A stretch of DNA of 64,000 nucleotides. Origin: Microbacterium paraoxydans. GTDB lineage: Bacteria > Actinomycetota > Actinomycetes > Actinomycetales > Microbacteriaceae. The translations under genes were made by a program, and so were the position numbers. Of this stretch, positions 1 through 64,000 are shown one piece after another; position 1 is the first letter of the stretch; each line of letters begins with the position of its first letter. Location: assembly GCF_019056515.1 (NCBI RefSeq), contig NZ_CP064873.1:2108001-2172000 (forward strand). The letters run 5' to 3'. The notes beneath the pieces were generated by a model. It did no database searches and had not been told where the DNA came from. It saw nothing but the letters and a program-made list of their open reading frames with translations.

Positions 1-1
1 C

Positions 2-649
2 GACGCCAACGAGGAGTCCGGCTTCGGTCGCCGCACGATGATCCGCAACTCGCTGTTCGCGGCGATCGTCGCGTCGATCATCCCCGGTGTGACGCTGTTC
101 CGTGGCCTCGCCCCGCACTCCACGCCGGACGACCCCACCGCGGGCGACCCGGTCGCGCTGCTGAAGCACACGATGTGGGATGAGGGCATGCGCCTCGTCC
201 GCGACCCCGACGGCACCCCCATCCGTGCCGCCGACGTCACGCTCGGCTCCGCTTTCCACGTGATCCCGGAGGACCTCGCGGAGCTCGGTCACGATGAGGG
301 CTACCTCGAGGAGAAGGCCAAGGCCATCGTGCTGATGATGCGCCTCCGCCCGGAGCAGCTCATCGAGGCCGAGGACCGCAAGGACTGGTCCTACGACGGC
401 ATCGTCGCGTACTCCAAGGTCTGCACGCACGTCGGCTGCCCCGTCGCGCTGTACGAGCAGCAGACCCACCACCTGCTGTGCCCGTGCCACCAGTCGCAGT
501 TCGACGTCACGGACCACGCGAAGGTCATCTTCGGCCCGGCCGCTCGGCCGCTGCCTCAGCTGCCCATCACCGTGGACGACGAGGGCTACCTCATCGCACG
601 CAGCGACTTCACCGAACCCGTCGGCCCGAGCTTCTGGGAGCGCCATTGA
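2..649 (+). CDS. qcrA: Cytochrome bc1 complex Rieske iron-sulfur subunit, 5' end outside the window
   Basis: Carries the [2Fe-2S] cluster that takes electrons from menaquinol in the bcc complex. Both cluster-binding boxes are visible, CTHVGC and CPCHQS, each giving one Cys and one His ligand and one disulfide Cys. A hydrophobic segment begins at the internal Met at base 38. The frame is open leftward to base 2, so the N-terminus is missing; actinobacterial QcrA normally has three N-terminal membrane helices. Its stop overlaps the TTG start of qcrB (ATTGA), which implies translational coupling. By known actinobacterial order, ctaE and qcrC should lie just left of the window. Confidence 0.95.
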   Translation, partial: DANEESGFGRRTMIRNSLFAAIVASIIPGVTLFRGLAPHSTPDDPTAGDPVALLKHTMWDEGMRLVRDPDGTPIRAADVTLGSAFHVIPEDLAELGHDEGYLEEKAKAIVLMMRLRPEQLIEAEDRKDWSYDGIVAYSKVCTHVGCPVALYEQQTHHLLCPCHQSQFDVTDHAKVIFGPAARPLPQLPITVDDEGYLIARSDFTEPVGPSFWERH

Positions 650-2460
650 GCACCGCAACGCTGTCCAAGGACGAGAAGGACACCAAGGCGCCTCTCGGCG
701 GCCGCTTCGTCGGCGCCGCGTCGAACTACATCGATGAGCGCACGAGCCTCTCCGGCTTCGTCAAGGAGCTCGGTCGCAAGATCTTCCCCGACCACTGGTC
801 GTTCATGCTCGGTGAGATCGCGCTCTGGAGCTTCGTCGTCGTGTTCCTCTCCGGAACCTTCCTGACGTTCTTCTTCCAGGCGTCGATGGTGGAGACCCAC
901 TACACCGGCGCCTACGCCCCCATGCGCGGTATCGCGATGTCCTCGGCTCTCGAGTCGACGCTGCACATCTCGTTCGACCTCCGCGGCGGCCTCCTGGTCC
1001 GCCAGATCCACCACTGGGCCGCGCTCGTCTTCATCGCCGGCATCGGCGTGCACATGCTGCGCGTGTTCTTCACGGGCGCGTTCCGCAAGCCGCGCGAGCT
1101 GAACTGGGTGATCGGCTTCGTGCTGTTCATCCTCGCGATGGCCGAGGGCTTCACCGGCTACTCGCTCCCCGACGACCTGCTCTCGGGCAACGGTCTGCGC
1201 ATCATCGACGGCATGATCAAGGGTCTCCCCCTGATCGGCACCTGGACCTCCTTCCTCCTCTTCGGCGGCGAGTTCCCGGGCACCGACATCGTGGGACGCC
1301 TCTACACCCTGCACATCCTGCTGCTCCCGATGCTGGTGATCGCCTTCATCGCGGTGCACCTGATGCTCATGATCATCAACAAGCACACGCAGTTCGCCGG
1401 CCCCGGCCGCACGAACGACAACGTCGTGGGCTACCCGATGATGCCGGTCTACATGTCCAAGATGGGCGGCTACCTGTTCATCGTCTTCGGCACCATCGTG
1501 CTGATCGCGACGTTCTTCCAGATCAACCCGATCTGGAACTACGGCCCCTACGACCCCTCCCCCGTCTCGGCCGGTACGCAGCCGGACTGGTACATCGGGT
1601 TCGCGGACGGCGCGCTGCGCCTGGCCCCGTCGAACTGGGACATCGTGTTCCTCGACCACACCTGGTCGTTCGGAATCCTGGCTCCGGTCGCCGTGCTCGG
1701 TCTGTTCATCGTCATCGTCGCGATCTACCCGTTCATCGAGGCGTGGGTCACCGGCGACAAGCGCGAGCACCACATCGCCCAGCGTCCGCGCAACGCGGCC
1801 ACCCGCACCGCGATCGGCGTCGCCGGCGTCATCTTCTACGCGGTCCTGTGGGCGGCGGCCTCGTCCGACCTCATCGCCACGCACTTCATGCTCACCATGG
1901 AAGGCGTCATCCACACGCTGCAGGCGCTGCTGTTCCTGGGCCCGATCATCGGCTACTTCGTCACGAAGCGCATCTGCATCGCGCTCCAGAAGAAGGACCG
2001 CGAGATCGTCCTGCACGGCTTCGAGTCCGGACGCATCGTCCGCCTCCCCGGCGGCGAGTTCATCGAGGTGCACCAGCCGGTCGACGTCTACGACCGCTGG
2101 AAGCTCATCGACGTCGACGGTTACGAGCCGCTGGTCGTCCGCCCGAACGCCAAGGGCCGCATCCCGTGGACGGAGAACCTCCGTTCTGCGATGTCCCGCT
2201 GGTTCTTCGAGGACCGTCTCGCCCCGCTCACGCAGGCCGAGATCGACGCCGCCGATGCGCACCAGCATCACGTCACTGCGGGGAACGAGGAGGCGGAGGC
2301 CGCCGAGATCCAGGGCGCTCACGAGCGTGCCGGGTTCCCGGACGCGCCGCTCACGGTCGACGAGACGCACGTCGACGAAACGCCGAACACGCCCAGCACG
2401 GTGATCTCGACCGAGCCCGTCAAGAAGCCTCGGAAGAAGAAGTCGGAGGACGACGAGTAG
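646..2460 (+). CDS. qcrB: Cytochrome bc1 complex cytochrome b subunit
   Basis: Membrane cytochrome b that oxidises menaquinol and passes electrons across the membrane to the Rieske protein and cytochrome cc. About 604 residues, including a hydrophilic C-terminal tail that ends in a Lys/Arg-Lys cluster followed by acidic residues; long C-terminal extensions are typical of actinobacterial QcrB. Haem-binding histidines lie in transmembrane segments (for example IHHWAALVF). The start is a TTG overlapping the qcrA stop, chosen because the qcrA frame ends there and the residues after it (STATLSKDEK) begin a typical QcrB N-terminus. A frame open further upstream lies inside qcrA and is not needed. 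Last gene of its operon; a hairpin follows. Confidence 0.95.
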   Translation: MSTATLSKDEKDTKAPLGGRFVGAASNYIDERTSLSGFVKELGRKIFPDHWSFMLGEIALWSFVVVFLSGTFLTFFFQASMVETHYTGAYAPMRGIAMSSALESTLHISFDLRGGLLVRQIHHWAALVFIAGIGVHMLRVFFTGAFRKPRELNWVIGFVLFILAMAEGFTGYSLPDDLLSGNGLRIIDGMIKGLPLIGTWTSFLLFGGEFPGTDIVGRLYTLHILLLPMLVIAFIAVHLMLMIINKHTQFAGPGRTNDNVVGYPMMPVYMSKMGGYLFIVFGTIVLIATFFQINPIWNYGPYDPSPVSAGTQPDWYIGFADGALRLAPSNWDIVFLDHTWSFGILAPVAVLGLFIVIVAIYPFIEAWVTGDKREHHIAQRPRNAATRTAIGVAGVIFYAVLWAAASSDLIATHFMLTMEGVIHTLQALLFLGPIIGYFVTKRICIALQKKDREIVLHGFESGRIVRLPGGEFIEVHQPVDVYDRWKLIDVDGYEPLVVRPNAKGRIPWTENLRSAMSRWFFEDRLAPLTQAEIDAADAHQHHVTAGNEEAEAAEIQGAHERAGFPDAPLTVDETHVDETPNTPSTVISTEPVKKPRKKKSEDDE

Positions 2461-2474
2461 TCGTCACTCCCCTT

Positions 2475-2512
2475 CGATGAAGGCCCCGTCCGTTAGGACG
2501 GGGCCTTCATCG
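2475..2512 (+). terminator. Terminator hairpin after qcrB
   Basis: A 17-bp perfect stem (2475-2491 with 2496-2512) around a GTTA loop. There is no real U-tract, as is common in high-G+C actinobacteria. Confidence 0.8.
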
Positions 2513-2538
2513 TTCTCCCCTGATGAGAGGATCGTCTC

Positions 2539-2952
2539 ATGTCTTCGGTCGTCCGCCTGCTCCGTGCTCCCCTCCTCGCCGACACCCCGTACGCGTACGC
2601 CGCCACCGCCCCCGCTGACGCGCGTCTGGTCTTCCTGGCCGGAGCCTGCCCGTTGGAGGACGATGGGACGACCACCGCCCCCGGAGACTACGCCGCTCAG
2701 GCGGCACGGTGTGTCGAGACGCTGCAGGGCGCGCTCACGGCTGCCGGCGCCACTCTGACGGATGTCATCAGCACGCGGGTCCTGGTGGCCTCCTCCGCGC
2801 AGCGGGACCTCGTCACGGCCTGGGACATCGTCCACGCCGCGTTCGGGCCTCACGACGTCCCCAGCACCCTCCTCGGCGTGACTGTCCTCGGCTACGACGA
2901 CCAGCTCGTCGAGATCGAGGCGGTCGCCGCTCTGCCCGCGGACCGTGCATGA
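2539..2952 (+). CDS. RidA/YjgF family protein
   Basis: About 137 residues, the length of the family, whose members deaminate reactive enamine/imine intermediates or act as related hydrolases in the cytosol. The protein shows the family layout: an N-terminal strand with FLAGACPLED, a central helix (CVETLQGALTAAGATLTDV) and the C-terminal LLGVTVLGYDDQLVEIEAVA strand. The canonical Arg of active RidA cannot be assigned with certainty, so it may be a divergent subgroup. The ATG is preceded by GAGAGGA. Its stop overlaps the start of the next gene (ATGA), so the two are probably co-translated. Confidence 0.8.
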   Translation: MSSVVRLLRAPLLADTPYAYAATAPADARLVFLAGACPLEDDGTTTAPGDYAAQAARCVETLQGALTAAGATLTDVISTRVLVASSAQRDLVTAWDIVHAAFGPHDVPSTLLGVTVLGYDDQLVEIEAVAALPADRA

Positions 2953-3473
2953 CCACCCTCATCCGACACGCGACGGATCAGGACCATGCCGTCCTGGAGG
3001 AGATCGAGCGCGCCGCTGACAGCCTTCTGACCGATCGCTTCGGTGCCGAGGACTGGCCCCCGCCGTCGACAGCCGACGACCGCCGGCGCGCCGAGGGATT
3101 CGTCCTGGTGGCCACCTGCTCCCCTACGACGGAGGCTTCCGGCGGACTCGAGGTGCCGGTCGGGTTCGTGCAGGTGCTGGAGGGACCCGGGTACGCCCAT
3201 CTGGAGCAGTTGTCCGTCCACCCCGGCTCCGGTCGCCGCGGTATCGGTCGCGCCCTCGTCATGGCGGCCCAGGACGAGTCCCGCCGTCGGGGCCGCACAC
3301 AGCTCACGCTGCGCACATACGCGGACGTCCCCTGGAACGCCCCTTTCTACTCCCGCTGCGGCTTCACGGAATCCACGCCGGACACCGACTTCCTCCGTGA
3401 GCTCGTCGCCGTCGAAGAGCGTCTGGGCCTGACCCGGTACGGACGGCGGATCCAGATGACCGCGGCGCTCTGA
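2949..3473 (+). CDS. GNAT family N-acetyltransferase
   Basis: About 174 residues with the Gcn5-type acetyl-CoA site: LEQLSVHPGSGRRGIGRALV gives strand beta4 and the R/Q-x-x-G-x-G/A pyrophosphate loop. The later NAPFYSRCGF matches the usual C-terminal motif. The acceptor substrate is unknown. The ATG overlaps the stop of the RidA-family gene by four bases; a frame open upstream of it is the shadow of that gene. The pairing with RidA is an operon inference from the overlap. Confidence 0.85.
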   Translation: MTTLIRHATDQDHAVLEEIERAADSLLTDRFGAEDWPPPSTADDRRRAEGFVLVATCSPTTEASGGLEVPVGFVQVLEGPGYAHLEQLSVHPGSGRRGIGRALVMAAQDESRRRGRTQLTLRTYADVPWNAPFYSRCGFTESTPDTDFLRELVAVEERLGLTRYGRRIQMTAAL

Positions 3474-3541
3474 CCGGCCACGACGGCAGGATTCGCGCGA
3501 CGCACGACGGTATCCCTCGGTCGTCGGCGCCCGCGCGTCCC

Positions 3542-3547
3542 TAGTCT
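3542..3547 (+). promoter_or_regulatory. Candidate -10 (TAGTCT) for leaderless rhodanese gene
   Basis: TAGTCT ends six bases before the ATG at 3554, so transcription would start at or next to the A of the start codon. No Shine-Dalgarno is visible and no clear -35. Confidence 0.5.
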
Positions 3548-3553
3548 GGGCTC

Positions 3554-3973
3554 ATGATCGATCGCCTTGACTACTTCGCCGCCCGCCTCGCCTTCGAGAC
3601 CGACCCCAGCGACGTGCACGCCGACCGTGCCGCCGGCCGCGCTCTGGTCGTGGTCGACGTCCGCTCGAGCGAGGCGTTCGCTCAGGGGCGCGTGTCCGGC
3701 GCGCTCCACATGCCTCACAGCGAGATCGCGCACCGCGCCCCGGAGGAGATCCCGGCGGATGCTGAGGTCGTCGTCTACTGCTGGAGCCCCGGATGCAACG
3801 GCGGTGTCCGCGGCGCGCTCGAGTTCGCTCGTCTCGGCTATCGCGTGCGCGAGATGATCGGCGGCTTCGAGTACTGGGCCCGCGAGGGATATCCCATCGA
3901 AGACGCCGAGGGTGTGCACCACCGTCCCGTCGACCCGCTGACCGGGATCCCCCGCATCCGCACCCGCGTGTGA
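3554..3973 (+). CDS. Rhodanese-like domain protein
   Basis: Single rhodanese domain of about 139 residues. VVVDVRSSEAFAQGRVSGALHMPH is the standard first half; the active-site loop follows VVVYC, with the catalytic Cys at residue 76 and a second Cys at residue 81 (CWSPGCNGG). The loop is longer than in classic thiosulfate sulfurtransferases. Probably a cytosolic sulfur carrier or persulfide enzyme, but the substrate cannot be told. The first ATG after a TAGTCT hexamer is used. A bidirectional terminator separates it from ctaF. Confidence 0.85.
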   Translation: MIDRLDYFAARLAFETDPSDVHADRAAGRALVVVDVRSSEAFAQGRVSGALHMPHSEIAHRAPEEIPADAEVVVYCWSPGCNGGVRGALEFARLGYRVREMIGGFEYWAREGYPIEDAEGVHHRPVDPLTGIPRIRTRV

Positions 3974-3991
3974 GCGGATCGCAGGAACGAA

Positions 3992-4021
3992 GAAGGCCCC
4001 CGGAGTGATCCGGGGGCCTTC
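3992..4021. terminator. Bidirectional terminator between rhodanese gene and ctaF
   Basis: 13-bp perfect stem (3992-4004 with 4009-4021) and GTGA loop, lying between two convergent genes. Confidence 0.8.
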
Positions 4022-4036
4022 GGGTTGTGAGGAGAC

Positions 4037-4471
4037 TCAGCGGGCGAAGTTACCGCGGTAGTACTCGTAGACCCAGCCGACGATCGCGACCACGAAGATC
4101 GCGAGACCGATCGGGAGCAGGAAGTGACCGACCGCCAGGCCGACGACGAACACTCCCGCCGAAGCCGCGAGCACCAGCGGCCACCAGGACCACGGGCTGA
4201 ACTCGCCGAGCTCGGGGTCACCGTCGTCGATGTCCGACGTGAGGATGTCCTCGGGCAGCTCACCGTTCTGCGCCTTGTGCGTCCGGTCGAGGTAGAAGGC
4301 GACCATCGCGCCCATGAAGGCCGAGAAGAACAGGGCGACGGTGCCGACCCACTCGATCTGGTTCACCAGCGGAAGCCCGGGATGAGCCAGGATGTTCCAG
4401 CCCGTGTAGACGACGCCGACGAGGGCGAAGAACGCGGTCAGGACCCACCAGATGATGACGTTGTCGCGCAT
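4037..4471 (-). CDS. ctaF: Actinobacterial cytochrome c oxidase subunit 4
   Basis: Small membrane subunit of the aa3 oxidase, 144 residues, with four hydrophobic segments in two pairs: residues about 5-27 and 37-60, then about 95-115 and 117-135. This is the actinobacteria-specific subunit IV (CtaF). It lies three bases past the end of ctaD, so it belongs to the ctaC-ctaD-ctaF operon; ctaE is by family order expected next to qcrC outside the window. Confidence 0.9.
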   Translation of the reverse strand: MRDNVIIWWVLTAFFALVGVVYTGWNILAHPGLPLVNQIEWVGTVALFFSAFMGAMVAFYLDRTHKAQNGELPEDILTSDIDDGDPELGEFSPWSWWPLVLAASAGVFVVGLAVGHFLLPIGLAIFVVAIVGWVYEYYRGNFAR

Positions 4472-4474
4472 GGC

Positions 4475-6208
4475 TCAGTGGCCCTCTCGCTCGCCGGGTG
4501 CGGTGGTCGCGAACTCCGCGGCCTCCGGGTGGTTCAGGTCGAACGCCGGACGCTCGCTGCGGATGCGCGGGATCGACGTGAAGTTGTGCCGCGGCGGCGG
4601 GCACGAGGTCGCCCACTCCAGCGAGGCACCGTAGCCCCAGGGGTCGTTCACGGTGACCTTCGGCGCCTTCCGCGCCGTGATCCAGACGTTCAGGAAGAAC
4701 GGCAGCATCGAGGCGCCGAGGATGATCGCACCGATCGTCGAGACCTGGTTCTGCCACGTCCAGCCGTCCGCCGCGGAGTAGTCCGCGTAGCGACGCACCA
4801 TGCCGTCGACACCGAGCCAGTGCTGGATGAGGAAGGTCATGTGGAAGCCGACGAACAGCATCCAGAAGTGCACGTAGCCGAGGCGCTCGTTCAGCATGCG
4901 ACCCGTCCACTTCGGCCACCAGAAGTAGAAACCGGCGAACATCGCGAACACGACCGTGCCGAACACCACGTAGTGGAAGTGCGCCACGACGAAGTAGCTG
5001 TCGCTGAGGTGGAAGTCCAGCGGCGGGGCCGCGAGGATCACACCGGTGAGGCCACCGAAGACGAACGAAACGAGGAAGCCGAGCGAGAACACCATCGGGG
5101 TCTCGAACGTCACCGAGCCGCGCCACAGCGTCCCGATCCAGTTGAAGATCTTCACACCCGTGGGCACCGCGATGAGCATCGTCATCAGAGCGAAGAACGG
5201 CAGGAGCACGGAGCCGGTGACGTACATGTGGTGCGCCCACACGGCGACGGACAGGGCCGCGATCGCGATCGTCGCGTAGACCAGGGTCTTGTACCCGAAG
5301 ATCGGCTTCCGGCTGAACACCGGGAAGATCTCCGAGACGATGCCGAAGAACGGCAGCGCGATGATGTAGACCTCGGGGTGTCCGAAGAACCAGAAGAGGT
5401 GCTGCCAGAGCAGGACACCGCCGTTGGCCGGGTCGTAGATGTGCGCACCGAGCACGCGGTCGGCGGCGGCGGCGAAGATCGCCGCGGCGAGGACCGGGAA
5501 GGCCATCAGGATCAGGAGGCTGGTGATGAGCGTGTTCCAGCTGAAGATCGGCATGCGCCACATCGTCATGCCGGGAGCACGCATCGTGATGATCGTCGTG
5601 ATGAAGTTCACCGCACCGAGGATCGTGCCGAAGCCCGAGATGCCGAGACCGAGCATCCAGAGGTTTCCGCCCGCTCCTGGCGAGAACGACGCGTTGGCCA
5701 AGGGCTGATACGCGAACCAGCCGAACGAGGCCGCACCCTGCGGGGTGAGGAAGCCGGCGACCGCGATGGTCGAGCCGAACAGGAACAGCCAGAAGGCGAA
5801 GGCGTTCAGACGCGGGAAGGCGACGTCCGGAGCACCGATCTGCAGCGGCAGGATCGCATTAGCGAAGCCGGCGAACAGCGGCGTCGCGAACATCAGCAGC
5901 ATGATCGTGCCGTGCATCGTGAACAGCTGGTTGTACTGCTCCTTCGTCGGGACGATCTGCATGCCCGGCGCGAACAGCTCGGCACGGATCACCAGCGCCA
6001 TCACGCCACCCAGGAGGAAGAACATCACCGAGGCGATGAGGTACATGTACCCGATCGTCTTGTGGTCCGTGGAGGTGATCCACTTGACGACGATGTTGCC
6101 CTTCTGCTCGACGCGGGAGGAGCTCATCAGAGCAGCCTGGCGCGCGGGCAGGGTGGTGGGACGGGAGCGAGGTGCCTCGTCGGTGCGAGGAGCTTCAGTG
6201 GTCGACAT
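4475..6208 (-). CDS. ctaD: Cytochrome c oxidase subunit I
   Basis: Catalytic subunit of the aa3-type oxidase, holding haem a and the haem a3-CuB centre that reduces oxygen and pumps protons. 577 residues, the family length, with about 12 membrane helices. Visible signatures are WKW-type entry ([17 protein letters not shown]), TMHGTIMLL with a haem a His, the CuB/Tyr region in [15 protein letters not shown], and WAHHMYVTG with two CuB histidines. The N-terminus carries a short Pro/Arg-rich cytoplasmic leader. The ATG has a GAGGAG site and lies four bases after the ctaC stop. Confidence 0.97.
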
Positions 6209-6211
6209 GGC

Positions 6212-7108
6212 TTACTCCTCTCCTTCCTCGGTGTCGGTCTTCCCGGAGGTGCCGGGGAGGTTCGAGAGACGGTCGTACGCGTCGGTGATGTCCCCGGTGT
6301 TGCCCTCTTCCTCGAGGGACTCGAGGTAGGCGGCGTACTCGTCCTGCGAGACGACCTTCACGTTGAAGAGCATCATCGAGTGGTACTCGCCGCAGAGCTC
6401 GGCGCACTTGCCGGCGTACTCGCCCTCACGGGTGGGGATGAAGGACCAGGAGTTGTCCTTCCCGATGAACATGTCCTTCTTGTAGAGGAAGTCGATGATC
6501 CAGAAGGAGTGGATGACGTCGCGCGACTGCAGGTTGATGGTGACCTTCTGGTCGACCGGCAGCACCAGGGTCGGCAGCTCCGCCTGGTCGATGTTGCCTT
6601 CCGCGTCGGGCTGGGCCTGGATGCCCATGGTCCACACGGTGTCTTCCTCGGTCTCGCCGTTGTACTGGAAGTCCCATGCCCACTGCTTGGCGATCGCGGT
6701 GATCTCGACGTCGGGGTCGTCCCACTTCGTCTCGATCTCGGTCTGGTCGCGAGCCGTGAAGAAGAACATGCCCAGCACGAGGATGAGCGGCACGATCGTG
6801 TAGAAGATCTCGATCGGCATGTTGTAGCGCATCTGCACCGGGAGGCCGGTCTGGCCCTTGCGGCGGCGGTACGCGATCGCAGCCCAGGCCATGAGGCTCC
6901 AGGTGACGACACCCACCGCGAGGAGCACGATCCAGGAGTTCACCCAGAGGGACGACACGCGCTCCGTCTGGTTGGTTGCTGCCGGACCACCATCCACGAA
7001 GCCCGGAAGAAAGCCGTTCAGCTCGGTGGGAGTACATCCCGCCAGAGCCACAGCTGCCACAACTCCCACAGGGAGTGCGGCCCAACGAAGGCGGCGTTTC
7101 GAGGGCAC
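6212..7108 (-). CDS. ctaC: Cytochrome c oxidase subunit II, lipoprotein
   Basis: CuA-bearing subunit that accepts electrons from cytochrome c. The start is taken as GTG at 7108 (VPSKRRLRW), because GAAAGG lies six bases upstream; an in-frame ATG at 7144 would add 12 residues ahead of the signal. The N-terminus is a lipoprotein signal, KRRLRW followed by a hydrophobic stretch and the lipobox LAGC. Two membrane helices follow, then the CuA domain with WSFIPTREGEYAGKCAELCGEYHSMM, giving the two Cys, His and Met ligands. First gene of the ctaC-ctaD-ctaF operon, about 298 residues. Confidence 0.93.
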   Translation of the reverse strand: MPSKRRLRWAALPVGVVAAVALAGCTPTELNGFLPGFVDGGPAATNQTERVSSLWVNSWIVLLAVGVVTWSLMAWAAIAYRRRKGQTGLPVQMRYNMPIEIFYTIVPLILVLGMFFFTARDQTEIETKWDDPDVEITAIAKQWAWDFQYNGETEEDTVWTMGIQAQPDAEGNIDQAELPTLVLPVDQKVTINLQSRDVIHSFWIIDFLYKKDMFIGKDNSWSFIPTREGEYAGKCAELCGEYHSMMLFNVKVVSQDEYAAYLESLEEEGNTGDITDAYDRLSNLPGTSGKTDTEEGEE

Positions 7109-7150
7109 GATGCACCTTTCAGATCGCGGACAAGGCATGTCCAAGTCTAG

Positions 7151-7156
7151 AGCAAC
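7151..7156 (-). promoter_or_regulatory. Candidate -10 (TCTAGACT region) for ctaC
   Basis: On the minus strand TAGACT lies about 40 bases upstream of the GTG start, leaving room for a normal leader with the GAAAGG site. No convincing -35 was found. Confidence 0.35.
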
Positions 7157-7196
7157 CTCACACCTGATTCATGCCAACCATGCAGGTTGAGAAGCG

Positions 7197-7233
7197 GAAC
7201 GGCCGCCGTCACGGGACGTGACGGCGGCCGTTC
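7197..7233 (-). terminator. Terminator after erpA
   Basis: 16-bp stem (7197-7212 with 7218-7233) just past the erpA stop on the minus strand, upstream of ctaC. Confidence 0.75.
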
Positions 7234-7247
7234 GCGGGAAGAACGTG

Positions 7248-7610
7248 TCAGTGGAAGCTGTCGCCGCAGGCGCAGCTGCCCGCCGCGTTCGGGTTGTCGA
7301 TGGTGAAGCCCTGCTCCGAGATGGTGTCCTTGAAGTCGATCGAGGCGCCGTCGAGGTAGGGAACACTCATGTTGTCGACGATGACCTCGACACCGTCGAA
7401 GTCGACGGTCTCGTCGCCTTCGAGGTAGCGCTCGTCGAAGTAGAGCTGGTAGATCAGGCCCGAGCAGCCGCCGGGCTGCACGGCGACACGCAGACGGAGG
7501 TCGTCGCGGCCCTCCTGCTCGAGAAGGTTCTTCACCTTCGTGGCGGCGGCGTCCGTCAGCTTGACGCCGTGTGCGCGGGTGGTCTCTGCGGACAGGGTGG
7601 TGTCGCTCAT
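7248..7610 (-). CDS. erpA: HesB/IscA family iron-sulfur cluster insertion protein
   Basis: A-type carrier that hands Fe-S clusters to apo-proteins. 120 residues, with the three conserved cysteines in place: QPGGCSGLIYQ gives the first and the C-terminal GSCACGDSF the last two (C-x-C). The ATG is preceded by AGGAG. In Mycobacterium tuberculosis the homologue (Rv2204c) also lies close to ctaC, so this is conserved context. A likely client nearby is the Rieske protein, but that is inference. Confidence 0.92.
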   Translation of the reverse strand: MSDTTLSAETTRAHGVKLTDAAATKVKNLLEQEGRDDLRLRVAVQPGGCSGLIYQLYFDERYLEGDETVDFDGVEVIVDNMSVPYLDGASIDFKDTISEQGFTIDNPNAAGSCACGDSFH

Positions 7611-7677
7611 GTCGCTCCTCGTGACGGGGCCGGGTACGTGCTCTTCGACGATTCTACCGCCGGTGCGGACGGAAGGC

Positions 7678-9081
7678 TCAGATCTCCCGCGCGTTCATGC
7701 GGGCGAGGAGCAGGGCCTCGGTCGCCACGGCATGCCGGAAGGTGTCGAGATGCAGAGACTCGTTCGGGCTGTGCGCGCGGGAGTGCGGATCCTCCACGCC
7801 CGTCACGAGGATCTGCGCCTCCGGGAACTCGCGCACGAGGTCGGCGATGAACGGGATCGACCCGCCGACGCCCAGGTCCACCGGAGCGACCCCATACCCG
7901 TCGCGCATCGCGTCGCGGGTGAGGGTGACCGCCCACCCGCTCGTGTCCACGAGGAAGGGGTTGCCGAGGTCGACGTCCGAGAAGGTCAGCTCGGCGCCGA
8001 ACGGGGCGTGGGCACGGAGGTGCCGCTCGAGAGCCTCGTAGGCCTCCTGGCCGGACTGTCCGGGGGCGACACGTGCGCTGATGACCACGGTCACCTCCGG
8101 GAGCAGCGTGTTCGACGCCGCCGCGACGCTCGTCGCATCGATGCCGATCACGGTGACGGAGGGCTTGTTCCAGATGCGGCTGAGGATCGTGCCGTCGCCG
8201 ATGGGCGTCGTCCCCGGGAGGAGCCCGGCCTCGTCGCGCAGCGTCTCCTCGGTGTACTCGGGTGTCTCGGCGTCCCGAGCGGTCATGCCCTCGACCGCGA
8301 CGGAGCCGTCCTCGTTCCACAGGGTGGCGAGGAGACGCACGGTCGCCATCATCGCGTCGGGCACCGCGCCACCGAACATTCCAGAGTGGGACGCGTGGTC
8401 GAGCGTGCGCACCTTCAGGGTGAAGCGTGCGTTGCCGCGGAGGGAGACGGTCAGGCCCGGCGTGACGGAATCCCAGTTGCCCGAGTCCGCGACGACGATC
8501 GCATCGGCGCGGAGGGCGTCCTTGTTGTCGGAGAGGAATTGCGCGAAGGACCGCGAACCGTACTCCTCCTCCCCCTCGACGAACATCGCGATCCCGAGGT
8601 CGAGGTCGTCGCCGAGCACGTCGGCGACCGCGCGGATCGCGCCGATGTGGGCCATGATGCCGGCCTTGTCGTCCGCGGCGCCGCGTCCGTACAGGCGGCC
8701 GTCACGCACCGTCGGCTCGAACGGCGGCGTCTCCCACAGGGCGTCCTCCCCCGGAGGCTGCACGTCGTGGTGGGCGTAGAGGAGGATCGTCGGCTTCCCG
8801 TTCCGCGCCGCGCGCGTCGCGAGGACGGCGGGCTGGCCCTGCTCGTCGGTGCCGGGGATGTCGGCACGGAGCACCCTCACCTCGTCGAAGACACCGGTGC
8901 CGCGCGCGAGCGTGGCGACGGCGTCGGCGCTGCGCTCGAGCTGCGTCTGGTCGAAGGCCGGCCAGGCCATGCCGGGAATGCGCACGAGGTTCCCGAGGTC
9001 CGACAGCGCGGACGGGATACCGGTGGCGACTGCTTCGAGGACGGCGGCGTCGGACTCGCTGGGAAGTGCAGGTGAGGTCAT
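7678..9081 (-). CDS. M20 family metallopeptidase (dipeptidase-like)
   Basis: About 467 residues. Metal-binding motifs of the M20 family are visible: ILLYAHHDVQPPG (His ligand), LYGRGAADDKAGI (bridging Asp), FVEGEEEYGSRSF (catalytic Glu and Glu ligand) and VADSGNWD. The long form with a dimerisation domain (HSGMFGGAVPD) fits the dipeptidase/CNDP-like subgroup. Substrate unknown; cytosolic, as no signal is seen. The start is the ATG before TSPALPSE; a much longer frame upstream lies over the DUF3043 gene and is rejected. Divergent from that gene. Confidence 0.9.
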   Translation of the reverse strand: MTSPALPSESDAAVLEAVATGIPSALSDLGNLVRIPGMAWPAFDQTQLERSADAVATLARGTGVFDEVRVLRADIPGTDEQGQPAVLATRAARNGKPTILLYAHHDVQPPGEDALWETPPFEPTVRDGRLYGRGAADDKAGIMAHIGAIRAVADVLGDDLDLGIAMFVEGEEEYGSRSFAQFLSDNKDALRADAIVVADSGNWDSVTPGLTVSLRGNARFTLKVRTLDHASHSGMFGGAVPDAMMATVRLLATLWNEDGSVAVEGMTARDAETPEYTEETLRDEAGLLPGTTPIGDGTILSRIWNKPSVTVIGIDATSVAAASNTLLPEVTVVISARVAPGQSGQEAYEALERHLRAHAPFGAELTFSDVDLGNPFLVDTSGWAVTLTRDAMRDGYGVAPVDLGVGGSIPFIADLVREFPEAQILVTGVEDPHSRAHSPNESLHLDTFRHAVATEALLLARMNAREI

Positions 9082-9086
9082 GCGAG

Positions 9087-9094
9087 TAATCTTA
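9087..9094. promoter_or_regulatory. Overlapping divergent -10 elements
   Basis: TAATCT on the plus strand (9087-9092) and TAAGAT on the minus strand (9089-9094) overlap. The minus one ends seven bases before the peptidase ATG, so that mRNA would be leaderless; the plus one is about 35 bases from the DUF3043 GTG. Confidence 0.45.
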
Positions 9095-9126
9095 AGGCGA
9101 CCCACCCCAGCGAACCGAGGAACCTC

Positions 9127-9699
9127 GTGGCCACTACCCCCGCCTCCCCTTCGACGAACGACGACGCCCCCCAGACGCCTGCCGTCGGCAAGGGACGCGC
9201 GACGCCGACCCGCGCCGAGCAGGAGGCCGCCCGCCGCCGCCCCCTCGTGGCGAACACGAAGGAGGCCAAGGCCGCGGCCCGCGCCGAGCTCAACGAGCGC
9301 CGCGCGAAGGCACAGGCCGGCATGGCCGCCGGTGAGGAGAAGTACCTCCCCGCGCGCGACAAGGGCCCGCAGCGTCGATGGGTGCGCGACTACGTCGATG
9401 CCGGCTGGCACCCCGCCGAGTTCGTCATGGGCGTCATGGTCCTCGTCATCCTGGCCTCGCTGCTGCCGACGAACATGATGATCTCGTTCTACGCGTACCT
9501 GTTCATGATGGTGTACCTCGTGATCGCGATCGGCGGCATGATCCTCCTCGGCATGCGGGTCAAGCGCAAGGCGGCCGCGAAGTTCGGCAAGGACCGCGTC
9601 GAGAAGGGTCTCGGCTGGTACGCCGGCATGCGGGCTCTGCAGATGCGCTTCATGCGCCTGCCCAAGCCGCAGGTCAAGCGGGGGCAGTACCCCGACTGA
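9127..9699 (+). CDS. DUF3043 membrane protein
   Basis: 190 residues. A charged, Ala/Arg-rich N-terminal half (about residues 1-95) is followed by two membrane helices (about 98-114 and 117-140) and a basic C-terminal tail ending in KRGQYPD. This is the layout of the actinobacterial DUF3043 family, whose function is unknown. The GTG start has a GAGGA site. The 3' end overlaps that of convergent pyrD by 26 bases, with no terminator between. Confidence 0.85.
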   Translation: MATTPASPSTNDDAPQTPAVGKGRATPTRAEQEAARRRPLVANTKEAKAAARAELNERRAKAQAGMAAGEEKYLPARDKGPQRRWVRDYVDAGWHPAEFVMGVMVLVILASLLPTNMMISFYAYLFMMVYLVIAIGGMILLGMRVKRKAAAKFGKDRVEKGLGWYAGMRALQMRFMRLPKPQVKRGQYPD

Positions 9700-10711
9700 C
9701 CAGTCCGCGGTTGATCTCGCGGCCCCAGAACGGGCCGCGGTAGAGGAACGCCGTGTAGCCCTGGACCAGGGTCGCCCCGGCATCCAGACGCTCCTGCACA
9801 TCGGCGGCCGTCTCCACACCGCCCACCGCGATCACGCAGAAGTCCTCCGGCACCGCCGCACGGACGACCCGGAGCACCTCCAGCGACCGCTGCTTGAGCG
9901 GAGCCCCCGAGAGCCCCCCGGCGCCGGCCGCTTCGACGACGGCCGCATCGGTCCGCAGGCCGTCACGGCTGATCGTCGTGTTGTGGGCGATGATGCCCGC
10001 GAGCCCTTCGTCGACCGCGAGCCGCGCGATCGCGGTGATCTCGTCATCCGGCAGATCGGGGGCGATCTTCACGAGCAGCGGAGTGGACGCGGCCGCGTCA
10101 CGGACGGCGCGCAGCAGCGGCGCCAGGGTCTCGACCGCCTGCAGGCCCCGCAGCCCTGGGGTGTTCGGCGACGAGACGTTGACCGCGAGATAGTCGGCGA
10201 GCGGAGCGAGTCTGGTGGCGGAGGCGACGTAGTCGGCGACCGCGTCCTCGACGTCCACCACGCGGCTCTTGCCGATGTTCACGCCGATCACCGTGTCCGG
10301 CGCGCCGCGGCGGAGCCGGGCGAGGCGGCGGGCTGCGGCATCCGCGCCCCGGTTGTTGAAGCCCATGCGGTTGATGACCGCCCGGTCCTCGACCAGCCGG
10401 AACAGGCGCGGCTTCGGGTTGCCCTCCTGCGGGACTGCCGTGATCGTGCCGACCTCGACGTGGCCGAAGCCGAGCGCCGCGAGTCCGCGGACCCCGACGG
10501 CGTTCTTGTCGAACCCGGCGGCGACGCCGAACGGTGACGGGAACGTGAGCCCGAGGGCTTCGACCCGCAGCGAGGGGTCCGGGCGGGTCATCGCACGGGT
10601 GGCCCACGAGAACGGCGGCACACCGAGGACGCGGATCACCGCCATGCCGGCGTGGTGGGCGAACTCGGGGTCGAAGCGCGAGAGGACGGCGCGGAAGAGC
10701 AGCGGATACAT
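9674..10711 (-). CDS. pyrD: Dihydroorotate dehydrogenase (quinone), class 2
   Basis: Oxidises dihydroorotate to orotate in pyrimidine synthesis and passes electrons to menaquinone at the membrane. About 345 residues. The class 2 marks are an N-terminal helix (MYPLLFRAVLSRFDPEFAHH), the FMN-site GVAAGFDKNAVG, NRMGFNNRG, and the catalytic-base region VNVSSPNTPGL with Ser in the usual place. The start is the ATG followed by YPLLFR, seven bases after TAATCT. A frame open further upstream is a shadow of nrdR. Confidence 0.95.
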   Translation of the reverse strand: MYPLLFRAVLSRFDPEFAHHAGMAVIRVLGVPPFSWATRAMTRPDPSLRVEALGLTFPSPFGVAAGFDKNAVGVRGLAALGFGHVEVGTITAVPQEGNPKPRLFRLVEDRAVINRMGFNNRGADAAARRLARLRRGAPDTVIGVNIGKSRVVDVEDAVADYVASATRLAPLADYLAVNVSSPNTPGLRGLQAVETLAPLLRAVRDAAASTPLLVKIAPDLPDDEITAIARLAVDEGLAGIIAHNTTISRDGLRTDAAVVEAAGAGGLSGAPLKQRSLEVLRVVRAAVPEDFCVIAVGGVETAADVQERLDAGATLVQGYTAFLYRGPFWGREINRGLVSRGTAPA

Positions 10712-10718
10712 CCCTGCC

Positions 10719-10724
10719 AGATTA
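10719..10724 (-). promoter_or_regulatory. Candidate -10 (TAATCT) for leaderless pyrD, overlapping the nrdR stop
   Basis: On the minus strand TAATCT ends seven bases before the pyrD ATG. Its first three bases are the TAA stop of nrdR. Confidence 0.5.
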
Positions 10725-11192
10725 CCGGTCCGCCGCCTCCGCCTTCGCGTGGTCGGCCCGGAGGTCGCTGATCGCGGACTCGAAGTCCTCGAGCGAGTCG
10801 AACGCCTGGTAGACGCTCGCGAAGCGGAGGAAGGCGACCTCGTCGAGCTCACGCAGCGGGCCGAGGATGGCGAGGCCGATCTCGTTCGTGTCGAGCTGGG
10901 AGACCCCCGTCTGCCGGACCGCCTCCTCCACGCGCTGAGCGAGGATCGCCAGGTCCGCCTCCGTCACGGGACGCCCCTGGCAGGCCTTCCGCACGCCGGA
11001 GATGACCTTCTCCCTGCTGAAGGGCTCCATGACGCCGGAGCGCTTGATGACGTTCAGGCTCGCGGTCTCCGTCGTGGAGAACCGTCCGCCGCATTCCGGA
11101 CACTGTCGACGCCGACGGATGGACAGGCCGTCGTCGCTGGTGCGCGAGTCGATGACGCGCGAATCGGGGTGACGGCAGAAGGGGCAGTGCAT
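10722..11192 (-). CDS. nrdR: Transcriptional repressor NrdR
   Basis: Zinc-ribbon/ATP-cone repressor of ribonucleotide reductase genes. 156 residues, the family length. Zinc ligands are Cys3, Cys6, Cys31 and Cys34 (MHCPFC and CPECGG), and the ATP-cone (about 46-136) senses dATP/ATP. The reductase genes it should control are not in this window. The ATG start lies seven bases after a TAGGAT hexamer with no Shine-Dalgarno. Confidence 0.97.
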
Positions 11193-11199
11193 CTGACAG

Positions 11200-11205
11200 A
11201 TCCTA
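11200..11205 (-). promoter_or_regulatory. Candidate -10 (TAGGAT) for leaderless nrdR, overlapping the hisD stop
   Basis: TAGGAT on the minus strand ends seven bases before the nrdR ATG and begins with the TAG stop codon of hisD. Confidence 0.5.
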
Positions 11206-12507
11206 CGCGGTGAAACGGGCCTCGATCGCCTCGCCGTGGGCGGGGAGCACCTCGGTGTCGGCCAATGCGACCACGCCCTCCCGGACCGCCGCCAGAGCGG
11301 CACGGTCGTACGAGACGACCTGCTGCGGGCGGAGGAACGTGTAGGCGCCCAGGCCCGGGGCGTAGCGCGCCTGCCCTCCGGTGGGCAGGACGTGGTTGCT
11401 CCCGGCCATGTAGTCGCCGAGGCTGACCGGGGTCTGATCGCCGACGAAGAGGGCACCGGCGCTCGTGAACGCGGCTGCCGCCTCCTCCGCATCCGCGAGG
11501 TGCAGTTCCAGGTGCTCCGGGGCATACGCGTTGCTGAACGCGACAGCCATCGCCCGATCGTCCACGAGCACGATCGCCGACTGCGGTCCGGACAGTGCGG
11601 CCGCGACGCGCTCGCTGTGCCGCGTGCGCCCCGCCTGCCGTTCGACCTCTCCCCTGACCTGCTCCGCGATCTCCGCGGAGTCCGTCACGAGGACGGCAGA
11701 GGCCTGCTCGTCGTGCTCGGCCTGGCTCACGAGGTCGGCGGCGATGAGCCGCGGGTCGGACGTGGCGTCCGCGACGACGAGGATCTCGGTGGCCCCGGCT
11801 TCGGAGTCCGTGCCGACCACGCCCGCGACGGCGCGCTTCGCGGAGGCGACGTAGTTGTTGCCCGGTCCGGACACGACGTCGACGGGATCGAGTCCCAGGC
11901 TTCCGACGCCGTGGGCGAGGGCTCCGATGGCTCCGGCTCCGCCCATGGCATAGACCTCGGAGACCCCGAGCAGCGCGGCCGCAGCCAGGATGGTCGGGTG
12001 CACGCGGCCGTCCTCATCCGCCTGCGGTGGCGAGGCGAGGGCGATCTGCTGCACCCCGGCGACCTGCGCGGGCACGACGTTCATGACGACGCTCGACGGG
12101 TAGACGGCCTTGCCGCCGGGGATGTAGACCCCGACGCGGGAGACCGGCTGCCAGCGCTGCGTGATGGTCGCGCCGTCGCCGAAACGTGTGACCTGCGGGG
12201 CCGGCACCTGCGCGGCCGACGCCGATCGCACGCGTCGGATCGCCTCCTCCAGGGCCGCGCGCACTGTGGGGGCCAGCCCCTCCAGAGCTTCCTGGAGGTG
12301 GGACGCGGGCACCCGCACCGCGTGGCCGGTGACGCGGTCGAAGCGCTCCGCCTGCTCGCGGAGGGCCTCCTCGCCGCGCTCCCGGACATCGTCGACGAGA
12401 CGCGCGGCGGTGTCCAGAGCCTCGGCCCGCGCCTGAGTCGCGCGCGGGACGGCCGCGAGCATGTCGGCGGGCGAGAGCTCGCGCCCCCGCAGATCGATCG
12501 TGCGCAT
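11203..12507 (-). CDS. hisD: Histidinol dehydrogenase
   Basis: Last step of histidine synthesis, the two-step NAD-dependent oxidation of L-histidinol. About 434 residues. Visible are the glycine-rich [16 protein letters not shown], the catalytic Glu-His region ([10 protein letters not shown]) and the zinc-ligand region near SNHVLPTGG. The start is the ATG before RTIDLRG, one base after the stop of the upstream membrane protein gene. Other his genes are not in the window. The frame also extends into that upstream gene and is trimmed here. Confidence 0.96.
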
Positions 12508-12508
12508 G

Positions 12509-13771
12509 TCAGCCCTTCGTGATGCCGGCGATGTCGTGGAGGTAGCCGATGCGGCCGTCGTCATGACGGACCACGAACGCGCCGCCCCGATCCTCGATCA
12601 CGAGGGCCCAGGCCGTCGGACCGATACGGAAGATCGGCTCGCCGCGCTCGTCGTGCACGTCGCGCTCCGTCGGCGCGAGGATCCAGAAGGGCTGCGCCAC
12701 GTCCGCGTTCTCGCGCGGCGCGGCGTACCCGTCCTCACGGCTGTCGCCGACGACCGGGTGCACGGCCGTCGCGTCGTCCGCCTCCGGTTCCCGGTATGCG
12801 GCGAGCTCTTCCTCGGTGAGCGCCTTGGCTCCGAGGAGGGACTCGATGCTGCCGGTGTCCGACACGATCTCGGGCTGCTCGCCACGGGAGCGACGCGAGT
12901 ACGGCGGGGCGTACTCCGGCTCGGAGGAGACGGGAACGGTTCCGGTTCCCCCTCCGGAGGCGTGCGCGGTGAGCGGGACCCGACCCGCGTCGTCCGCGAT
13001 CCCGCCGTCGGCGGCGTCATCGGAGCCTTCATCGGAGGCCGCATCAGCGGTGCGGGCCTCTGCAGGAGCGACATCCGCCGTCGACGATGCGCTGTCGGGA
13101 GTCGCGATCACGGCGGTCACATCCTCCGCCGGAGCCGCGGTGGCCACGGACGGCGACGCGTCGGCCTCCGCGGCGGCGGTGGTGTCCGTGGTCGTCTCGG
13201 GACGCGGACGAGGGATCACGGGACGGACCGGGTTCGCGTTGCGGTGCGCGAGAGTGACGAGCCGCCCCTGGAAGTCCTCCTTGAGGCCCGGGATGAGCGG
13301 GGCGAAGACGGTGAGCACGACGAGCGCGGTCGACGTGATGACTTGCACGACGGCGTTCCAGGGCAGACCCCAGTTGCCGGTGGAGATGACGGCCGAGAGG
13401 GCGAGCCACAGGTTGCCGGCCCACACGCACGCCGAGACGGAGAAGGCCACGGAGGCGAACTGATCGATGCCGAGCGACCCCACGCGGCGGATGCCGTCGG
13501 GCGAGAACCGCCGGAGCACGAGGAGGAACACGGCGACCGTCGGCACGCCGATCGGCAGGATCCACTGGATGCCGATGCCCCAGAGCGAGATCCCCCCGCT
13601 GAGTGGGAAGAAGGACACGAGGAAGGAGACCAGCCAGACTCCGACGATCAGCAGCTCGCGCAGCGTGAATCCGAGGATACCGTACTCCGGCGTGACCTCG
13701 TCGTCGTAGAGGACGCCGTCCTCGTCGCTGAACACCGCCTCGGCATCCGGCTCGGGAAGATCCGTGCTCAT
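12509..13771 (-). CDS. Unknown membrane protein with disordered linker
   Basis: Not recognised as a named family. 420 residues: an acidic N-terminus, about four membrane helices (roughly residues 38-57, 65-86, 103-128 and 137-160), a long Ala/Thr/Asp/Ser-rich linker (about 175-300) and a compact C-terminal region (about 350-420) rich in strands, with FWILAPTERDV and GRIGYLHDIAG. Strong ATG with AGGA seven bases away. It sits between dnaE and hisD on the same strand, one base from hisD and 67 bases from dnaE, so it is probably co-transcribed. The adjacency alone does not tell its role. Confidence 0.75.
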   Translation of the reverse strand: MSTDLPEPDAEAVFSDEDGVLYDDEVTPEYGILGFTLRELLIVGVWLVSFLVSFFPLSGGISLWGIGIQWILPIGVPTVAVFLLVLRRFSPDGIRRVGSLGIDQFASVAFSVSACVWAGNLWLALSAVISTGNWGLPWNAVVQVITSTALVVLTVFAPLIPGLKEDFQGRLVTLAHRNANPVRPVIPRPRPETTTDTTAAAEADASPSVATAAPAEDVTAVIATPDSASSTADVAPAEARTADAASDEGSDDAADGGIADDAGRVPLTAHASGGGTGTVPVSSEPEYAPPYSRRSRGEQPEIVSDTGSIESLLGAKALTEEELAAYREPEADDATAVHPVVGDSREDGYAAPRENADVAQPFWILAPTERDVHDERGEPIFRIGPTAWALVIEDRGGAFVVRHDDGRIGYLHDIAGITKG

Positions 13772-13838
13772 AGTCGTCCTTTCCTCATCGGCGCACCACG
13801 ACTTTCCGGTGCTCTCGACGGCTCCCGATCCTACCCGC

Positions 13839-16800
13839 TCACCCCAGACAGGTTGGTCCGAGCAGCGACTTGAGGTCGCCGAAGAGGTCGGCCGACACCT
13901 TCACGGGCATGGGCACCTCGAACACCTTCGCGGTGCCTCCGCGGTGCACGCGGAGCAGCACCTCGGTGTCGCCGCTGTGCCGTCGGAGCACCTCGGCCAG
14001 CTCGGTCATGACCCGTTCCGTCGCGCGCTGCTCGGCGAGGACGAGCGACAGGGGCCCTGCCGCATCGAAGGAGCCGACGTCGGGGGCGAAGGCGGACTGG
14101 GCATGCAGGTTCAGGCCGTCGTCGCGGCGGGAGACGCGCCCACGCACGGCGAGGATCGCATCCTGCTGCAGCGTGTGCTGGAACTCGAGGTAGGTCTTTC
14201 CCATGAACATCACGGTGACCTCGCCGTTGAAGTCCTCCACGGTGATCATGCCGTAGGGGTTGCCGCTCGCCTTCGCCACACGGTGCTGCACGCTCGTGAC
14301 GAGGCCCGCCACGGTGACCTGATCGCCGTCCTGCAGGTCCTCGGAGTTGTTGAGGTCGTGGATCGAGATCGAGGCGTGCTTGGCCAGCGGCACCTCGAGA
14401 CCCGCGAGCGGGTGATCCGAGACGTAGAGGCCGAGCATCTCGCGCTCGAAGGCGAGCTTGTCCTTCTTGATCCACTCCGGACGCGGAGGGACCTTCGCGG
14501 GTGCCGCCTCCTCCATGCCGTCATAGAGACTGTCGAAGTCGAACCCGATGGCGCCCTGCGCCTCGTTGCGCTTCCTGTCGACGGCCGCCTCCACGGCGTC
14601 TTCGTGGATCTCGAGGAGCGCCCGACGGGTGTCCCCCATCGAGTCGAAGGCGCCGGCCTTGATGAGCGACTCCACCGTGCGCTTGTTGGCGACGTGCAGC
14701 GGCACCGTGTCGAGGAAGTGATGGAAGGAGGTGAACCGCTCATCCTTGCGCGACTGCACGATGCCGTCGACGACGTTCGTGCCGACGTTTCTGACCGCCC
14801 CGAGACCGAAGCGGATGTCGTCGCCGACGGCCGCGAAGAAGTTGATCGACTCCGAGACGTCCGGCGGGAGCACCTTGATCCCCATCCGGCGGCACTCGTT
14901 CAGGTAGAGCGCCATCTTGTCCTTCGAGTCGCCGACGCTCGTGAGGAGGGCGGCCATGTACTCGGCCGGGTAGTGCGCCTTGAGGTAGGCGGTCCAGTAC
15001 GACACGAGCCCGTAGGCAGCGGAGTGCGCTTTGTTGAAGGCGTAGTCCGAGAACGGCAGGAGGATGTCCCAGAGAGCCTTGACCGCTCCCTCCCCGAAGC
15101 CGCGCTCGGTCATGCCCGCCGCGAAACCGGCGTACTGCTTGTCCAGCTCGGACTTCTTCTTCTTTCCCATCGCTCGGCGCAGGATGTCTGCCTGACCGAG
15201 GCTGAACCCGGCCACCTTCTGCGCGATCGCCATGACCTGCTCCTGGTAGATGATGAGCCCGTAGGACTCCTCCAGGATCTCGGCGAGCGGCTCCGCCAGC
15301 TCGGGGTGGATCGGGGTGATCTCCTGCTGCCCGTTCTTGCGCAGCGCGTAGTTGGTGTGGGAGTTGGCTCCCATCGGCCCGGGACGGTACAGCGCGATGA
15401 GGGCCGAGATGTCTCCGAAGTTGTCGGGCTTCATGAGCCGCATCAGCGAGCGCAGCGGCGGACTGTCGAGCTGGAAGACGCCGAGCGTGTCGCCGCGGGC
15501 CAGCAGTTCGTAGACGGCGGGGTCATCGAGACCGAGGTGCTCGAGATCGAGCTCCTCGCCCCGGTTCATGCGGATGTTGTCGAGCGCGTCCGAGATGATC
15601 GTAAGGTTCCGGAGGCCCAGGAAGTCCATCTTGATCAGACCGAGGGACTCGCACGACGGATAGTCGAACTGCGTGACGATCTGACCGTCCTGCTCGCGAC
15701 GCATGATCGGGATGATGTCGAGCAGGGGCTCGGACGACATGATGACGCCGGCGGCGTGCACGCCCCACTGCCGCTTCAGCCCCTCGAGGCCGAGCGCGCG
15801 GTCGAAGACCGTCTTCGCCTCGGGGTCGGTCTCGATGAGAGCCCGGAACTCGCTCGCCTCCTTGTAGCGCGGGTGCGCGGAGTCGAACATGCCGTCGAGG
15901 GGCATGTCCTTCCCCATGACGGCCGGGGGCATCGCCTTGGTGAGCCGCTCCCCCATGCTGAACGGGAAGCCGAGGACACGACCGGCGTCCTTGAGGGCCT
16001 GCTTCGACTTGATCGTGCCGTACGTGACGATCTGTGCGACCCGCTCGGACCCGTACTTCCTGGTCACGTACTCGATGACCTCGCCGCGGCGGCGGTCGTC
16101 GAAGTCGACGTCGAAGTCGGGCATCGACACGCGGTCCGGGTTGAGGAACCGCTCGAAGATCAGACCGTGCTCGAGAGGGTCGAGGTCGGTGATCTTCATC
16201 GCATAGGCGACCATCGAACCCGCACCGGAGCCGCGCCCCGGACCGACCCGGATGCCGTTGTCCTTGGCCCAGTTGATGAAGTCGGCGACGACGAGGAAGT
16301 ACCCGGGGAAGCCCATCTGGAGGATGATGCCGGTCTCGTACTCGGCCTGCTTGCGCACCTTGTCCGGGATGCCGTTCGGGTACCGGTAGTGGAGGCCCTT
16401 CTCGACCTCCTTGATGAGCCAGCTGTCCTCGGTCTCGCCCTCGGGGACCGGGAACCGCGGCATGTAGTTCGCCGAGGTGTTGAACTCCACCTCGCAGCGC
16501 TCGGCGATCAGGAGCGTGTTGTCGCAGGCCTCCGGGTGGTCCCGGAAGAGCTGCCGCATCTCGGCCGCGGTCTTGATGTAGTACCCGTCGCCGTCGAACT
16601 TGAAGCGGTTCGGGTCGTCGAGCGTGGAGCCGGACTGCACGCACAGCAGGGCCGCGTGGGCGTCGGCCTCGTGCTGGTGGGTGTAGTGCGAGTCGTTGGT
16701 CGCCACGAGCGGGATGCCGAGGTCTTTCGCGAGACGCAGCAGATCCGTCATGACCCGGCGCTCGATCGACAGGCCGTGGTCCATGATCTCGGCGAAGTAG

Positions 16801-17357
16801 TTCTCCTTGCCGAAGATGTCCTGGAACTCCGCTGCGGCCGCGCGGGCGGCGTCGTACTGGCCGAGCCGCAGCCGCGTCTGCACCTCTCCGGACGGGCACC
16901 CCGTCGTGGCGATGAGCCCCTTGCCGTACGTCTGGAGCAGCTCGCGGTCCATACGCGGCTTGAAGTAGTACCCCTCCATGCTCGACAGCGAGCTCAGCCG
17001 GAAGAGGTTGTGCATGCCCTCCGTGCTCTGGCTCCACATGGTCATGTGGGTGTACGCGCCCGAACCCGACACGTCGTCGCTGCGCTGGTCTGCCGAGCCC
17101 CACTGCACGCGGGTCTTGTCGCTGCGGTGCGTGCCCGGGGTGACGTACGCCTCGAGGCCCACGATGGGCTTGATGCCGGCGTTGCGCGCGGCGTTGTAGA
17201 ACTCGAACGCCGCGAAGGTGTTCCCGTGGTCCGTCACCGCGATCGCCGGCATGCCGTAATCGGCGGCCGCCTGCGTCATCGCGTTGATCTTCGCAGCCCC
17301 GTCGAGCATCGAGTACTCGCTGTGCACGTGCAGGTGGACGAAGGAGTCGGATGCCAT
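13839..17357 (-). CDS. dnaE: DNA polymerase III alpha subunit
   Basis: Replicative polymerase, 1172 residues, the length of actinobacterial DnaE1. Domains in order: PHP (HLHVHSEYSMLDGAAK at the N-terminus), palm with the catalytic aspartates in MPDFDVDFDD, fingers, tandem HhH and OB-fold (DGDQVTVAGLVTSV) near the C-terminus. This is the housekeeping enzyme, not the DnaE2 that usually travels with imuB. The ATG lies six bases after TAGACT, with no Shine-Dalgarno. Confidence 0.97.
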   Translation of the reverse strand: MASDSFVHLHVHSEYSMLDGAAKINAMTQAAADYGMPAIAVTDHGNTFAAFEFYNAARNAGIKPIVGLEAYVTPGTHRSDKTRVQWGSADQRSDDVSGSGAYTHMTMWSQSTEGMHNLFRLSSLSSMEGYYFKPRMDRELLQTYGKGLIATTGCPSGEVQTRLRLGQYDAARAAAAEFQDIFGKENYFAEIMDHGLSIERRVMTDLLRLAKDLGIPLVATNDSHYTHQHEADAHAALLCVQSGSTLDDPNRFKFDGDGYYIKTAAEMRQLFRDHPEACDNTLLIAERCEVEFNTSANYMPRFPVPEGETEDSWLIKEVEKGLHYRYPNGIPDKVRKQAEYETGIILQMGFPGYFLVVADFINWAKDNGIRVGPGRGSGAGSMVAYAMKITDLDPLEHGLIFERFLNPDRVSMPDFDVDFDDRRRGEVIEYVTRKYGSERVAQIVTYGTIKSKQALKDAGRVLGFPFSMGERLTKAMPPAVMGKDMPLDGMFDSAHPRYKEASEFRALIETDPEAKTVFDRALGLEGLKRQWGVHAAGVIMSSEPLLDIIPIMRREQDGQIVTQFDYPSCESLGLIKMDFLGLRNLTIISDALDNIRMNRGEELDLEHLGLDDPAVYELLARGDTLGVFQLDSPPLRSLMRLMKPDNFGDISALIALYRPGPMGANSHTNYALRKNGQQEITPIHPELAEPLAEILEESYGLIIYQEQVMAIAQKVAGFSLGQADILRRAMGKKKKSELDKQYAGFAAGMTERGFGEGAVKALWDILLPFSDYAFNKAHSAAYGLVSYWTAYLKAHYPAEYMAALLTSVGDSKDKMALYLNECRRMGIKVLPPDVSESINFFAAVGDDIRFGLGAVRNVGTNVVDGIVQSRKDERFTSFHHFLDTVPLHVANKRTVESLIKAGAFDSMGDTRRALLEIHEDAVEAAVDRKRNEAQGAIGFDFDSLYDGMEEAAPAKVPPRPEWIKKDKLAFEREMLGLYVSDHPLAGLEVPLAKHASISIHDLNNSEDLQDGDQVTVAGLVTSVQHRVAKASGNPYGMITVEDFNGEVTVMFMGKTYLEFQHTLQQDAILAVRGRVSRRDDGLNLHAQSAFAPDVGSFDAAGPLSLVLAEQRATERVMTELAEVLRRHSGDTEVLLRVHRGGTAKVFEVPMPVKVSADLFGDLKSLLGPTCLG

Positions 17358-17363
17358 GCTTCG

Positions 17364-17369
17364 AGTCTA
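17364..17369 (-). promoter_or_regulatory. Candidate -10 (TAGACT) for leaderless dnaE
   Basis: TAGACT on the minus strand ends six bases before the dnaE ATG at 17357. No clear -35. Confidence 0.5.
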
Positions 17370-17395
17370 CGTACGGCCATCGACATCGGCCGGCC

Positions 17396-18460
17396 TCACG
17401 GCACCTCGTCCACAACTTCGGTGACGACGCTCGTCGTCGACTCCGGCGTGTCGCCGATGACCCCTCCTGACCCGTAGCCCTCCGCGATCGAGTCCACGAG
17501 TCCGTGATCCGTATCGACGACGATGGTCGTCGTCCGGTGGCCGGGAACCGCATAGCGCAGCGTCGCCGTGCCGTCACCCTCGTCGACCAGCTCGAAGCCC
17601 GGGATCAAGGCGATCGCGCGGAAGAAGGCCGCTCTCAGCTCGGCCGGCATGAGGTTGATCGCGGACGGGTCGGAGAGGCTCGCCACCACCCACCGATCAC
17701 CCTCCGCACCGGTCAGGCCGGAGCGGGCACGCAGCCAGTCCCGCAACGCCGACGGTTCCCGCGGCATCTCCTCGTAGTACGGGCGATAGCCGTCCGCCAG
17801 GTGCGGGACGGGTGCCGGATCGCCGTCGCCGACCGGCCAGGCGCCGCCCGGGAGGACCTGCACAGTGCCGCGCTCGCGGATCGCCGCTCCGGGTGACGAG
17901 GGCCACTCCTGTGCGGCGCGCGTGCCCTGCGCGCCGAACGACCGTACGACTTCGGCGTTCCCCCAGTCGTAGAACCAGTCCGCCGAGCGGTCGGCAGGGA
18001 CGTACAGCACCCGCGTGTCCCTGACCAGGACGGCGGCGTCCCCCGTGTCGCGGGAGGCGTTGAAGGCGAAGGTGTCGTCGTCGCCGTCGTCGGCGGCGTC
18101 TCGATCCCAGAACTGGACGAACTCGTCGACGGTCTCGATCCGGATGTACTGTCCCGCGCCCGGGGCGAGGTCCTGGGCGTCGACGGTGACGCTCGCCGCC
18201 TGCTCGAGCACCGCCGCAGCGGCGGCATCGGGCATCACCGGGAACAGGAGGCCTCCGGCTCCCAGCGCCACCACCGCGGCTCCGGCCGTCAGCCCCCCGA
18301 TGACGAGGCCGGTCCACACCCGCGCCCGTCGTCGCCCGCCCCGCGGAGCATGTGCGGCGGACACCGCGGTCGCCAGAGCGGCGCGGGCACGGCGGACGCT
18401 CTCCTCCGACGGTTCCGCCTGATCCGCACCGAGGTCACGCACTCGTTCCATAAGCAGCAT
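17396..18460 (-). CDS. CU044_5270-type membrane protein, partner of the ECF sigma factor
   Basis: 354 residues: a cytoplasmic N-terminus of about 50 residues rich in Arg/Ala, one membrane helix (about 51-73), and a large extracytoplasmic domain. The family is regularly found directly after an ECF-type sigma factor gene in actinobacteria, and this copy overlaps the sigma gene by 26 bases. By position it could act as an anti-sigma or sensor, but no zinc HxxxCxxC motif is seen. The ATG at 18460 is supported by AAGGAGGAG six bases upstream; a second ATG is at 18451. Confidence 0.75.
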   Translation of the reverse strand: MLLMERVRDLGADQAEPSEESVRRARAALATAVSAAHAPRGGRRRARVWTGLVIGGLTAGAAVVALGAGGLLFPVMPDAAAAAVLEQAASVTVDAQDLAPGAGQYIRIETVDEFVQFWDRDAADDGDDDTFAFNASRDTGDAAVLVRDTRVLYVPADRSADWFYDWGNAEVVRSFGAQGTRAAQEWPSSPGAAIRERGTVQVLPGGAWPVGDGDPAPVPHLADGYRPYYEEMPREPSALRDWLRARSGLTGAEGDRWVVASLSDPSAINLMPAELRAAFFRAIALIPGFELVDEGDGTATLRYAVPGHRTTTIVVDTDHGLVDSIAEGYGSGGVIGDTPESTTSVVTEVVDEVP

Positions 18461-19037
18461 CGCTCTCCTCCTTCGCCATCCATGTCAGTCGGGTCTGCCC
18501 GCGCGAACCCGGCGGGGCGAGTCGTCGTCGCACCCGGTGGAGCCGCGACCGCACCGTCCCGACCGGGATGCCGAGGGCCTCGGCGATCTGCTCGTATGTG
18601 AGGTCGCCCCACGCATGCAGGAGAAGCACATCGCGGTCTCGGGCGGGAAGTCCGGCGATGCGGGGCGCGAGCGCTCGCAGGGCCGCGTCGGCGTCCAGCC
18701 GCGCATCCGAGGCCGCGTACGGGTGCTCCCCGGGTCCGGCCGCGGCGGACGTGGCTTCGAAAGCCCGCCACTGCCGCACTTCGGCGGCACGGTGCCGCTT
18801 GACCATCCGCGTGGCGATACCGAGGAGCCACGGGAGGGCCGACACGACATCGAGATCGAAAGACGCCCGACGGCGGAACGCGACCAGGAACGTCTCGCTG
18901 AGCACGTCGTCGACCGCATCCTCGCCCACCCGCCGCCGGATGTACCCGCCGACCGGGCGCACGTGCCGCTCGAAGATGGCGGAGAACGCCCGCGGCTCGT
19001 CGAGCGACCGGGCGATGACCTCGCTGTCTGTGTTCAC
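18435..19037 (-). CDS. ECF-type RNA polymerase sigma factor
   Basis: About 200 residues. Region 2 spans about 18-85 (FSAIFERHVRPVGGYIRRRV, then DDVLSETFLVAFRR); region 4 spans about 118-175, with LTYEQIAEALGIPVGTVRSRLHRVR as the -35-binding helix-turn-helix. The GTG start has no visible Shine-Dalgarno. Its 3' end overlaps the next gene, a pairing seen in many actinobacteria. Which promoters it reads is unknown; no self-promoter was identified. Confidence 0.88.
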   Translation of the reverse strand: MNTDSEVIARSLDEPRAFSAIFERHVRPVGGYIRRRVGEDAVDDVLSETFLVAFRRRASFDLDVVSALPWLLGIATRMVKRHRAAEVRQWRAFEATSAAAGPGEHPYAASDARLDADAALRALAPRIAGLPARDRDVLLLHAWGDLTYEQIAEALGIPVGTVRSRLHRVRRRLAPPGSRGQTRLTWMAKEESDAAYGTSA

Positions 19038-19076
19038 ACTCTGTATTGCCGTATTGCCCGGGAAGCGGAATCCGGT

Positions 19077-19658
19077 TCACGCTTTCTCGCGGAGGTCCAG
19101 CCGCATGAGCACGCGAGGGAAGCCGTCGAGGACCGAACCCGTGTCCGCCGCCTTCTCGAACCCCGCGTTCTCGAAGAGCCGCCGGGTCCCGACGTACGCC
19201 ATCGTGAGATTGACCTTCGCCCCGGCGTTGTCGACCGGATAGCCCTCGATCGCGGGCGCGCCTCGTTCCCTGGCATAAGCGACGGCGCCTTCGATGAGAG
19301 CGTGGGAGACCCCCTGCTTGCGGTGCCCAGGGCGGACCCGGAAGCACCACAGCGACCACACGTCGAGGTCGTCGACATGCGGGATGAGGCGATTGCGCGC
19401 GAAGCTCGTGTCGCGTCGAGGGTGCAACGCCGCCCAGCCGACCGGCTCGTCGTCGAGGTAGGCGAGCACGCCGGGAGGAGGATCCTGGTGGCAGAGCTCA
19501 CGCACCCGCTCGGCCCGTGCGGGACCGCGAAGGGAGACGTTCTCCTTGTTGCCGATCCGATAGCTCAGGCAGAAGCAGACGTTCGACGTCGGTTTCTTCG
19601 GTCCCACGACCGCCGCGACGTCGTCGAAGACCGTCGCCGGGCGCACCACGATGCTCAT
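19077..19658 (-). CDS. GNAT family N-acetyltransferase
   Basis: 193 residues. The acetyl-CoA site is CFRVRPGHRKQGVSHALIE. The N-terminal third contains a cysteine pair in NVCFCLSYRIG, found in a subgroup of GNAT proteins of unknown substrate. Monocistronic by appearance; it lies between the sigma factor and rluD on the same strand. Confidence 0.82.
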   Translation of the reverse strand: MSIVVRPATVFDDVAAVVGPKKPTSNVCFCLSYRIGNKENVSLRGPARAERVRELCHQDPPPGVLAYLDDEPVGWAALHPRRDTSFARNRLIPHVDDLDVWSLWCFRVRPGHRKQGVSHALIEGAVAYARERGAPAIEGYPVDNAGAKVNLTMAYVGTRRLFENAGFEKAADTGSVLDGFPRVLMRLDLREKA

Positions 19659-19715
19659 GCGGTCAGTGTGGCGGAGACCACGGACACCGGCGGACGGACG
19701 CCCCGACGGGTGCCG

Positions 19716-20636
19716 CTATTCCCCGCGCAGCACGTCCAGCGCGTGCTGGAAGTCCTCCGGATAGGGCGAGGCGAACTGCACCCACTCCCCTGTCGTCGGA
19801 TGGGCGAAGGCCAGCTGATGCGCATGCAGCCACTGACGCGTGAGTCCGAGGCGGGCCGAGAGTGTCGGGTCGGCCCCGTAGAGCGGGTCCCCGACGCACG
19901 GGTGCCGGTGCGCCGCCATGTGCACGCGGATCTGATGCGTACGGCCCGTCTCCAGGTGGATCTCGAGCAGGGAGGCACCGGGAAAGGCCTCGAGCGTCTC
20001 GTAGTGCGTCACGGAGGGCTTGCCGTCCGGGACGACGGCGAACTTCCAGGAGTGGTTCGGGTGCCGACCGATCGGCGCATCGATGGTGCCCACGAGCGGG
20101 TCCGGATGCCCCTGCACCACCGCGTGGTAGATCTTCTCGACCGTGCGCTCCTTGAACGCCCGCTTGAGAGCGGTGTAGGCGGCCTCGCTCTTGGCGACGA
20201 CCATGAGTCCGCTCGTCCCCACATCCAGACGGTGCACGACGCCTTGACGCTCCGGTGCACCGCTGGTGGCGACGCGGAACCCCGCGGCGGCGAGGGCACC
20301 GACGACCGTGGGCCCCTCCCACCCGAGCGAGGGGTGGGCGGCGACGCCCGTCGGCTTGTCGACGACGACGATGTCGTCGTCGTCGTAGACGATGCCCAGC
20401 TCAGGCACCGCGATGGGGACGATCTTCGGCCCCTCCTTCGGCTCCCACTCGACATCGAGCCAGGCACCGCCCCGCAGGCGGTCCGACTTGTCGAGGGTGA
20501 CGCCGTCCAGGCGGACGCCGCCGGACGCGGCCACCTCCGCCGCGAAGGTCCTCGAGAACCCGAGGAGCTTGGCGAGGGCGGCGTCGACCCGCGTGCCGTC
20601 GAGCCCGTCCGGGACGGGCAGCGAGCGGGACTCCAC
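19716..20636 (-). CDS. rluD: Ribosomal large subunit pseudouridine synthase (RluD family)
   Basis: Converts uridines to pseudouridine in 23S rRNA. 306 residues: S4 RNA-binding domain (about 15-75) followed by the catalytic domain with [12 protein letters not shown], whose Asp is the nucleophile, and [10 protein letters not shown]. RluD is the closest family by length and layout; the exact target site is not read from sequence. GTG start, two bases after the lspA stop, so the two form an operon, as in many bacteria. Confidence 0.92.
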
Positions 20637-20638
20637 GC

Positions 20639-21211
20639 TCAGCGCCCCTCGGACGCGGCGGCGGCCTCGGCGTCCTCGTCGGTCTCGACCGGGGCGTGGT
20701 CGCGCTCACGCGTGCCGTCGAACCGGAGGCCGAACACCACCAGCAGGGCGACCGAGATCATCCCGGTGACGATGAAGATGTCGGCGACGTTGAAGATCGC
20801 CGGCATCATCCACGGCATGGAGATCATGTCCACGACGTGACCCACGGGGAACCCGGGCTCCCGGAACAGACGGTCAGACAGATTCCCCAGCACGCCCCCG
20901 AGGAGGCAGCCGAGGACGACCGCCCAGAGACGCGACCGCAGGCCAAACGCCTTCCAGACGATGACGCCCGCGACGACCGCGAGGGCGATGGTGAAGATCC
21001 ACGTCACGCCAGAGCCGAGCGAGAACGCCGCGCCGGGATTGCGCACGTAGTAGAGCTGCAGGAACTCTCCGAGAACCGGGACCGCCTCGTGCAGCGGCAG
21101 GTTCTCGATGGTGAGGTACTTCACAAACTGATCGGCGGCCAGCACGACCGCTGCGAGAATCGCAACGATCGCGCCGGCCGCCGACCGACGAAGGGGACGA
21201 CGTCCTGACAA
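20639..21211 (-). CDS. lspA: Lipoprotein signal peptidase
   Basis: Aspartic membrane protease that cleaves lipoprotein signals. 190 residues, four membrane helices, and the two catalytic Asp at about residues 113 (GNLSDRLF) and 144 (FNVADIFI). The C-terminus carries an acidic tail. The start appears to be TTG at 21211, with AAGG overlapping the divIVA stop. One substrate in this window would be CtaC. Confidence 0.94.
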
Positions 21212-21220
21212 GAGGGCGCC

Positions 21221-21823
21221 TTACAGGCCGATCGCGGAGACCGGCGTCGAGTCCGTGGAGCCCGACTTCTCGTCGAGCTCGCGGAGCTGGCCCTCGATGT
21301 AGCCGCGGAGCTGCGAGCGGTAGTCGCGCTCGAAGTTGCGCAGCTCGGTGATGCGGGCCTCCAGCGTGTTGCGCTCGCGCTCGAGACGTGCGGTCTCCTC
21401 GCGCTGCTTCGCCTCGGCCTCGGTGCGGATGCGGGCGACCTCGGCCTCGGCCTCGGAGATGAGCTGGTTGCGCTTGGCCTCACCCTCGGCCACGTGCTCG
21501 TCGTGCAGACGCTGCGCGAGCTCGATGATGCCGGCGGTGGCGGTGGCGGAGCCGGTCGGTGCGGCGTCGGCGGCGGGGGCCTCGGCCGCGGGGGCCGGGG
21601 TGGATGCAGCGGCAGCCGGCTCGGCGGCGGCAGCGGGAGCAGGGGTGGAACCCGACTCGTACGCGGCGAGCTTCGCCTTCAGCTCGGCGTTCTCCTCGAG
21701 AGCCTTGCGCCACTCGATGACGATCTCGTCGAGGAAGTCGTCGACCTCGTCCGGGTCGAAGCCGTCCTTGAAGCGGACGTGCTGGAACTGCTTGGTGACG
21801 ACGTCATCCGGGGTAAGTGCCAT
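21221..21823 (-). CDS. divIVA: DivIVA/Wag31 polar growth protein
   Basis: Coiled-coil scaffold that marks poles and septa and directs wall synthesis. About 200 residues. The N-terminal lipid-binding domain begins MALTPDDVVTKQFQHVRFKDGFD and runs to about residue 60. An Ala/Pro-rich linker (about 65-115) separates it from a long coiled coil (about 115-185) rich in Glu, Arg and Ala. Start supported by AGAGGAG seven bases upstream; a longer frame to 21955 would cross the promoter. Same position as Rv2145c. Confidence 0.96.
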   Translation of the reverse strand: MALTPDDVVTKQFQHVRFKDGFDPDEVDDFLDEIVIEWRKALEENAELKAKLAAYESGSTPAPAAAAEPAAAASTPAPAAEAPAADAAPTGSATATAGIIELAQRLHDEHVAEGEAKRNQLISEAEAEVARIRTEAEAKQREETARLERERNTLEARITELRNFERDYRSQLRGYIEGQLRELDEKSGSTDSTPVSAIGL

Positions 21824-21915
21824 GGGTGGCTCCTCTTTCGATGAGTTCGATTGCCAGTACCGATGTATGGCGTGTTCGTGATGTGGCGCGAACCCGGGGC
21901 GCGCACCTGGGTGCC

Positions 21916-21921
21916 AGCATA
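21916..21921 (-). promoter_or_regulatory. Candidate -10 (TATGCT) for divIVA
   Basis: TATGCT on the minus strand lies 93 bases upstream of the divIVA ATG, just past a hairpin. This gives divIVA its own promoter within the division cluster. Confidence 0.45.
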
Positions 21922-21925
21922 GCCC

Positions 21926-21965
21926 CCGAGCCTTGGGGTCGCGATGCCACGACACCCAGGCTCGG
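21926..21965 (-). terminator. Hairpin between yggT and divIVA
   Basis: CCGAGCCT (21926-21933) pairs with AGGCTCGG (21958-21965), and inner bases extend the stem imperfectly. It lies 40 bases after the yggT stop on the minus strand and could end or attenuate the sepF-yggT message. Confidence 0.5.
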
Positions 21966-22004
21966 AGAACTCGCAGCCGTCCCCGGGCGCGACACGCGGG
22001 GTGG

Positions 22005-22304
22005 TCAGCGGATGAACAACCGGACGATGTTCATCAGGATCAGGACGACCAGAAGGGTCAGCGCGAAGCCGAAGTCCAGCGAGAGCTGACCGATGCGCAG
22101 CGGCGGGATGATCCGCCGGAAGAACCGGATGGGCGGATCGGTGACGGTGTACACCGCCTCCGCGGCGACGAGGCCAAAGCCCTTCGGACGCCATTCCCGA
22201 TTGAACATCGGGATGTAATCCAGGATGAGCCTCGCGAAGAGCACGAGGATGTAGACCAGCAGCACCAGATGGACGATGCTGGCGAGGACCGAGACCAGCT
22301 GCAC
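22005..22304 (-). CDS. YggT family membrane protein
   Basis: 99 residues, two membrane helices (about 5-28 and 72-94) joined by the family signature around DPPIRFFRRIIPP. Function unclear; the family is tied to osmotic or division roles by its constant place beside sepF. GTG start four bases after the sepF stop. Same position as Rv2146c. Confidence 0.9.
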   Translation of the reverse strand: MQLVSVLASIVHLVLLVYILVLFARLILDYIPMFNREWRPKGFGLVAAEAVYTVTDPPIRFFRRIIPPLRIGQLSLDFGFALTLLVVLILMNIVRLFIR

Positions 22305-22307
22305 GGT

Positions 22308-22781
22308 CTACGAGTGGTCGAAGCCCGCAGACTCGGCGTCTGCGTGCGCGATACCCCCGTGACCGGACACCGCGATGTTCTCCGGCGAGAGCAGGAAGAC
22401 CTTGGAGGTCACCCGCTCGATCCGGCCGTAGAGGCCGAGGGAGAGACCGCTCGCGAAGTCGATGAGGCGGCGCGCGTCGGCGTCGCTCATCTGGGAGAGG
22501 TTGATGATGACCGGGACGCCCTCGCGGAAGCTCTCCGCGATCAGCTGGGCGTCGCGGTACTGCTTCGGGTGGACGGTGAGGATCTCGTTCACGGCTCCTG
22601 CTGCGGGCTGGCGGACGGCGACGGGACGACGGAGCGGCGTGACGGGGGCCGGAGCCGGCTCTTCGCGCTCACGCTCGCGCTCGCGCTGGGCGCGCGCGGG
22701 TGCCGGCGTCTCCTCTTCGTAGACCTCTTCCTCGTCGGCGAGGCCGAGATACACCATGGTCTTCTTCAGCGGGTTACCCAT
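22308..22781 (-). CDS. sepF: Cell division protein SepF
   Basis: Membrane anchor for FtsZ in bacteria lacking FtsA, which is not seen here. 157 residues: an N-terminal membrane-binding helix ([19 protein letters not shown]), a linker rich in Glu/Arg/Pro (about 20-70), and the folded SepF domain with [19 protein letters not shown] and the closing Gly-rich turn. Strong GGAGG start site. Confidence 0.94.
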
Positions 22782-22824
22782 CGTGTCCTCCGGTTCGAAC
22801 GTTTCGGGCTGGTCTTGTCACAGG

Positions 22825-23532
22825 TTAACCCCGGGCGGGGCGCGGTCCCGTGATTGCGGAACCGATCCGCAGGTGTGTCGCGCCGGCGGCGATGGCCTCG
22901 GCGAAGTCGCCGGTCATCCCGGCGGAGATCCACGTCGCGTCGGGAGCGACGGTCCGCACGTCGGCGGCGATGTGGTGCAGACGGGCGAAGGCGCTCGCGG
23001 GGTCCTCGTCGAGGGGCGCGACGGCCATCACGCCCCGGAGCCGCAGCGAGGGCAGGCTGAGCACGTGCTCGGCCAACGCCACCGCCGACGCCGGCGCCAC
23101 CCCTCCCCTGCCCTCGTCCTCGGTGAGGTTCACCTGCACGAGCACGTCGAGCACCTCGTCGGTCTCTGCGGCACGATGCAGGGCGTCGGCGAACCGGTCA
23201 CGGTCCACGGAGTGCACGACGTCGGCGCTCCGCCGGATCGCCGCGGCCTTGTTCGTCTGTCCCTGTCCGATGAAGTGCCACTCGAGGTCGAGCGCGGAGA
23301 GCTCGCCCGCCTTGGCGGTGAGCTCCTGCTGTCGGTTCTCCCCCACCGCGTGCACCCCGAGGGCATGCAGATCGCGCACCAGCGAAGCGGGGTGGAACTT
23401 CGTGACGACGATCCGGGTGATCTCCGCGGGAGACCGCCCGGCGGCACGCGCGGCGTCGGCGATCCTGTCGTCGATCGCCGACAGCCGCGCGGCCAGATCC
23501 GATGGCGCCGAGGCGCCGACCGGTGTCGTCAC
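22825..23532 (-). CDS. YggS family pyridoxal phosphate homeostasis protein
   Basis: PLP-binding single-barrel protein of the YggS/PLPBP family, with no known enzymatic reaction, thought to balance vitamin B6 and amino acid pools. About 235 residues. PLP lysine in [12 protein letters not shown]; phosphate-binding region near LRIGSAITG at the C-terminus. The GTG start overlaps the ftsZ stop (GTGA), indicating coupling. In mycobacteria a PgeF/YfiH-type gene (Rv2149c) lies between this and ftsZ; it is absent here. Confidence 0.93.
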
Positions 23533-24683
23533 TTCAGGAATTCGGGGATGTCGATGTCGTCGTCGGCGAAGGCCGGCTCGATGCTCGTCGCCGGCGTGCG
23601 CGGTGCCGCGGGCGCCGGGGCGGGCTCGGGCGTGCTCTTCTCGGCGGCAGGCTCGCTGGTCTCCGACAGCGCCACCTCGGGAAGGGACGCGGTCGAGGGA
23701 CGCGAGACGACCATCGGGTCCAGTCGCAGCGAGGGCTCCCCGCCGTCGAAGCCCGCGGCGATCACGGTCACCCGCACCTCGTCGCCGAGCGTGTCGTCGA
23801 TGACCGTGCCGAAGATGATGTTGGCCTCGGGGTGCGCGGCCTCCTTGACGAGGTCCGCCGCGTCGTGGATCTCGAAGATGCCGAGGTTCGAGCCACCCTG
23901 GATCGAGAGCAGCACCCCGTGGGCGCCTTCGATGGAGGCCTCGAGCAGCGGCGACTCGACGGCGAGCTCCGCCGCCTTGATCGCGCGGTCGGCGCCGCGG
24001 GCCGAGCCGATGCCCATCAGGGCGGATCCGGCGCCCTGCATGACGGACTTCACATCGGCGAAGTCCAGGTTGATGAGACCGGGGGTCGTGATGAGGTCGG
24101 TGATGCCCTGCACACCGGCGAGGAGGACCTGGTCGGCGGTGGCGAACGCCTCGATCATCGAGATGCCGCGGTCGCTGATCTCGAGCAGACGGTCGTTCGG
24201 GACGACGATGAGGGTGTCGACCTCTTCCTTCAGCTTCGCGACGCCCGCCTCGGCCTGGCTCTGGCGGCGACGCCCCTCGAAGGAGAACGGCTTCGTGACG
24301 ACACCGATGGTGAGCGCACCGATCGACTTCGCGATGCGGGCCACGACGGGAGCGCCACCCGTTCCGGTGCCACCGCCCTCTCCGGCGGTGACGAAGACCA
24401 TGTCGGCACCGGTCAGCGCCTGCTCGATCTCCTCCGCGTGGTCCTCTGCGGCACGACGACCCACCTCGGGGTCGGCACCGGCACCGAGGCCGCGGGTGAG
24501 CTCGCGGCCCACGTCCAGCTTGACGTCGGCGTCGCTCATGAGCAGCGCCTGGGCGTCGGTGTTGACGGCGATGAACTCGACTCCGCGGAGACCGAGCTCG
24601 ATCATGCGGTTGACGGCGTTGACGCCGCCACCGCCGACGCCGACGACCTTGATCACGGCGAGGTAGTTCTGGTTCTGGCTCAT
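23529..24683 (-). CDS. ftsZ: Cell division protein FtsZ
   Basis: Tubulin-like GTPase forming the Z ring. 384 residues. GTP-binding signature GGGTGTG at about 103-109; T7 loop with [12 protein letters not shown] Pro/Ala linker (about 320-370) leads to the conserved acidic C-terminal peptide [11 protein letters not shown], the docking site for SepF. SD GGAGG eight bases before the ATG. Confidence 0.98.
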
Positions 24684-24718
24684 GGCCGGCCTCCGATTAG
24701 TAGAGCCTGGAAGGGGGA

Positions 24719-24744
24719 ACCTTAAACCTCAACTAGAGGTGTAA
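24719..24744 (-). promoter_or_regulatory. Palindromic operator-like element upstream of ftsZ
   Basis: TTAAACCTC (24722-24730) and GAGGTGTAA (24736-24744) are inverted repeats with one mismatch around AACTA. On the minus strand TAAGGT (24719-24724) could be a -10 at the edge of the palindrome, so a bound protein would cover the promoter. The binding protein is not known from sequence; FtsR, encoded here at 54140-54826, is one candidate. Confidence 0.45.
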
Positions 24745-24845
24745 AGTATTTCCCGGTATTGCGTTCTCTCAGATCGAAGGTAAGCGCCGCCCGCCCGCGC
24801 GCCCGCAACGCCGTGGGCGTGTCGCGCCATTCCTGCGGAAAGCGT

Positions 24846-25769
24846 TCAGCCGACGACCGCGACGTCGGGCGAGGTCACGTCGATCGACGAGGCCGTGGGG
24901 TTCTTCACGAGCGCCGCGGAGAGCGCGAGCGCCTTCAGCGCGCTGTCTTCCTCGCTCCCCCACACGACCGTGAGGCCGGAGTCGAGGGTGAGGGTCACGT
25001 CGTCCGCCGTCGAGGCACGGACGCCGGTGAGGGCGCTGCGGATATCGGCGGGGAGGGCACGCACGACGAGCCCGGCGCTGCGGAACGCCGAGGAGTCCAC
25101 GCCGCCCTCGACCTCGACGAGCGGCTGACCTGCCGGGCGCTCCTCGGTCGTCGAGAGCGCGACGCCCGCGGCGTCCACGAGGGTGAAGCCGGCACCGGAC
25201 TCGATCACGCCGATCGGTGTGCGCTCGACGATGCGGACCGTGAGGTCGTGCGGGGGTCTCGCCTCCAATGCGTAGGTCTCGATGAGCGGGAAGGCCAGCA
25301 GCGCGGCCTTGACCTCACTGGTGTCGACGAGCGCGAGCGGCGTTCCCATCTGGTCCGCCAACGCACCCTCGATCACCGCCGGATCGATCGTGGTCGTCCC
25401 GGTGACCGTGATGCGCTCGACCGCGAAGAGCGGACTGTAGGCCGCCGCGACGCTTCCGCCGATCAGCAGCACGATCGCGCCGACGACGCTCAGCCAGGTG
25501 ATGCGGCGCCGACGCGAGCGCTGGGTGAACCGACGGATCTCCGCGCGGAGGGCCTTGCGACGCGCGCGCGCAGCCCGCCAGACGTCCATCGAGGAGCTCG
25601 GGACGTCCGCTTCCTGCTCCCCCTCGACCCCGGGGGCGACGAGATGGTCCTGGACAGCCTCGTCCGCCGGCGACGGAGCGGCACGGCGGCGGCGGAGGCT
25701 GCGCGCGGATGCGGCGTCCGTCTCCTCCGGTGCATCCGGGGCGCTCGGGAGCGGGGGCGGCCGGCGCAT
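24846..25769 (-). CDS. ftsQ: Cell division protein FtsQ
   Basis: Bitopic septal protein of the FtsQBL complex. 307 residues: a long basic cytoplasmic N-terminus (about 1-92), one membrane helix (about 93-112), a POTRA domain (about 115-185, beginning FAVERITVTGTTTID) and the beta domain. Three bases separate it from the murC stop. A gap of about 160 bases before ftsZ holds the ftsZ promoter. Confidence 0.93.
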   Translation of the reverse strand: MRRPPPLPSAPDAPEETDAASARSLRRRRAAPSPADEAVQDHLVAPGVEGEQEADVPSSSMDVWRAARARRKALRAEIRRFTQRSRRRRITWLSVVGAIVLLIGGSVAAAYSPLFAVERITVTGTTTIDPAVIEGALADQMGTPLALVDTSEVKAALLAFPLIETYALEARPPHDLTVRIVERTPIGVIESGAGFTLVDAAGVALSTTEERPAGQPLVEVEGGVDSSAFRSAGLVVRALPADIRSALTGVRASTADDVTLTLDSGLTVVWGSEEDSALKALALSAALVKNPTASSIDVTSPDVAVVG

Positions 25770-25772
25770 GGG

Positions 25773-27173
25773 CTACGCCCCGTCGGTCCGGCGCAGCGAG
25801 TCCAGCACCTGCGGGATGATCTGATAGACGTTGCCGCAGCCGAGGGTCACGACGAAGTCGCCGTCGGTCGCCACGGATGCCGTGTAGTCGGCCGCCTCCT
25901 GCCAGTCGGCGACGAAGTGCACGCGGGAGGGGTCGTGGAACGCGCCGCTCACCAGCTCGCCGGTGACGCCGGGCACCGGATCTTCCCTGGCACCGTAGAC
26001 GTCCAGCATCACGGTGTGGTCGGCGAGCTCCTCCAGGACGTCCGCGAACTCCTGGTACATGTGCTGCGTCCGCGAGTAGGTGTGCGGCTGCTGGATCGCG
26101 ATCAACCGTCCGGAGCCGGCGATGCTGCGCATGGCTTCGAGCGCCGCACGCACCTCGGTCGGGTGGTGGGAGTAGTCGTCGTAGACCGTGACCCCGCGCT
26201 CCTCGCCATGACGCTCGAGACGACGGACGGTCCCCGCGAAGCCTTCGACGGCGCGCACGGCGTCGCGGAGCGGGTGGCCGAGCGCGAGCAGCACGGCGAC
26301 CGCCCCGGTGGCGTTGATCGCGTTGTGCACGCCGGGGACGGCGAGCTGCATTCGCTCGGTCTCGCCGCCGTGCGAGACGACCGCGGCGACGGGACCTGCC
26401 GTGACGATCTCGCTGACCCGGACGTCGGCACCCTCGGCCTGACCGAACGTCAGGACCCGCGGGTGGGACAGTCCTGCCAGCACCCGGAGCGCGCCAGGGT
26501 CGTCGCTGGAGATGACGACCGCCTCCGACGCGGCGTCCGCGAAGCGCACGAAGGCGTCGTGGAAGGCCTCGTCCGAGCCGTAGTGGTCGAGGTGGTCGGG
26601 GTCGACGTTCGTGATGAGCGCCACCGCCGTGTCGTAGAGGAGGAAGGTGCCGTCCGATTCGTCGGCCTCGATGACGAAGAGGTCGCCGCTCCCGGTGGCG
26701 CTGGACGTGCCGAGCTGCTCGATCACGCCACCGTTGACGAAGTGCGGATCGGCGCCGAGGTCACGCAACGCGGTGACGATCATGCCCGTCGAGGTCGTCT
26801 TGCCGTGCGCACCCGCCACCGAGACGAGGCGTCGCGTGCCGATCAGCCAGTGCAGCGCCTGGGACCGGTGGATGACGTGGAGGCCCCGCTCCTTGGCGGT
26901 GACGAACTCGGGGTTCTCCGGCCAGATGGCGCCGGTGTGCACGACCGTGTCGGCGTCGCCGAGGTGGGCGGCATCGTGACCGACGTGCACCGTCGCGCCC
27001 GCGGCGGCCAGCGCCCGCAGGTTGTCGCTGTCGGCACGGTCGCTGCCGGAGACGCGGATACCCGCGTCGAGGAACATCTTGGCGAGTCCGCTCATCCCGG
27101 ATCCACCGATGCCGATGAAGTGCGCGGAGGTGATCGTGTCGGGGATGGGGAGGGAGAGGTCGGGTCTGATCAT
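25773..27173 (-). CDS. murC: UDP-N-acetylmuramate--L-alanine ligase
   Basis: Adds L-Ala to UDP-MurNAc, the first peptide stem step. 466 residues: Rossmann start [17 protein letters not shown] loop [13 protein letters not shown], and the C-terminal Mur ligase domain with [11 protein letters not shown], which contains the usual MurC His-His-Pro-Thr-Glu. TAGACT lies nine bases before the ATG, so a short-leader or leaderless message from here is possible in addition to read-through from murG. Confidence 0.97.
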
Positions 27174-27215
27174 GTCCGCTTCAGTCTACTTTTCGTTCGC
27201 GTCCGGGCGGCGGCG

Positions 27216-28292
27216 TCACGCCGCACCGAGGGCACGATCGATCATCGCCACGACGTTCTCGGTCCCGGTGCGGGTGCCCACGGTCTCCGCGGCCTCCGCC
27301 ATCCGCCGGATGCGGTCGGGATCGCCGAGCAGCGGCACGACGATCCGCCGGACGGCGTCGCCGTCGAAGGTCGCGTCGTCGAGGAGCTGCGCGGCACCGG
27401 CGGCCACGGCCGATCCCGCGTTCAGACGCTGCTCCCCGTTGCCCACCGAGTACGGCACGTACAGCGCGGGGATGCCGAGCGCGCTGATCTCGCTGACCGT
27501 CGCCGACCCCGAGCGCGACACGATGAGGTCGGCCAGGGCGAACGCCAGATCCATGCGGTCGACGTACCGCCGGAGGGCATAGCCGGCGACGCCCGGATCG
27601 GGAAGGCCGCTGCGCTCCCCCGTCACATGCAGCAGTTGCCAGCCCCCGGCGAGGATGTCGCGCCAGGAATCCGCCAGAGCGTCGTTCAAGCGCTGCGCTC
27701 CGAGCGAGCCGCCGAAGACGAGCAGCACGGGGCGATCGGGGTCGAGCCCGAAGTACTCCGCGGCCTCGGCGCGCCGTGCCACCCGGTCGAGCGTGATGAC
27801 CTCGCGCCGCAGCGGCATGCCGACCACCTCGCTTCCGCGGAGGGGCGTCCCGGCGAACGCGACGCCCACGCCCGCGGCCGCACGGGCACCGAGCACGTTC
27901 GCCAGCCCGGGCTTCGCGTTGGCCTCGTGGACGACGAAGGGCACGCGCTCGCGACGCGCGGCGACGTAGGCGGGTGCGGAGGCGTAGCCGCCGAAGCCGA
28001 CGACGACGTCGATGCCGCGCTGCCGGATGTGCGCGCGCACCTGCGCGATCGCCCGACGGAATCGCGCGGGGAACGCGGCGGCCTGCGCGTTCGGCCGCCG
28101 CGGGAACGGCACCTTGTCGACGATGAGCAGCTCGTAGCCGCGCTCGGGGACGAGGCGGGACTCCAGGCCTTCGGCCGTGCCGAGCACGAGGACCGTCGCG
28201 TCGGGGTCGCGCTCGCGGAGCGCGTCGGCGACGGCGAGCAGCGGATTGACATGGCCGGCGGTGCCACCGCCGGCGAGGAGGTACGAAGTCAC
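27216..28292 (-). CDS. murG: UDP-GlcNAc:undecaprenyl-PP-MurNAc-pentapeptide GlcNAc transferase
   Basis: Makes lipid II from lipid I at the inner face of the membrane. 358 residues, GT-B fold. The first Gly loop is LAGGGTAGHVNPLLAVA; VVGFGGYASAPAYVAA is the second; the C-terminal nucleotide site is SRSGSATVSEISALGIPALY. The start overlaps the ftsW stop by four bases. Confidence 0.97.
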   Translation of the reverse strand: MTSYLLAGGGTAGHVNPLLAVADALRERDPDATVLVLGTAEGLESRLVPERGYELLIVDKVPFPRRPNAQAAAFPARFRRAIAQVRAHIRQRGIDVVVGFGGYASAPAYVAARRERVPFVVHEANAKPGLANVLGARAAAGVGVAFAGTPLRGSEVVGMPLRREVITLDRVARRAEAAEYFGLDPDRPVLLVFGGSLGAQRLNDALADSWRDILAGGWQLLHVTGERSGLPDPGVAGYALRRYVDRMDLAFALADLIVSRSGSATVSEISALGIPALYVPYSVGNGEQRLNAGSAVAAGAAQLLDDATFDGDAVRRIVVPLLGDPDRIRRMAEAAETVGTRTGTENVVAMIDRALGAA

Positions 28293-29494
28293 CTCGCGAC
28301 CCTACCCCGCTCGGCTGACTGCTTCTCGGCGACCGGGATGGTCCGCGCGAAGGCCAGCAGCACACCGCAGGCGATGAGCACGGCGAAGAGCGCCGTCCCT
28401 CCCTGGGACATGAAGGGAAGGGGCACACCCATCACCGGGAAGACCCCGATGACGACGCCGATGTTCAGGACGGCCTGGCCGACGATCCAGACCGTGATCC
28501 CCCCGGCCGCGACGCGGATGAAGGGGTCCGAGGTCTTGCGGATCACGTGGAACGCGCCCACCGTGAAGAACGTGAAGAGGGCGAGCACGACGATGCAGCC
28601 GATCAGCCCCAGCTCCTCGCCGACGATCGCGAAGATGAAGTCGTTGCCGGCGGCGGGCAGCCACCCGTACTTCTCCTGGGAATTGCCGAGACCGAGGCCG
28701 AAGACACCGCCGGAGGCCATGCCCCAGATGCCGTGGATCGACTGGTAGCAGTCCGTGTAGTACAGCGCCATGTCGTCGCAGGTGGCGGTGATGCGGCGCA
28801 TGCGGTCCTCGCTGGAGAGCGCGTACGCCAGCACCGCGACCACGCCCAGGATCATCGGGATGATGAACAGCCGCAGCTTCACGCCGGAGAAGAAGAGGCA
28901 GCCGAGGAGGATGAGGACCATCACCATCGCGGTGCCGAGGTCCTTGCCCGCGAGCACGGTGCCGATCGCCAGCGCGCCGACCGGCACGACGGGGATGAAG
29001 ACGTGGTGCCAGGTGCCGAGCATGGTCTGCTTGCGCAGCAGCACCGCGGCGATCCACAGGGCGAGCGCCAGCTTGAGGAACTCGGACGGCTGCATCTGGA
29101 AGCCCGCCACCTGGATCCAGTTCCGGTTTCCGCCGTCGGCGATGCCGAGCGGCGTGAACACCAGGAGCTGGAGGGCCACCGCGCCGAACAGCGCCGGCCA
29201 GGCCATGCGCTTGAGGAACTCCACGGGGAAGCGGCTGATGAGGAACATCATCGGGATGCCGAGCAGGGCGAACACACCCTGCCGGAGGGCGCCGTCCAAC
29301 GGGTTCTGCGCGTTGGCCACGGCGGTGGCGCTCGTCGCGGACAGCACCATGACGAGGCCGAAGATCGTGAGGAGCAGGGCGGTCGACGCGATCAGCAGGA
29401 ACTCGGTCGAGACCGGCGTGAACCGGCGCCCGAGCGAGACCCGGGCCGCGAGCCCGCCCGACTCAGACCGCGGAGGGCGAGCCACCTGCGTCAT
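28289..29494 (-). CDS. ftsW: Cell division SEDS protein FtsW
   Basis: SEDS-family glycosyltransferase that polymerises septal glycan with FtsI. 401 residues, about 10 membrane helices. The ATG at 29494 is backed by GGGGGAG seven bases away, even though the gene then overlaps murD by 32 bases. Confidence 0.94.
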   Translation of the reverse strand: MTQVARPPRSESGGLAARVSLGRRFTPVSTEFLLIASTALLLTIFGLVMVLSATSATAVANAQNPLDGALRQGVFALLGIPMMFLISRFPVEFLKRMAWPALFGAVALQLLVFTPLGIADGGNRNWIQVAGFQMQPSEFLKLALALWIAAVLLRKQTMLGTWHHVFIPVVPVGALAIGTVLAGKDLGTAMVMVLILLGCLFFSGVKLRLFIIPMILGVVAVLAYALSSEDRMRRITATCDDMALYYTDCYQSIHGIWGMASGGVFGLGLGNSQEKYGWLPAAGNDFIFAIVGEELGLIGCIVVLALFTFFTVGAFHVIRKTSDPFIRVAAGGITVWIVGQAVLNIGVVIGVFPVMGVPLPFMSQGGTALFAVLIACGVLLAFARTIPVAEKQSAERGRVAR

Positions 29495-30998
29495 CGGTGC
29501 TCCCCCGATCGATCCATTCCTGCACCGCTTCGGCGAAGCGGTGGCCGCGATCCGCGTAGCTGGAGAACTGGTCGAAGGATGCGGCGGCGGGAGCGAGGAG
29601 CACGGTGCCCTCCCCGTCGACGATCCCCGCCGCGATCTCCACGACGCGGTTCATGACCTGTCCAGTGTCGCCAGCATCGACCTCGAAGACCGGCACCGTC
29701 GGCGCGTGTCGCTCGAATGCCGCGACAACGGCCGTGCGGTCCACTCCGATGACGACCGCCGCGCGCGCGGTCGAGCCGGCGTCCGCGACGAGATCGGCGA
29801 TGTCGACGCCCTTGAGATCGCCGCCGACGACCCATACCGCGCCCGGGTACGCGCGCAGCGAGGAGGCGGCGGCGTGCGGGTTCGTCGCCTTGGAGTCGTC
29901 GATCCAGGTGATGCCGGCATGCCGCGCGACCACCTCGATGCGGTGCGCGTCCAGCCGGAAGCTCTGCAGCGCCCCGTGGATCGCCTCGGGCTCGATTCCG
30001 AGGGACCGGGCGAGAGCACTGGCGGCGAGGATGTTCTGCACGATGTGCGGGGCCGACAGGCCGGCGGCCTCCAGGTCGGCGACCGTCGTCAGCTCCAGGG
30101 CACTGCGGGCCCGGTCGTCGAGGAAGGCCCGATCGACGAGCAGCCCCTCCACGACGCCGAGGTCGCTCGGGCCGGGGATGCCCAGGTCGAAGCCGATGGC
30201 ACGAGCGCCCTCGACGACCTCGGCCTCCTCGACCATCCGCCGCGTGGCCTCGTCGGCCTTGTTGTAGACGCAGGCGACGCGGGTGTTCCGATAGACCAGG
30301 GCCTTCGCGTCCCGGTACGCCTGGGCGCTGCCGTGCCAGACGAGATGATCGTCGGCGAGGTTGAGGCAGACCGCGGCGTGCGGGAAGAGCTCCCCCTCCG
30401 GGCGCGACAGGCCGAGATACCAGAGCTGGTGGCTGGAGAGTTCGACGACGAGCACGTCGAAGCCGGCCGGATCCCGGACCGCGTCGAGCACGGGGACGCC
30501 GATGTTGCCGCAGGGTGCGGCGCGCAGTCCGCCGGCGACGAGCAGCGTCGCCGTGAGCTGGGTCGTGGTCGTCTTGCCGTTGGTGCCGGTGATGAGCACC
30601 CAGTCGGCCGGCGTGCCGTCCGCGCGGAGGACCTTGTCGCGCACGCGCCAGGCGAGCTCGACGTCGCCCCAGAGCGCGATGCCCTCGTCCCGGACCCAGC
30701 GGATGACGGGGTGCGACGGAGCGAAACCCGGGGAGGCGATGACGACCTCGGGCGCGAACGCCGTCAGCGCCTCGGGCACGGCGTCCAGCGGACCGAGCTC
30801 CAACCGGGCGCCGATGACGGGGAGCAGACGGGCGTACTCCTCCTCCGCCGACGCGCTGAGCACGAGGACGTCGGCACCGAGCTCGGCGAGGGTGTCGGCG
30901 ACGGAGAAGCCGGTCATGGAGAGGCCGAGGACGGCGACGCGCAGGCCACGCCAGTCGGCGTGCCAGCTCGTCAGCCCGGCCAGGCGCTCAGCCGACAC
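29463..30998 (-). CDS. murD: UDP-N-acetylmuramoylalanine--D-glutamate ligase
   Basis: Adds D-Glu to the stem. 511 residues. N-terminal Rossmann domain starts LRVAVLGLSMTG; the ATP loop is LITGTNGKTTTTQL; the C-terminal domain has WIDDSKATNPHAA. The GTG start overlaps the end of mraY by 11 bases and has no clear Shine-Dalgarno, so it relies on coupling or the true start may be slightly downstream. Confidence 0.96.
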   Translation of the reverse strand: MSAERLAGLTSWHADWRGLRVAVLGLSMTGFSVADTLAELGADVLVLSASAEEEYARLLPVIGARLELGPLDAVPEALTAFAPEVVIASPGFAPSHPVIRWVRDEGIALWGDVELAWRVRDKVLRADGTPADWVLITGTNGKTTTTQLTATLLVAGGLRAAPCGNIGVPVLDAVRDPAGFDVLVVELSSHQLWYLGLSRPEGELFPHAAVCLNLADDHLVWHGSAQAYRDAKALVYRNTRVACVYNKADEATRRMVEEAEVVEGARAIGFDLGIPGPSDLGVVEGLLVDRAFLDDRARSALELTTVADLEAAGLSAPHIVQNILAASALARSLGIEPEAIHGALQSFRLDAHRIEVVARHAGITWIDDSKATNPHAAASSLRAYPGAVWVVGGDLKGVDIADLVADAGSTARAAVVIGVDRTAVVAAFERHAPTVPVFEVDAGDTGQVMNRVVEIAAGIVDGEGTVLLAPAAASFDQFSSYADRGHRFAEAVQEWIDRGSTDDAGGSPSAV

Positions 30999-32094
30999 GG
31001 GTCAGCCATTCCACGTAGAAGAGACCGACGGCGGAGACGGCGAGCAGACCCGCGATGATCCACATGCGCACCACGATGGTGACCTCCGACCATCCCCGCA
31101 TCTCGAGGTGGTGGTGGAACGGGCTCATGAGGAAGAGCCGCTTGCCGCGGGTGATCTTGAAGTAGGCGCGCTGCAGGATCACGGATCCGGAGGCGAGCAC
31201 GAAGACACCGGCGATGATGAGGAGCAGCAGCTCGGTACGGGTCATGACCGCCATCGCGGTGATGACGCCGCCGATGGCCATCGAACCCACATCTCCCATG
31301 AACACCTTGGCCTTCGGGGCGTTCCACCACAGGAAGCCGATGAGGCTGGCAGCGAACGAGGCCGAGATGATGGCGAGGTTGAACGGGTCGCGCACCTCGT
31401 AGCAGCCGCCGAGGGAACCGGGGTCTCCGCCGATGCAGGGCTGCTTGAACTGCCAGAACGCGATGAGGCTGTACGCACCGACGACGATCACGCCCGCACC
31501 GGCGGCGAGGCCGTCGAGGCCGTCGGTGAGGTTGACGCTGTTGGAGGTCGCGACCCCGATGATCGAGATCCAGGCGAGGTAGAGGATCCAGCCGAGGATG
31601 ACGCCGAACGCGAAGAGGTTCAGCCACGTGATGTCGCGGAAGAGGGAGATGGACGCACTGGCCGGCGTCTGCCCCCACTTGTTCGGGAAGTTCAGCGCCA
31701 CGATCCCGAACGGGATCACGACGATGAGCTGCCCGATCACCTTGCGCCACCCGGAGAGCCCGAGGCTGCGCTGGCTGCGCACCTTCATGTAGTCGTCGAT
31801 GAACCCGACCACGCCGAAGCCGACCATGAGCCAGATGACGAGGATCGCGGACAGCGCCGGGGTCTCGCCGCTGACGAGGACGCCGGTGAAGTAGCCGACG
31901 ATCGAGCCGAGGATGAAGATGACCCCGCCCATCGTGGGCGTGCCGCGCTTGGCCTCGTGGCTCGGGTTGCCGGCGGCTTCCGGGGTGCGGATGACCTGCC
32001 CCCAGCCCCACTTCCGGAAGAGCCGGAGGAAGACGGGAGTCAGGAAGAGAGTGAAGGCGAGCGAGATGGCCGCCGCCATGATGAGGGACCTCAC
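30988..32094 (-). CDS. mraY: Phospho-MurNAc-pentapeptide transferase
   Basis: Membrane enzyme that transfers the Mur pentapeptide to undecaprenyl phosphate, giving lipid I. About 368 residues, 10 membrane helices. Visible motifs: KRGTPTMGGVIF, VGFIDDYMK with the Asp pair, NLTDGLDGLAAG with catalytic Asp, and FHHHLEMRGWSE. The start is GTG (VRSLIMAAA) overlapping the murF stop as GTGA, with GGGAG upstream; a frame open further left is a shadow of murF. Confidence 0.96.
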   Translation of the reverse strand: MRSLIMAAAISLAFTLFLTPVFLRLFRKWGWGQVIRTPEAAGNPSHEAKRGTPTMGGVIFILGSIVGYFTGVLVSGETPALSAILVIWLMVGFGVVGFIDDYMKVRSQRSLGLSGWRKVIGQLIVVIPFGIVALNFPNKWGQTPASASISLFRDITWLNLFAFGVILGWILYLAWISIIGVATSNSVNLTDGLDGLAAGAGVIVVGAYSLIAFWQFKQPCIGGDPGSLGGCYEVRDPFNLAIISASFAASLIGFLWWNAPKAKVFMGDVGSMAIGGVITAMAVMTRTELLLLIIAGVFVLASGSVILQRAYFKITRGKRLFLMSPFHHHLEMRGWSEVTIVVRMWIIAGLLAVSAVGLFYVEWLTRVG

Positions 32095-33503
32095 GAGAAC
32101 AATTCTCCCAGACGATCGCCGAGATGCCGGAGGCCCACGGAGTTGGACGACTTCACGAGGACCCGGTCGCCGTCGCGCAGCTCGGTGCGGAGGTACTCGA
32201 ACGCGGCGTCCTGGTCCGGCAGATGCACGGCCTCGCTGTCCCACGATCCCTCGCCGACGGCGGCGAGGTACAGCCGACGGGCCTCCGGGCCGACCACGAC
32301 GATGCGCCGGATGTTGAGGCGCACCGCGAGGAGGCCGATGCGGTCGTGCTCCTCCCCCGCGCTCTCGCCGAGCTCGCTCATCGCGCCGAGGACGGCGACG
32401 GTGCGCTCGTCGGGGCCGGTGATCTGGGCGAGGGTCCGCAAGGCGGCTGCCATCGAGTCGGGGCTGGCGTTGTACGCGTCGTTGATGATGCGGACGCGGT
32501 CGTTGCCCAGGGGCTGCATGCGCCAGCGCTCGGCGATCTCGACGGTCTCCAAGCGGGCGACGGCGTCGGCAGCGGCCACACCGAGCTCGACGGCCGCGGT
32601 GATCGCGGCGAGGGCGTTCGTGACGTGGTGCGCGCCGAGGACGCGCAGCCGCAGCGGCAGCCGCTCCCCCGCGACCTCGATCACGCACTGCGTGCCGGAG
32701 GCCGAGACCTCGATGTCGCGCGCGTGCACGGCGGCCGCGGCGGACTGGCCGAAGCCGACGACCCGGAGGCCGCGGCTCTCCGCGAGCTCGCGCATCGCCC
32801 ACACCCGGGCGTCGTCGGCGTTGAGCACGGCCGTGCCGGGCACGCGGGCCGCGGCGACGAGCTCGGACTTGGCCTTCGCGGTGGCCTCGATGCCGCCGAA
32901 GCCCCCGGCGTGCGCCATCCCGACCATGAGCACGACGACGAGGTCGGGCTCGACGAGGCCGGCGAGCCGCGCGATGCTGCCCGGCGCGGCGGCGCCGAAC
33001 TCGCTCACGAGGAAGCGGGTGTCGTGCGTGACGCGGAGCATCGTCACCGGGGCGCCGACCTCGTTGTTGAAGGACTTCACCGGAGCGACGGTCTCGCCCT
33101 CGTCCTCGAGGATGCGGGCGAGGAAGTTCTTCGTCGTCGTCTTGCCGTTGGAGCCGGTGATGCCGACGATGCGCAGGTTCCCGCCGGCGCGTACGCGCGC
33201 CACGACCTCGCGGGCGAGGTCGCCGAGCGCGGCGACGGCATCCGAGACGACGATCTGTGAAACCGCGACGTCGACCGGACGCTCGACGATCGCCAGCACC
33301 GCGCCGGCTTCGACAGCGGCGCCGACGAAGCGGTGTCCGTCCGTCTCGGCTCCGGGCTTGGCGACGAAGATCGACCCGGCCTCCATGGTTCGGGAATCGG
33401 TGTCGACGATGCCGTCGACCACCGTCTCCGGCGTGTGCTCTCCGGCCACGCGCAGCTCACCACCGACGGCGGCGGCGATCTCAGCGAGCGTCAGGGCGAT
33501 CAT
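32091..33503 (-). CDS. murF: UDP-N-acetylmuramoyl-tripeptide--D-alanyl-D-alanine ligase
   Basis: Adds D-Ala-D-Ala to complete the pentapeptide. 470 residues, with GITGSNGKTTTKNFLARIL as ATP loop, SFNNEVGAP, and RIINDAYNASPDSM, all typical of MurF. It follows ftsI with a 27-base gap, the slot where murE usually lies. GGAG precedes the ATG. Confidence 0.96.
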   Translation of the reverse strand: MIALTLAEIAAAVGGELRVAGEHTPETVVDGIVDTDSRTMEAGSIFVAKPGAETDGHRFVGAAVEAGAVLAIVERPVDVAVSQIVVSDAVAALGDLAREVVARVRAGGNLRIVGITGSNGKTTTKNFLARILEDEGETVAPVKSFNNEVGAPVTMLRVTHDTRFLVSEFGAAAPGSIARLAGLVEPDLVVVLMVGMAHAGGFGGIEATAKAKSELVAAARVPGTAVLNADDARVWAMRELAESRGLRVVGFGQSAAAAVHARDIEVSASGTQCVIEVAGERLPLRLRVLGAHHVTNALAAITAAVELGVAAADAVARLETVEIAERWRMQPLGNDRVRIINDAYNASPDSMAAALRTLAQITGPDERTVAVLGAMSELGESAGEEHDRIGLLAVRLNIRRIVVVGPEARRLYLAAVGEGSWDSEAVHLPDQDAAFEYLRTELRDGDRVLVKSSNSVGLRHLGDRLGELFS

Positions 33504-33530
33504 GTCATCTCCATGCGCGGCTCTCGCCGG

Positions 33531-35300
33531 CTATCCGAACTTGGGGAGGAGCGCGTCCATCGGGACAGAGGACGGCATCACGCGATAGGTCTTCATCACC
33601 TGCGTCATCGCCTTCTGGAAGGCGGAAGCGGTGGCCGCGGACGATACAACCTTAGTCGGCTCGTCGAGGGTCACCACGACGACGTACTGGGGGTCGTCGA
33701 CGGGAGCGAAGCCCACCATGCTGGTGTAGTAGACGCCCGCCTTGTAGCCGCCCTTGCCGTCGGACACCTGTGCGGTACCGGTCTTGCTGGTCACGCGATA
33801 GCCGGGCACCTGGATGCGATCCGCGTTCCCGCCCTGCACGGCCACGTTCTCGAGCATGCGCGTCAGATCGGCCGCGGTCTGCTCCTTCACGATCTGCTCG
33901 TGCTTCGGCTTCGGGGTCTCCGTGACCGTCCCGTCGGGTGCGGTGCAGGACTCGACCATCGTCAGGTCGATCTTCTCCCCGCCGTTGGCGATGGCCTGGT
34001 ATGCGCCGGCGAGCTGAGGAGCCGTCACGGTGAAGTACTGGCCGAACGTCGTGGTGTAGAGCGACTGGCTGTCCCAGTCGCTCACCGGGTGGAGGATGCC
34101 CCCCACCTCGGAGGGGAAGTCCAGCGTCTTCTGACCCACGCCGAAGCGCTGCAGGTAGTCGTAGCGGACCTCGGGGGCGACCATCGTGCCGAACTTCGAC
34201 AGCGCCGTGTTGGACGAGTCGATCAGTCCGCCGGCCAGCGTGTAGTTGTACGCGGGGTGGCTGAACGCGTCGTTGACCACGGCGCCGTTGGGGAAGGTCT
34301 CCCGCGACGAGGCCGTGACGGTGCTGAGCGGAGTGAGGCCGGCACCCTCCATCGCCGCCGCCGCCGTGATCGCCTTGAACGTCGAGCCCGGCTCGAAGTC
34401 GCGGTGGAAGATCTGGCTGTAACGGGTCTCCGGCGTCGAGGAGTCCAGGTCGTTGGGGTCCATGGCCGGCCACTCGGCGGCGGCGCGGATCTTGCCCGTG
34501 CCCACCTCGACCACCGTCACGGTCCCGCCCTTCGCGCCCTGCTTCTGGGCCTCCTCGCCGACCATCTGCTGGAGGTACCACTGGAGGTCGCTGTTGATCG
34601 TGAGCTGCACGGTGCCGCCGTTCACGGCGTCGGTGACGGACTCGCTGCCCGGGATCACGACCCCGTCCTTGCCCTTGCGGTACGTCTTCTCACCGTCCAC
34701 GGGCGCGAGGCACGACTCCTCGAGCTGCTCCACACCGGCTTTGGCCTCGCCCGTGTTGTCGAGGAAGCCGAGCACGTTGCCGGCGACCGCGCCGTTCGGA
34801 TAGACCCGCGTCTCACGCGGCTTCAACGCCAGGTAGGACCCGAGGCCGAGGTCGCGGAGCGCGATGTACTGCTCGGTGTTCAACCCGGTCTTCAAGGGCG
34901 CGTACTGGCTGTTCGGGTTCTCGGCCAGGGCGTCCGAGACCCGCTTGCGGATCTCGTCGCCCGGCACGCCCGTGATCTCGGCGATCTTCTCGGAGGCCTC
35001 GGCCCACGGCAGCGCCGGGTCCTTCTCCTCCGTGAGTCGGATCACCTGCGGGCTGAGCTGGGCGTCGTACACCATGACGCTCGACGCGAGGACGGTGCCC
35101 TCCGCGTCGACGATGGAGCCGCGCTGTCCGGGGATCGTCGACCCGTCCCCGATGTGCTCGAGGGACTGGCTGACGTGCTCGTCGGCGCTCACGACCTGGA
35201 TGTCGATGAGGCGGACGACGAACGCCACCAGCACCGAGAGGATGACCGCCAGTGCGACGACGGTGCGTCGCCGCGGTCCGCGCGTGGCTCGTGTCGTCAT
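33531..35300 (-). CDS. ftsI: Peptidoglycan D,D-transpeptidase FtsI (class B PBP)
   Basis: Septal cross-linking enzyme. About 589 residues: short cytoplasmic basic N-terminus, a membrane anchor (about 14-32), the PBP dimerisation domain with GQRGSIVDAEG, then the transpeptidase domain. Catalytic motifs are PGSTFKAIT (Ser nucleophile, SxxK), DSSNTALSKFG (SxN) and TSKTGTAQV (KTG). No C-terminal PASTA repeats. The ATG is chosen before TTRATRG; a longer frame runs into the ftsL-like gene. Confidence 0.96.
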   Translation of the reverse strand: MTTRATRGPRRRTVVALAVILSVLVAFVVRLIDIQVVSADEHVSQSLEHIGDGSTIPGQRGSIVDAEGTVLASSVMVYDAQLSPQVIRLTEEKDPALPWAEASEKIAEITGVPGDEIRKRVSDALAENPNSQYAPLKTGLNTEQYIALRDLGLGSYLALKPRETRVYPNGAVAGNVLGFLDNTGEAKAGVEQLEESCLAPVDGEKTYRKGKDGVVIPGSESVTDAVNGGTVQLTINSDLQWYLQQMVGEEAQKQGAKGGTVTVVEVGTGKIRAAAEWPAMDPNDLDSSTPETRYSQIFHRDFEPGSTFKAITAAAAMEGAGLTPLSTVTASSRETFPNGAVVNDAFSHPAYNYTLAGGLIDSSNTALSKFGTMVAPEVRYDYLQRFGVGQKTLDFPSEVGGILHPVSDWDSQSLYTTTFGQYFTVTAPQLAGAYQAIANGGEKIDLTMVESCTAPDGTVTETPKPKHEQIVKEQTAADLTRMLENVAVQGGNADRIQVPGYRVTSKTGTAQVSDGKGGYKAGVYYTSMVGFAPVDDPQYVVVVTLDEPTKVVSSAATASAFQKAMTQVMKTYRVMPSSVPMDALLPKFG

Positions 35301-35325
35301 GGGATCTCTCCGTCGATCGGGATGG

Positions 35326-35898
35326 TCAGTGGGTCGTGGGGCTGGGGAGGCCGTCGGTGAGGGCGGGCGGCAGATCCGTCGCGGGCGGAGTCCCGCCTGT
35401 GGACTCCTCCGCGGTCTGCTCCGCCGCGGGCGTCTCCTCGGTGACGAGGACGTTGCCGACGGCCGCCGGTCCGTGGGGGTCGACCGTCGAGATCCCCTCC
35501 GCGCCGGCACCGGCGCCGAAGACCGCGCCGTCGCTGAGACGCAGATACGAGGGCGCTCCCGCGACGACCATGCCGAGGTCGGCCGCATTGCCGGCGAGCA
35601 CCTGCGGAGAGCTCAGACCCGTGAGCTCCTCCTTCAGTGCATCCGTGCGGAGATCGAGCTCGCGCTGCTGGGAGGTGAGCCCGGCGAGGGTGAACGAGTC
35701 CTGCGTGATGGCCAGGGAGAGTCCGACCTGCGCGGCACCGATCGCCAGGGCTCCGCCGAGGGCGACGAGCGCGTAGGCGAGCTTCGGCTTCCGCCGCCGC
35801 GCCGGCGCCGTCACGGGCTGGAGGCGGCGCTCCGGGGTCTTCTCCGGGACGACCGGCTGCAGCGGCAGGGTCGGCTTGCGGACTGCGTTCATGCTCAT
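35326..35898 (-). CDS. ftsL: FtsL-like septal protein
   Basis: 190 residues. A cytoplasmic Pro/Arg/Lys-rich N-terminus (about 1-38), one membrane helix (about 40-62) and a short helical periplasmic part (about 65-110) fit FtsL, and the position between rsmH and ftsI is the usual one. A C-terminal tail of about 70 residues rich in Pro, Thr, Glu and Ala is longer than in FtsL of model species. Sequence of FtsL is poorly conserved, so the name rests mainly on context. The ATG overlaps the rsmH stop; a second ATG lies two codons in. Confidence 0.75.
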
Positions 35899-36833
35899 GC
35901 GCTCTCCCGCACCTTCTCGGCGGCGCGCAGGCGCACCGGTATCGCACGCGGGTTGCGTGCGCGTTCTTCGTCGTCGGCGAGTTCCGCCCCCTTGGTCAGG
36001 ATGCGGAATCGGGGGGCGTGCTCCGGCAGCTCGACAGGGAGGCCGGCGGGCGCCGTCGAGGAGGACGCGGCGGCGAAGGCCTGCTTCACCAGCCGGTCCT
36101 CGAGGGACTGGTACGACATCACGACGATGCGACCGCCGACGGCGAGAGCGTCCATCGCGGAGGGGATGGCGTCCGCGAGCACGTTCAGCTCCGCGTTGAC
36201 CTCGATGCGCAGCGCCTGGAACACGCGCTTCGCGGGGTGCCCCGCACGCTGTGCCGCGGCGGGCGTCGCCGCCACGAGGATGTCCACGAGCTCCCCGGAG
36301 CGGGTGATCGGCTGCTTCTGGCGGGCGTCGATGATGAAGCGGGCGTACCGTGCGGCGAGCTTCTCCTCGCCGTACCGCTCGAAGATGCGGCGCAGGTTCC
36401 CCTCGCTGTACGTCGCGATGACGTCGGCGGCGGTGATGCCCTTCGTCTGGTCCATCCGCATGTCGAGCGGAGCGTCCTTGGAGTACGCGAAGCCGCGTTC
36501 GGCCTCGTCCAGCTGCAGCGACGAGACGCCGAGGTCGAAGAGGATCCCGGCGGCGCCCTGGGCGTGCAGACCGATCTCGTCGTAGACCGTGTGGACGAGC
36601 GTGACGCGGTCGCGGAACCGGGCGAGCCGCTCCCCCGCGATCTTCAGCGCGTCGGTGTCGCGGTCCAGGCCGATCAGGCGGATGCCGGGGAAGCGCTCGA
36701 GCAGCGCCTCCGAGTGCCCGCCCATGCCGAGGGTGGCGTCGACGAGCACGGCGCCGTCCTCCTGGAGGGACGGCGCGAGGAGCTCGACGCAGCGGTCGAG
36801 CAGGACGGGGGTGTGGATGTCGCGGAGGTTCAT
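35895..36833 (-). CDS. rsmH: 16S rRNA (cytosine(1402)-N(4))-methyltransferase
   Basis: About 312 residues. The SAM site is [19 protein letters not shown], followed by [10 protein letters not shown] and [17 protein letters not shown], all typical of RsmH (MraW). It is the second gene of the cluster, and its stop overlaps the ftsL-like start. The ATG before [10 protein letters not shown] is used, with GAGAGAG upstream. Confidence 0.97.
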
Positions 36834-36936
36834 GATCTCTCTCGGGTCCGACCTTCGGCTCTGATCCCCCTCCGCTTCTCGACCCGGCACCGGGGAAGTG
36901 TGTCGGGGCGGGAGCGGCGGGGCATCACAGCCGTGG

Positions 36937-37368
36937 TCAGAACAGTCCGGGAATCACCTCCTGCTCCAGCTCGGCGTAGGACTCCTCGCCGGCGGCGAGG
37001 TAGGCGTTCCAGCTCTCCGCATCCCAGATCTCGGCGTGGGCGCCGACTCCGGTCACGATGAGCTCCTTCTGAAGACCCGCGTACTGACGCAGGTGGGCGG
37101 GGATGGTGATGCGGTTCTGGCTGTCGGGCATCTCCGCACTGGCACCGGAGAGGAACATGCGCATGAAGTCACGCGCCTGCTTGTTGGCGAGCGGGGCCTG
37201 ACGGATCCGCTCGTGCATCGCCTCGAACTCGGCCGTGCTGAAGACGTAGAGGCACCGCTCCTGACCCCGGGTGACGACGATGCCGCCGCCCAGGTCCTCG
37301 CGGAACTTCGCGGGAAGGATGACCCGTCCCTTGTCGTCCAGCTTCGGTGAGTGCGTGCCCAGCAGCAT
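36937..37368 (-). CDS. mraZ: Transcriptional regulator MraZ
   Basis: First gene of the division and wall cluster. 143 residues with two SpoVT/AbrB-like halves: [21 protein letters not shown] at the N-terminus and [20 protein letters not shown] about 75 residues later. In E. coli and Mycoplasma MraZ binds short repeats in front of its own operon; matching repeats lie 40-65 bases upstream of this start. Start site preceded by GGAGAGGGGG. About 100 bases separate it from rsmH. Confidence 0.97.
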
Positions 37369-37408
37369 CGGCCATCACCCCCTCTCCGTCCGGCCAACTC
37401 GAGGTGCG

Positions 37409-37434
37409 CCCCACTTTACTCCACTTTCCTCCAC
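37409..37434 (-). promoter_or_regulatory. MraZ box: three GTGGAG/GTGGGG repeats reading toward mraZ
   Basis: On the minus strand GTGGAG (37429-37434), GTGGAG (37419-37424) and GTGGGG (37409-37414) repeat at an exact 10-base period, 41-66 bases upstream of the mraZ start. The helical-turn spacing and place fit an MraZ operator. TAAAGT (37413-37418) inside the array could be a -10. Confidence 0.7.
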
Positions 37435-37469
37435 ATTCCTACGATGAATCCCGCGTATCGCGCCGCGGT

Positions 37470-37495
37470 TCGCGACCCGCACGCTCGCGACCCGC
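37470..37495 (+). repeat. Short direct repeat between the two GTGGAG clusters
   Basis: TCGCGACCCGC occurs at 37470-37480 and 37485-37495, a 15-base period, in the spacer between the two repeat clusters. Role unknown. Confidence 0.4.
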
Positions 37496-37506
37496 GAGAT
37501 TCCGCG

Positions 37507-37544
37507 GTGGAGCAAGGTGGAGGGCGAGTGGAGGGCCAGTGGAG
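37507..37544 (+). promoter_or_regulatory. Second cluster of four GTGGAG repeats, opposite orientation
   Basis: GTGGAG at 37507-37512, 37517-37522, 37528-37533 and 37539-37544, spaced 10, 11 and 11 bases, on the plus strand. It points away from mraZ. No plus-strand gene follows until about 38.1 kb, so it is probably a distal half of the mraZ control region. Confidence 0.55.
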
Positions 37545-37575
37545 GACTCACACGGCGTCAACGGACCGAAGACAC

Positions 37576-37606
37576 GAAAAAGCCCGGATGCTCAGCATCC
37601 GGGCTT
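37576..37606 (-). terminator. Terminator after the DUF3040 gene, with U-tract
   Basis: 12-bp perfect stem (37580-37591 with 37595-37606), TCA loop. Read on the minus strand it ends in five T, the most classical intrinsic terminator in the window. It insulates the mraZ control region. Confidence 0.85.
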
Positions 37607-37631
37607 CGTGGTGGAGGAGAAGGGAGGGGGC

Positions 37632-38006
37632 TCAGTGACCGTCCTGGCGCCGATCCCACCGGTCATTCATGCGATCCATGAAGGAGGAGGAGTCCTGCCG
37701 CTTCGGGGCGGTGCGCGTGCGCGTCTCTGCCGGACCGCTGCGCCGGACCGGGGTGACGGCCAGCATCACTCCGCCGAGCATGGCCGCGAATCCGATGACG
37801 CCGACCACGATGCCCCAGACGTCGCCGAGGATGACACCCACGACCAGTCCGCCGATGCCGGCGAGCAGGAGGAGGGCCCCGTAGACGAGGTTGCGATAGC
37901 TCAGCGTGCGATCACCCGACGGCGCGCTCACGACGTCGGCGTCATTGTGCAGGAGATGGCGTTCCATCTCGTCGAGCAGACGTTGCTCCTGTTCGGAGAG
38001 TGGCAT
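37632..38006 (-). CDS. DUF3040 membrane protein
   Basis: 124 residues: the family start MPLSEQEQRLLDEMERHL, then two membrane helices (about 40-60 and 62-85) and a basic, polar C-terminal tail ending in an Arg/Asp-rich segment. Function unknown; a small DUF3040 gene near mraZ is common in actinobacteria. Followed by a strong terminator. Confidence 0.88.
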   Translation of the reverse strand: MPLSEQEQRLLDEMERHLLHNDADVVSAPSGDRTLSYRNLVYGALLLLAGIGGLVVGVILGDVWGIVVGVIGFAAMLGGVMLAVTPVRRSGPAETRTRTAPKRQDSSSFMDRMNDRWDRRQDGH

Positions 38007-38089
38007 CTCATCCCCCTCGGGTATCGTGCCCTCCAGTCTACGCGCGAGCAGCGTCCGGGGCTAGCGGTTCCCGCCTCACATCCTTTACG

Positions 38090-38095
38090 TATGCT
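38090..38095 (+). promoter_or_regulatory. Candidate -10 (TATGCT) for leaderless polyprenyl synthase gene
   Basis: TATGCT ends seven bases before the GTG at 38103. An in-frame ATG at 38091 would lie inside this hexamer, which argues for the GTG. Confidence 0.5.
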
Positions 38096-38102
38096 GGGAG
38101 TC

Positions 38103-39194
38103 GTGCCGTCCCCCACCCCCTCCGTCGCTGAGGCCGTAGCCGCGCGACTGGACCTCTTCCTCGACCGCATGCGAGCCGAGTCGGCCGAGTACGGCGAGGA
38201 CGCCGCCGCCTTCCTCGCCGCGGCGGCGGACACCCTCTCCGGCGGCAAGCGCCTGCGCGCCCGGTTCTGTCACGCCGGGTGGCGTGCGGTCGCCCGGTTC
38301 CGCGATCGTCGCGCGGTCGAGGACGACCACCTGTGGGACGCCTGCGCCGCCCTCGAGATCTTCCAGTCGGCCGCTCTCGTCCATGACGACCTGATCGACA
38401 ACTCGGACACCCGTCGAGGACGCCCCGCCGCCCACCGCGCACTCGAGTCCTCGCACCGCGCCGCCGGATGGTGGGGCGACGCCGCCGCCTTCGGGCGCGC
38501 CGGATCCGTCCTGCTCGGCGATCTCCTCGTGGCCTGGAGCGACGACCTCCTGGAGTCGGCGCTCGACGGGCACGCCGAGGCGAGGACCGTGCGGGCGGAG
38601 TATGCCCGGATGCGGCGCGACGTCACGACCGGGCAGTTCCTCGACATCGCCGAGGAGTCGGCGTGGAGCGTGAGCGACGACCGCGAGCACGCCGAGCGGG
38701 CGCTCCGCGTCGCCTCGCTGAAATCGGCGCGCTACAGCATCGAGCAGCCGCTGGTCCTCGGAGCGAGCCTGGCCGGCGCCGATGCCGACCAGACACGGGC
38801 GCTGCGCCGCTTCGGGCATCCGCTCGGTCTCGCCTTCCAGCTGCGCGACGATGTGCTCGGCGTGTTCGGCGACGCCGCCGTCACCGGGAAGCCCGCGGGC
38901 GACGACCTGCGGGAGGGCAAGCGGACCGTGCTCATCGCCTTCACCAGGGAGCGCCTGGACACCTCGGCCCGCCGGGTGCTCGACGAGATGCTCGGCGATC
39001 CCGACCTGTCGGCATCCCAGGTCTCCTTCCTGCAGGAGACGATCGCCGGAACCGGGGCTCTGGACCGCGTCGAGACGATGATCGCCGACTACGCCAGGGA
39101 CGCCGACCGCGCACTGACCGGCGCGCGCCTCGACGACGCAGCGGTCGGCGAGCTGCGCGACCTCGCCAGGGCCGCCACCGTGCGCTCCTCCTGA
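38103..39194 (+). CDS. Polyprenyl diphosphate synthase (IdsA-like)
   Basis: Trans-prenyltransferase condensing isopentenyl diphosphate with allylic primers, probably to geranylgeranyl diphosphate or longer. About 363 residues. First Asp-rich motif is VHDDLIDNSDTRRGRP; the second is FQLRDDVLGVFGD. Chain length cannot be read safely. In M. tuberculosis idsA2 (Rv2173) holds the same place next to Rv2175c. GTG start preferred over the ATG at 38091 (see the -10 entry). Convergent with the next gene, six bases apart. Confidence 0.9.
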   Translation: MPSPTPSVAEAVAARLDLFLDRMRAESAEYGEDAAAFLAAAADTLSGGKRLRARFCHAGWRAVARFRDRRAVEDDHLWDACAALEIFQSAALVHDDLIDNSDTRRGRPAAHRALESSHRAAGWWGDAAAFGRAGSVLLGDLLVAWSDDLLESALDGHAEARTVRAEYARMRRDVTTGQFLDIAEESAWSVSDDREHAERALRVASLKSARYSIEQPLVLGASLAGADADQTRALRRFGHPLGLAFQLRDDVLGVFGDAAVTGKPAGDDLREGKRTVLIAFTRERLDTSARRVLDEMLGDPDLSASQVSFLQETIAGTGALDRVETMIADYARDADRALTGARLDDAAVGELRDLARAATVRSS

Positions 39195-39200
39195 GCAGGC

Positions 39201-39557
39201 TCAGGCGAGCGTGCGCGCGAGCCGGCGCACCTCGCTCTTGTGCCCCGCGAGGAGAGAGGCGATCGGCGAACGCCCGAGGGTTTCGTCCTCGGCGAGCAGC
39301 CAGTCGATCAGCTCGTCGTCGGAGAACCCGGCGTCCTGCAGCACGATGATCGTTCCGCGCAGCGAGCTCAGCGGCTGTCCGTCCACGATGAACACGGAGG
39401 GGACCGCGAAGACACCGCTGCGGCGCGAGCCGACGAGGTAGTGCTCGTCGATCAGGCGTCGCACGCGACCCAACGGCTCGCCGAGGACCTCGACGAGGTC
39501 GGGCATGGTCAGCCACTCGAGCGCGGAGTCAGGGGTTGCAGCGACGTTCTCAGACAC
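39201..39557 (-). CDS. Rv2175c-type DNA-binding protein
   Basis: 118 residues. A winged helix-turn-helix start (EWLTMPDLVEVLGEPLGRVRRLIDEHYLVG) is followed by a C-terminal family domain (about 60-118). Rv2175c is a DNA-binding substrate of the kinase PknL in M. tuberculosis; here too a Ser/Thr kinase gene lies close (40901), one gene further along. GTG start. Confidence 0.88.
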   Translation of the reverse strand: MSENVAATPDSALEWLTMPDLVEVLGEPLGRVRRLIDEHYLVGSRRSGVFAVPSVFIVDGQPLSSLRGTIIVLQDAGFSDDELIDWLLAEDETLGRSPIASLLAGHKSEVRRLARTLA

Positions 39558-39687
39558 GGTGCCACTATCTCACCTCCACGGCCCGGTCGCATGTTCGTCA
39601 CTTCCGTCCCATGCGTCACACCCGTCACTTCTGTTGACATCTCTATACATCCGTGTCAGCGTGAAGTGCTCGAAAAGGGGGCCCGAC

Positions 39688-40824
39688 GTGATCCTGCAGA
39701 CAGCCGTGGCCGGCGCTCTCGCCGCCACCCTGACGGCGACACCCGCCGCCGCACCCGCACCACCGCTCGCACCGCACGAACGCCAGCGCGTCGCTCCGAC
39801 GCGCGTCGTACCCACGCAGAACGTGCCGCCGGGGCACGTCGTGCAGCCGGGCGACACGGTCGCCGGCATCGCCGGTCGGTACGGGCTCCGGACCGCCGAC
39901 GTCCTCAGCTGGAACGGGCTCTCGATGCGCTCCGTGATCTACCCCGGGCAGACTCTCTCCCTGCGGGCACCTGCGGCGGCTCCGGCCCCGGCCGCGACGC
40001 TCGCCTCTGCCGCGGCGAAGACGCACGTCGTCGCGGCCGGCGACACGGTGTTCGCCATCGCCCGGACGTACGGGACCTCGGTGAGCGCCGTCCTCGCCGC
40101 GAACGGCCTGCCCCAGGGCGCGATCATCTACCCGGGCCAGAAGCTCGTCGTCTCCGCGGGTGCACCCGGAGCCCCCGCGGCCGCGCCGGCCGCAGCGCCG
40201 TCGACGCCCGCCCCCGCACCGGCCGCCGCCACGCACACCGTGGCCGCCGGTGAGACGCTGTTCTCGATCGCGCAGAAGTACGGCACCACGACGCAGTCCC
40301 TCTTCGCCTGGAACGGCCTCGAAGCCTCGTCGATCATCTATCCCGGTCAGAAGCTCGCCGTCCAGGGTGCTCCGGCGCCGACGCCCGCCGCCGCCCCGAG
40401 CGGCCAGCGCACCGCCGCCCTGAATGCGGAGCAGGCGGCCAATGCCTCCCTCATCATCCGCATCGGCCGTGAGCTGGGCGCCTCCGACCGCGCGATCGCC
40501 ACCGCTCTGGCGACGGGGATGGTGGAGTCGGGTCTGCGGAACCTCGACTGGGGAGACCGGGATTCGCTCGGCCTGTTCCAGCAGCGCCCCAGCACGGGCT
40601 GGGGCACGCCGGAGCAGATCATGGATGCGGAACGGAGCACGCGGGTCTTCTACGGCGGAACCGGCGATCCCAACGGCGACGTCACCCGCGGTCTGTTCGA
40701 CATCCCCGGGTGGGAGTCGCTGTCCTTCACCGACGCGGCGCAGGCCGTGCAGATCTCCGCCTACCCCGAGCGCTACGGGCAGTGGGAGACGCAGGCGTAC
40801 GCGTGGCTCGCCCAGCACGGGTGA
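39688..40824 (+). CDS. Secreted LysM protein with C-terminal lysozyme-like domain
   Basis: About 378 residues: a hydrophobic signal (about 1-28), three LysM wall-binding repeats (about 48-95, 110-160 and 180-230, each ending in IYPGQ-L), Ala/Pro linkers, and a C-terminal domain (about 245-378) with ATGMVESGLRNLDWGDRDS and LGLFQQRPSTGWGT, a layout seen in actinobacterial muramidase or transglycosylase-like proteins; the catalytic Glu would be in MVESG. GTG at 39688 has AAGGGGG seven bases upstream, but GTG at 39661 would give a better basic N-region to the signal (KCSKR). Start uncertain. Confidence 0.82.
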   Translation: MILQTAVAGALAATLTATPAAAPAPPLAPHERQRVAPTRVVPTQNVPPGHVVQPGDTVAGIAGRYGLRTADVLSWNGLSMRSVIYPGQTLSLRAPAAAPAPAATLASAAAKTHVVAAGDTVFAIARTYGTSVSAVLAANGLPQGAIIYPGQKLVVSAGAPGAPAAAPAAAPSTPAPAPAAATHTVAAGETLFSIAQKYGTTTQSLFAWNGLEASSIIYPGQKLAVQGAPAPTPAAAPSGQRTAALNAEQAANASLIIRIGRELGASDRAIATALATGMVESGLRNLDWGDRDSLGLFQQRPSTGWGTPEQIMDAERSTRVFYGGTGDPNGDVTRGLFDIPGWESLSFTDAAQAVQISAYPERYGQWETQAYAWLAQHG

Positions 40825-40888
40825 CGATTCCGGAAATCCGGATGCGTCGAGGGGTGAGGCGTTCCCGGGGCTTTCAGCCAATCGTCCA

Positions 40889-40894
40889 TAGACT
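40889..40894 (+). promoter_or_regulatory. Candidate -10 (TAGACT) for leaderless kinase gene
   Basis: TAGACT ends six bases before the GTG at 40901. No Shine-Dalgarno. Confidence 0.5.
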
Positions 40895-40900
40895 TCTGTC

Positions 40901-42856
40901 GTGACGACCAACCATCAGGCCGACCCCCTCATCGGGCGGCTTGTCGACGGTCGCTACCGCGTCCGCGCGCGGATCGCCCGCGGCGGGATGGCCACCGTGT
41001 ACGTCGCCACCGACCTGCGCCTCGAGCGCCGCATCGCCCTGAAGGTGATGCACGCGCACCTCAGCGACGACTCGGCGTTCCAGAGCCGGTTCATCCAGGA
41101 GGCCCGCGCGGCCGCCCGTCTGGCCGACCCGCACGTCGTCAACGTCTTCGACCAGGGGCAGGACGGCGAACTCGCCTACCTCGTCATGGAGTATCTGCCG
41201 GGCATCACCCTGCGCGAACTCCTCCGCGAGCAGAAGCGCCTGACCGTCGCCCAGACGATCACGATCATGGACGCCGTCCTCGCCGGACTGTCCGCTGCGC
41301 ACCGCGCCGGGATCGTCCACCGCGACGTCAAGCCGGAGAACGTGCTGCTCGCGGAAGACGGCCGCATCAAGATCGGCGACTTCGGCCTCGCCAGGGCCAC
41401 CACGGCCAACACGGCAACCGGCCAGCAGCTGCTCGGGACGATCGCCTACCTCGCGCCCGAGCTCGTTACGCGCGGCACGGCCGACGCCCGCAGCGACATC
41501 TACGCGCTCGGCATCATGCTCTACGAGATGCTCGTCGGCGAGCAGCCCTACAAGGGCGAGCAGCCGATGCAGATCGCCTTCCAGCACGCCACCGAGTCGG
41601 TGCCCCGCCCCAGCGTGCGCAACCCCGCGGTCCCGGAACAGCTCGACGAGCTCGTGCTCTGGGCGACGGAGAAGTCGCCGGACGAGCGGCCCGACGACGC
41701 ACAGCAGATGCTGGAGCGTCTGCGCGGGATCGAGCGCGAGATCGGCGTCGCCCCCGCGGTGACCCGGACGACCGGCTCCGCCCGCGACCAGGCGGACTCC
41801 GGCGACCTCACCAAGGTCATGCCGGGCACGATGGTGCTCCCGGAGCCGGCGACGGCGACCTCCCCGGGGATCGACAACGCCACCATCCTCCGTCGGCGGG
41901 CCTCGAAGCGCCGCGCCCGCGGCACCTTCCTGCTGTCCCTCGTGCTCCTGCTCGCGGTCCTCGCCGGCGGCGTGGGCTGGTGGTTCGGCTCCGGCCCCGG
42001 TTCGCTCATCGCGGTCCCCGATGTCGCGGGACAGACGTACGACGAGGCGGCGGCCGACCTCACCGAGGCAGGCTTCGAACCGACGCAGCGCGACGAGTTC
42101 TCCGTCGACGTCGACAAGGGCATCGTCATCGAGACCGATCCCGGCACCGGGGCCAGGGTCGACAAGGGCACCACGGTCGCCGTCGTCGTCTCCGCCGGCC
42201 CCGCCTCGCACGAGCTCGCCGCCGTCGCCGGGCAGTCGGCCGACGACGTCCGCGCGGCGCTGGCGGCGGCGAACCTGGAGATCACCGACGACGAGGAGTT
42301 CTTCACCGACGCGGCGAACGGCTCGGTGATCAACGTGCGCATCACCCCTCGGGACGGCGGCGACGCCTTCGGCTGCGAAGAGGGCTGCACGGTGCATGAG
42401 AAGGACACCGCGACCATGCAGGTCTCCCGCGGCGCCGTGCCCGACGTCACGGACATGACCGTCGCTCAGGCCACCGAGGCGCTGACCGGCAAGGGACTCA
42501 AGGTCGCCGAGGAGAGCATCTACCGCCCGAGCGACTCCATCGGCAAGGACCGCGTCATCGGATACGCGGACCGCGCCGAGGAGGGTGCCTGGCGACCGGG
42601 CGAGACCATCCAGCTCATCATCTCGCAGGGGCCGCCGCTCTTCGACGTCCCCGATGTGTCGGGCATGACGCGCAACGAGGCCACCGCCGCCCTGCGTGAC
42701 GCCGGCTTCACGTGGAGCTACACGAGCAGCACCGGACTCCCCGACTCCGTCTGGGACCTCCTCGCGAACGAGAACACGCGGGTGGAGTCGTACAGCCCAT
42801 CCGAACCGCAGCGCAAGGGCACGAGCATCACGCTCACCATGGGCTTCGCCGGCTGA
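40901..42856 (+). CDS. pknL: Transmembrane Ser/Thr protein kinase with four PASTA repeats
   Basis: Hanks-type kinase domain (about 15-280): ATP loop IARGGMATVYVA, Lys48, catalytic HRDVKPEN with Asp142, DFG at 160-162, activation-loop Thr residues (TTANTATGQQLLGT). A juxtamembrane linker (about 285-340), one membrane helix (about 341-361), then four PASTA repeats (from about 369, 437, 512 and 577), which in relatives bind muropeptides or lipid II. The second repeat holds an inserted Cys492-x3-Cys496 pair that could form a disulfide outside the cell. By position it matches PknL, though M. tuberculosis PknL has no PASTA repeats, so the name marks synteny only. 651 residues. Confidence 0.92.
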   Translation: MTTNHQADPLIGRLVDGRYRVRARIARGGMATVYVATDLRLERRIALKVMHAHLSDDSAFQSRFIQEARAAARLADPHVVNVFDQGQDGELAYLVMEYLPGITLRELLREQKRLTVAQTITIMDAVLAGLSAAHRAGIVHRDVKPENVLLAEDGRIKIGDFGLARATTANTATGQQLLGTIAYLAPELVTRGTADARSDIYALGIMLYEMLVGEQPYKGEQPMQIAFQHATESVPRPSVRNPAVPEQLDELVLWATEKSPDERPDDAQQMLERLRGIEREIGVAPAVTRTTGSARDQADSGDLTKVMPGTMVLPEPATATSPGIDNATILRRRASKRRARGTFLLSLVLLLAVLAGGVGWWFGSGPGSLIAVPDVAGQTYDEAAADLTEAGFEPTQRDEFSVDVDKGIVIETDPGTGARVDKGTTVAVVVSAGPASHELAAVAGQSADDVRAALAAANLEITDDEEFFTDAANGSVINVRITPRDGGDAFGCEEGCTVHEKDTATMQVSRGAVPDVTDMTVAQATEALTGKGLKVAEESIYRPSDSIGKDRVIGYADRAEEGAWRPGETIQLIISQGPPLFDVPDVSGMTRNEATAALRDAGFTWSYTSSTGLPDSVWDLLANENTRVESYSPSEPQRKGTSITLTMGFAG

Positions 42857-42866
42857 GACCGAGACG

Positions 42867-42901
42867 ACGAAGGGGCCGGAACATCGTTCCGGCCCCTTCG
42901 T
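42867..42901. terminator. Bidirectional terminator between kinase gene and aroG
   Basis: 16-bp perfect stem (42867-42882 with 42886-42901), ATC loop, between convergent genes. Confidence 0.85.
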
Positions 42902-42917
42902 GCATCCGCCTCGCGGA

Positions 42918-44258
42918 TCAGCGCTTCTCGAGCTCCTCGGCCACGAGGAACGCCAGCTCCAGCGACTGCATGTGGTTCAGGCGCGGGTCGCACAGGCTCT
43001 CGTAGCGGGTCGCGAGCGCGGCCTCGTCGATCTGCTCCGACCCACCCAGGCACTCGGTGACGTCGTCTCCCGTCAGCTCGACGTGGATGCCGCCGGGGAA
43101 CGTGCCCACCGCACGGTGCGCCTCGAAGAAGCCGCGGACCTCGTCGACGACGTCGTCGAAGCGACGCGTCTTGTAGCCGGTCGGCGTGGTGATGCCGTTG
43201 CCGTGCATGGGGTCGGTGACCCACAGCGGCTGCGCGCCGGATTCCCGGACGGCCTCCAGCAGCGGGGGCAGCGCGTCGCGGATGCGTCCGGCGCCCATGC
43301 GCGTGATGAAGGTCAGGCGTCCGGGCTCGCGCTCCGGGTCGAGCTTGTCGATCAGCGCCAGCGCCGTCTCCGGCGTCGTGGTGGGACCCAGCTTCACGCC
43401 GATCGGGTTCCGGATCTTCGAGAAGTAGTCGACGTGCGCGCCGTCGAGCTCGCGCGTGCGCTCCCCGATCCACAGGAAGTGGGCCGAGGTGTTGTACGGG
43501 GTGTCCGTCCGGGAGTCGATGCGCGTCATCGGGCGCTCGTAGTCCATGAGCAGGCCCTCGTGCCCGGTGAAGAACTCGACGCGCTTGAGCTCGTCGAAGT
43601 CGGCGCCGGCGGCCTCCATGAACTTGATCGCCCGGTCGATCTCCGCGGCCATGCGCTCGTAGCGTTGGTTGGCGGGGTTCTGGGCGAAGCCCTTGTTCCA
43701 GGAGTGCACCTCGCGGAGGTCGGCGAATCCACCCTGCGTGAACGCCCGGATGAGGTTCAGCGTCGACGCCGCGGTGTGGTAGCCCTGCAGCAGACGACCG
43801 GGGTCGGCCTGACGCGAGCCCTCGGTGAAGTCGTAGCCGTTGACGATGTCGCCGCGGTACGCCGGGAGCGTGACCTCGCCGCGGGTCTCCGTGTCGCTGG
43901 AGCGCGGCTTGGCGAACTGCCCGGCCATGCGTCCCATCTTGACGACCGGCATCGAGGCGCCGTACGTGAGCACCACGGCCATCTGCAGCACCGTCTTGAT
44001 GCGGTTGCGGATCTGCTCGGCGGTCGCGCCGGCGAACGTCTCGGCGCAGTCGCCGCCCTGCAGCAGGAAGGCCTGCCCCGAGGCGGCCCGGGCGAGACGG
44101 TCGCGGAGGTTGTCGACCTCACCGGCGAAGACCAGCGGCGGAAGGCTCGAGATCTGCCGGGAGACGTCGGCGACGCGGTCGGCGTCTGGCCACTGCGGCT
44201 GCTGCTTGATGGGAAGCGAGCGCCAGGCATCAAGGGCTTCGATGTGGTGCGGGAGCAT
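42918..44258 (-). CDS. aroG: Class II 3-deoxy-7-phosphoheptulonate synthase
   Basis: First step of the shikimate pathway: phosphoenolpyruvate plus erythrose 4-phosphate. 446 residues, class II (plant/actinobacterial type). Seen: FLLQGGDCAETF (metal Cys), KMGRMAGQFAKPRS (PEP-binding Arg-Lys), HFLWIGERTR, KLGPTTTP, TRMGAGR and DPMHGNG. In mycobacteria it lies at Rv2178c in the same local order. ATG six bases after TAGGCT. Confidence 0.96.
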   Translation of the reverse strand: MLPHHIEALDAWRSLPIKQQPQWPDADRVADVSRQISSLPPLVFAGEVDNLRDRLARAASGQAFLLQGGDCAETFAGATAEQIRNRIKTVLQMAVVLTYGASMPVVKMGRMAGQFAKPRSSDTETRGEVTLPAYRGDIVNGYDFTEGSRQADPGRLLQGYHTAASTLNLIRAFTQGGFADLREVHSWNKGFAQNPANQRYERMAAEIDRAIKFMEAAGADFDELKRVEFFTGHEGLLMDYERPMTRIDSRTDTPYNTSAHFLWIGERTRELDGAHVDYFSKIRNPIGVKLGPTTTPETALALIDKLDPEREPGRLTFITRMGAGRIRDALPPLLEAVRESGAQPLWVTDPMHGNGITTPTGYKTRRFDDVVDEVRGFFEAHRAVGTFPGGIHVELTGDDVTECLGGSEQIDEAALATRYESLCDPRLNHMQSLELAFLVAEELEKR

Positions 44259-44264
44259 GCGTCC

Positions 44265-44270
44265 AGCCTA
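44265..44270 (-). promoter_or_regulatory. Candidate -10 (TAGGCT) for leaderless aroG
   Basis: TAGGCT on the minus strand ends six bases before the ATG at 44258. No Shine-Dalgarno. Confidence 0.5.
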
Positions 44271-44305
44271 GTGGGCGGCGACACCGCCGAGACGCGCCCT
44301 GGAGC

Positions 44306-44995
44306 CTATGTGACGCGGCTCGGGAGGCGGTCCTTGACGGTCGATGCGTAGACGTCCTCGTACTCCTGCTGACCGAGCCGCTGGAGCGCCACCATGATCT
44401 CGTCCGTGACCGAGCGGAGGATGTAGCGGTCGTTCTCCATCCCGGCGTACCGGGAGAAGTCGAGGGGCTCGCCGATGACGATCCCGACCCGCATGACGCG
44501 CGGGATCCGCCGGCCGATGGGCATGGCCGTGTCGGTGTCGACCATGATGACCGGGATCACGGGGACCTTGGCTTCGAGTGCCATCCGGGCGATGCCGGTG
44601 CGGCCGCGGTAGAGCTTGCCGTCAGGGCTGCGGGTGCCCTCCGGATAGATGCCGAGGAGGTCGCCCCCGCCGAGCACCTGGAGACCCGTGTTGAGCGATG
44701 CCTCCGAGGCCTTTCCGCCCGAGCGGTCGATGGGGAGCTGCCCGGTCGCCTTCATGAAGAAGCGGGTGGACCACCCCTTGAGGCCCCGCCCGGTGAAGTA
44801 GTCGCTCTTCGCGAGGAACGACATGGGCCGGTCGATCACGAGCGGTAGGAAGATCGAGTCCGCGAAGGAGAGATGATTGCTGGCGAGGATCGCCGCTCCG
44901 GTCGCGGGCACGTTCTTCCGCCCCACGATCCAGGGGCGGAACACGGCCTTGACCACGGGGCCGATCACGACGTACTTCATCAGCCAGTAGAACAT
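44306..44995 (-). CDS. plsC: 1-acyl-sn-glycerol-3-phosphate acyltransferase
   Basis: Membrane-associated acyltransferase of phospholipid synthesis. About 229 residues. Catalytic NHLSFAD (His41, Asp46), then FMKATGQLPIDRSGGKAS, the substrate motif YPEGTRSPDG and a Pro-rich VPVIPVIMVDT. The ATG before FYWLMKYVV is used, eight bases after TAGACT; a longer frame runs into the divergent gene. Matches Rv2182c by position. Confidence 0.92.
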   Translation of the reverse strand: MFYWLMKYVVIGPVVKAVFRPWIVGRKNVPATGAAILASNHLSFADSIFLPLVIDRPMSFLAKSDYFTGRGLKGWSTRFFMKATGQLPIDRSGGKASEASLNTGLQVLGGGDLLGIYPEGTRSPDGKLYRGRTGIARMALEAKVPVIPVIMVDTDTAMPIGRRIPRVMRVGIVIGEPLDFSRYAGMENDRYILRSVTDEIMVALQRLGQQEYEDVYASTVKDRLPSRVT

Positions 44996-45003
44996 CGAGG
45001 TGA

Positions 45004-45009
45004 AGTCTA
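45004..45009 (-). promoter_or_regulatory. Candidate -10 (TAGACT) for plsC
   Basis: On the minus strand, eight bases before the ATG; slightly longer gap than the other leaderless candidates. Confidence 0.4.
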
Positions 45010-45099
45010 GCGCCGTGTCGCGGATCGTCCCGCCGTTCCCCCTCGCGGCCTCGGGAAAGCGACTCAGTTTCACCCTGACCGCGACCCGGTGCCATGCCC

Positions 45100-45105
45100 T
45101 AGACT
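45100..45105 (+). promoter_or_regulatory. Candidate -10 (TAGACT) for the acyl-CoA synthetase gene
   Basis: 41 bases before the GTG at 45147, leaving a leader that holds the GAAGGAG site. In contrast to the leaderless set, this is a conventional arrangement. Confidence 0.4.
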
Positions 45106-45146
45106 CGGACCAACGCCCGTGCCCGACCGGTACCGAAGGAGCTGCC

Positions 45147-46979
45147 GTGGTCCAGTTTGAAGTCCCCGCGATCGTCCCCGCCGATCCCGACGCGAACGTC
45201 GCCGACCTGCTTGCGAAGCGCGTCGAGGCGACTCCCGACCGGGCGCTGTTCTCCGTCCCGCAGGGCGACGGATGGCGCGACATCACCGCCGCCGACTTCG
45301 AGACCGCGGTGATCGCGCTCGCGAAGGGCTTCGCCGCCGCGGGCATCCAGCCCGGCGAGAAGGTGGGCTTCCTCGCCCGCACCACCTACGAGTGGAGCCT
45401 CGTCGACTTCGCCCTCTTCTACGCCGGTGCGGTGATGGTGCCGATCTACGAGACGAGCTCGCCGTCGCAGATCCAGTGGATCCTCGAGGACTCCGGCGCC
45501 ATCGCCCTCCTCGTCGAGTCGCCGGAGCACTTCGCCCGCGTCGACGAGGTGCGCGGCGACCTGCCACTGCTCCGGGAGGTCTGGCAGCTGCACCTGGGCG
45601 CGATCGACACGCTCACCGCCCAGGGGGCATCGGTTTCCGACGAGGAGATCCAGCGCCGTCGGAACCTCGCCGTCGGCTCCGACATCGCCACCCTCATCTA
45701 CACCTCGGGGTCCACCGGGCGACCGAAGGGCTGCGTGCTCACGCACAGCAACTTCGTCGAGCTGTCCCGCAACTCCGCGAAGGCCCTCGACGAGGTCGTG
45801 CAGACGCCGGGGTCCTCCACCCTCCTCTTCATCACGACGGCACACGTCTTCGCCCGCTTCATCTCCATCCTCAATGTGCACGCGGGGGTGCGCACCGGTC
45901 ACCAGCCGGACACGCGCCAGCTGCTCCCGGCCCTCGGCTCGTTCCAGCCGACCTTCCTCCTCGCAGTCCCCCGCGTGTTCGAGAAGGTCTACAACTCCGC
46001 CGAGCAGAAGGCCGAGGCGGGCGGCAAGGGCAAGATCTTCCGCGCCGCCGCCGACGTCGCGATCGAGCACTCCCGGCTGCTGGAGGAGGGCAAGAAGATC
46101 CCGTTCGGGACGAAGCTCAAGTTCGCGCTGTTCAACAAGCTCGTCTACTCCAAGCTCCGCGAGGCCATGGGCGGCAAGGTCGTCTACGCGGTGTCCGGCT
46201 CCGCTCCCCTGGGCGCCCGCCTCGGTCACTTCTTCCACAGCCTCGGCGTCGTGATCCTCGAGGGCTACGGCCTGACCGAGACGACCGCCCCCGCGACCGT
46301 GAACCTCGCCTCGAAGTCGAAGATCGGCACGGTCGGTCCCGCCCTTCCCGGCGTCGGGGTGCGTCTCGCCGACGACGGCGAGATCGAGGTGCGCGGCATC
46401 AACGTCTTCAAGGAGTACTGGAACAACCCGGAGGCCACCGCCGAGGCGTTCAGCGACGGCGGCTGGTTCCACACCGGCGACATCGGCAGCTTCGACGCCG
46501 ACGGGTTCCTCACGATCACCGGACGCAAGAAGGAGATCATCGTCACGGCGGGCGGCAAGAACGTCGCCCCCGCGGCCCTGGAGGACCCGATCCGCGCGAA
46601 CCCGATCGTCGGGCAGGTCGTCGTCGTCGGCGACCAGCGTCCGTTCATCTCGGCGCTCGTCACGCTCGACCCCGAGATGCTGCCGACGTGGCTCGCGAAC
46701 AACGGCCTCGACGAGAAGATGACGCTGGCGGAGGCCTCGACCAACCCGCAGGTTCGGGCCGAGGTCCAGCGCGCGGTCGACGCAGCGAACGAGCGGGTGT
46801 CGCGTGCGGAGTCCATCCGCAAGTTCACGATCCTCGACTCGGAGTGGACGGAGGCCTCGGGCCATCTCACCCCGAAGCTGTCGATCAAGCGGAACATCAT
46901 CATGAACGACTTCGCCGACGAGATCTCCGCGATCTACGACGAGCCCGTCGCCACCACCAACGTCGCGATCGGCGGCTGA
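45147..46979 (+). CDS. Long-chain fatty-acid--CoA ligase (FadD15-like)
   Basis: ATP-dependent activation of fatty acids. About 610 residues. Adenylation core: TLIYTSGSTGRPKGCVLTH (P-loop), GYGLTETTAPATVN, WFHTGDIGSFDADGFLTITG, GRKKEIIVTAGGKNVAP and the C-terminal catalytic Lys near LTPKLSIKRN. The GTG start has AAGGAG six bases upstream. Same place as fadD15 (Rv2187). Probably feeds acyl-CoA to nearby PlsC. Confidence 0.94.
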   Translation: MVQFEVPAIVPADPDANVADLLAKRVEATPDRALFSVPQGDGWRDITAADFETAVIALAKGFAAAGIQPGEKVGFLARTTYEWSLVDFALFYAGAVMVPIYETSSPSQIQWILEDSGAIALLVESPEHFARVDEVRGDLPLLREVWQLHLGAIDTLTAQGASVSDEEIQRRRNLAVGSDIATLIYTSGSTGRPKGCVLTHSNFVELSRNSAKALDEVVQTPGSSTLLFITTAHVFARFISILNVHAGVRTGHQPDTRQLLPALGSFQPTFLLAVPRVFEKVYNSAEQKAEAGGKGKIFRAAADVAIEHSRLLEEGKKIPFGTKLKFALFNKLVYSKLREAMGGKVVYAVSGSAPLGARLGHFFHSLGVVILEGYGLTETTAPATVNLASKSKIGTVGPALPGVGVRLADDGEIEVRGINVFKEYWNNPEATAEAFSDGGWFHTGDIGSFDADGFLTITGRKKEIIVTAGGKNVAPAALEDPIRANPIVGQVVVVGDQRPFISALVTLDPEMLPTWLANNGLDEKMTLAEASTNPQVRAEVQRAVDAANERVSRAESIRKFTILDSEWTEASGHLTPKLSIKRNIIMNDFADEISAIYDEPVATTNVAIGG

Positions 46980-46987
46980 CGCCCCTC

Positions 46988-47069
46988 GTCGACCCACCCC
47001 CTTCTGACCGAACCGGCCCCTTGCGCTCGCGCGTAAGGGGCCGGTTCGTACGAGAAGGGGTGGGTCGAC
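46988..47069. terminator. Nested double-hairpin terminator between fadD-like gene and def
   Basis: Inner stem of 14 bp (47009-47022 with 47035-47048) is enclosed by an outer arm of about 17 bp with one bulged C (46988-47005 with 47053-47069). It fills nearly the whole gap between two convergent genes. Confidence 0.8.
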
Positions 47070-47071
47070 AG

Positions 47072-47563
47072 CTAGAACCAGGAGCTCTCGCGCACCTCGC
47101 GCATCGCGACCTTCCGCGTCTCCGGGTCGAGCCGGGAGAGGAAGAGCGTGCCGTCGAGGTGGTCGGTCTCGTGCTGGAGCGCCTGCGCGAGCAAGCCGTC
47201 GCCCTCGAGCACCACGGGCTGTCCGTCGAGGTCGATCCCCTCGACGCGGGCCCAGGGATGGCGCTGGGCGTCGTGCCAGAGTCCGGGGACGGAGAGGCAG
47301 CCCTCCCCCGTGGGCTCCGGCTCGCCGCGCACCTCCGTGAGCACGGGGTTGAGGACGTACCCGATCTCGCCGTCGACGTTGTAGCTGAAGGCGCGCAGCG
47401 CGACGCCGATCTGCGGGGCCGCCACGCCGGCGCGCCCCGGAAGCTCGACGGTCTCCAGGAGATCGGTTACCAGGGCGCGCACGCCGTCGTCGATCTCCTC
47501 GATGGGCGCGCACACCGTCCGCAGGACCGGGTCGCCGAAGATGCGGATCTCGCGAACCGTCAT
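47072..47563 (-). CDS. def: Peptide deformylase
   Basis: Removes the formyl group from nascent proteins. 163 residues. Motif 1 [11 protein letters not shown], motif 2 EGCLSVP (metal Cys89), motif 3 QHETDHLDG (His131, His135, catalytic Glu132). The ATG overlaps the MinD-like gene stop by one base, so it is likely the second gene of that operon. Confidence 0.95.
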
Positions 47564-49047
47564 CAGGCGGCCTTCGTCCGGAGGCCCTCGACGAGGAGCG
47601 CGGCGAGTTCCCGCGCCGCCTTCCGGGTCTCGGGGAGGAGGTTTGCGAAGACGATCGTCCCGCCCGCGGCGATCTGCGGGTCGTACGGCACGCGCACGAC
47701 GCTGCGGGTCCGCGACGCGAAGTGCGCCTGCAGCTCTCCGAGGCGGACGAGCGGCGTGCCCGGGGTCGACTGGTTGAGCACCACGATGGCGTCGCGCGCC
47801 TGTTGCGCGTACCCGTTGGTCTCGAGCCACGTGAGCGTCTCGGAGGCCAGCCGTGCCTCGTCGACGCTGAGACCGGAGACGATGACGATCTGGTCGGCGA
47901 GATCGAGGGTCGCCGACATCACCGAGTGGACGATCCCGGTACCGGTGTCGGTGAGCACGAGCGAGTAGTAGTGCGCGGCGACGTCGGCGACATCGCGGTA
48001 GTCGCTGTCACTGAAGGCTTCGGCGACACGGGGATCGGCGTCCGACGCGAGCACGTCGAGGCGCGTCGCATCCCGAGCCACGATCGCGGAGATGTCGTGG
48101 TAGCCGCGCACGTCGTCCCGGATGCGGACGAGGTCGCGCACGGACTTGCCGTGCGCGGCGCGCTGCACCCGGTCGGCGAGAGTGCCCCGATCGGGGTTCG
48201 CGTCCACCGCGATGACACGGTCCTCCCGCGCGTCCGCGAGGGCCATGCCCAGGAGCGCCGTGACGGTGGTCTTGCCCACCCCGCCCTTGCGGGAGAGCAC
48301 CGGCACGAAGCGGGCGCCGCCGGCGAGCGGGGCCGCGATGCGCGCGGTCAGCTCCTTGCGCTCGCGCGCACGGCGCCCGTCGCCGATGTTCAGCCGCCGA
48401 CCGGACAACGTGTAGAGCAGGTGACTCCACCCGCCCTCGGGTTCGGGCTTGGCCACCCGGTGCGGGTCGAGGAGGCGATCGGTCGTGAGGAGGTCCGCGG
48501 ACTCGCGAGCGGACTCCCCCAGCTCCCCCAGACGCTTCGCGGTGAGGGTCACATCCGTCCGGGGCGCCGGACGTGCGGGCACGGAGGCGGCGGGTGTGTC
48601 GTCGGCTTCGGGCATCGTGGTCTCCTTCTGCACGGGCACCTGCGGGGCCCGCGCCGGTTTCGCGGCCGGGACCTCCGCACGGTCGGCATCGGCCTTCGCG
48701 AGGAAGAGGGCGGCCGCCTTCTCTTCGGCGGCCCGCTCCGGCGCGGCAACCACGGCCGGCACCGGCTCCTCCACCACGACCGCGTCGATCACCTCGTGGA
48801 TGCGCGGCGGGTCGAGGACGGGCGTCTGCGCGGAGGGGAGGGTGAGGTCGTCGACGACGAGATCGATCCCGACCTCTCCCTCCACCACGCCGTCATCGGC
48901 GAGGTCGTCGTCCTCCTCCGCCGGCAGGGTCACCCGCACCTGCGCGGTCCCGCCGAGGATGCCGATGCCGGCGGTGTCGACGGACGCGGCGTCGTCGAGC
49001 ACTCCCAGCGGACTGTCCTCGGGGTCGGCGTTCTTCTTCGCGGTCAC
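47563..49047 (-). CDS. MinD/ParA-like ATPase with long N-terminal extension
   Basis: 494 residues. The first 190 or so are low-complexity, rich in Asp, Glu, Val, Ala and Pro. The ATPase follows, with deviant Walker [18 protein letters not shown] (about residue 245), [16 protein letters not shown] as A', and [14 protein letters not shown] as Walker B. Similar ATPases with acidic extensions occur near ESX systems and in septum-site control, but no partner is present here, so function is open. GTG start with GGGAG. Confidence 0.82.
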
Positions 49048-49109
49048 GTGTCACTCCCAACCTGTGCGGGCCTCGGGATGCGCCCAGGGTGCGCGGCCTC
49101 GCCCGCACA

Positions 49110-49115
49110 AGATTA
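49110..49115 (-). promoter_or_regulatory. Candidate -10 (TAATCT) for the MinD-like gene, overlapping the pyc stop
   Basis: TAATCT begins with the TAA stop of pyc and lies about 63 bases before the GTG start, so this one has a leader. Confidence 0.3.
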
Positions 49116-52100
49116 GTGCGCCGGTCGGATCACGACCAAAAGATCACCCGCGTCCACCTGCTGCGTCTCGGCGATGGCATGCCGCTCCACGACCCCGTCC
49201 ACCGGGGCGGTGATGGCGGCCTCCATCTTCATCGCCTCGATCGACGCGACCGGCTCGCCGGCCCGCACGGTCGCGCCCACCTCGGCCTTGAGCGTGACCA
49301 CGCCGGAGAACGGCGCGGCCACCTGGCCGGGCACCGACGTGTCGGCCTTCTCCACCTCGTGCGCGTCGACAGCGATCGAGCGATCGCGCACGAACACGGG
49401 CCGGAGTTGACCGTTCAGAGTCGTCATCACGGTGCGCATGCCCTTGTCGTCCGCCTCACCGATGGCTTCGAGACCGACGTAGAGCTGTACCCCTCGGTCG
49501 ATCTCGATGAGGTGCTCCTGGCCGGGGACCAGGCCGTAGAGGTAGTCGCTCGTGTCGAGCACGGACAGATCGCCGTACTGCTCGCGCCGCTCCGCGAACT
49601 CGGCCGTGGGGGCGGGGAAGAGCAGCGTGTTCAAGCGGGACCGGCGCTGGGCGCTCGTCCCCGCCAGCTCCGCCTCGTCCTGCTCCGTCAGCGCCGTGAG
49701 CCCCGTGCGCACGGAACGCCCCGCGAGCACCTTGGAGCGGAAGGGCTCGGGCCAGCCACCGGGGAGGTCGCCGAGCTCTCCGGCCATGAACCCGACCACG
49801 GAGTCCGGAACGTCGTACTTCTCGGGGTTCGCCTCGAAGTCTGCGGGGTCGGCCTTCACCGCGGCGAGGTGCAGGGCGAGGTCGCCCACGACCTTCGACG
49901 ACGGGGTGACCTTAGGCACGCGTCCGAGGATGCGGTCCGCGGCGGCGTACATGTCCTCGATGAGCTCGAAGTCGTCCGCGAGGCCGAGAGCCTTCGCCTG
50001 CTGCCGGAGGTTCGACAGCTGTCCGCCGGGGATCTCGTGGTGGTACACGCGCCCCGTGGGCCCCGGCAGCCCGGACTCGAACGGCGCGTACTGGCGACGC
50101 ACCGCCTCCCAGTACGGTTCCAGGTCGGAGACCGCGGCGAGGGAGATCCCGCTGTCCCGCTCCGTGTGGGCGAGGGCGGCCACGAGAGACGACAGCGACG
50201 GCTGGCTGGTCGTGCCGGACAGCGGGGCCGACGCGGCGTCCACCGCATCGACGCCGGCGGTGCTGGCCGCGAGCAGGGTGGCGAGCTGTCCGCCCGGAGT
50301 GTCGTGGGTGTGCAGGTGCACGGGCAGGTCGAAGCGCTCCCGGAGCGCCGAGACGAGCTTCGCGGCGGCGGCGGGACGGAGCAGTCCCGCCATGTCCTTG
50401 ATCGCGAGGATGTGCGCACCCGCGGCGACGATCTGATCCGCGAGCCCCAGGTAGTAGTCGAGGGTGTAGAGCTCCTCCGCCGGATCCAGCAGATCGCCGG
50501 TGTAGCAGAGCGCGACCTCCGCGACGGCCGTCCCCGTGGCGCGGACCGCCTCGATCGCGGGGCGCATCTGCTCCACGTCGTTGAGCGCGTCGAAGATGCG
50601 GAAGATGTCGACGCCGCTCGCCGCCGCCTCCGCGACGAAGGCCTCGGTCACCGCCGTCGGGTACGGCGTGTAGCCGACCGTGTTCCGGCCGCGCAGCAGC
50701 ATCTGGATCGCGACGTTCGGCAGGGCCGCGCGCAGCTTGTCGAGCCGCTCCCACGGGTCCTCGCCCAGGAAGCGGAGCGCCACGTCGTAGGTGGCGCCGC
50801 CCCAGGCCTCGACCGACAGCAGCTCCGGTGTCAGCCGGGCGAGGTACGGCGCGGCGGCGACGAGGTCCTTCGTGCGGACGCGGGTCGCGAGCAGCGACTG
50901 GTGCGCGTCGCGGAACGTCGTGTCCGTGATCGCGAGCGCGCTCTGCGCACGCAGGCCGCGCGCGAACTCCTCCGGGCCGACCTCGAGCAGCCGCTGCCGG
51001 GAGCCGGGCGCCGGTTCGGCGGCCAGGTCGATCGGCGGCAGTTTGGTCGCGGGGTCGATGACGCCGGGATGCGCACCGTGCGGCTTGTTCACCGTCACGT
51101 CGACGAGCCAGTTGAGGATCTTGGTCCCGCGGTCCTTCGACTCGCGTCCGCGGAGCAGCTCCGGGCGCTCGTCGATGAAGGACGTGCTGACGTCGCCTCG
51201 GATGAACGCCTCGTCGTCGAGCAGCGCCTGGAGGAAGGGGATGTTCGTGGAGACGCCGCGGATGCGGAACTCGGCGAGGGCACGGCGCGCGCGGGCGACG
51301 GCGGCCGGGAAGTCGCGTCCGCGGCACGTGAGCTTCGCCAGCATCGAGTCGAAGTGCGGGCTGATCTGAGCGCCCTGGTGCACGGTGCCGCCGTCCAGGC
51401 GGATCCCCGCGCCGCCGGGCGAGCGGTAGGTCGTGATCTTCCCGGTGTCGGGACGGAAGCCCTGCGTCGGGTCCTCCGTGGTGATGCGGCACTGCAGTGC
51501 GGCACCGCGCAGGTGCAGGTTCTCCTGCTGCAGTCCCAGCTCGGCGAGGCTCTGCCCCGCGGCGATGCGCATCTGGCTCTGCACGAGGTCGACATCGGTG
51601 ACCTCCTCGGTCACCGTGTGCTCGACCTGGATGCGCGGGTTCATCTCGATGAACACGACCTCGCCGGCGCGCTCCCCCGCCGTCTCCAGGAGGAACTCGA
51701 CGGTCCCCGCGTTCTCGTAGCCGATCGAGCGGGCGAACGCGACGGCGTAGCCGTGCAGGGCCTGGCGCACGTCGTCGTCGAGGTTGGGGGCGGGAGCGAT
51801 CTCGACGACCTTCTGATGCCGCCGCTGCACCGAGCAGTCCCGCTCGAACAGGTGCACCGTCTCACCGGTCTTGTCCGCGAGGATCTGCACCTCGATGTGC
51901 CGGGGCCGCACGACGGCCTGCTCGAGGAACATGCGGGGATCGCCGAAGGCGCTGCCGGCCTCCCGCATGGCCTCGGCGAGGGCAGGGCCGAGATCGCCCA
52001 TCGTCTCGACGCGCCGCATGCCACGGCCGCCTCCCCCGGCCACCGCCTTGGCGAAGAGGGGGAACCCGATCTCCTCCGCCTGGGCGACCAGGGCGTCGAC

Positions 52101-52520
52101 GTCGTCCGAGGCCTCGGTGGACCGGAGCACGGGGACGCCCGCTTCGACGGCGTGGCGCTTCGCCTCCACCTTGTTGCCGGCCATCTCGAGGACCTTCGCA
52201 GGCGGCCCGATGAAGACGATGCCGTTCGCCGCGGCCTTCTCCGCCAGCTCGGGGTTCTCCGAGAGGAAGCCGTAGCCGGGGTAGATGGCGTCGGCGCCGG
52301 CCTCGGTCGCGACGCGGATGATCTCGTCGACGTCGAGGTAGGCGCGGACCGGATGGCCGCGCTCGCCGATCTCGTACGCCTCGTCGGCCTTGAGCCTGTG
52401 GACCGAGCCGCGGTCCTCGTGCGGGAAGACGGCGACGGTGCGCGCCCCCACCTCCACGGCCGCTCGGAATGCCCGGATCGCGATCTCGCCACGATTCGCC
52501 ACAAGGATCTTCTGGAACAT
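49113..52520 (-). CDS. pyc: Pyruvate carboxylase
   Basis: ATP-dependent carboxylation of pyruvate to oxaloacetate, refilling the TCA cycle. About 1135 residues in one chain: biotin carboxylase (1 to about 450, with GGGGRGMRRV, EMNPRIQVEH), carboxyltransferase (about 530-980, FRDAHQSLLATRVR), and the C-terminal biotin carrier with EAMKME, biotin on Lys1098. Start is the ATG before FQKILVANRGE, with AGAGGTG four bases upstream. Confidence 0.97.
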   Translation of the reverse strand: MFQKILVANRGEIAIRAFRAAVEVGARTVAVFPHEDRGSVHRLKADEAYEIGERGHPVRAYLDVDEIIRVATEAGADAIYPGYGFLSENPELAEKAAANGIVFIGPPAKVLEMAGNKVEAKRHAVEAGVPVLRSTEASDDVDALVAQAEEIGFPLFAKAVAGGGGRGMRRVETMGDLGPALAEAMREAGSAFGDPRMFLEQAVVRPRHIEVQILADKTGETVHLFERDCSVQRRHQKVVEIAPAPNLDDDVRQALHGYAVAFARSIGYENAGTVEFLLETAGERAGEVVFIEMNPRIQVEHTVTEEVTDVDLVQSQMRIAAGQSLAELGLQQENLHLRGAALQCRITTEDPTQGFRPDTGKITTYRSPGGAGIRLDGGTVHQGAQISPHFDSMLAKLTCRGRDFPAAVARARRALAEFRIRGVSTNIPFLQALLDDEAFIRGDVSTSFIDERPELLRGRESKDRGTKILNWLVDVTVNKPHGAHPGVIDPATKLPPIDLAAEPAPGSRQRLLEVGPEEFARGLRAQSALAITDTTFRDAHQSLLATRVRTKDLVAAAPYLARLTPELLSVEAWGGATYDVALRFLGEDPWERLDKLRAALPNVAIQMLLRGRNTVGYTPYPTAVTEAFVAEAAASGVDIFRIFDALNDVEQMRPAIEAVRATGTAVAEVALCYTGDLLDPAEELYTLDYYLGLADQIVAAGAHILAIKDMAGLLRPAAAAKLVSALRERFDLPVHLHTHDTPGGQLATLLAASTAGVDAVDAASAPLSGTTSQPSLSSLVAALAHTERDSGISLAAVSDLEPYWEAVRRQYAPFESGLPGPTGRVYHHEIPGGQLSNLRQQAKALGLADDFELIEDMYAAADRILGRVPKVTPSSKVVGDLALHLAAVKADPADFEANPEKYDVPDSVVGFMAGELGDLPGGWPEPFRSKVLAGRSVRTGLTALTEQDEAELAGTSAQRRSRLNTLLFPAPTAEFAERREQYGDLSVLDTSDYLYGLVPGQEHLIEIDRGVQLYVGLEAIGEADDKGMRTVMTTLNGQLRPVFVRDRSIAVDAHEVEKADTSVPGQVAAPFSGVVTLKAEVGATVRAGEPVASIEAMKMEAAITAPVDGVVERHAIAETQQVDAGDLLVVIRPAH

Positions 52521-52599
52521 GCACACCTCTGAGAGCTCGATGCACGGCCGAAGCACGCACATGGGGCGGGGCTGAGTGTTCCCCCAGCCTAGGGGAAGG

Positions 52600-52605
52600 T
52601 AACGT
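52600..52605 (+). promoter_or_regulatory. Weak candidate -10 (TAACGT) for the ParA gene
   Basis: Seven bases before the GTG at 52613, but GGGGAAGG also lies upstream and could serve a GTG at 52604. Leaderless status is therefore ambiguous. Confidence 0.25.
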
Positions 52606-52612
52606 GGAGTCC

Positions 52613-53425
52613 GTGCACGTACTCAGCGTCAGCTCTCTCAAGGGAGGCGTCGGCAAGACGACCGTGACACTCGGGCTGGCCTCCGCGGCTTTCGCCCGGG
52701 GTGTCCGGACGCTCGTCGTCGACCTCGACCCGCAGTCCGACGTCTCCACCGGGATGGACATCCAGGTCGCGGGACGACTCAACATCGCCGATGTGCTGGC
52801 GAACCCGAAGGAGAAGACCGTCCGTCAGGCGATCACCTCCAGCGGCTGGGCCAAGGTCCACCCCGGCACGATCGACGTGCTGATCGGCAGTCCGTCCGCC
52901 ATCAACTTCGACGGCCCGCACCCGAGCGTCCGCGACGTGTGGAAGCTCGAGGAGGCCCTCGCGGCAGTTGAGGCCGACTACGACCTCGTGCTCATCGACT
53001 GCGCCCCGTCGCTGAACGCCCTGACGCGAACGGCGTGGGCCGCCAGCGACCGCGTCATGGTCGTCACCGAGCCCGGCCTCTTCTCCGTGGCCGCGGCGGA
53101 CCGTGCGCTCCGCGCGATCGAGGAGATCCGCCGGGGCCTCTCCCCGCGCCTCCAGCCGCTGGGCATCGTGGTCAACCGCGTCCGTCCGCAGTCGATCGAG
53201 CACCAGTTCCGCATCAAGGAGCTGCGGGACATGTTCGGTCCCCTCGTGCTCTCGCCCCAGCTGCCCGAGCGCACCTCGCTCCAGCAGGCCCAGGGCGCCG
53301 CGAAGCCTCTGCACATCTGGCCCGGCGACTCCGCACAGGAGCTCGCCGCCGACTTCGACCAGCTCCTCGACCGCATCATCCGCACGGGCCGCGTCCCGGT
53401 GCCGGAGAACGGACCGCAGAGCTGA
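52613..53425 (+). CDS. ParA family ATPase
   Basis: 270 residues. Deviant Walker [18 protein letters not shown], switch I DLDPQSDVSTGMDI and Walker B DLVLIDCAPSLNALTRTA. It is not next to a parB or origin gene, so it is probably an orphan ParA for cargo other than the chromosome. Two GTG codons compete as start (52604 and 52613). Divergent from pyc. Confidence 0.88.
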   Translation: MHVLSVSSLKGGVGKTTVTLGLASAAFARGVRTLVVDLDPQSDVSTGMDIQVAGRLNIADVLANPKEKTVRQAITSSGWAKVHPGTIDVLIGSPSAINFDGPHPSVRDVWKLEEALAAVEADYDLVLIDCAPSLNALTRTAWAASDRVMVVTEPGLFSVAAADRALRAIEEIRRGLSPRLQPLGIVVNRVRPQSIEHQFRIKELRDMFGPLVLSPQLPERTSLQQAQGAAKPLHIWPGDSAQELAADFDQLLDRIIRTGRVPVPENGPQS

Positions 53426-53441
53426 CCCCGCGGAACGACGA

Positions 53442-53470
53442 AACGGCCATCCTCTTCGAGGGTGGCCGTT
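53442..53470. terminator. Terminator between ParA and MerR genes
   Basis: 13-bp stem with one G-T pair (53442-53454 with 53458-53470), TTC loop, between convergent genes. Confidence 0.7.
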
Positions 53471-53494
53471 CTTCGTGAAGCGGGAGGGGACGCG

Positions 53495-54040
53495 TCAGGC
53501 GGTGCGCTTGGCGCGACGGGCCGACAGCTCGTCGACGGGGTCCGGTGCGGTCGGATCGAACGCGACGAGCGTCGACTCCACCTCGCGGAGGACCTTGCCC
53601 ACCGCGATGCCGAACACGCCCTGGCCGCGGCTGACGAGGTCGATCACCTCGTCGTTCGACGTGCAGAGGTAGACGGAAGCGCCGTCGCTCATGAGGGTCG
53701 TGCCGGCGAGGTCGCGGATACCCGCACGGCGCAGCTCGTCCACCGCGGTGCGGATCTGCTGCAGGGAGATGCCGGTGTCGAGCAGGCTCTTGACGAGCTT
53801 GAGCACGAGGATGTCGCGGAAGCCGTAGAGGCGCTGCGATCCGGAGCCGTTCGCACCGCGCACGGTGGGCTCCACGAGCTCGGTGCGGGCCCAGTAGTCC
53901 AGCTGACGGTAGGTGATGCCGGCGGCACGGGCCGCCACGGCGCCGCGGTAGCCGACCTCGTCGTCCATCGCGGGCAGACCGTCCGTGAAGAGGAGTTCGG
54001 TCACGAACCGCGGGTCGCCTGCGAGCTCATCCGCATTCAT
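53495..54040 (-). CDS. MerR family regulator (Rv1830-like)
   Basis: 181 residues. Helix-turn-helix about 28-100 with AARAAGITYRQLDYWARTELVEP and GSQRLYGFRDILVLKLVKSLL; the rest carries a dimerisation and C-terminal domain without the Cys metal site of metal-sensing MerR proteins. Third gene of the GarA-FtsR-MerR block, in the order of Rv1827-Rv1828-Rv1830 but without the nuclease gene (Rv1829) between the last two. SD GGGAGGA. Confidence 0.87.
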   Translation of the reverse strand: MNADELAGDPRFVTELLFTDGLPAMDDEVGYRGAVAARAAGITYRQLDYWARTELVEPTVRGANGSGSQRLYGFRDILVLKLVKSLLDTGISLQQIRTAVDELRRAGIRDLAGTTLMSDGASVYLCTSNDEVIDLVSRGQGVFGIAVGKVLREVESTLVAFDPTAPDPVDELSARRAKRTA

Positions 54041-54139
54041 CTGAAATCCTCCCTGGAACGGTTATCTCCACGGTAGAGCAGGGTCCCGGCACCGGCAACG
54101 ACATCCGTGCGACGCCGAAGGTGTGTCGCAATCAGTTCG

Positions 54140-54826
54140 TTACGAAAGGATCCGGGTGAGCGCGTCCTTCACGAAGAGTGTCCGCACATCGTCGATCCGC
54201 GTGGCCAGCTCCGGGGCCAATTCGTTGGCGCGAGCACGGGACGCCGCGTCCGTGCGACGCAGCAGCGTGGAGAGCGCCGACTCGATGAGCGACACCTCAC
54301 GCTCGGCGCCCTGCCGCAGGGAGCGCAGGTGCCGAGGCTCGATGCCATGCCGATCGAGGGCGACGAGCCCGCGGAGCAGCGCGACGGTGGATTCCGGGTA
54401 CGTCTCCTGGGCGGTGATGACACCCGTGCTGATCGCGTCGTTCAGCAGCTGTGGTCCCGCGCCCGCCGCGGCGAGCATCTCCTCACGGCGGTACCGACGC
54501 GGCGCAGGGGCGATGGAGGGCGGCGGCGCGAGCGCGGCGGTCTCGCCGGACGCCTCCGCCTCATCGAGCTGCTCGCGGATCACGCTGAGCGGAAGGTAGT
54601 GATCCCGCTGCAGCGTGAGGCCCAGGCGCAGCCGCTCGATGTCGGACGCGGAGAACTTGCGGTAGCCGGATTCGGTGCGGGAGGGGCGGACGATGCCCTG
54701 CACCTCGAGGAACCGCAGCTTGCTGGAGGTCAGGTCGGGGAACTCCGGGGTGAGGCGGGCGAGCACCTGACCGATACTCAGCAGGCCCGCGGACGCCGAG
54801 CGTTCGCGGGCGGGAGTCGCCGCCAT
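54140..54826 (-). CDS. ftsR: MerR family regulator FtsR
   Basis: 228 residues. MerR DNA-binding domain about 15-85 (LLSIGQVLARLTPEFPDLTSSKLRFLEVQGIV). Homologous in place to Rv1828 and Corynebacterium FtsR, which regulates ftsZ. The ATG overlaps the GarA stop by one base, so it is translated with it. Its own ftsZ target is 30 kb away in this window. Confidence 0.85.
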   Translation of the reverse strand: MAATPARERSASAGLLSIGQVLARLTPEFPDLTSSKLRFLEVQGIVRPSRTESGYRKFSASDIERLRLGLTLQRDHYLPLSVIREQLDEAEASGETAALAPPPSIAPAPRRYRREEMLAAAGAGPQLLNDAISTGVITAQETYPESTVALLRGLVALDRHGIEPRHLRSLRQGAEREVSLIESALSTLLRRTDAASRARANELAPELATRIDDVRTLFVKDALTRILS

Positions 54827-55308
54827 CAGGCGTTCGCCGCGCGGTCGAGCGGAGAAGCGAAGAAGTTCAGACGGAACTTGCCGACGCGCAGCTCGGAGCC
54901 GTCCGCGAGGGCGCTGCGATCGACGCGCTCCCCATTCACGTAGGTGCCGTTGAGGGAGCGCTGGTCGATGATCTCGAACGTCGTCCCGGTACGGGTGATC
55001 TCCGCGTGACGACGGGACACCGTGACGTCGTCGAAGAAGATGTCGGCCTCCGGGTGACGACCGACGGTGGTGACGTCGGTGTCGAGGAGGTATCGGGCGC
55101 CGGCGAGGGCGCCGGAGCGGACGAGCAGCAGCGCGGAGCCCGAGGGCAGCGCCGCGATGGCCGACTGCTCGACATCGGTCAACTCCACGCCGAACGGCAC
55201 GAACGACAGATCGGAATCGTGCCCGAACGTCTGCGTCACATCGTGTCTCGGCTCGCCGGAGCGATGGATGGCGGCTTCACCGGCCGGTCGGCTGTCGCTG
55301 TCTGTCAC
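54826..55308 (-). CDS. garA: GarA/OdhI-type FHA-domain protein
   Basis: Phosphorylation-dependent inhibitor of 2-oxoglutarate dehydrogenase in relatives. 160 residues from a GTG with AGGAGG five bases upstream. FHA domain about 60-150: GRHP (83-86), SRRH (98-101), NGTYVNG (120-126). The N-terminal phosphoacceptor motif of mycobacterial and corynebacterial proteins, ETTS, is not present; DVTQTF stands in its place, with Thr25 and Thr27 as candidate sites. A kinase that could act on it is encoded at 40901. Confidence 0.9.
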   Translation of the reverse strand: MTDSDSRPAGEAAIHRSGEPRHDVTQTFGHDSDLSFVPFGVELTDVEQSAIAALPSGSALLLVRSGALAGARYLLDTDVTTVGRHPEADIFFDDVTVSRRHAEITRTGTTFEIIDQRSLNGTYVNGERVDRSALADGSELRVGKFRLNFFASPLDRAANA

Positions 55309-55396
55309 TGTGCCCTCCTGGTCGTCCAGACTATCCGATCCGAAGGGGTGCGCGGGAGGCCGCTTTCGCACTCAGCGGTCCCATACCGGGGATTCA

Positions 55397-55402
55397 TAGG
55401 CT
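55397..55402 (+). promoter_or_regulatory. Candidate -10 (TAGGCT) for leaderless copC-like gene
   Basis: Ends six bases before the GTG at 55409. Confidence 0.5.
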
Positions 55403-55408
55403 GGACTC

Positions 55409-56062
55409 GTGAAGACCACAGCCCTGCGCCGCACGGCGGCCCCGATCGCCCTCGCGGCCACCCTCCTCGCCGCGTTCCTCGTCCTCTTCTCCCCGCTGTC
55501 GGCCTCGGCCCACGACGCCCTCGTGTCGTCGTCGCCCGCGGCGGACAGCAGCGTGGAGACCCTGCCGGCGGAGCTGACCCTGACGTTCAGCGCCAAGCTC
55601 ATCGACGGGGAGGGGGCGACGGAGCTCACCGTCACCGATCCGGCCGGCGAGTCCGTGATCGACGGCGCCCCGACGGTCGACGGCGCGATCGTGACCCAGC
55701 CCCTGACCGGTTCGGGGCCCGCCGGCGAGTACCGCGTCGTGTGGAGGGTCGTCTCGAGCGACGGCCACCCCACGTCCGGCAAGTTCTCCTTCACCGTCAC
55801 CGTCGGCGACGAGGGCGCCGCGACGGACGAGCCCACCACCGCTCCCCCGACGGCAGCACCGACGACGGAGCAGACCGCCACCCCCGAGGCGACCGCGACG
55901 ACGACGCCGGACGCCGGAGAAGACGCCGGAGCCGCTCCGGCGTGGATTTGGGTGCTCGTGATCCTCGGCGCGCTCGCGGTGCTCGCCCTCGTCATCTGGC
56001 TCACCCTGCGCGGTCGTCGGCGCCCCGCTCCGACCGATTCCGACGCCCCCTCGGAGCGATAG
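55409..56062 (+). CDS. CopC-domain copper resistance protein
   Basis: 217 residues: signal peptide (about 1-34), CopC beta-barrel beginning AHDALVSSSPAAD, which supplies the N-terminal His ligand after cleavage, and VVSSDGHPTSGKFSFTV with the second His; then a Thr/Pro/Ala linker, one membrane helix (about 175-195) and a short basic tail. Exposed on the outer membrane face. Copper handling is a family inference; no copper exporter is next to it. Its TAG stop overlaps the lpdA -10. Confidence 0.85.
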   Translation: MKTTALRRTAAPIALAATLLAAFLVLFSPLSASAHDALVSSSPAADSSVETLPAELTLTFSAKLIDGEGATELTVTDPAGESVIDGAPTVDGAIVTQPLTGSGPAGEYRVVWRVVSSDGHPTSGKFSFTVTVGDEGAATDEPTTAPPTAAPTTEQTATPEATATTTPDAGEDAGAAPAWIWVLVILGALAVLALVIWLTLRGRRRPAPTDSDAPSER

Positions 56063-56065
56063 GCT
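56060..56065 (+). promoter_or_regulatory. Candidate -10 (TAGGCT) for leaderless lpdA, overlapping the copC stop
   Basis: TAGGCT starts with the TAG stop of the preceding gene and ends six bases before the lpdA ATG. Confidence 0.5.
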
Positions 56066-56071
56066 TAAGGC

Positions 56072-57469
<1,398 letters not shown>

Positions 57470-57479
57470 TCCGACGCCT

Positions 57480-57520
57480 CGAGAAGGCCCGGTCCGCGCA
57501 TCGCGGACCGGGCCTTCTCG
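57480..57520. terminator. Bidirectional terminator after lpdA
   Basis: 19-bp perfect stem (57480-57498 with 57502-57520), CAT loop, between lpdA and the convergent flavoprotein gene. Confidence 0.85.
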
Positions 57521-57522
57521 CG

Positions 57523-58644
57523 TCACAGGCCGCGCATGGTGATGAGGCCGGTCGTCCACCCGCGCAGCGCTGAGGAGCCGAGCACGCCGACCAGGCCCTC
57601 CCGCGCGGCGACGACCGGCGCGATCGCCGGAGCACCCATCGCCATGAAGAACGCGGAACGACGATGCGCCTTCCGCGCGGTCCGCTGGACCTCCCGGGCG
57701 AAGCCGTTCAGGACCGGGACGGCGCCCCGGCCGGTCCGGCTCAACGCGGCCGCCAGCCGGAGCGCATCCGCCCAGCCGAGGTTCATGCCCTGACCGCCGA
57801 TGGGACTCACCTCGTGCGCGGCGTCCCCGAGCAGGACGATCCGTCCGCGGTGCAGCCGCCGTGCCGCGTGCTGAGCGGCGCGGAACGACGAGACCGCCGC
57901 CGCGGGGTCCACGTCGAGGAGGTTCCCCGTCCGGCGCCCGACGATGTCCGCCAGCTCGCCGGCGGACGCCACCGTCCGGTCGCCGTCTTCGCGCACCACC
58001 CAGCGGCACCGTCCACCCGGCAGCGGGAAGGACTCGACGAGGCCGTCCGGCTCGAAGTACAGCACGGCGCGATCGTCGGCCTGCGGATCGTCGACGTCGA
58101 GCATCGCGTAGCCGGCACTCCCCGACCGCCGACCCCAGCCGGCGCCGAACGCCGCCCGCAGAGGACTCCGCACACCGTCGGCGACCACCACGACCGACGC
58201 CGTCTCCTCGACGGGCCCGTGCTCACCGTCGATCCCGACCCGGACGAGCGGACCGTCGTCATGGACGGCCCGGACGGCGGAGCCGAGCTGCAGCGCATCG
58301 GGTCGCAGCGTCTGCAGGCGGTCGCGCAGCAGCTCCTCGGTGCGGGGCTGCGCCAGCGTGAGGATGGGACGCTCGGGAGGGAAGGTCAGGGCGGCGAGCC
58401 GTCGCCCGCGGCTGCGGACCTCGCCGCTCGAGAGGCGGAGCGCCGCGGAGCGGACGTCGGCGCCCACTCCGGCGGCGTCGAGGGCATCGAGCCCCGGACG
58501 ATGGATCCCGATCGCCCGCGTCTGCAGGCCCGGCTCGGCGCGACGCTCGCATACGCGCACCCGACGACCGTCCTGCGCGACGAGACAGGCGAGGAGCAGC
58601 CCGACCGGACCGCCCCCGACCACGAGGACGTCATGGTCGACCAT
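57523..58644 (-). CDS. FAD-dependent monooxygenase, third gene of type III PKS operon
   Basis: About 373 residues. FAD fold VVGGGPVGLLLACLVA at the N-terminus, the DG motif VVVADGVRSPLR, and the second FAD motif LLGDAAHEVSPIGGQGMNLG, as in aromatic hydroxylases. It probably hydroxylates the polyketide ring. The ATG at 58644 (MVDHD) is preferred; a GTG two codons upstream is possible. It overlaps the methyltransferase gene, so the operon is tightly coupled. Confidence 0.88.
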   Translation of the reverse strand: MVDHDVLVVGGGPVGLLLACLVAQDGRRVRVCERRAEPGLQTRAIGIHRPGLDALDAAGVGADVRSAALRLSSGEVRSRGRRLAALTFPPERPILTLAQPRTEELLRDRLQTLRPDALQLGSAVRAVHDDGPLVRVGIDGEHGPVEETASVVVVADGVRSPLRAAFGAGWGRRSGSAGYAMLDVDDPQADDRAVLYFEPDGLVESFPLPGGRCRWVVREDGDRTVASAGELADIVGRRTGNLLDVDPAAAVSSFRAAQHAARRLHRGRIVLLGDAAHEVSPIGGQGMNLGWADALRLAAALSRTGRGAVPVLNGFAREVQRTARKAHRRSAFFMAMGAPAIAPVVAAREGLVGVLGSSALRGWTTGLITMRGL

Positions 58645-59356
58645 CCGCACCCTCCCAGCGCAGCTCCAGACGAGCGGGCAGGTGCGAGCGCACCTCCCAG
58701 CCCGGCGGGGCGACGGCCGCGAGCTCCTGCGGAGTGTACGAGCGGCGGATGCTCAGGAGACCGTCGACCCGGATGAAGGACCCGGCGAGGAGGTTCCGCG
58801 CGAACGGCCAGGTTCCTGCCGCGAACGCCCCGTAGGCCAGGCGGCTGCGGGCGATGTCGTGGTGGGAGATGAGTCCACGGTCACCCACCAGCGCACGGGA
58901 GTCGTCGAGCACCGCGTGCAGTGCTGCGGCGTCGAGGTGGTGGAGGACGTGGTTGGAGAGCACAACGTCATAGGTGTCGCCCGCCGCCACGAGGTCGCCG
59001 GAGAGCGCATGGCGATAGTGGATGCCTGCGCCGTCGTCGTGCGCCGAGGCCCAGCGGATCGCACGCTCGTCGGCGTCCAGAGCGGTGATGTCGGCGCGGA
59101 GGCCGTCGCGTCGCAGTCTCCGGACGAGGTCGCGGCACAGGTCTCCCCCGCCGGCGCCGATGTCGAGGATGCGCAGCGGACGCCCGGCGACCGCCCGCGG
59201 GCGGATGTCCCGCCGGTACAGCCGCCCGGGGCGCGAGACGACCGCGTTCACGGCGCTGAAGCGCCGGTACGTGCGACCGAGTGCCTCCTCGTCGGCGGCG
59301 GGGTCGTCCATGAGCTCGACGAGGTCGACGGCGCGCGCCGACAGATCCACGCTCAC
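58631..59356 (-). CDS. SAM-dependent methyltransferase, second gene of type III PKS operon
   Basis: 241 residues. Class I Rossmann SAM site LRILDIGAGGGDLCRDL, then ITALDADERA and YDVVLSNHVLHHLD. Probably O- or C-methylates the polyketide. Its start overlaps the PKS stop and its end overlaps the flavoprotein start. Confidence 0.88.
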   Translation of the reverse strand: MSVDLSARAVDLVELMDDPAADEEALGRTYRRFSAVNAVVSRPGRLYRRDIRPRAVAGRPLRILDIGAGGGDLCRDLVRRLRRDGLRADITALDADERAIRWASAHDDGAGIHYRHALSGDLVAAGDTYDVVLSNHVLHHLDAAALHAVLDDSRALVGDRGLISHHDIARSRLAYGAFAAGTWPFARNLLAGSFIRVDGLLSIRRSYTPQELAAVAPPGWEVRSHLPARLELRWEGADGRP

Positions 59357-60510
59357 GGTGCGGGCGCGACGACGGTCAGCAGCGCGCTCTCGGCGGTGAG
59401 CCCCGGGCCGAAGGCCATCGCCGCCACGCGGTCGCCGGGTTCCGCATCCTCCTGCTCGAGGATGCGCTTCAGCACGAACAGCACGGTCGCACTCGACATG
59501 TTCCCGTACTCCCGGAGCGTCTCCCGCGCCGGTCGCAACTGCCCGTCACTCAGCGCCATCCGCTCCTGCACGCGATCGAGGATGCTCCGCCCGCCGGGAT
59601 GGATCGCCCAGTGGCGCACCCGGTCGCCCACCCGCCCGGCGGCGAAGGCCTCCGCCAAGCCGTCCTCCCGCCCGTAGAGCGGGGCGAGCGCTCCGATGAT
59701 CGACTCCCCGATGATCTGCGGGACGGCGGTGGAGAGGATCATCTCGAAGCCGGAGTCGCCGATCGTCCAGGCCATGTCGTCCACGCCCTCCGGCACGATC
59801 GCCGTGTGGAAGCCGTCGAGCCGGAGCGCAGGGACGGTCGTGGGAAGGTCCCGTGCCGTCACGATCCCGGCGGCCGCCCCGTCGGCGAACAGGGAGGAGG
59901 CGACGATGGTGTCCGGGTCCTCGGAGGAGCGCAGGTGCAGGGTGCACAGCTCGACGCTGACGACGAGGACGACGGCGTTCTCGTCGGCCGCGCAGAACTG
60001 GCCGGCGGCGCGGAGGGCCGGCATCGAGGCGTAGCACCCCATGAAGCCGAAGTGATAGCGCTGGACGGCATCGGACAGGCCGAGCCCGCGCACGATCTCG
60101 TACTCGGGGCCCGGGGCGTGGAAGCCCGTGCAGGAGACCGTGATGACGTGCGTCACGTCCGCCGGGCTCAGGTCGGGGTCCGCCTCGAGGGCGCGGCGCG
60201 CGACCTCGACGAAGAGACGGGAGGCCTCGCGCGTGTAGACGTCGTTGCGTGCCCTCGTACCCGGCGCCAGCAGCTGCCCGGAGACGCGATCGTAGAACAA
60301 CGGGTCGTCCGGGGAGGCGTCGTCGGCCAGCTCCGCGATCACGGTGTGTCGCGTGTCGATGCCGGAGACGTTGAACGACGTCGCCACGATGCGCTGCGCC
60401 AGCCGTCCCAGGCCGGGCTGGGCGGCGAAGACGTCGCGCACCTGCTCCTGCACGAGGACGGTCTCGGGGACGATCGTCTGCAGCGATCGGAGCACGGGCG
60501 GTCGACTCAT
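59353..60510 (-). CDS. Type III polyketide synthase
   Basis: Chalcone synthase-like homodimeric ketosynthase that extends an acyl-CoA with malonyl-CoA. 385 residues from the ATG at 60510; a TTG at 60522 would add four. Catalytic triad Cys159 (FGFMGCYASM), His304 (WAIHPGGRS) and Asn337 (YGNMSSATV). VSCTGFHAPG is the usual upstream motif. Starter unit cannot be read; the three-gene order PKS-methyltransferase-flavoprotein matches the srsABC phenolic-lipid operon of Streptomyces griseus. Confidence 0.92.
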   Translation of the reverse strand: MSRPPVLRSLQTIVPETVLVQEQVRDVFAAQPGLGRLAQRIVATSFNVSGIDTRHTVIAELADDASPDDPLFYDRVSGQLLAPGTRARNDVYTREASRLFVEVARRALEADPDLSPADVTHVITVSCTGFHAPGPEYEIVRGLGLSDAVQRYHFGFMGCYASMPALRAAGQFCAADENAVVLVVSVELCTLHLRSSEDPDTIVASSLFADGAAAGIVTARDLPTTVPALRLDGFHTAIVPEGVDDMAWTIGDSGFEMILSTAVPQIIGESIIGALAPLYGREDGLAEAFAAGRVGDRVRHWAIHPGGRSILDRVQERMALSDGQLRPARETLREYGNMSSATVLFVLKRILEQEDAEPGDRVAAMAFGPGLTAESALLTVVAPAP

Positions 60511-60528
60511 GTGGTCACTCAACCACCC

Positions 60529-60555
60529 TGCAACCGCACGCGGAAAGGGGTTGCA
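60529..60555. promoter_or_regulatory. Inverted repeat upstream of the type III PKS operon
   Basis: TGCAACC (60529-60535) and GGTTGCA (60549-60555), a perfect 7-base inverted repeat with a 13-base spacer, 19-45 bases upstream of the ATG. Operator-like; no regulator gene is adjacent. Confidence 0.4.
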
Positions 60556-60572
60556 TCCGAGGAGTCGGCGGC

Positions 60573-61184
60573 CTAGAAGCCGAGAGCCCGGGCGAGCTTC
60601 GAATCGGAGCCCGCCTCACGGCCGCCGGCGGCGTGCACCGCACGCTCGATCGCCGCGAAGAACGCCGCACGACCGGCGTCGTCGGACGGGCCTGCGGGGC
60701 CGAGCTCGACCTCCCACTCCCGCCAGGCTCGGCGAGTCCCGCTGCGCAGGTCGGTCGCGCGCACGTGGTCGTCCACGAACTCCGCCACGACGCCGTCCGG
60801 TCCGGTGAGGAGGTAGGCCGTTCGGTCGTTCTCGATGCGTGCGAGAGGCTCCAGCGGCGCAGTGGTCCAGGCGGCGATCGCTGCGCGCACCGCCGTCGGG
60901 ACCTCCTCGCCGCCGAGGGGCCAGCCCTGCTCGACCCGGCCGTCGCCCTGCCGCGGGCCCTTGATGTGCCAGCCCTCGTCCGGTCCCCCGGAACGACGGC
61001 GCACCGCGACGCCGGCGCGGGCCAGCGTTCCGTCCGCGGTGTCCAGGTAGCGGGCGTCGAGAGCGCGATGCTCACCGGGCGAGACCGCATCGACGCCGGG
61101 GATCGCCGTCCAGTCGGGCAGGGGCGTCCCGTCGTCGACGTCGTACTTGCGCTCGACCTCGACGGTGCGAGAGGGCTCAGTCAT
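60573..61184 (-). CDS. CYTH-domain protein
   Basis: 203 residues. Opens with the triphosphate-tunnel signature EVERKYDV (ExExK), followed by the paired charged strands RYLDTADGTL, AVRRRSGG and WHIKGP, and EWEVELG near the C-terminus. The family includes thiamine triphosphatases, polyphosphatases and class IV adenylate cyclases; which applies is unknown. No CHAD domain. Its start overlaps the preceding small gene by eight bases. Confidence 0.85.
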   Translation of the reverse strand: MTEPSRTVEVERKYDVDDGTPLPDWTAIPGVDAVSPGEHRALDARYLDTADGTLARAGVAVRRRSGGPDEGWHIKGPRQGDGRVEQGWPLGGEEVPTAVRAAIAAWTTAPLEPLARIENDRTAYLLTGPDGVVAEFVDDHVRATDLRSGTRRAWREWEVELGPAGPSDDAGRAAFFAAIERAVHAAGGREAGSDSKLARALGF

Positions 61185-61392
61185 CCTCGAGCGTGAGGTC
61201 TTCGAGGGCTTCCTCGAACCAGTAGTCGATCTCTGTGGGGCCGTCGCCCTCGCCCGTGTTCTGCGGCTCGCCGCGGCGGTTGTAGACCACCTGCGTCTCG
61301 CTGTAGGGGACGATCAGCTTGTCGTCCGCATCGTCGTCGAGGGGGATGATCTGCCCGTCCAGCGGGCCGCCGTGAAGTCGTGCGAGTGCCAT
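61177..61392 (-). CDS. Small acidic protein, unknown
   Basis: 71 residues, not recognised. A short strand-rich start (MALARLHGGPLDGQIIPLDDD) leads to an acidic C-terminus ending LTLEDD. Overlaps the CYTH gene by eight bases, so the two are co-translated. ATG lies six bases after TACCCT. Confidence 0.7.
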   Translation of the reverse strand: MALARLHGGPLDGQIIPLDDDADDKLIVPYSETQVVYNRRGEPQNTGEGDGPTEIDYWFEEALEDLTLEDD

Positions 61393-61398
61393 GTGCCC

Positions 61399-61404
61399 AG
61401 GGTA
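61399..61404 (-). promoter_or_regulatory. Candidate -10 (TACCCT) for leaderless small gene/CYTH operon
   Basis: Ends six bases before the ATG at 61392 on the minus strand. Confidence 0.45.
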
Positions 61405-61439
61405 GCGCCGCCCTCCCCCATTCGGGGCGACCTGCGCGG

Positions 61440-61910
61440 TCAGCCGCCGAGGACGCCGAGGACGGCCCCCGCGATCATCCACGGCCCGAAGGCGATGCGG
61501 GTCCTCCGATCGGCCCGGCCCGCGGCGAGGAGCACGAGCGCGTAGACCGCTCCGAGCACGAAGGCGGACACCGCGCCGAGGAGGAAGGCCCCCCAGCCGT
61601 GCCAGGCGAGGACGAGCCCGATCACCAGGGCGAGCTTCACATCGCCTCCGCCCATGCCCGCCCGGCTGAGCAGCCGCAGGGCCGCATAGAAGCCGCCGAG
61701 CACGAGGGCTCCGAGCAGGCCCCGCCCCAGAGCGGCGGCGTCGGTGGTGACGACGGCGTCGGCGACCGCCGCCAGGAGCAGCAGGAACAGGGTCGGCAGC
61801 ACGATGCGGTTCGGGAGCCGATGCGTGCGCGCATCGATCACGGTCAGCAGGATGCCGATCGCGAGGAGGCCGCCGTGCACGAGGCCGAGGAGGGCGAGAC
61901 GGATGTCCAT
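61440..61910 (-). CDS. Prepilin peptidase (A24, CpaA/TadV type)
   Basis: 156 residues, about five membrane helices, single peptidase domain without an N-terminal methylase domain. The two catalytic Asp are in TVIDARTHRLPN and GMGGGDVKLA (GxGD). Processes type IV or Flp prepilins, but no pilus gene is in this window. ATG six bases after TACCCT. Confidence 0.87.
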   Translation of the reverse strand: MDIRLALLGLVHGGLLAIGILLTVIDARTHRLPNRIVLPTLFLLLLAAVADAVVTTDAAALGRGLLGALVLGGFYAALRLLSRAGMGGGDVKLALVIGLVLAWHGWGAFLLGAVSAFVLGAVYALVLLAAGRADRRTRIAFGPWMIAGAVLGVLGG

Positions 61911-61916
61911 CCCGGC

Positions 61917-61922
61917 AGGGTA
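61917..61922 (-). promoter_or_regulatory. Candidate -10 (TACCCT) for leaderless prepilin peptidase gene
   Basis: Ends six bases before the ATG at 61910 on the minus strand. Confidence 0.45.
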
Positions 61923-62014
61923 GGGGGATCCGGGACGGCGCGGAGCGCCCTGTGGACAACCCGGAGGGCGATGTCGGATGTACGAACTAGCGTCAGTCGC
62001 GTCACTTGCTTTAT

Positions 62015-62030
62015 TCGTACATATCTTCGA
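62015..62030 (+). promoter_or_regulatory. LexA (SOS) box upstream of imuA'-imuB
   Basis: TCGTACATATCTTCGA fits the actinobacterial SOS consensus TCGAAC-N4-GTTCGA at 10 of 12 fixed positions, and ends 10 bases before the ATG at 62041. Repression by LexA is expected for this cassette in relatives. A poorer match (8 of 12) is at 61982-61997. Confidence 0.7.
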
Positions 62031-62040
62031 GGATGGACAC

Positions 62041-62843
62041 ATGGGGATCGGGCTCGATGCGATGACCGCGCTCTCTCCGACCAGCGATACCCGCGCCGGA
62101 GAGGTCCTGCGACTGCGCCGCGAGATCAGCCGGATGCAGCGGCGGCGCAGCGAGCACACCCTCCTCCCCCTCGATCCCGCCTTCGCCGCGCTGCTGCCGG
62201 ACGAGGGACTGCAGACGGGCACCTCGTACACCGTCTCCCCCTCGCCCGCCCTCGTGCTCGCCCTGCTCAGCGCCTCCTCCGGCCGCGGGCACTGGTGCGC
62301 GGTGATCGGCATGCCCACCCTGGGGGTCGAGGCCGCCGCCGCCTACGGCATCGATCTGAGCCGCCTGATCCTCGTCCCCGACCCGGGGACCGCTGGCTCG
62401 CCGTCGCATCCGCGCTGGCCGAGGTGGTGCCCCTGATCGCCGTGCAGCCCACGACCAGGGCACGCGACGCCGATGTGTCCCGACTCAGCGCCCGTCTGCG
62501 CGACCGCGGGTCCACGCTGCTCGTGGCGGAGGAACCGGGTGCGGGGCGCTGGGCGCAGAGCGAGGGGACCATCCGGCTCCACGACCCGGACTGGCATGGG
62601 CTCGGCGAGGGGTGGGGGCTGCTCTCGGACTGCACGGTGACGGTAACGGCGCGGACCAGGCACAGCCCTCGCGCCTCGAGCGTGCGCGTCCGACTGCCCG
62701 GCGGACACGGAGCCGTGGAGACCGCGGCCGCGGAGCTGACTGCTCTGCCACCGCTCGTTCCCTCTGCGACGGGCAGCGCCGTGGCGACAGACGATGCTGT
62801 GGCCGGGTCGTCCGACCTCCTCTTCTGGGCGGAGGCAGGATGA
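62041..62843 (+). pseudogene. imuA'-like gene, frameshifted
   Basis: The first part (62041 to about 62388, 116 codons) reads in one frame, with a coiled-coil-like start (VLRLRREISRMQRRRSEHT), GTSYTVSPSPALVLALL and GRGHWCAVIGMPTL; the frame then runs to a stop at 62436. The same protein clearly resumes in the next frame (GDRWLAVASALAEVVPLI and on) to a stop at 62843. Adding one G to the GGGG run at 62385-62388 would restore a single protein of about 267 residues. The layout and place match the ImuA' (RecA/SulA-like) member of the actinobacterial mutasome. Either a real inactivation or a sequencing error in a G run. Confidence 0.8.
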
Positions 62844-64000
62844 ACGCCCCGCTCCGCGTCCTCGTGCTCTGGTTCCCCGATTGGCCGCTGCGAGCGGTGC
62901 TGGGCGGAGGCCCGCACCCGCCGACGGCCCTGGTGCAGGCGAACACGGTCGTCGCCTGCACCGCATCGGCCCGCGCACACGGCGTCCGCATCGGCCAGCG
63001 CCGCCGCGTCGCCCAGGGCCTCCTCTCCTCCTTGCAGGTCCTCCCCCACGACGCCGAGAAGGACGAACGCGCCTTCGTCCCCGTGCTGCAGCTCATCGAG
63101 AAGCACGCCCCGGGCGTGACGCTGCTGCGCCCCGGCCTCGCGATCCTGCGCGCCCGCGGCATCGCCCGCTATCACGGCGGGGAGACCGAGGCGGCGACAG
63201 CCCTGTCCGCGGTCCTCGCCGCTGCCGGCTTCCCCGAAGTGCGTGTCGGCGTCGCCGACGGACCCTTCACCGCCGAGATCGCGGCCCGAGGAACGGCGTC
63301 CTGCACGGTCGTGCCCCCGGGCGGCTCCCGGGAGTTCCTGGCCCCCTACCCCGTGCAGGTGCTCCGCGACGAGCAGATCAGCGATCTCCTCCTCCGCCTC
63401 GGCGTGCGCACTCTCGGCGAGTTCACCGCGCTCGCCCCTCTCGACGTCCGCGACCGCTTCGGCGAGCACGGTGCCCGCCTGCAGGCCCTCGCCGCCGGCG
63501 CCGACTCCCGACCTCTGGCTCCCCGGCCGCCCGACCCCGAACTGGCCAGGACCATCGAGTTCGAGTCCCCTCTCGGGGGCACCGACCAGGTGGCCTTCGC
63601 CGTGCGGCAGACCGCCGATGCCGTGATGCTCGCCCTGGCGGACGCGTCGCTCGTGTGCACCGAGGTGCGGATCGACCTGACCGACGACGACGGCGCCGTC
63701 CACTCCCGCACCTGGCTGCACCCGACGAGCTTCGACGCCGCCGACCTCGTGGACCGCGTGCGCTGGCAGCTGGAGGCGCTGGCCGCCCTGACCGCGAGCG
63801 CGCCCGTCGACGAGGCCAGGGCATTCGGGGGCATCGTGGCCGCCCGCCTCCTCCCCGTCGCGGTGGATGATGCGGCCCACCACCAACCGGGGCTCTTCGG
63901 CTCGGGTACCGATGAGCGATTGCATCACGCGGTCTCCCGGGTGCAGACCATGCTGGGGCATCAGGGCGTGGTCACCGCCGCCCTCTCCGGAGGGCGCTGG
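62840..64000 (+). CDS. imuB: ImuB, catalytically inactive Y-family polymerase, runs off the window
   Basis: Adapter of the ImuA'-ImuB-DnaE2 SOS mutagenesis complex. 387 codons are in the window and the frame is still open at 64000. The start MNAPLRVLVLWFPDWPLRA is typical of ImuB. At the positions where active DinB has Asp-Glu, it reads GLAILRARGIARYHGG, so the catalytic acids are missing, as in all ImuB. Helix-hairpin-helix-like RLGVRTLGEFTAL is visible. The ATG overlaps the imuA' stop (ATGA). dnaE2 is expected to the right. Confidence 0.9.
   Translation, partial: MNAPLRVLVLWFPDWPLRAVLGGGPHPPTALVQANTVVACTASARAHGVRIGQRRRVAQGLLSSLQVLPHDAEKDERAFVPVLQLIEKHAPGVTLLRPGLAILRARGIARYHGGETEAATALSAVLAAAGFPEVRVGVADGPFTAEIAARGTASCTVVPPGGSREFLAPYPVQVLRDEQISDLLLRLGVRTLGEFTALAPLDVRDRFGEHGARLQALAAGADSRPLAPRPPDPELARTIEFESPLGGTDQVAFAVRQTADAVMLALADASLVCTEVRIDLTDDDGAVHSRTWLHPTSFDAADLVDRVRWQLEALAALTASAPVDEARAFGGIVAARLLPVAVDDAAHHQPGLFGSGTDERLHHAVSRVQTMLGHQGVVTAALSGGRW

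Follow-up and report, generated by a model that had tools for sequence, protein, structure and literature searches.

The imuA' gene of a Microbacterium mutagenesis cassette appears in a deposited genome as two overlapping reading frames, raising the question of whether the organism has lost the gene, reads through the break, or carries an intact copy that was misread. The sequence analysed here (the window, 64,000 nucleotides) lies in a 3.59 Mb Microbacterium genome of two contigs. A first-pass annotation had called imuA' broken by a one-base frameshift, arising either through recent loss or through sequencing, and had offered slippage at a run of G as a further option. We examined the structure of the split, its occurrence among relatives and the occurrence of similar breaks elsewhere in the same assembly.

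Results

In the deposited sequence, the N-terminal half of imuA' (residues 1 to ~116, plus a tail read out of frame up to a stop) occupies 62041..62436 on the plus strand, running from an ATG at 62041 to a stop codon at 62434-62436. The C-terminal half lies in another frame of the same strand (62388..62843), which stays open until a TGA at 62841-62843 that overlaps the imuB ATG at 62840. An alternative in-frame start is present further upstream at 61978; the alignment of relatives begins at 62041. The break falls in a CCCGGGG stretch (62382..62388, plus strand) that is one base short compared with relatives, and the frame switch was located at its G run (62385-62388). Both halves separately exceed the curated cut-off (65 bits) of the ImuA' model NF058630, the N-terminal half scoring 77.0 bits over model positions 1-65 and the C-terminal half 65.7 bits over positions 68-153, while the intact copy of a relative, L005, scores 163.4 bits. 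The two halves are 97% (N) and 91% (C) identical to the L005 protein, with mismatches at codon positions 1, 2 and 3 numbering 0, 2 and 11 in the N-terminal half and 1, 7 and 19 in the C-terminal half; this high identity, and the predominance of third-position mismatches, indicate that the pairing of the halves is not due to chance. Profile matches and the alignment to relatives thus bear out what had been proposed for this locus, namely that two overlapping frames encode consecutive halves of ImuA', broken at this point and coupled at the 3' end to imuB. A genome search found no second imuA' copy besides the two halves. One candidate, a weak match (E 4e-4) containing three stops, was rejected as probably recA-like.

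A structure prediction for intact L005 ImuA' (pLDDT 76, pTM 0.70) was used to place the break in the fold. All 50 of the PDB matches listed by a fold search with this model were RecA structures, with moderate TM-scores of ~0.5 to 0.6, so that ImuA', judged from the modelled relative, looks RecA-like; the SulA-like family mentioned in the first-pass annotation should be corrected to this extent. In an alignment of 32 intact relatives, the break maps between residues 116 and 118, where the surrounding sequence is conserved and P113, P115 and W119 are invariant. In the predicted model, this position corresponds to the start of a helix (116-127) in the middle of the RecA-like core, with five strands (132-135, 159-163, 176-181, 198-206 and 213-219) following it. 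A true truncation should therefore be inactive, since modelling of the M. smegmatis proteins places the ImuB contact of ImuA' at G97-M144, in M. smegmatis residue numbering (PMC11791113). That paper also cites an earlier yeast two-hybrid study in which deletion of 40 C-terminal residues from mycobacterial ImuA' seemingly abolished ImuB binding, an effect that, its authors caution, could also reflect a loss of structure.

Downstream, imuB (62840..64000, plus strand; 511 aa) is a single open frame with an IMS domain (PF00817) that extends beyond the window end, and its product is 98% identical to its nearest named record, from Microbacterium sp. LCT-H2. The dnaE2 gene lies beyond the window and encodes a DNA polymerase III alpha domain (genome positions 2173425-2174162), and its homologue in the relative G126 matches the error-prone polymerase model NF004225. 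With ImuB and DnaE2 encoded beside imuA', this is an ordinary actinobacterial imuA'-imuB-dnaE2 mutagenesis cassette, present nearly genus-wide. A block upstream of imuA' that is conserved in the genus (61972..61993, plus strand) is a possible damage-response promoter element; a loose pattern derived from it occurs in the upstream regions of 45 of 66 relatives, a count made without a shuffle control. We take this block to resemble the PafBC (RecA-NDp) promoter motif. A search of PLSDB with window positions 61000-64000, in near mode only, gave no near match that would indicate plasmid origin, and our literature search found no paper on imuA and dnaE2 in Microbacterium. Elsewhere in the window, the minus strand carries a match to the mraW RNA family (Rfam RF01746) at 36842-36943.

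Relatives were examined at two levels. Among 68 loci fetched by means of ImuB, 66 cover imuA', and a single open imuA' frame was found in 65 of these. The exception is L070 (Microbacterium sp. Se63.02b), a complete-genome record in which imuA' occupies three frames, probably through indel errors in that record. More broadly, a search of 366 genomes of the genus, among them that of the window, found imuA' matches in 358. Among the match rows listed, nine other genomes had more than one match and were searched again. Four of these contain a split imuA', so that the genus has at least four others, a lower bound because the rows were not a full list and because a shift close to either end of the gene that leaves one match would escape the count. 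Their breaks map to approximately residue 70 (G070), residues 187-195 (G112), 166-173 together with 221 (G225) and 172-191 (G338), none at the position seen in the window, and in the remaining five the second match is weak or the copy is divided across two contigs. All four other split genomes are single-contig assemblies, as are ~106 of the 366 by an eye count, and three of the four have reduced completeness (68, 92 and 96). G225 and L070 are probably one genome, as they share the same break pattern. Because 65 of 66 loci are in one frame and the other splits in the genus lie elsewhere, there is no conserved two-frame arrangement of imuA', and a break shared across the genus was rejected as far as tested (66 loci; 366 genomes). 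Alignment to related strains was a check proposed in the first-pass annotation, and the observation that it named as refuting, homologues with the two-frame arrangement, was not made.

We then asked how the assembly itself compares with that of G126, by aligning 800 kb of the window genome to this relative (identity ~94% across the initial 400 kb; 689,500 bases aligned). A strict test, in which indels that break a coding frame are judged by the codon phase of mismatches, identified six broken genes in the window genome across the aligned bases, each with a one-base deletion. From the relative's copies, these were assigned to imuA', trpD, a Peripla_BP_4 sugar-binding protein, a second sugar-binding protein (SBP_bac_1), a CAAX-protease-like (Rce1-like) protein and a weak CU044_5270-like protein; in all six, the relative's frame around the site is coding-like, with a third-position G+C of 0.91 to 0.96. 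The trpD break is at ~2105019 of genome contig C1, 3 kb before the window. Two further broken genes, menC-like and dnaE2, were found by eye and had been missed by the strict test, such that a count of eight includes genes selected by hand and the strict figure is six. Three separate one-base deletions fall within ~260 bases of one sugar-binding protein gene (C1 ~2447588-2447849), whose alignment shows 5 substitutions over 523 columns. The consensus seems to be poor at this place, as the first deletion would already have inactivated the gene and evolution under selection would hardly produce three.

In the opposite direction, the strict test called four breaks in G126, where the net shift is 20, 1, 2 or 46 bases and the one-base case comprises a cluster of three gaps. 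On inspection, our reading of the frames places three of these calls close to or at the start or end of a gene, and the 46-base call could not be clearly assigned; none of the four is an isolated one-base break or a clear break within a gene. Counting isolated one-base breaks only, the comparison is 6 versus 0 (0.03 by a two-sided sign test calculated by hand), whereas counting all strict calls as breaks gives 6 versus 4, which proves nothing. Private indels numbered 30 in a third genome, G104, 15 in the window genome and 10 in G126. G104 was left out of the break count owing to its larger number of private indels, some of them in what we presume to be rRNA. Eight of the 10 private indels of G126 were checked, and two sites are probably not gene breaks: at index 371714 the frame open across the site has a third-position G+C of 0.72, which is not coding-like, and at index 334325 the value is 0.82, which is weakly so. 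In an unpolarised comparison of the 712 five-base G/C runs of G126, the window genome has one base fewer at 6 and a longer run at 1. A gene-caller comparison of the three genomes was dropped as too noisy, with wrong-frame open reading frames being called. The completeness (100) and contamination (0.03) of the window genome imply that its error load is modest, and an unsystematic look at the part compared noticed no strictly essential gene with a broken frame.

In dnaE2, the frame reaches residue 1142 of 1151 before a one-base shift nine codons from the end (C1 ~2175797, ~3.8 kb past the window end). This shift is private among the loci examined; the frame reaches the end in 64 of 70, and the other six comprise two window-genome copies, L006 (cut by a contig end) and three loci that gave no usable match. 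By a hand calculation, the probability of one among seven other random errors landing in the ~5.8 kb cassette is ~0.06. Two breaks in one cassette among approximately eight in 690 kb are thus slightly above chance, a mild hint of real decay.

Discussion

The presence of similar one-base deletions in unrelated genes of the same assembly, together with an undisrupted imuA' in almost every relative examined, suggests that the split imuA' is probably a sequencing or assembly error, and that the organism itself most likely has an intact gene. On this explanation, a single base would have been deleted from the short G run during sequencing or consensus calling, and we infer that the one-base deletions of this assembly, imuA' included, are errors. 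Against this, true slippage mutations also favour G runs. The five changes private to the window in the C-terminal half, 4 synonymous and 1 non-synonymous, are too few to gauge selection. The earlier claim that imuA' is broken therefore holds for the deposited sequence and probably fails for the organism, given the other one-base deletions in the assembly, while the timing that accompanied it (recent loss or sequencing) still stands. If the split is indeed an error, claims of gene loss from this assembly need read support.

A genuine and very recent loss of one base, cutting ImuA' to its first ~116 residues, is an unlikely alternative, though one with several points in its favour. The deposited sequence itself has the broken frame, the modelled break precedes five strands of the L005 fold, the reported 40-residue deletion seemed to abolish ImuB binding in the mycobacterial protein, and the privately shifted end of dnaE2 could mean that the whole cassette is decaying. 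Under such a loss, the last five strands of the RecA-like fold would be missing, imuB and dnaE2 would remain, and induced mutagenesis should drop. Against it, trpD and transport genes of the same assembly carry similar one-base deletions, three of them crowded into one short segment, and non-synonymous changes are not over-represented among those private to the C-terminal half, although a very recent loss would give no such excess either. The broader proposal, that the strain has recently begun dismantling its damage-induced mutagenesis cassette through private one-base changes in imuA' and the dnaE2 end while imuB stays whole, seems to us quite improbable. If true, it would be a rare natural loss of a cassette gene kept by nearly all members of the genus, and a strain with a real break would be a natural imuA' mutant in which to study ImuB and DnaE2 without ImuA'.

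It is very improbable that a real break is read through by ribosomes shifting -1 at C CCG GGG (62382-62388), which would yield full-length ImuA', possibly in smaller amounts. In favour, these seven bases, read in the N-terminal frame, formally match the X XXY YYZ pattern of -1 slippery sites, a -1 shift there enters the C-terminal half directly, and 4 of the 5 private changes in that half are synonymous. Against it, all-G/C slippery sites are poor ones, no shift is needed in the 65 related loci with a single frame, and the RNA at 62392-62480 folds less stably than its shuffled versions (z +1.53), with no stimulatory structure found by pseudoknot-free folding. The continuous frames of relatives and the unremarkable folding likewise speak against slippage at the G run as the working mechanism. 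Compared with programmed -1 frameshifts, then, the locus shows neither a conserved two-frame arrangement nor, by this folding, a downstream stimulatory structure.

Returning to the favoured explanation, an error in an otherwise ordinary cassette, the locus resembles the mycobacterial ImuA'-ImuB-DnaE2 mutasome (NF058630, repair_Rv3395c) in its gene order, its match to the ImuA' model, the RecA-like fold predicted for the intact relative and the catalogue names of its neighbours. It differs in that imuA' of this assembly is in two frames and the last nine codons of dnaE2 are shifted. A second useful comparison is with a long-read assembly described in PMC12007338, in which deletion errors were concentrated in homopolymers of two to eight bases, most commonly four to five, and affected A/T runs more than G/C runs. 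The window genome has fewer such deletions than that draft, in which A/T runs dominated; like it, this assembly exhibits one-base deletions, here mostly in short G/C runs, scattered over unrelated genes.
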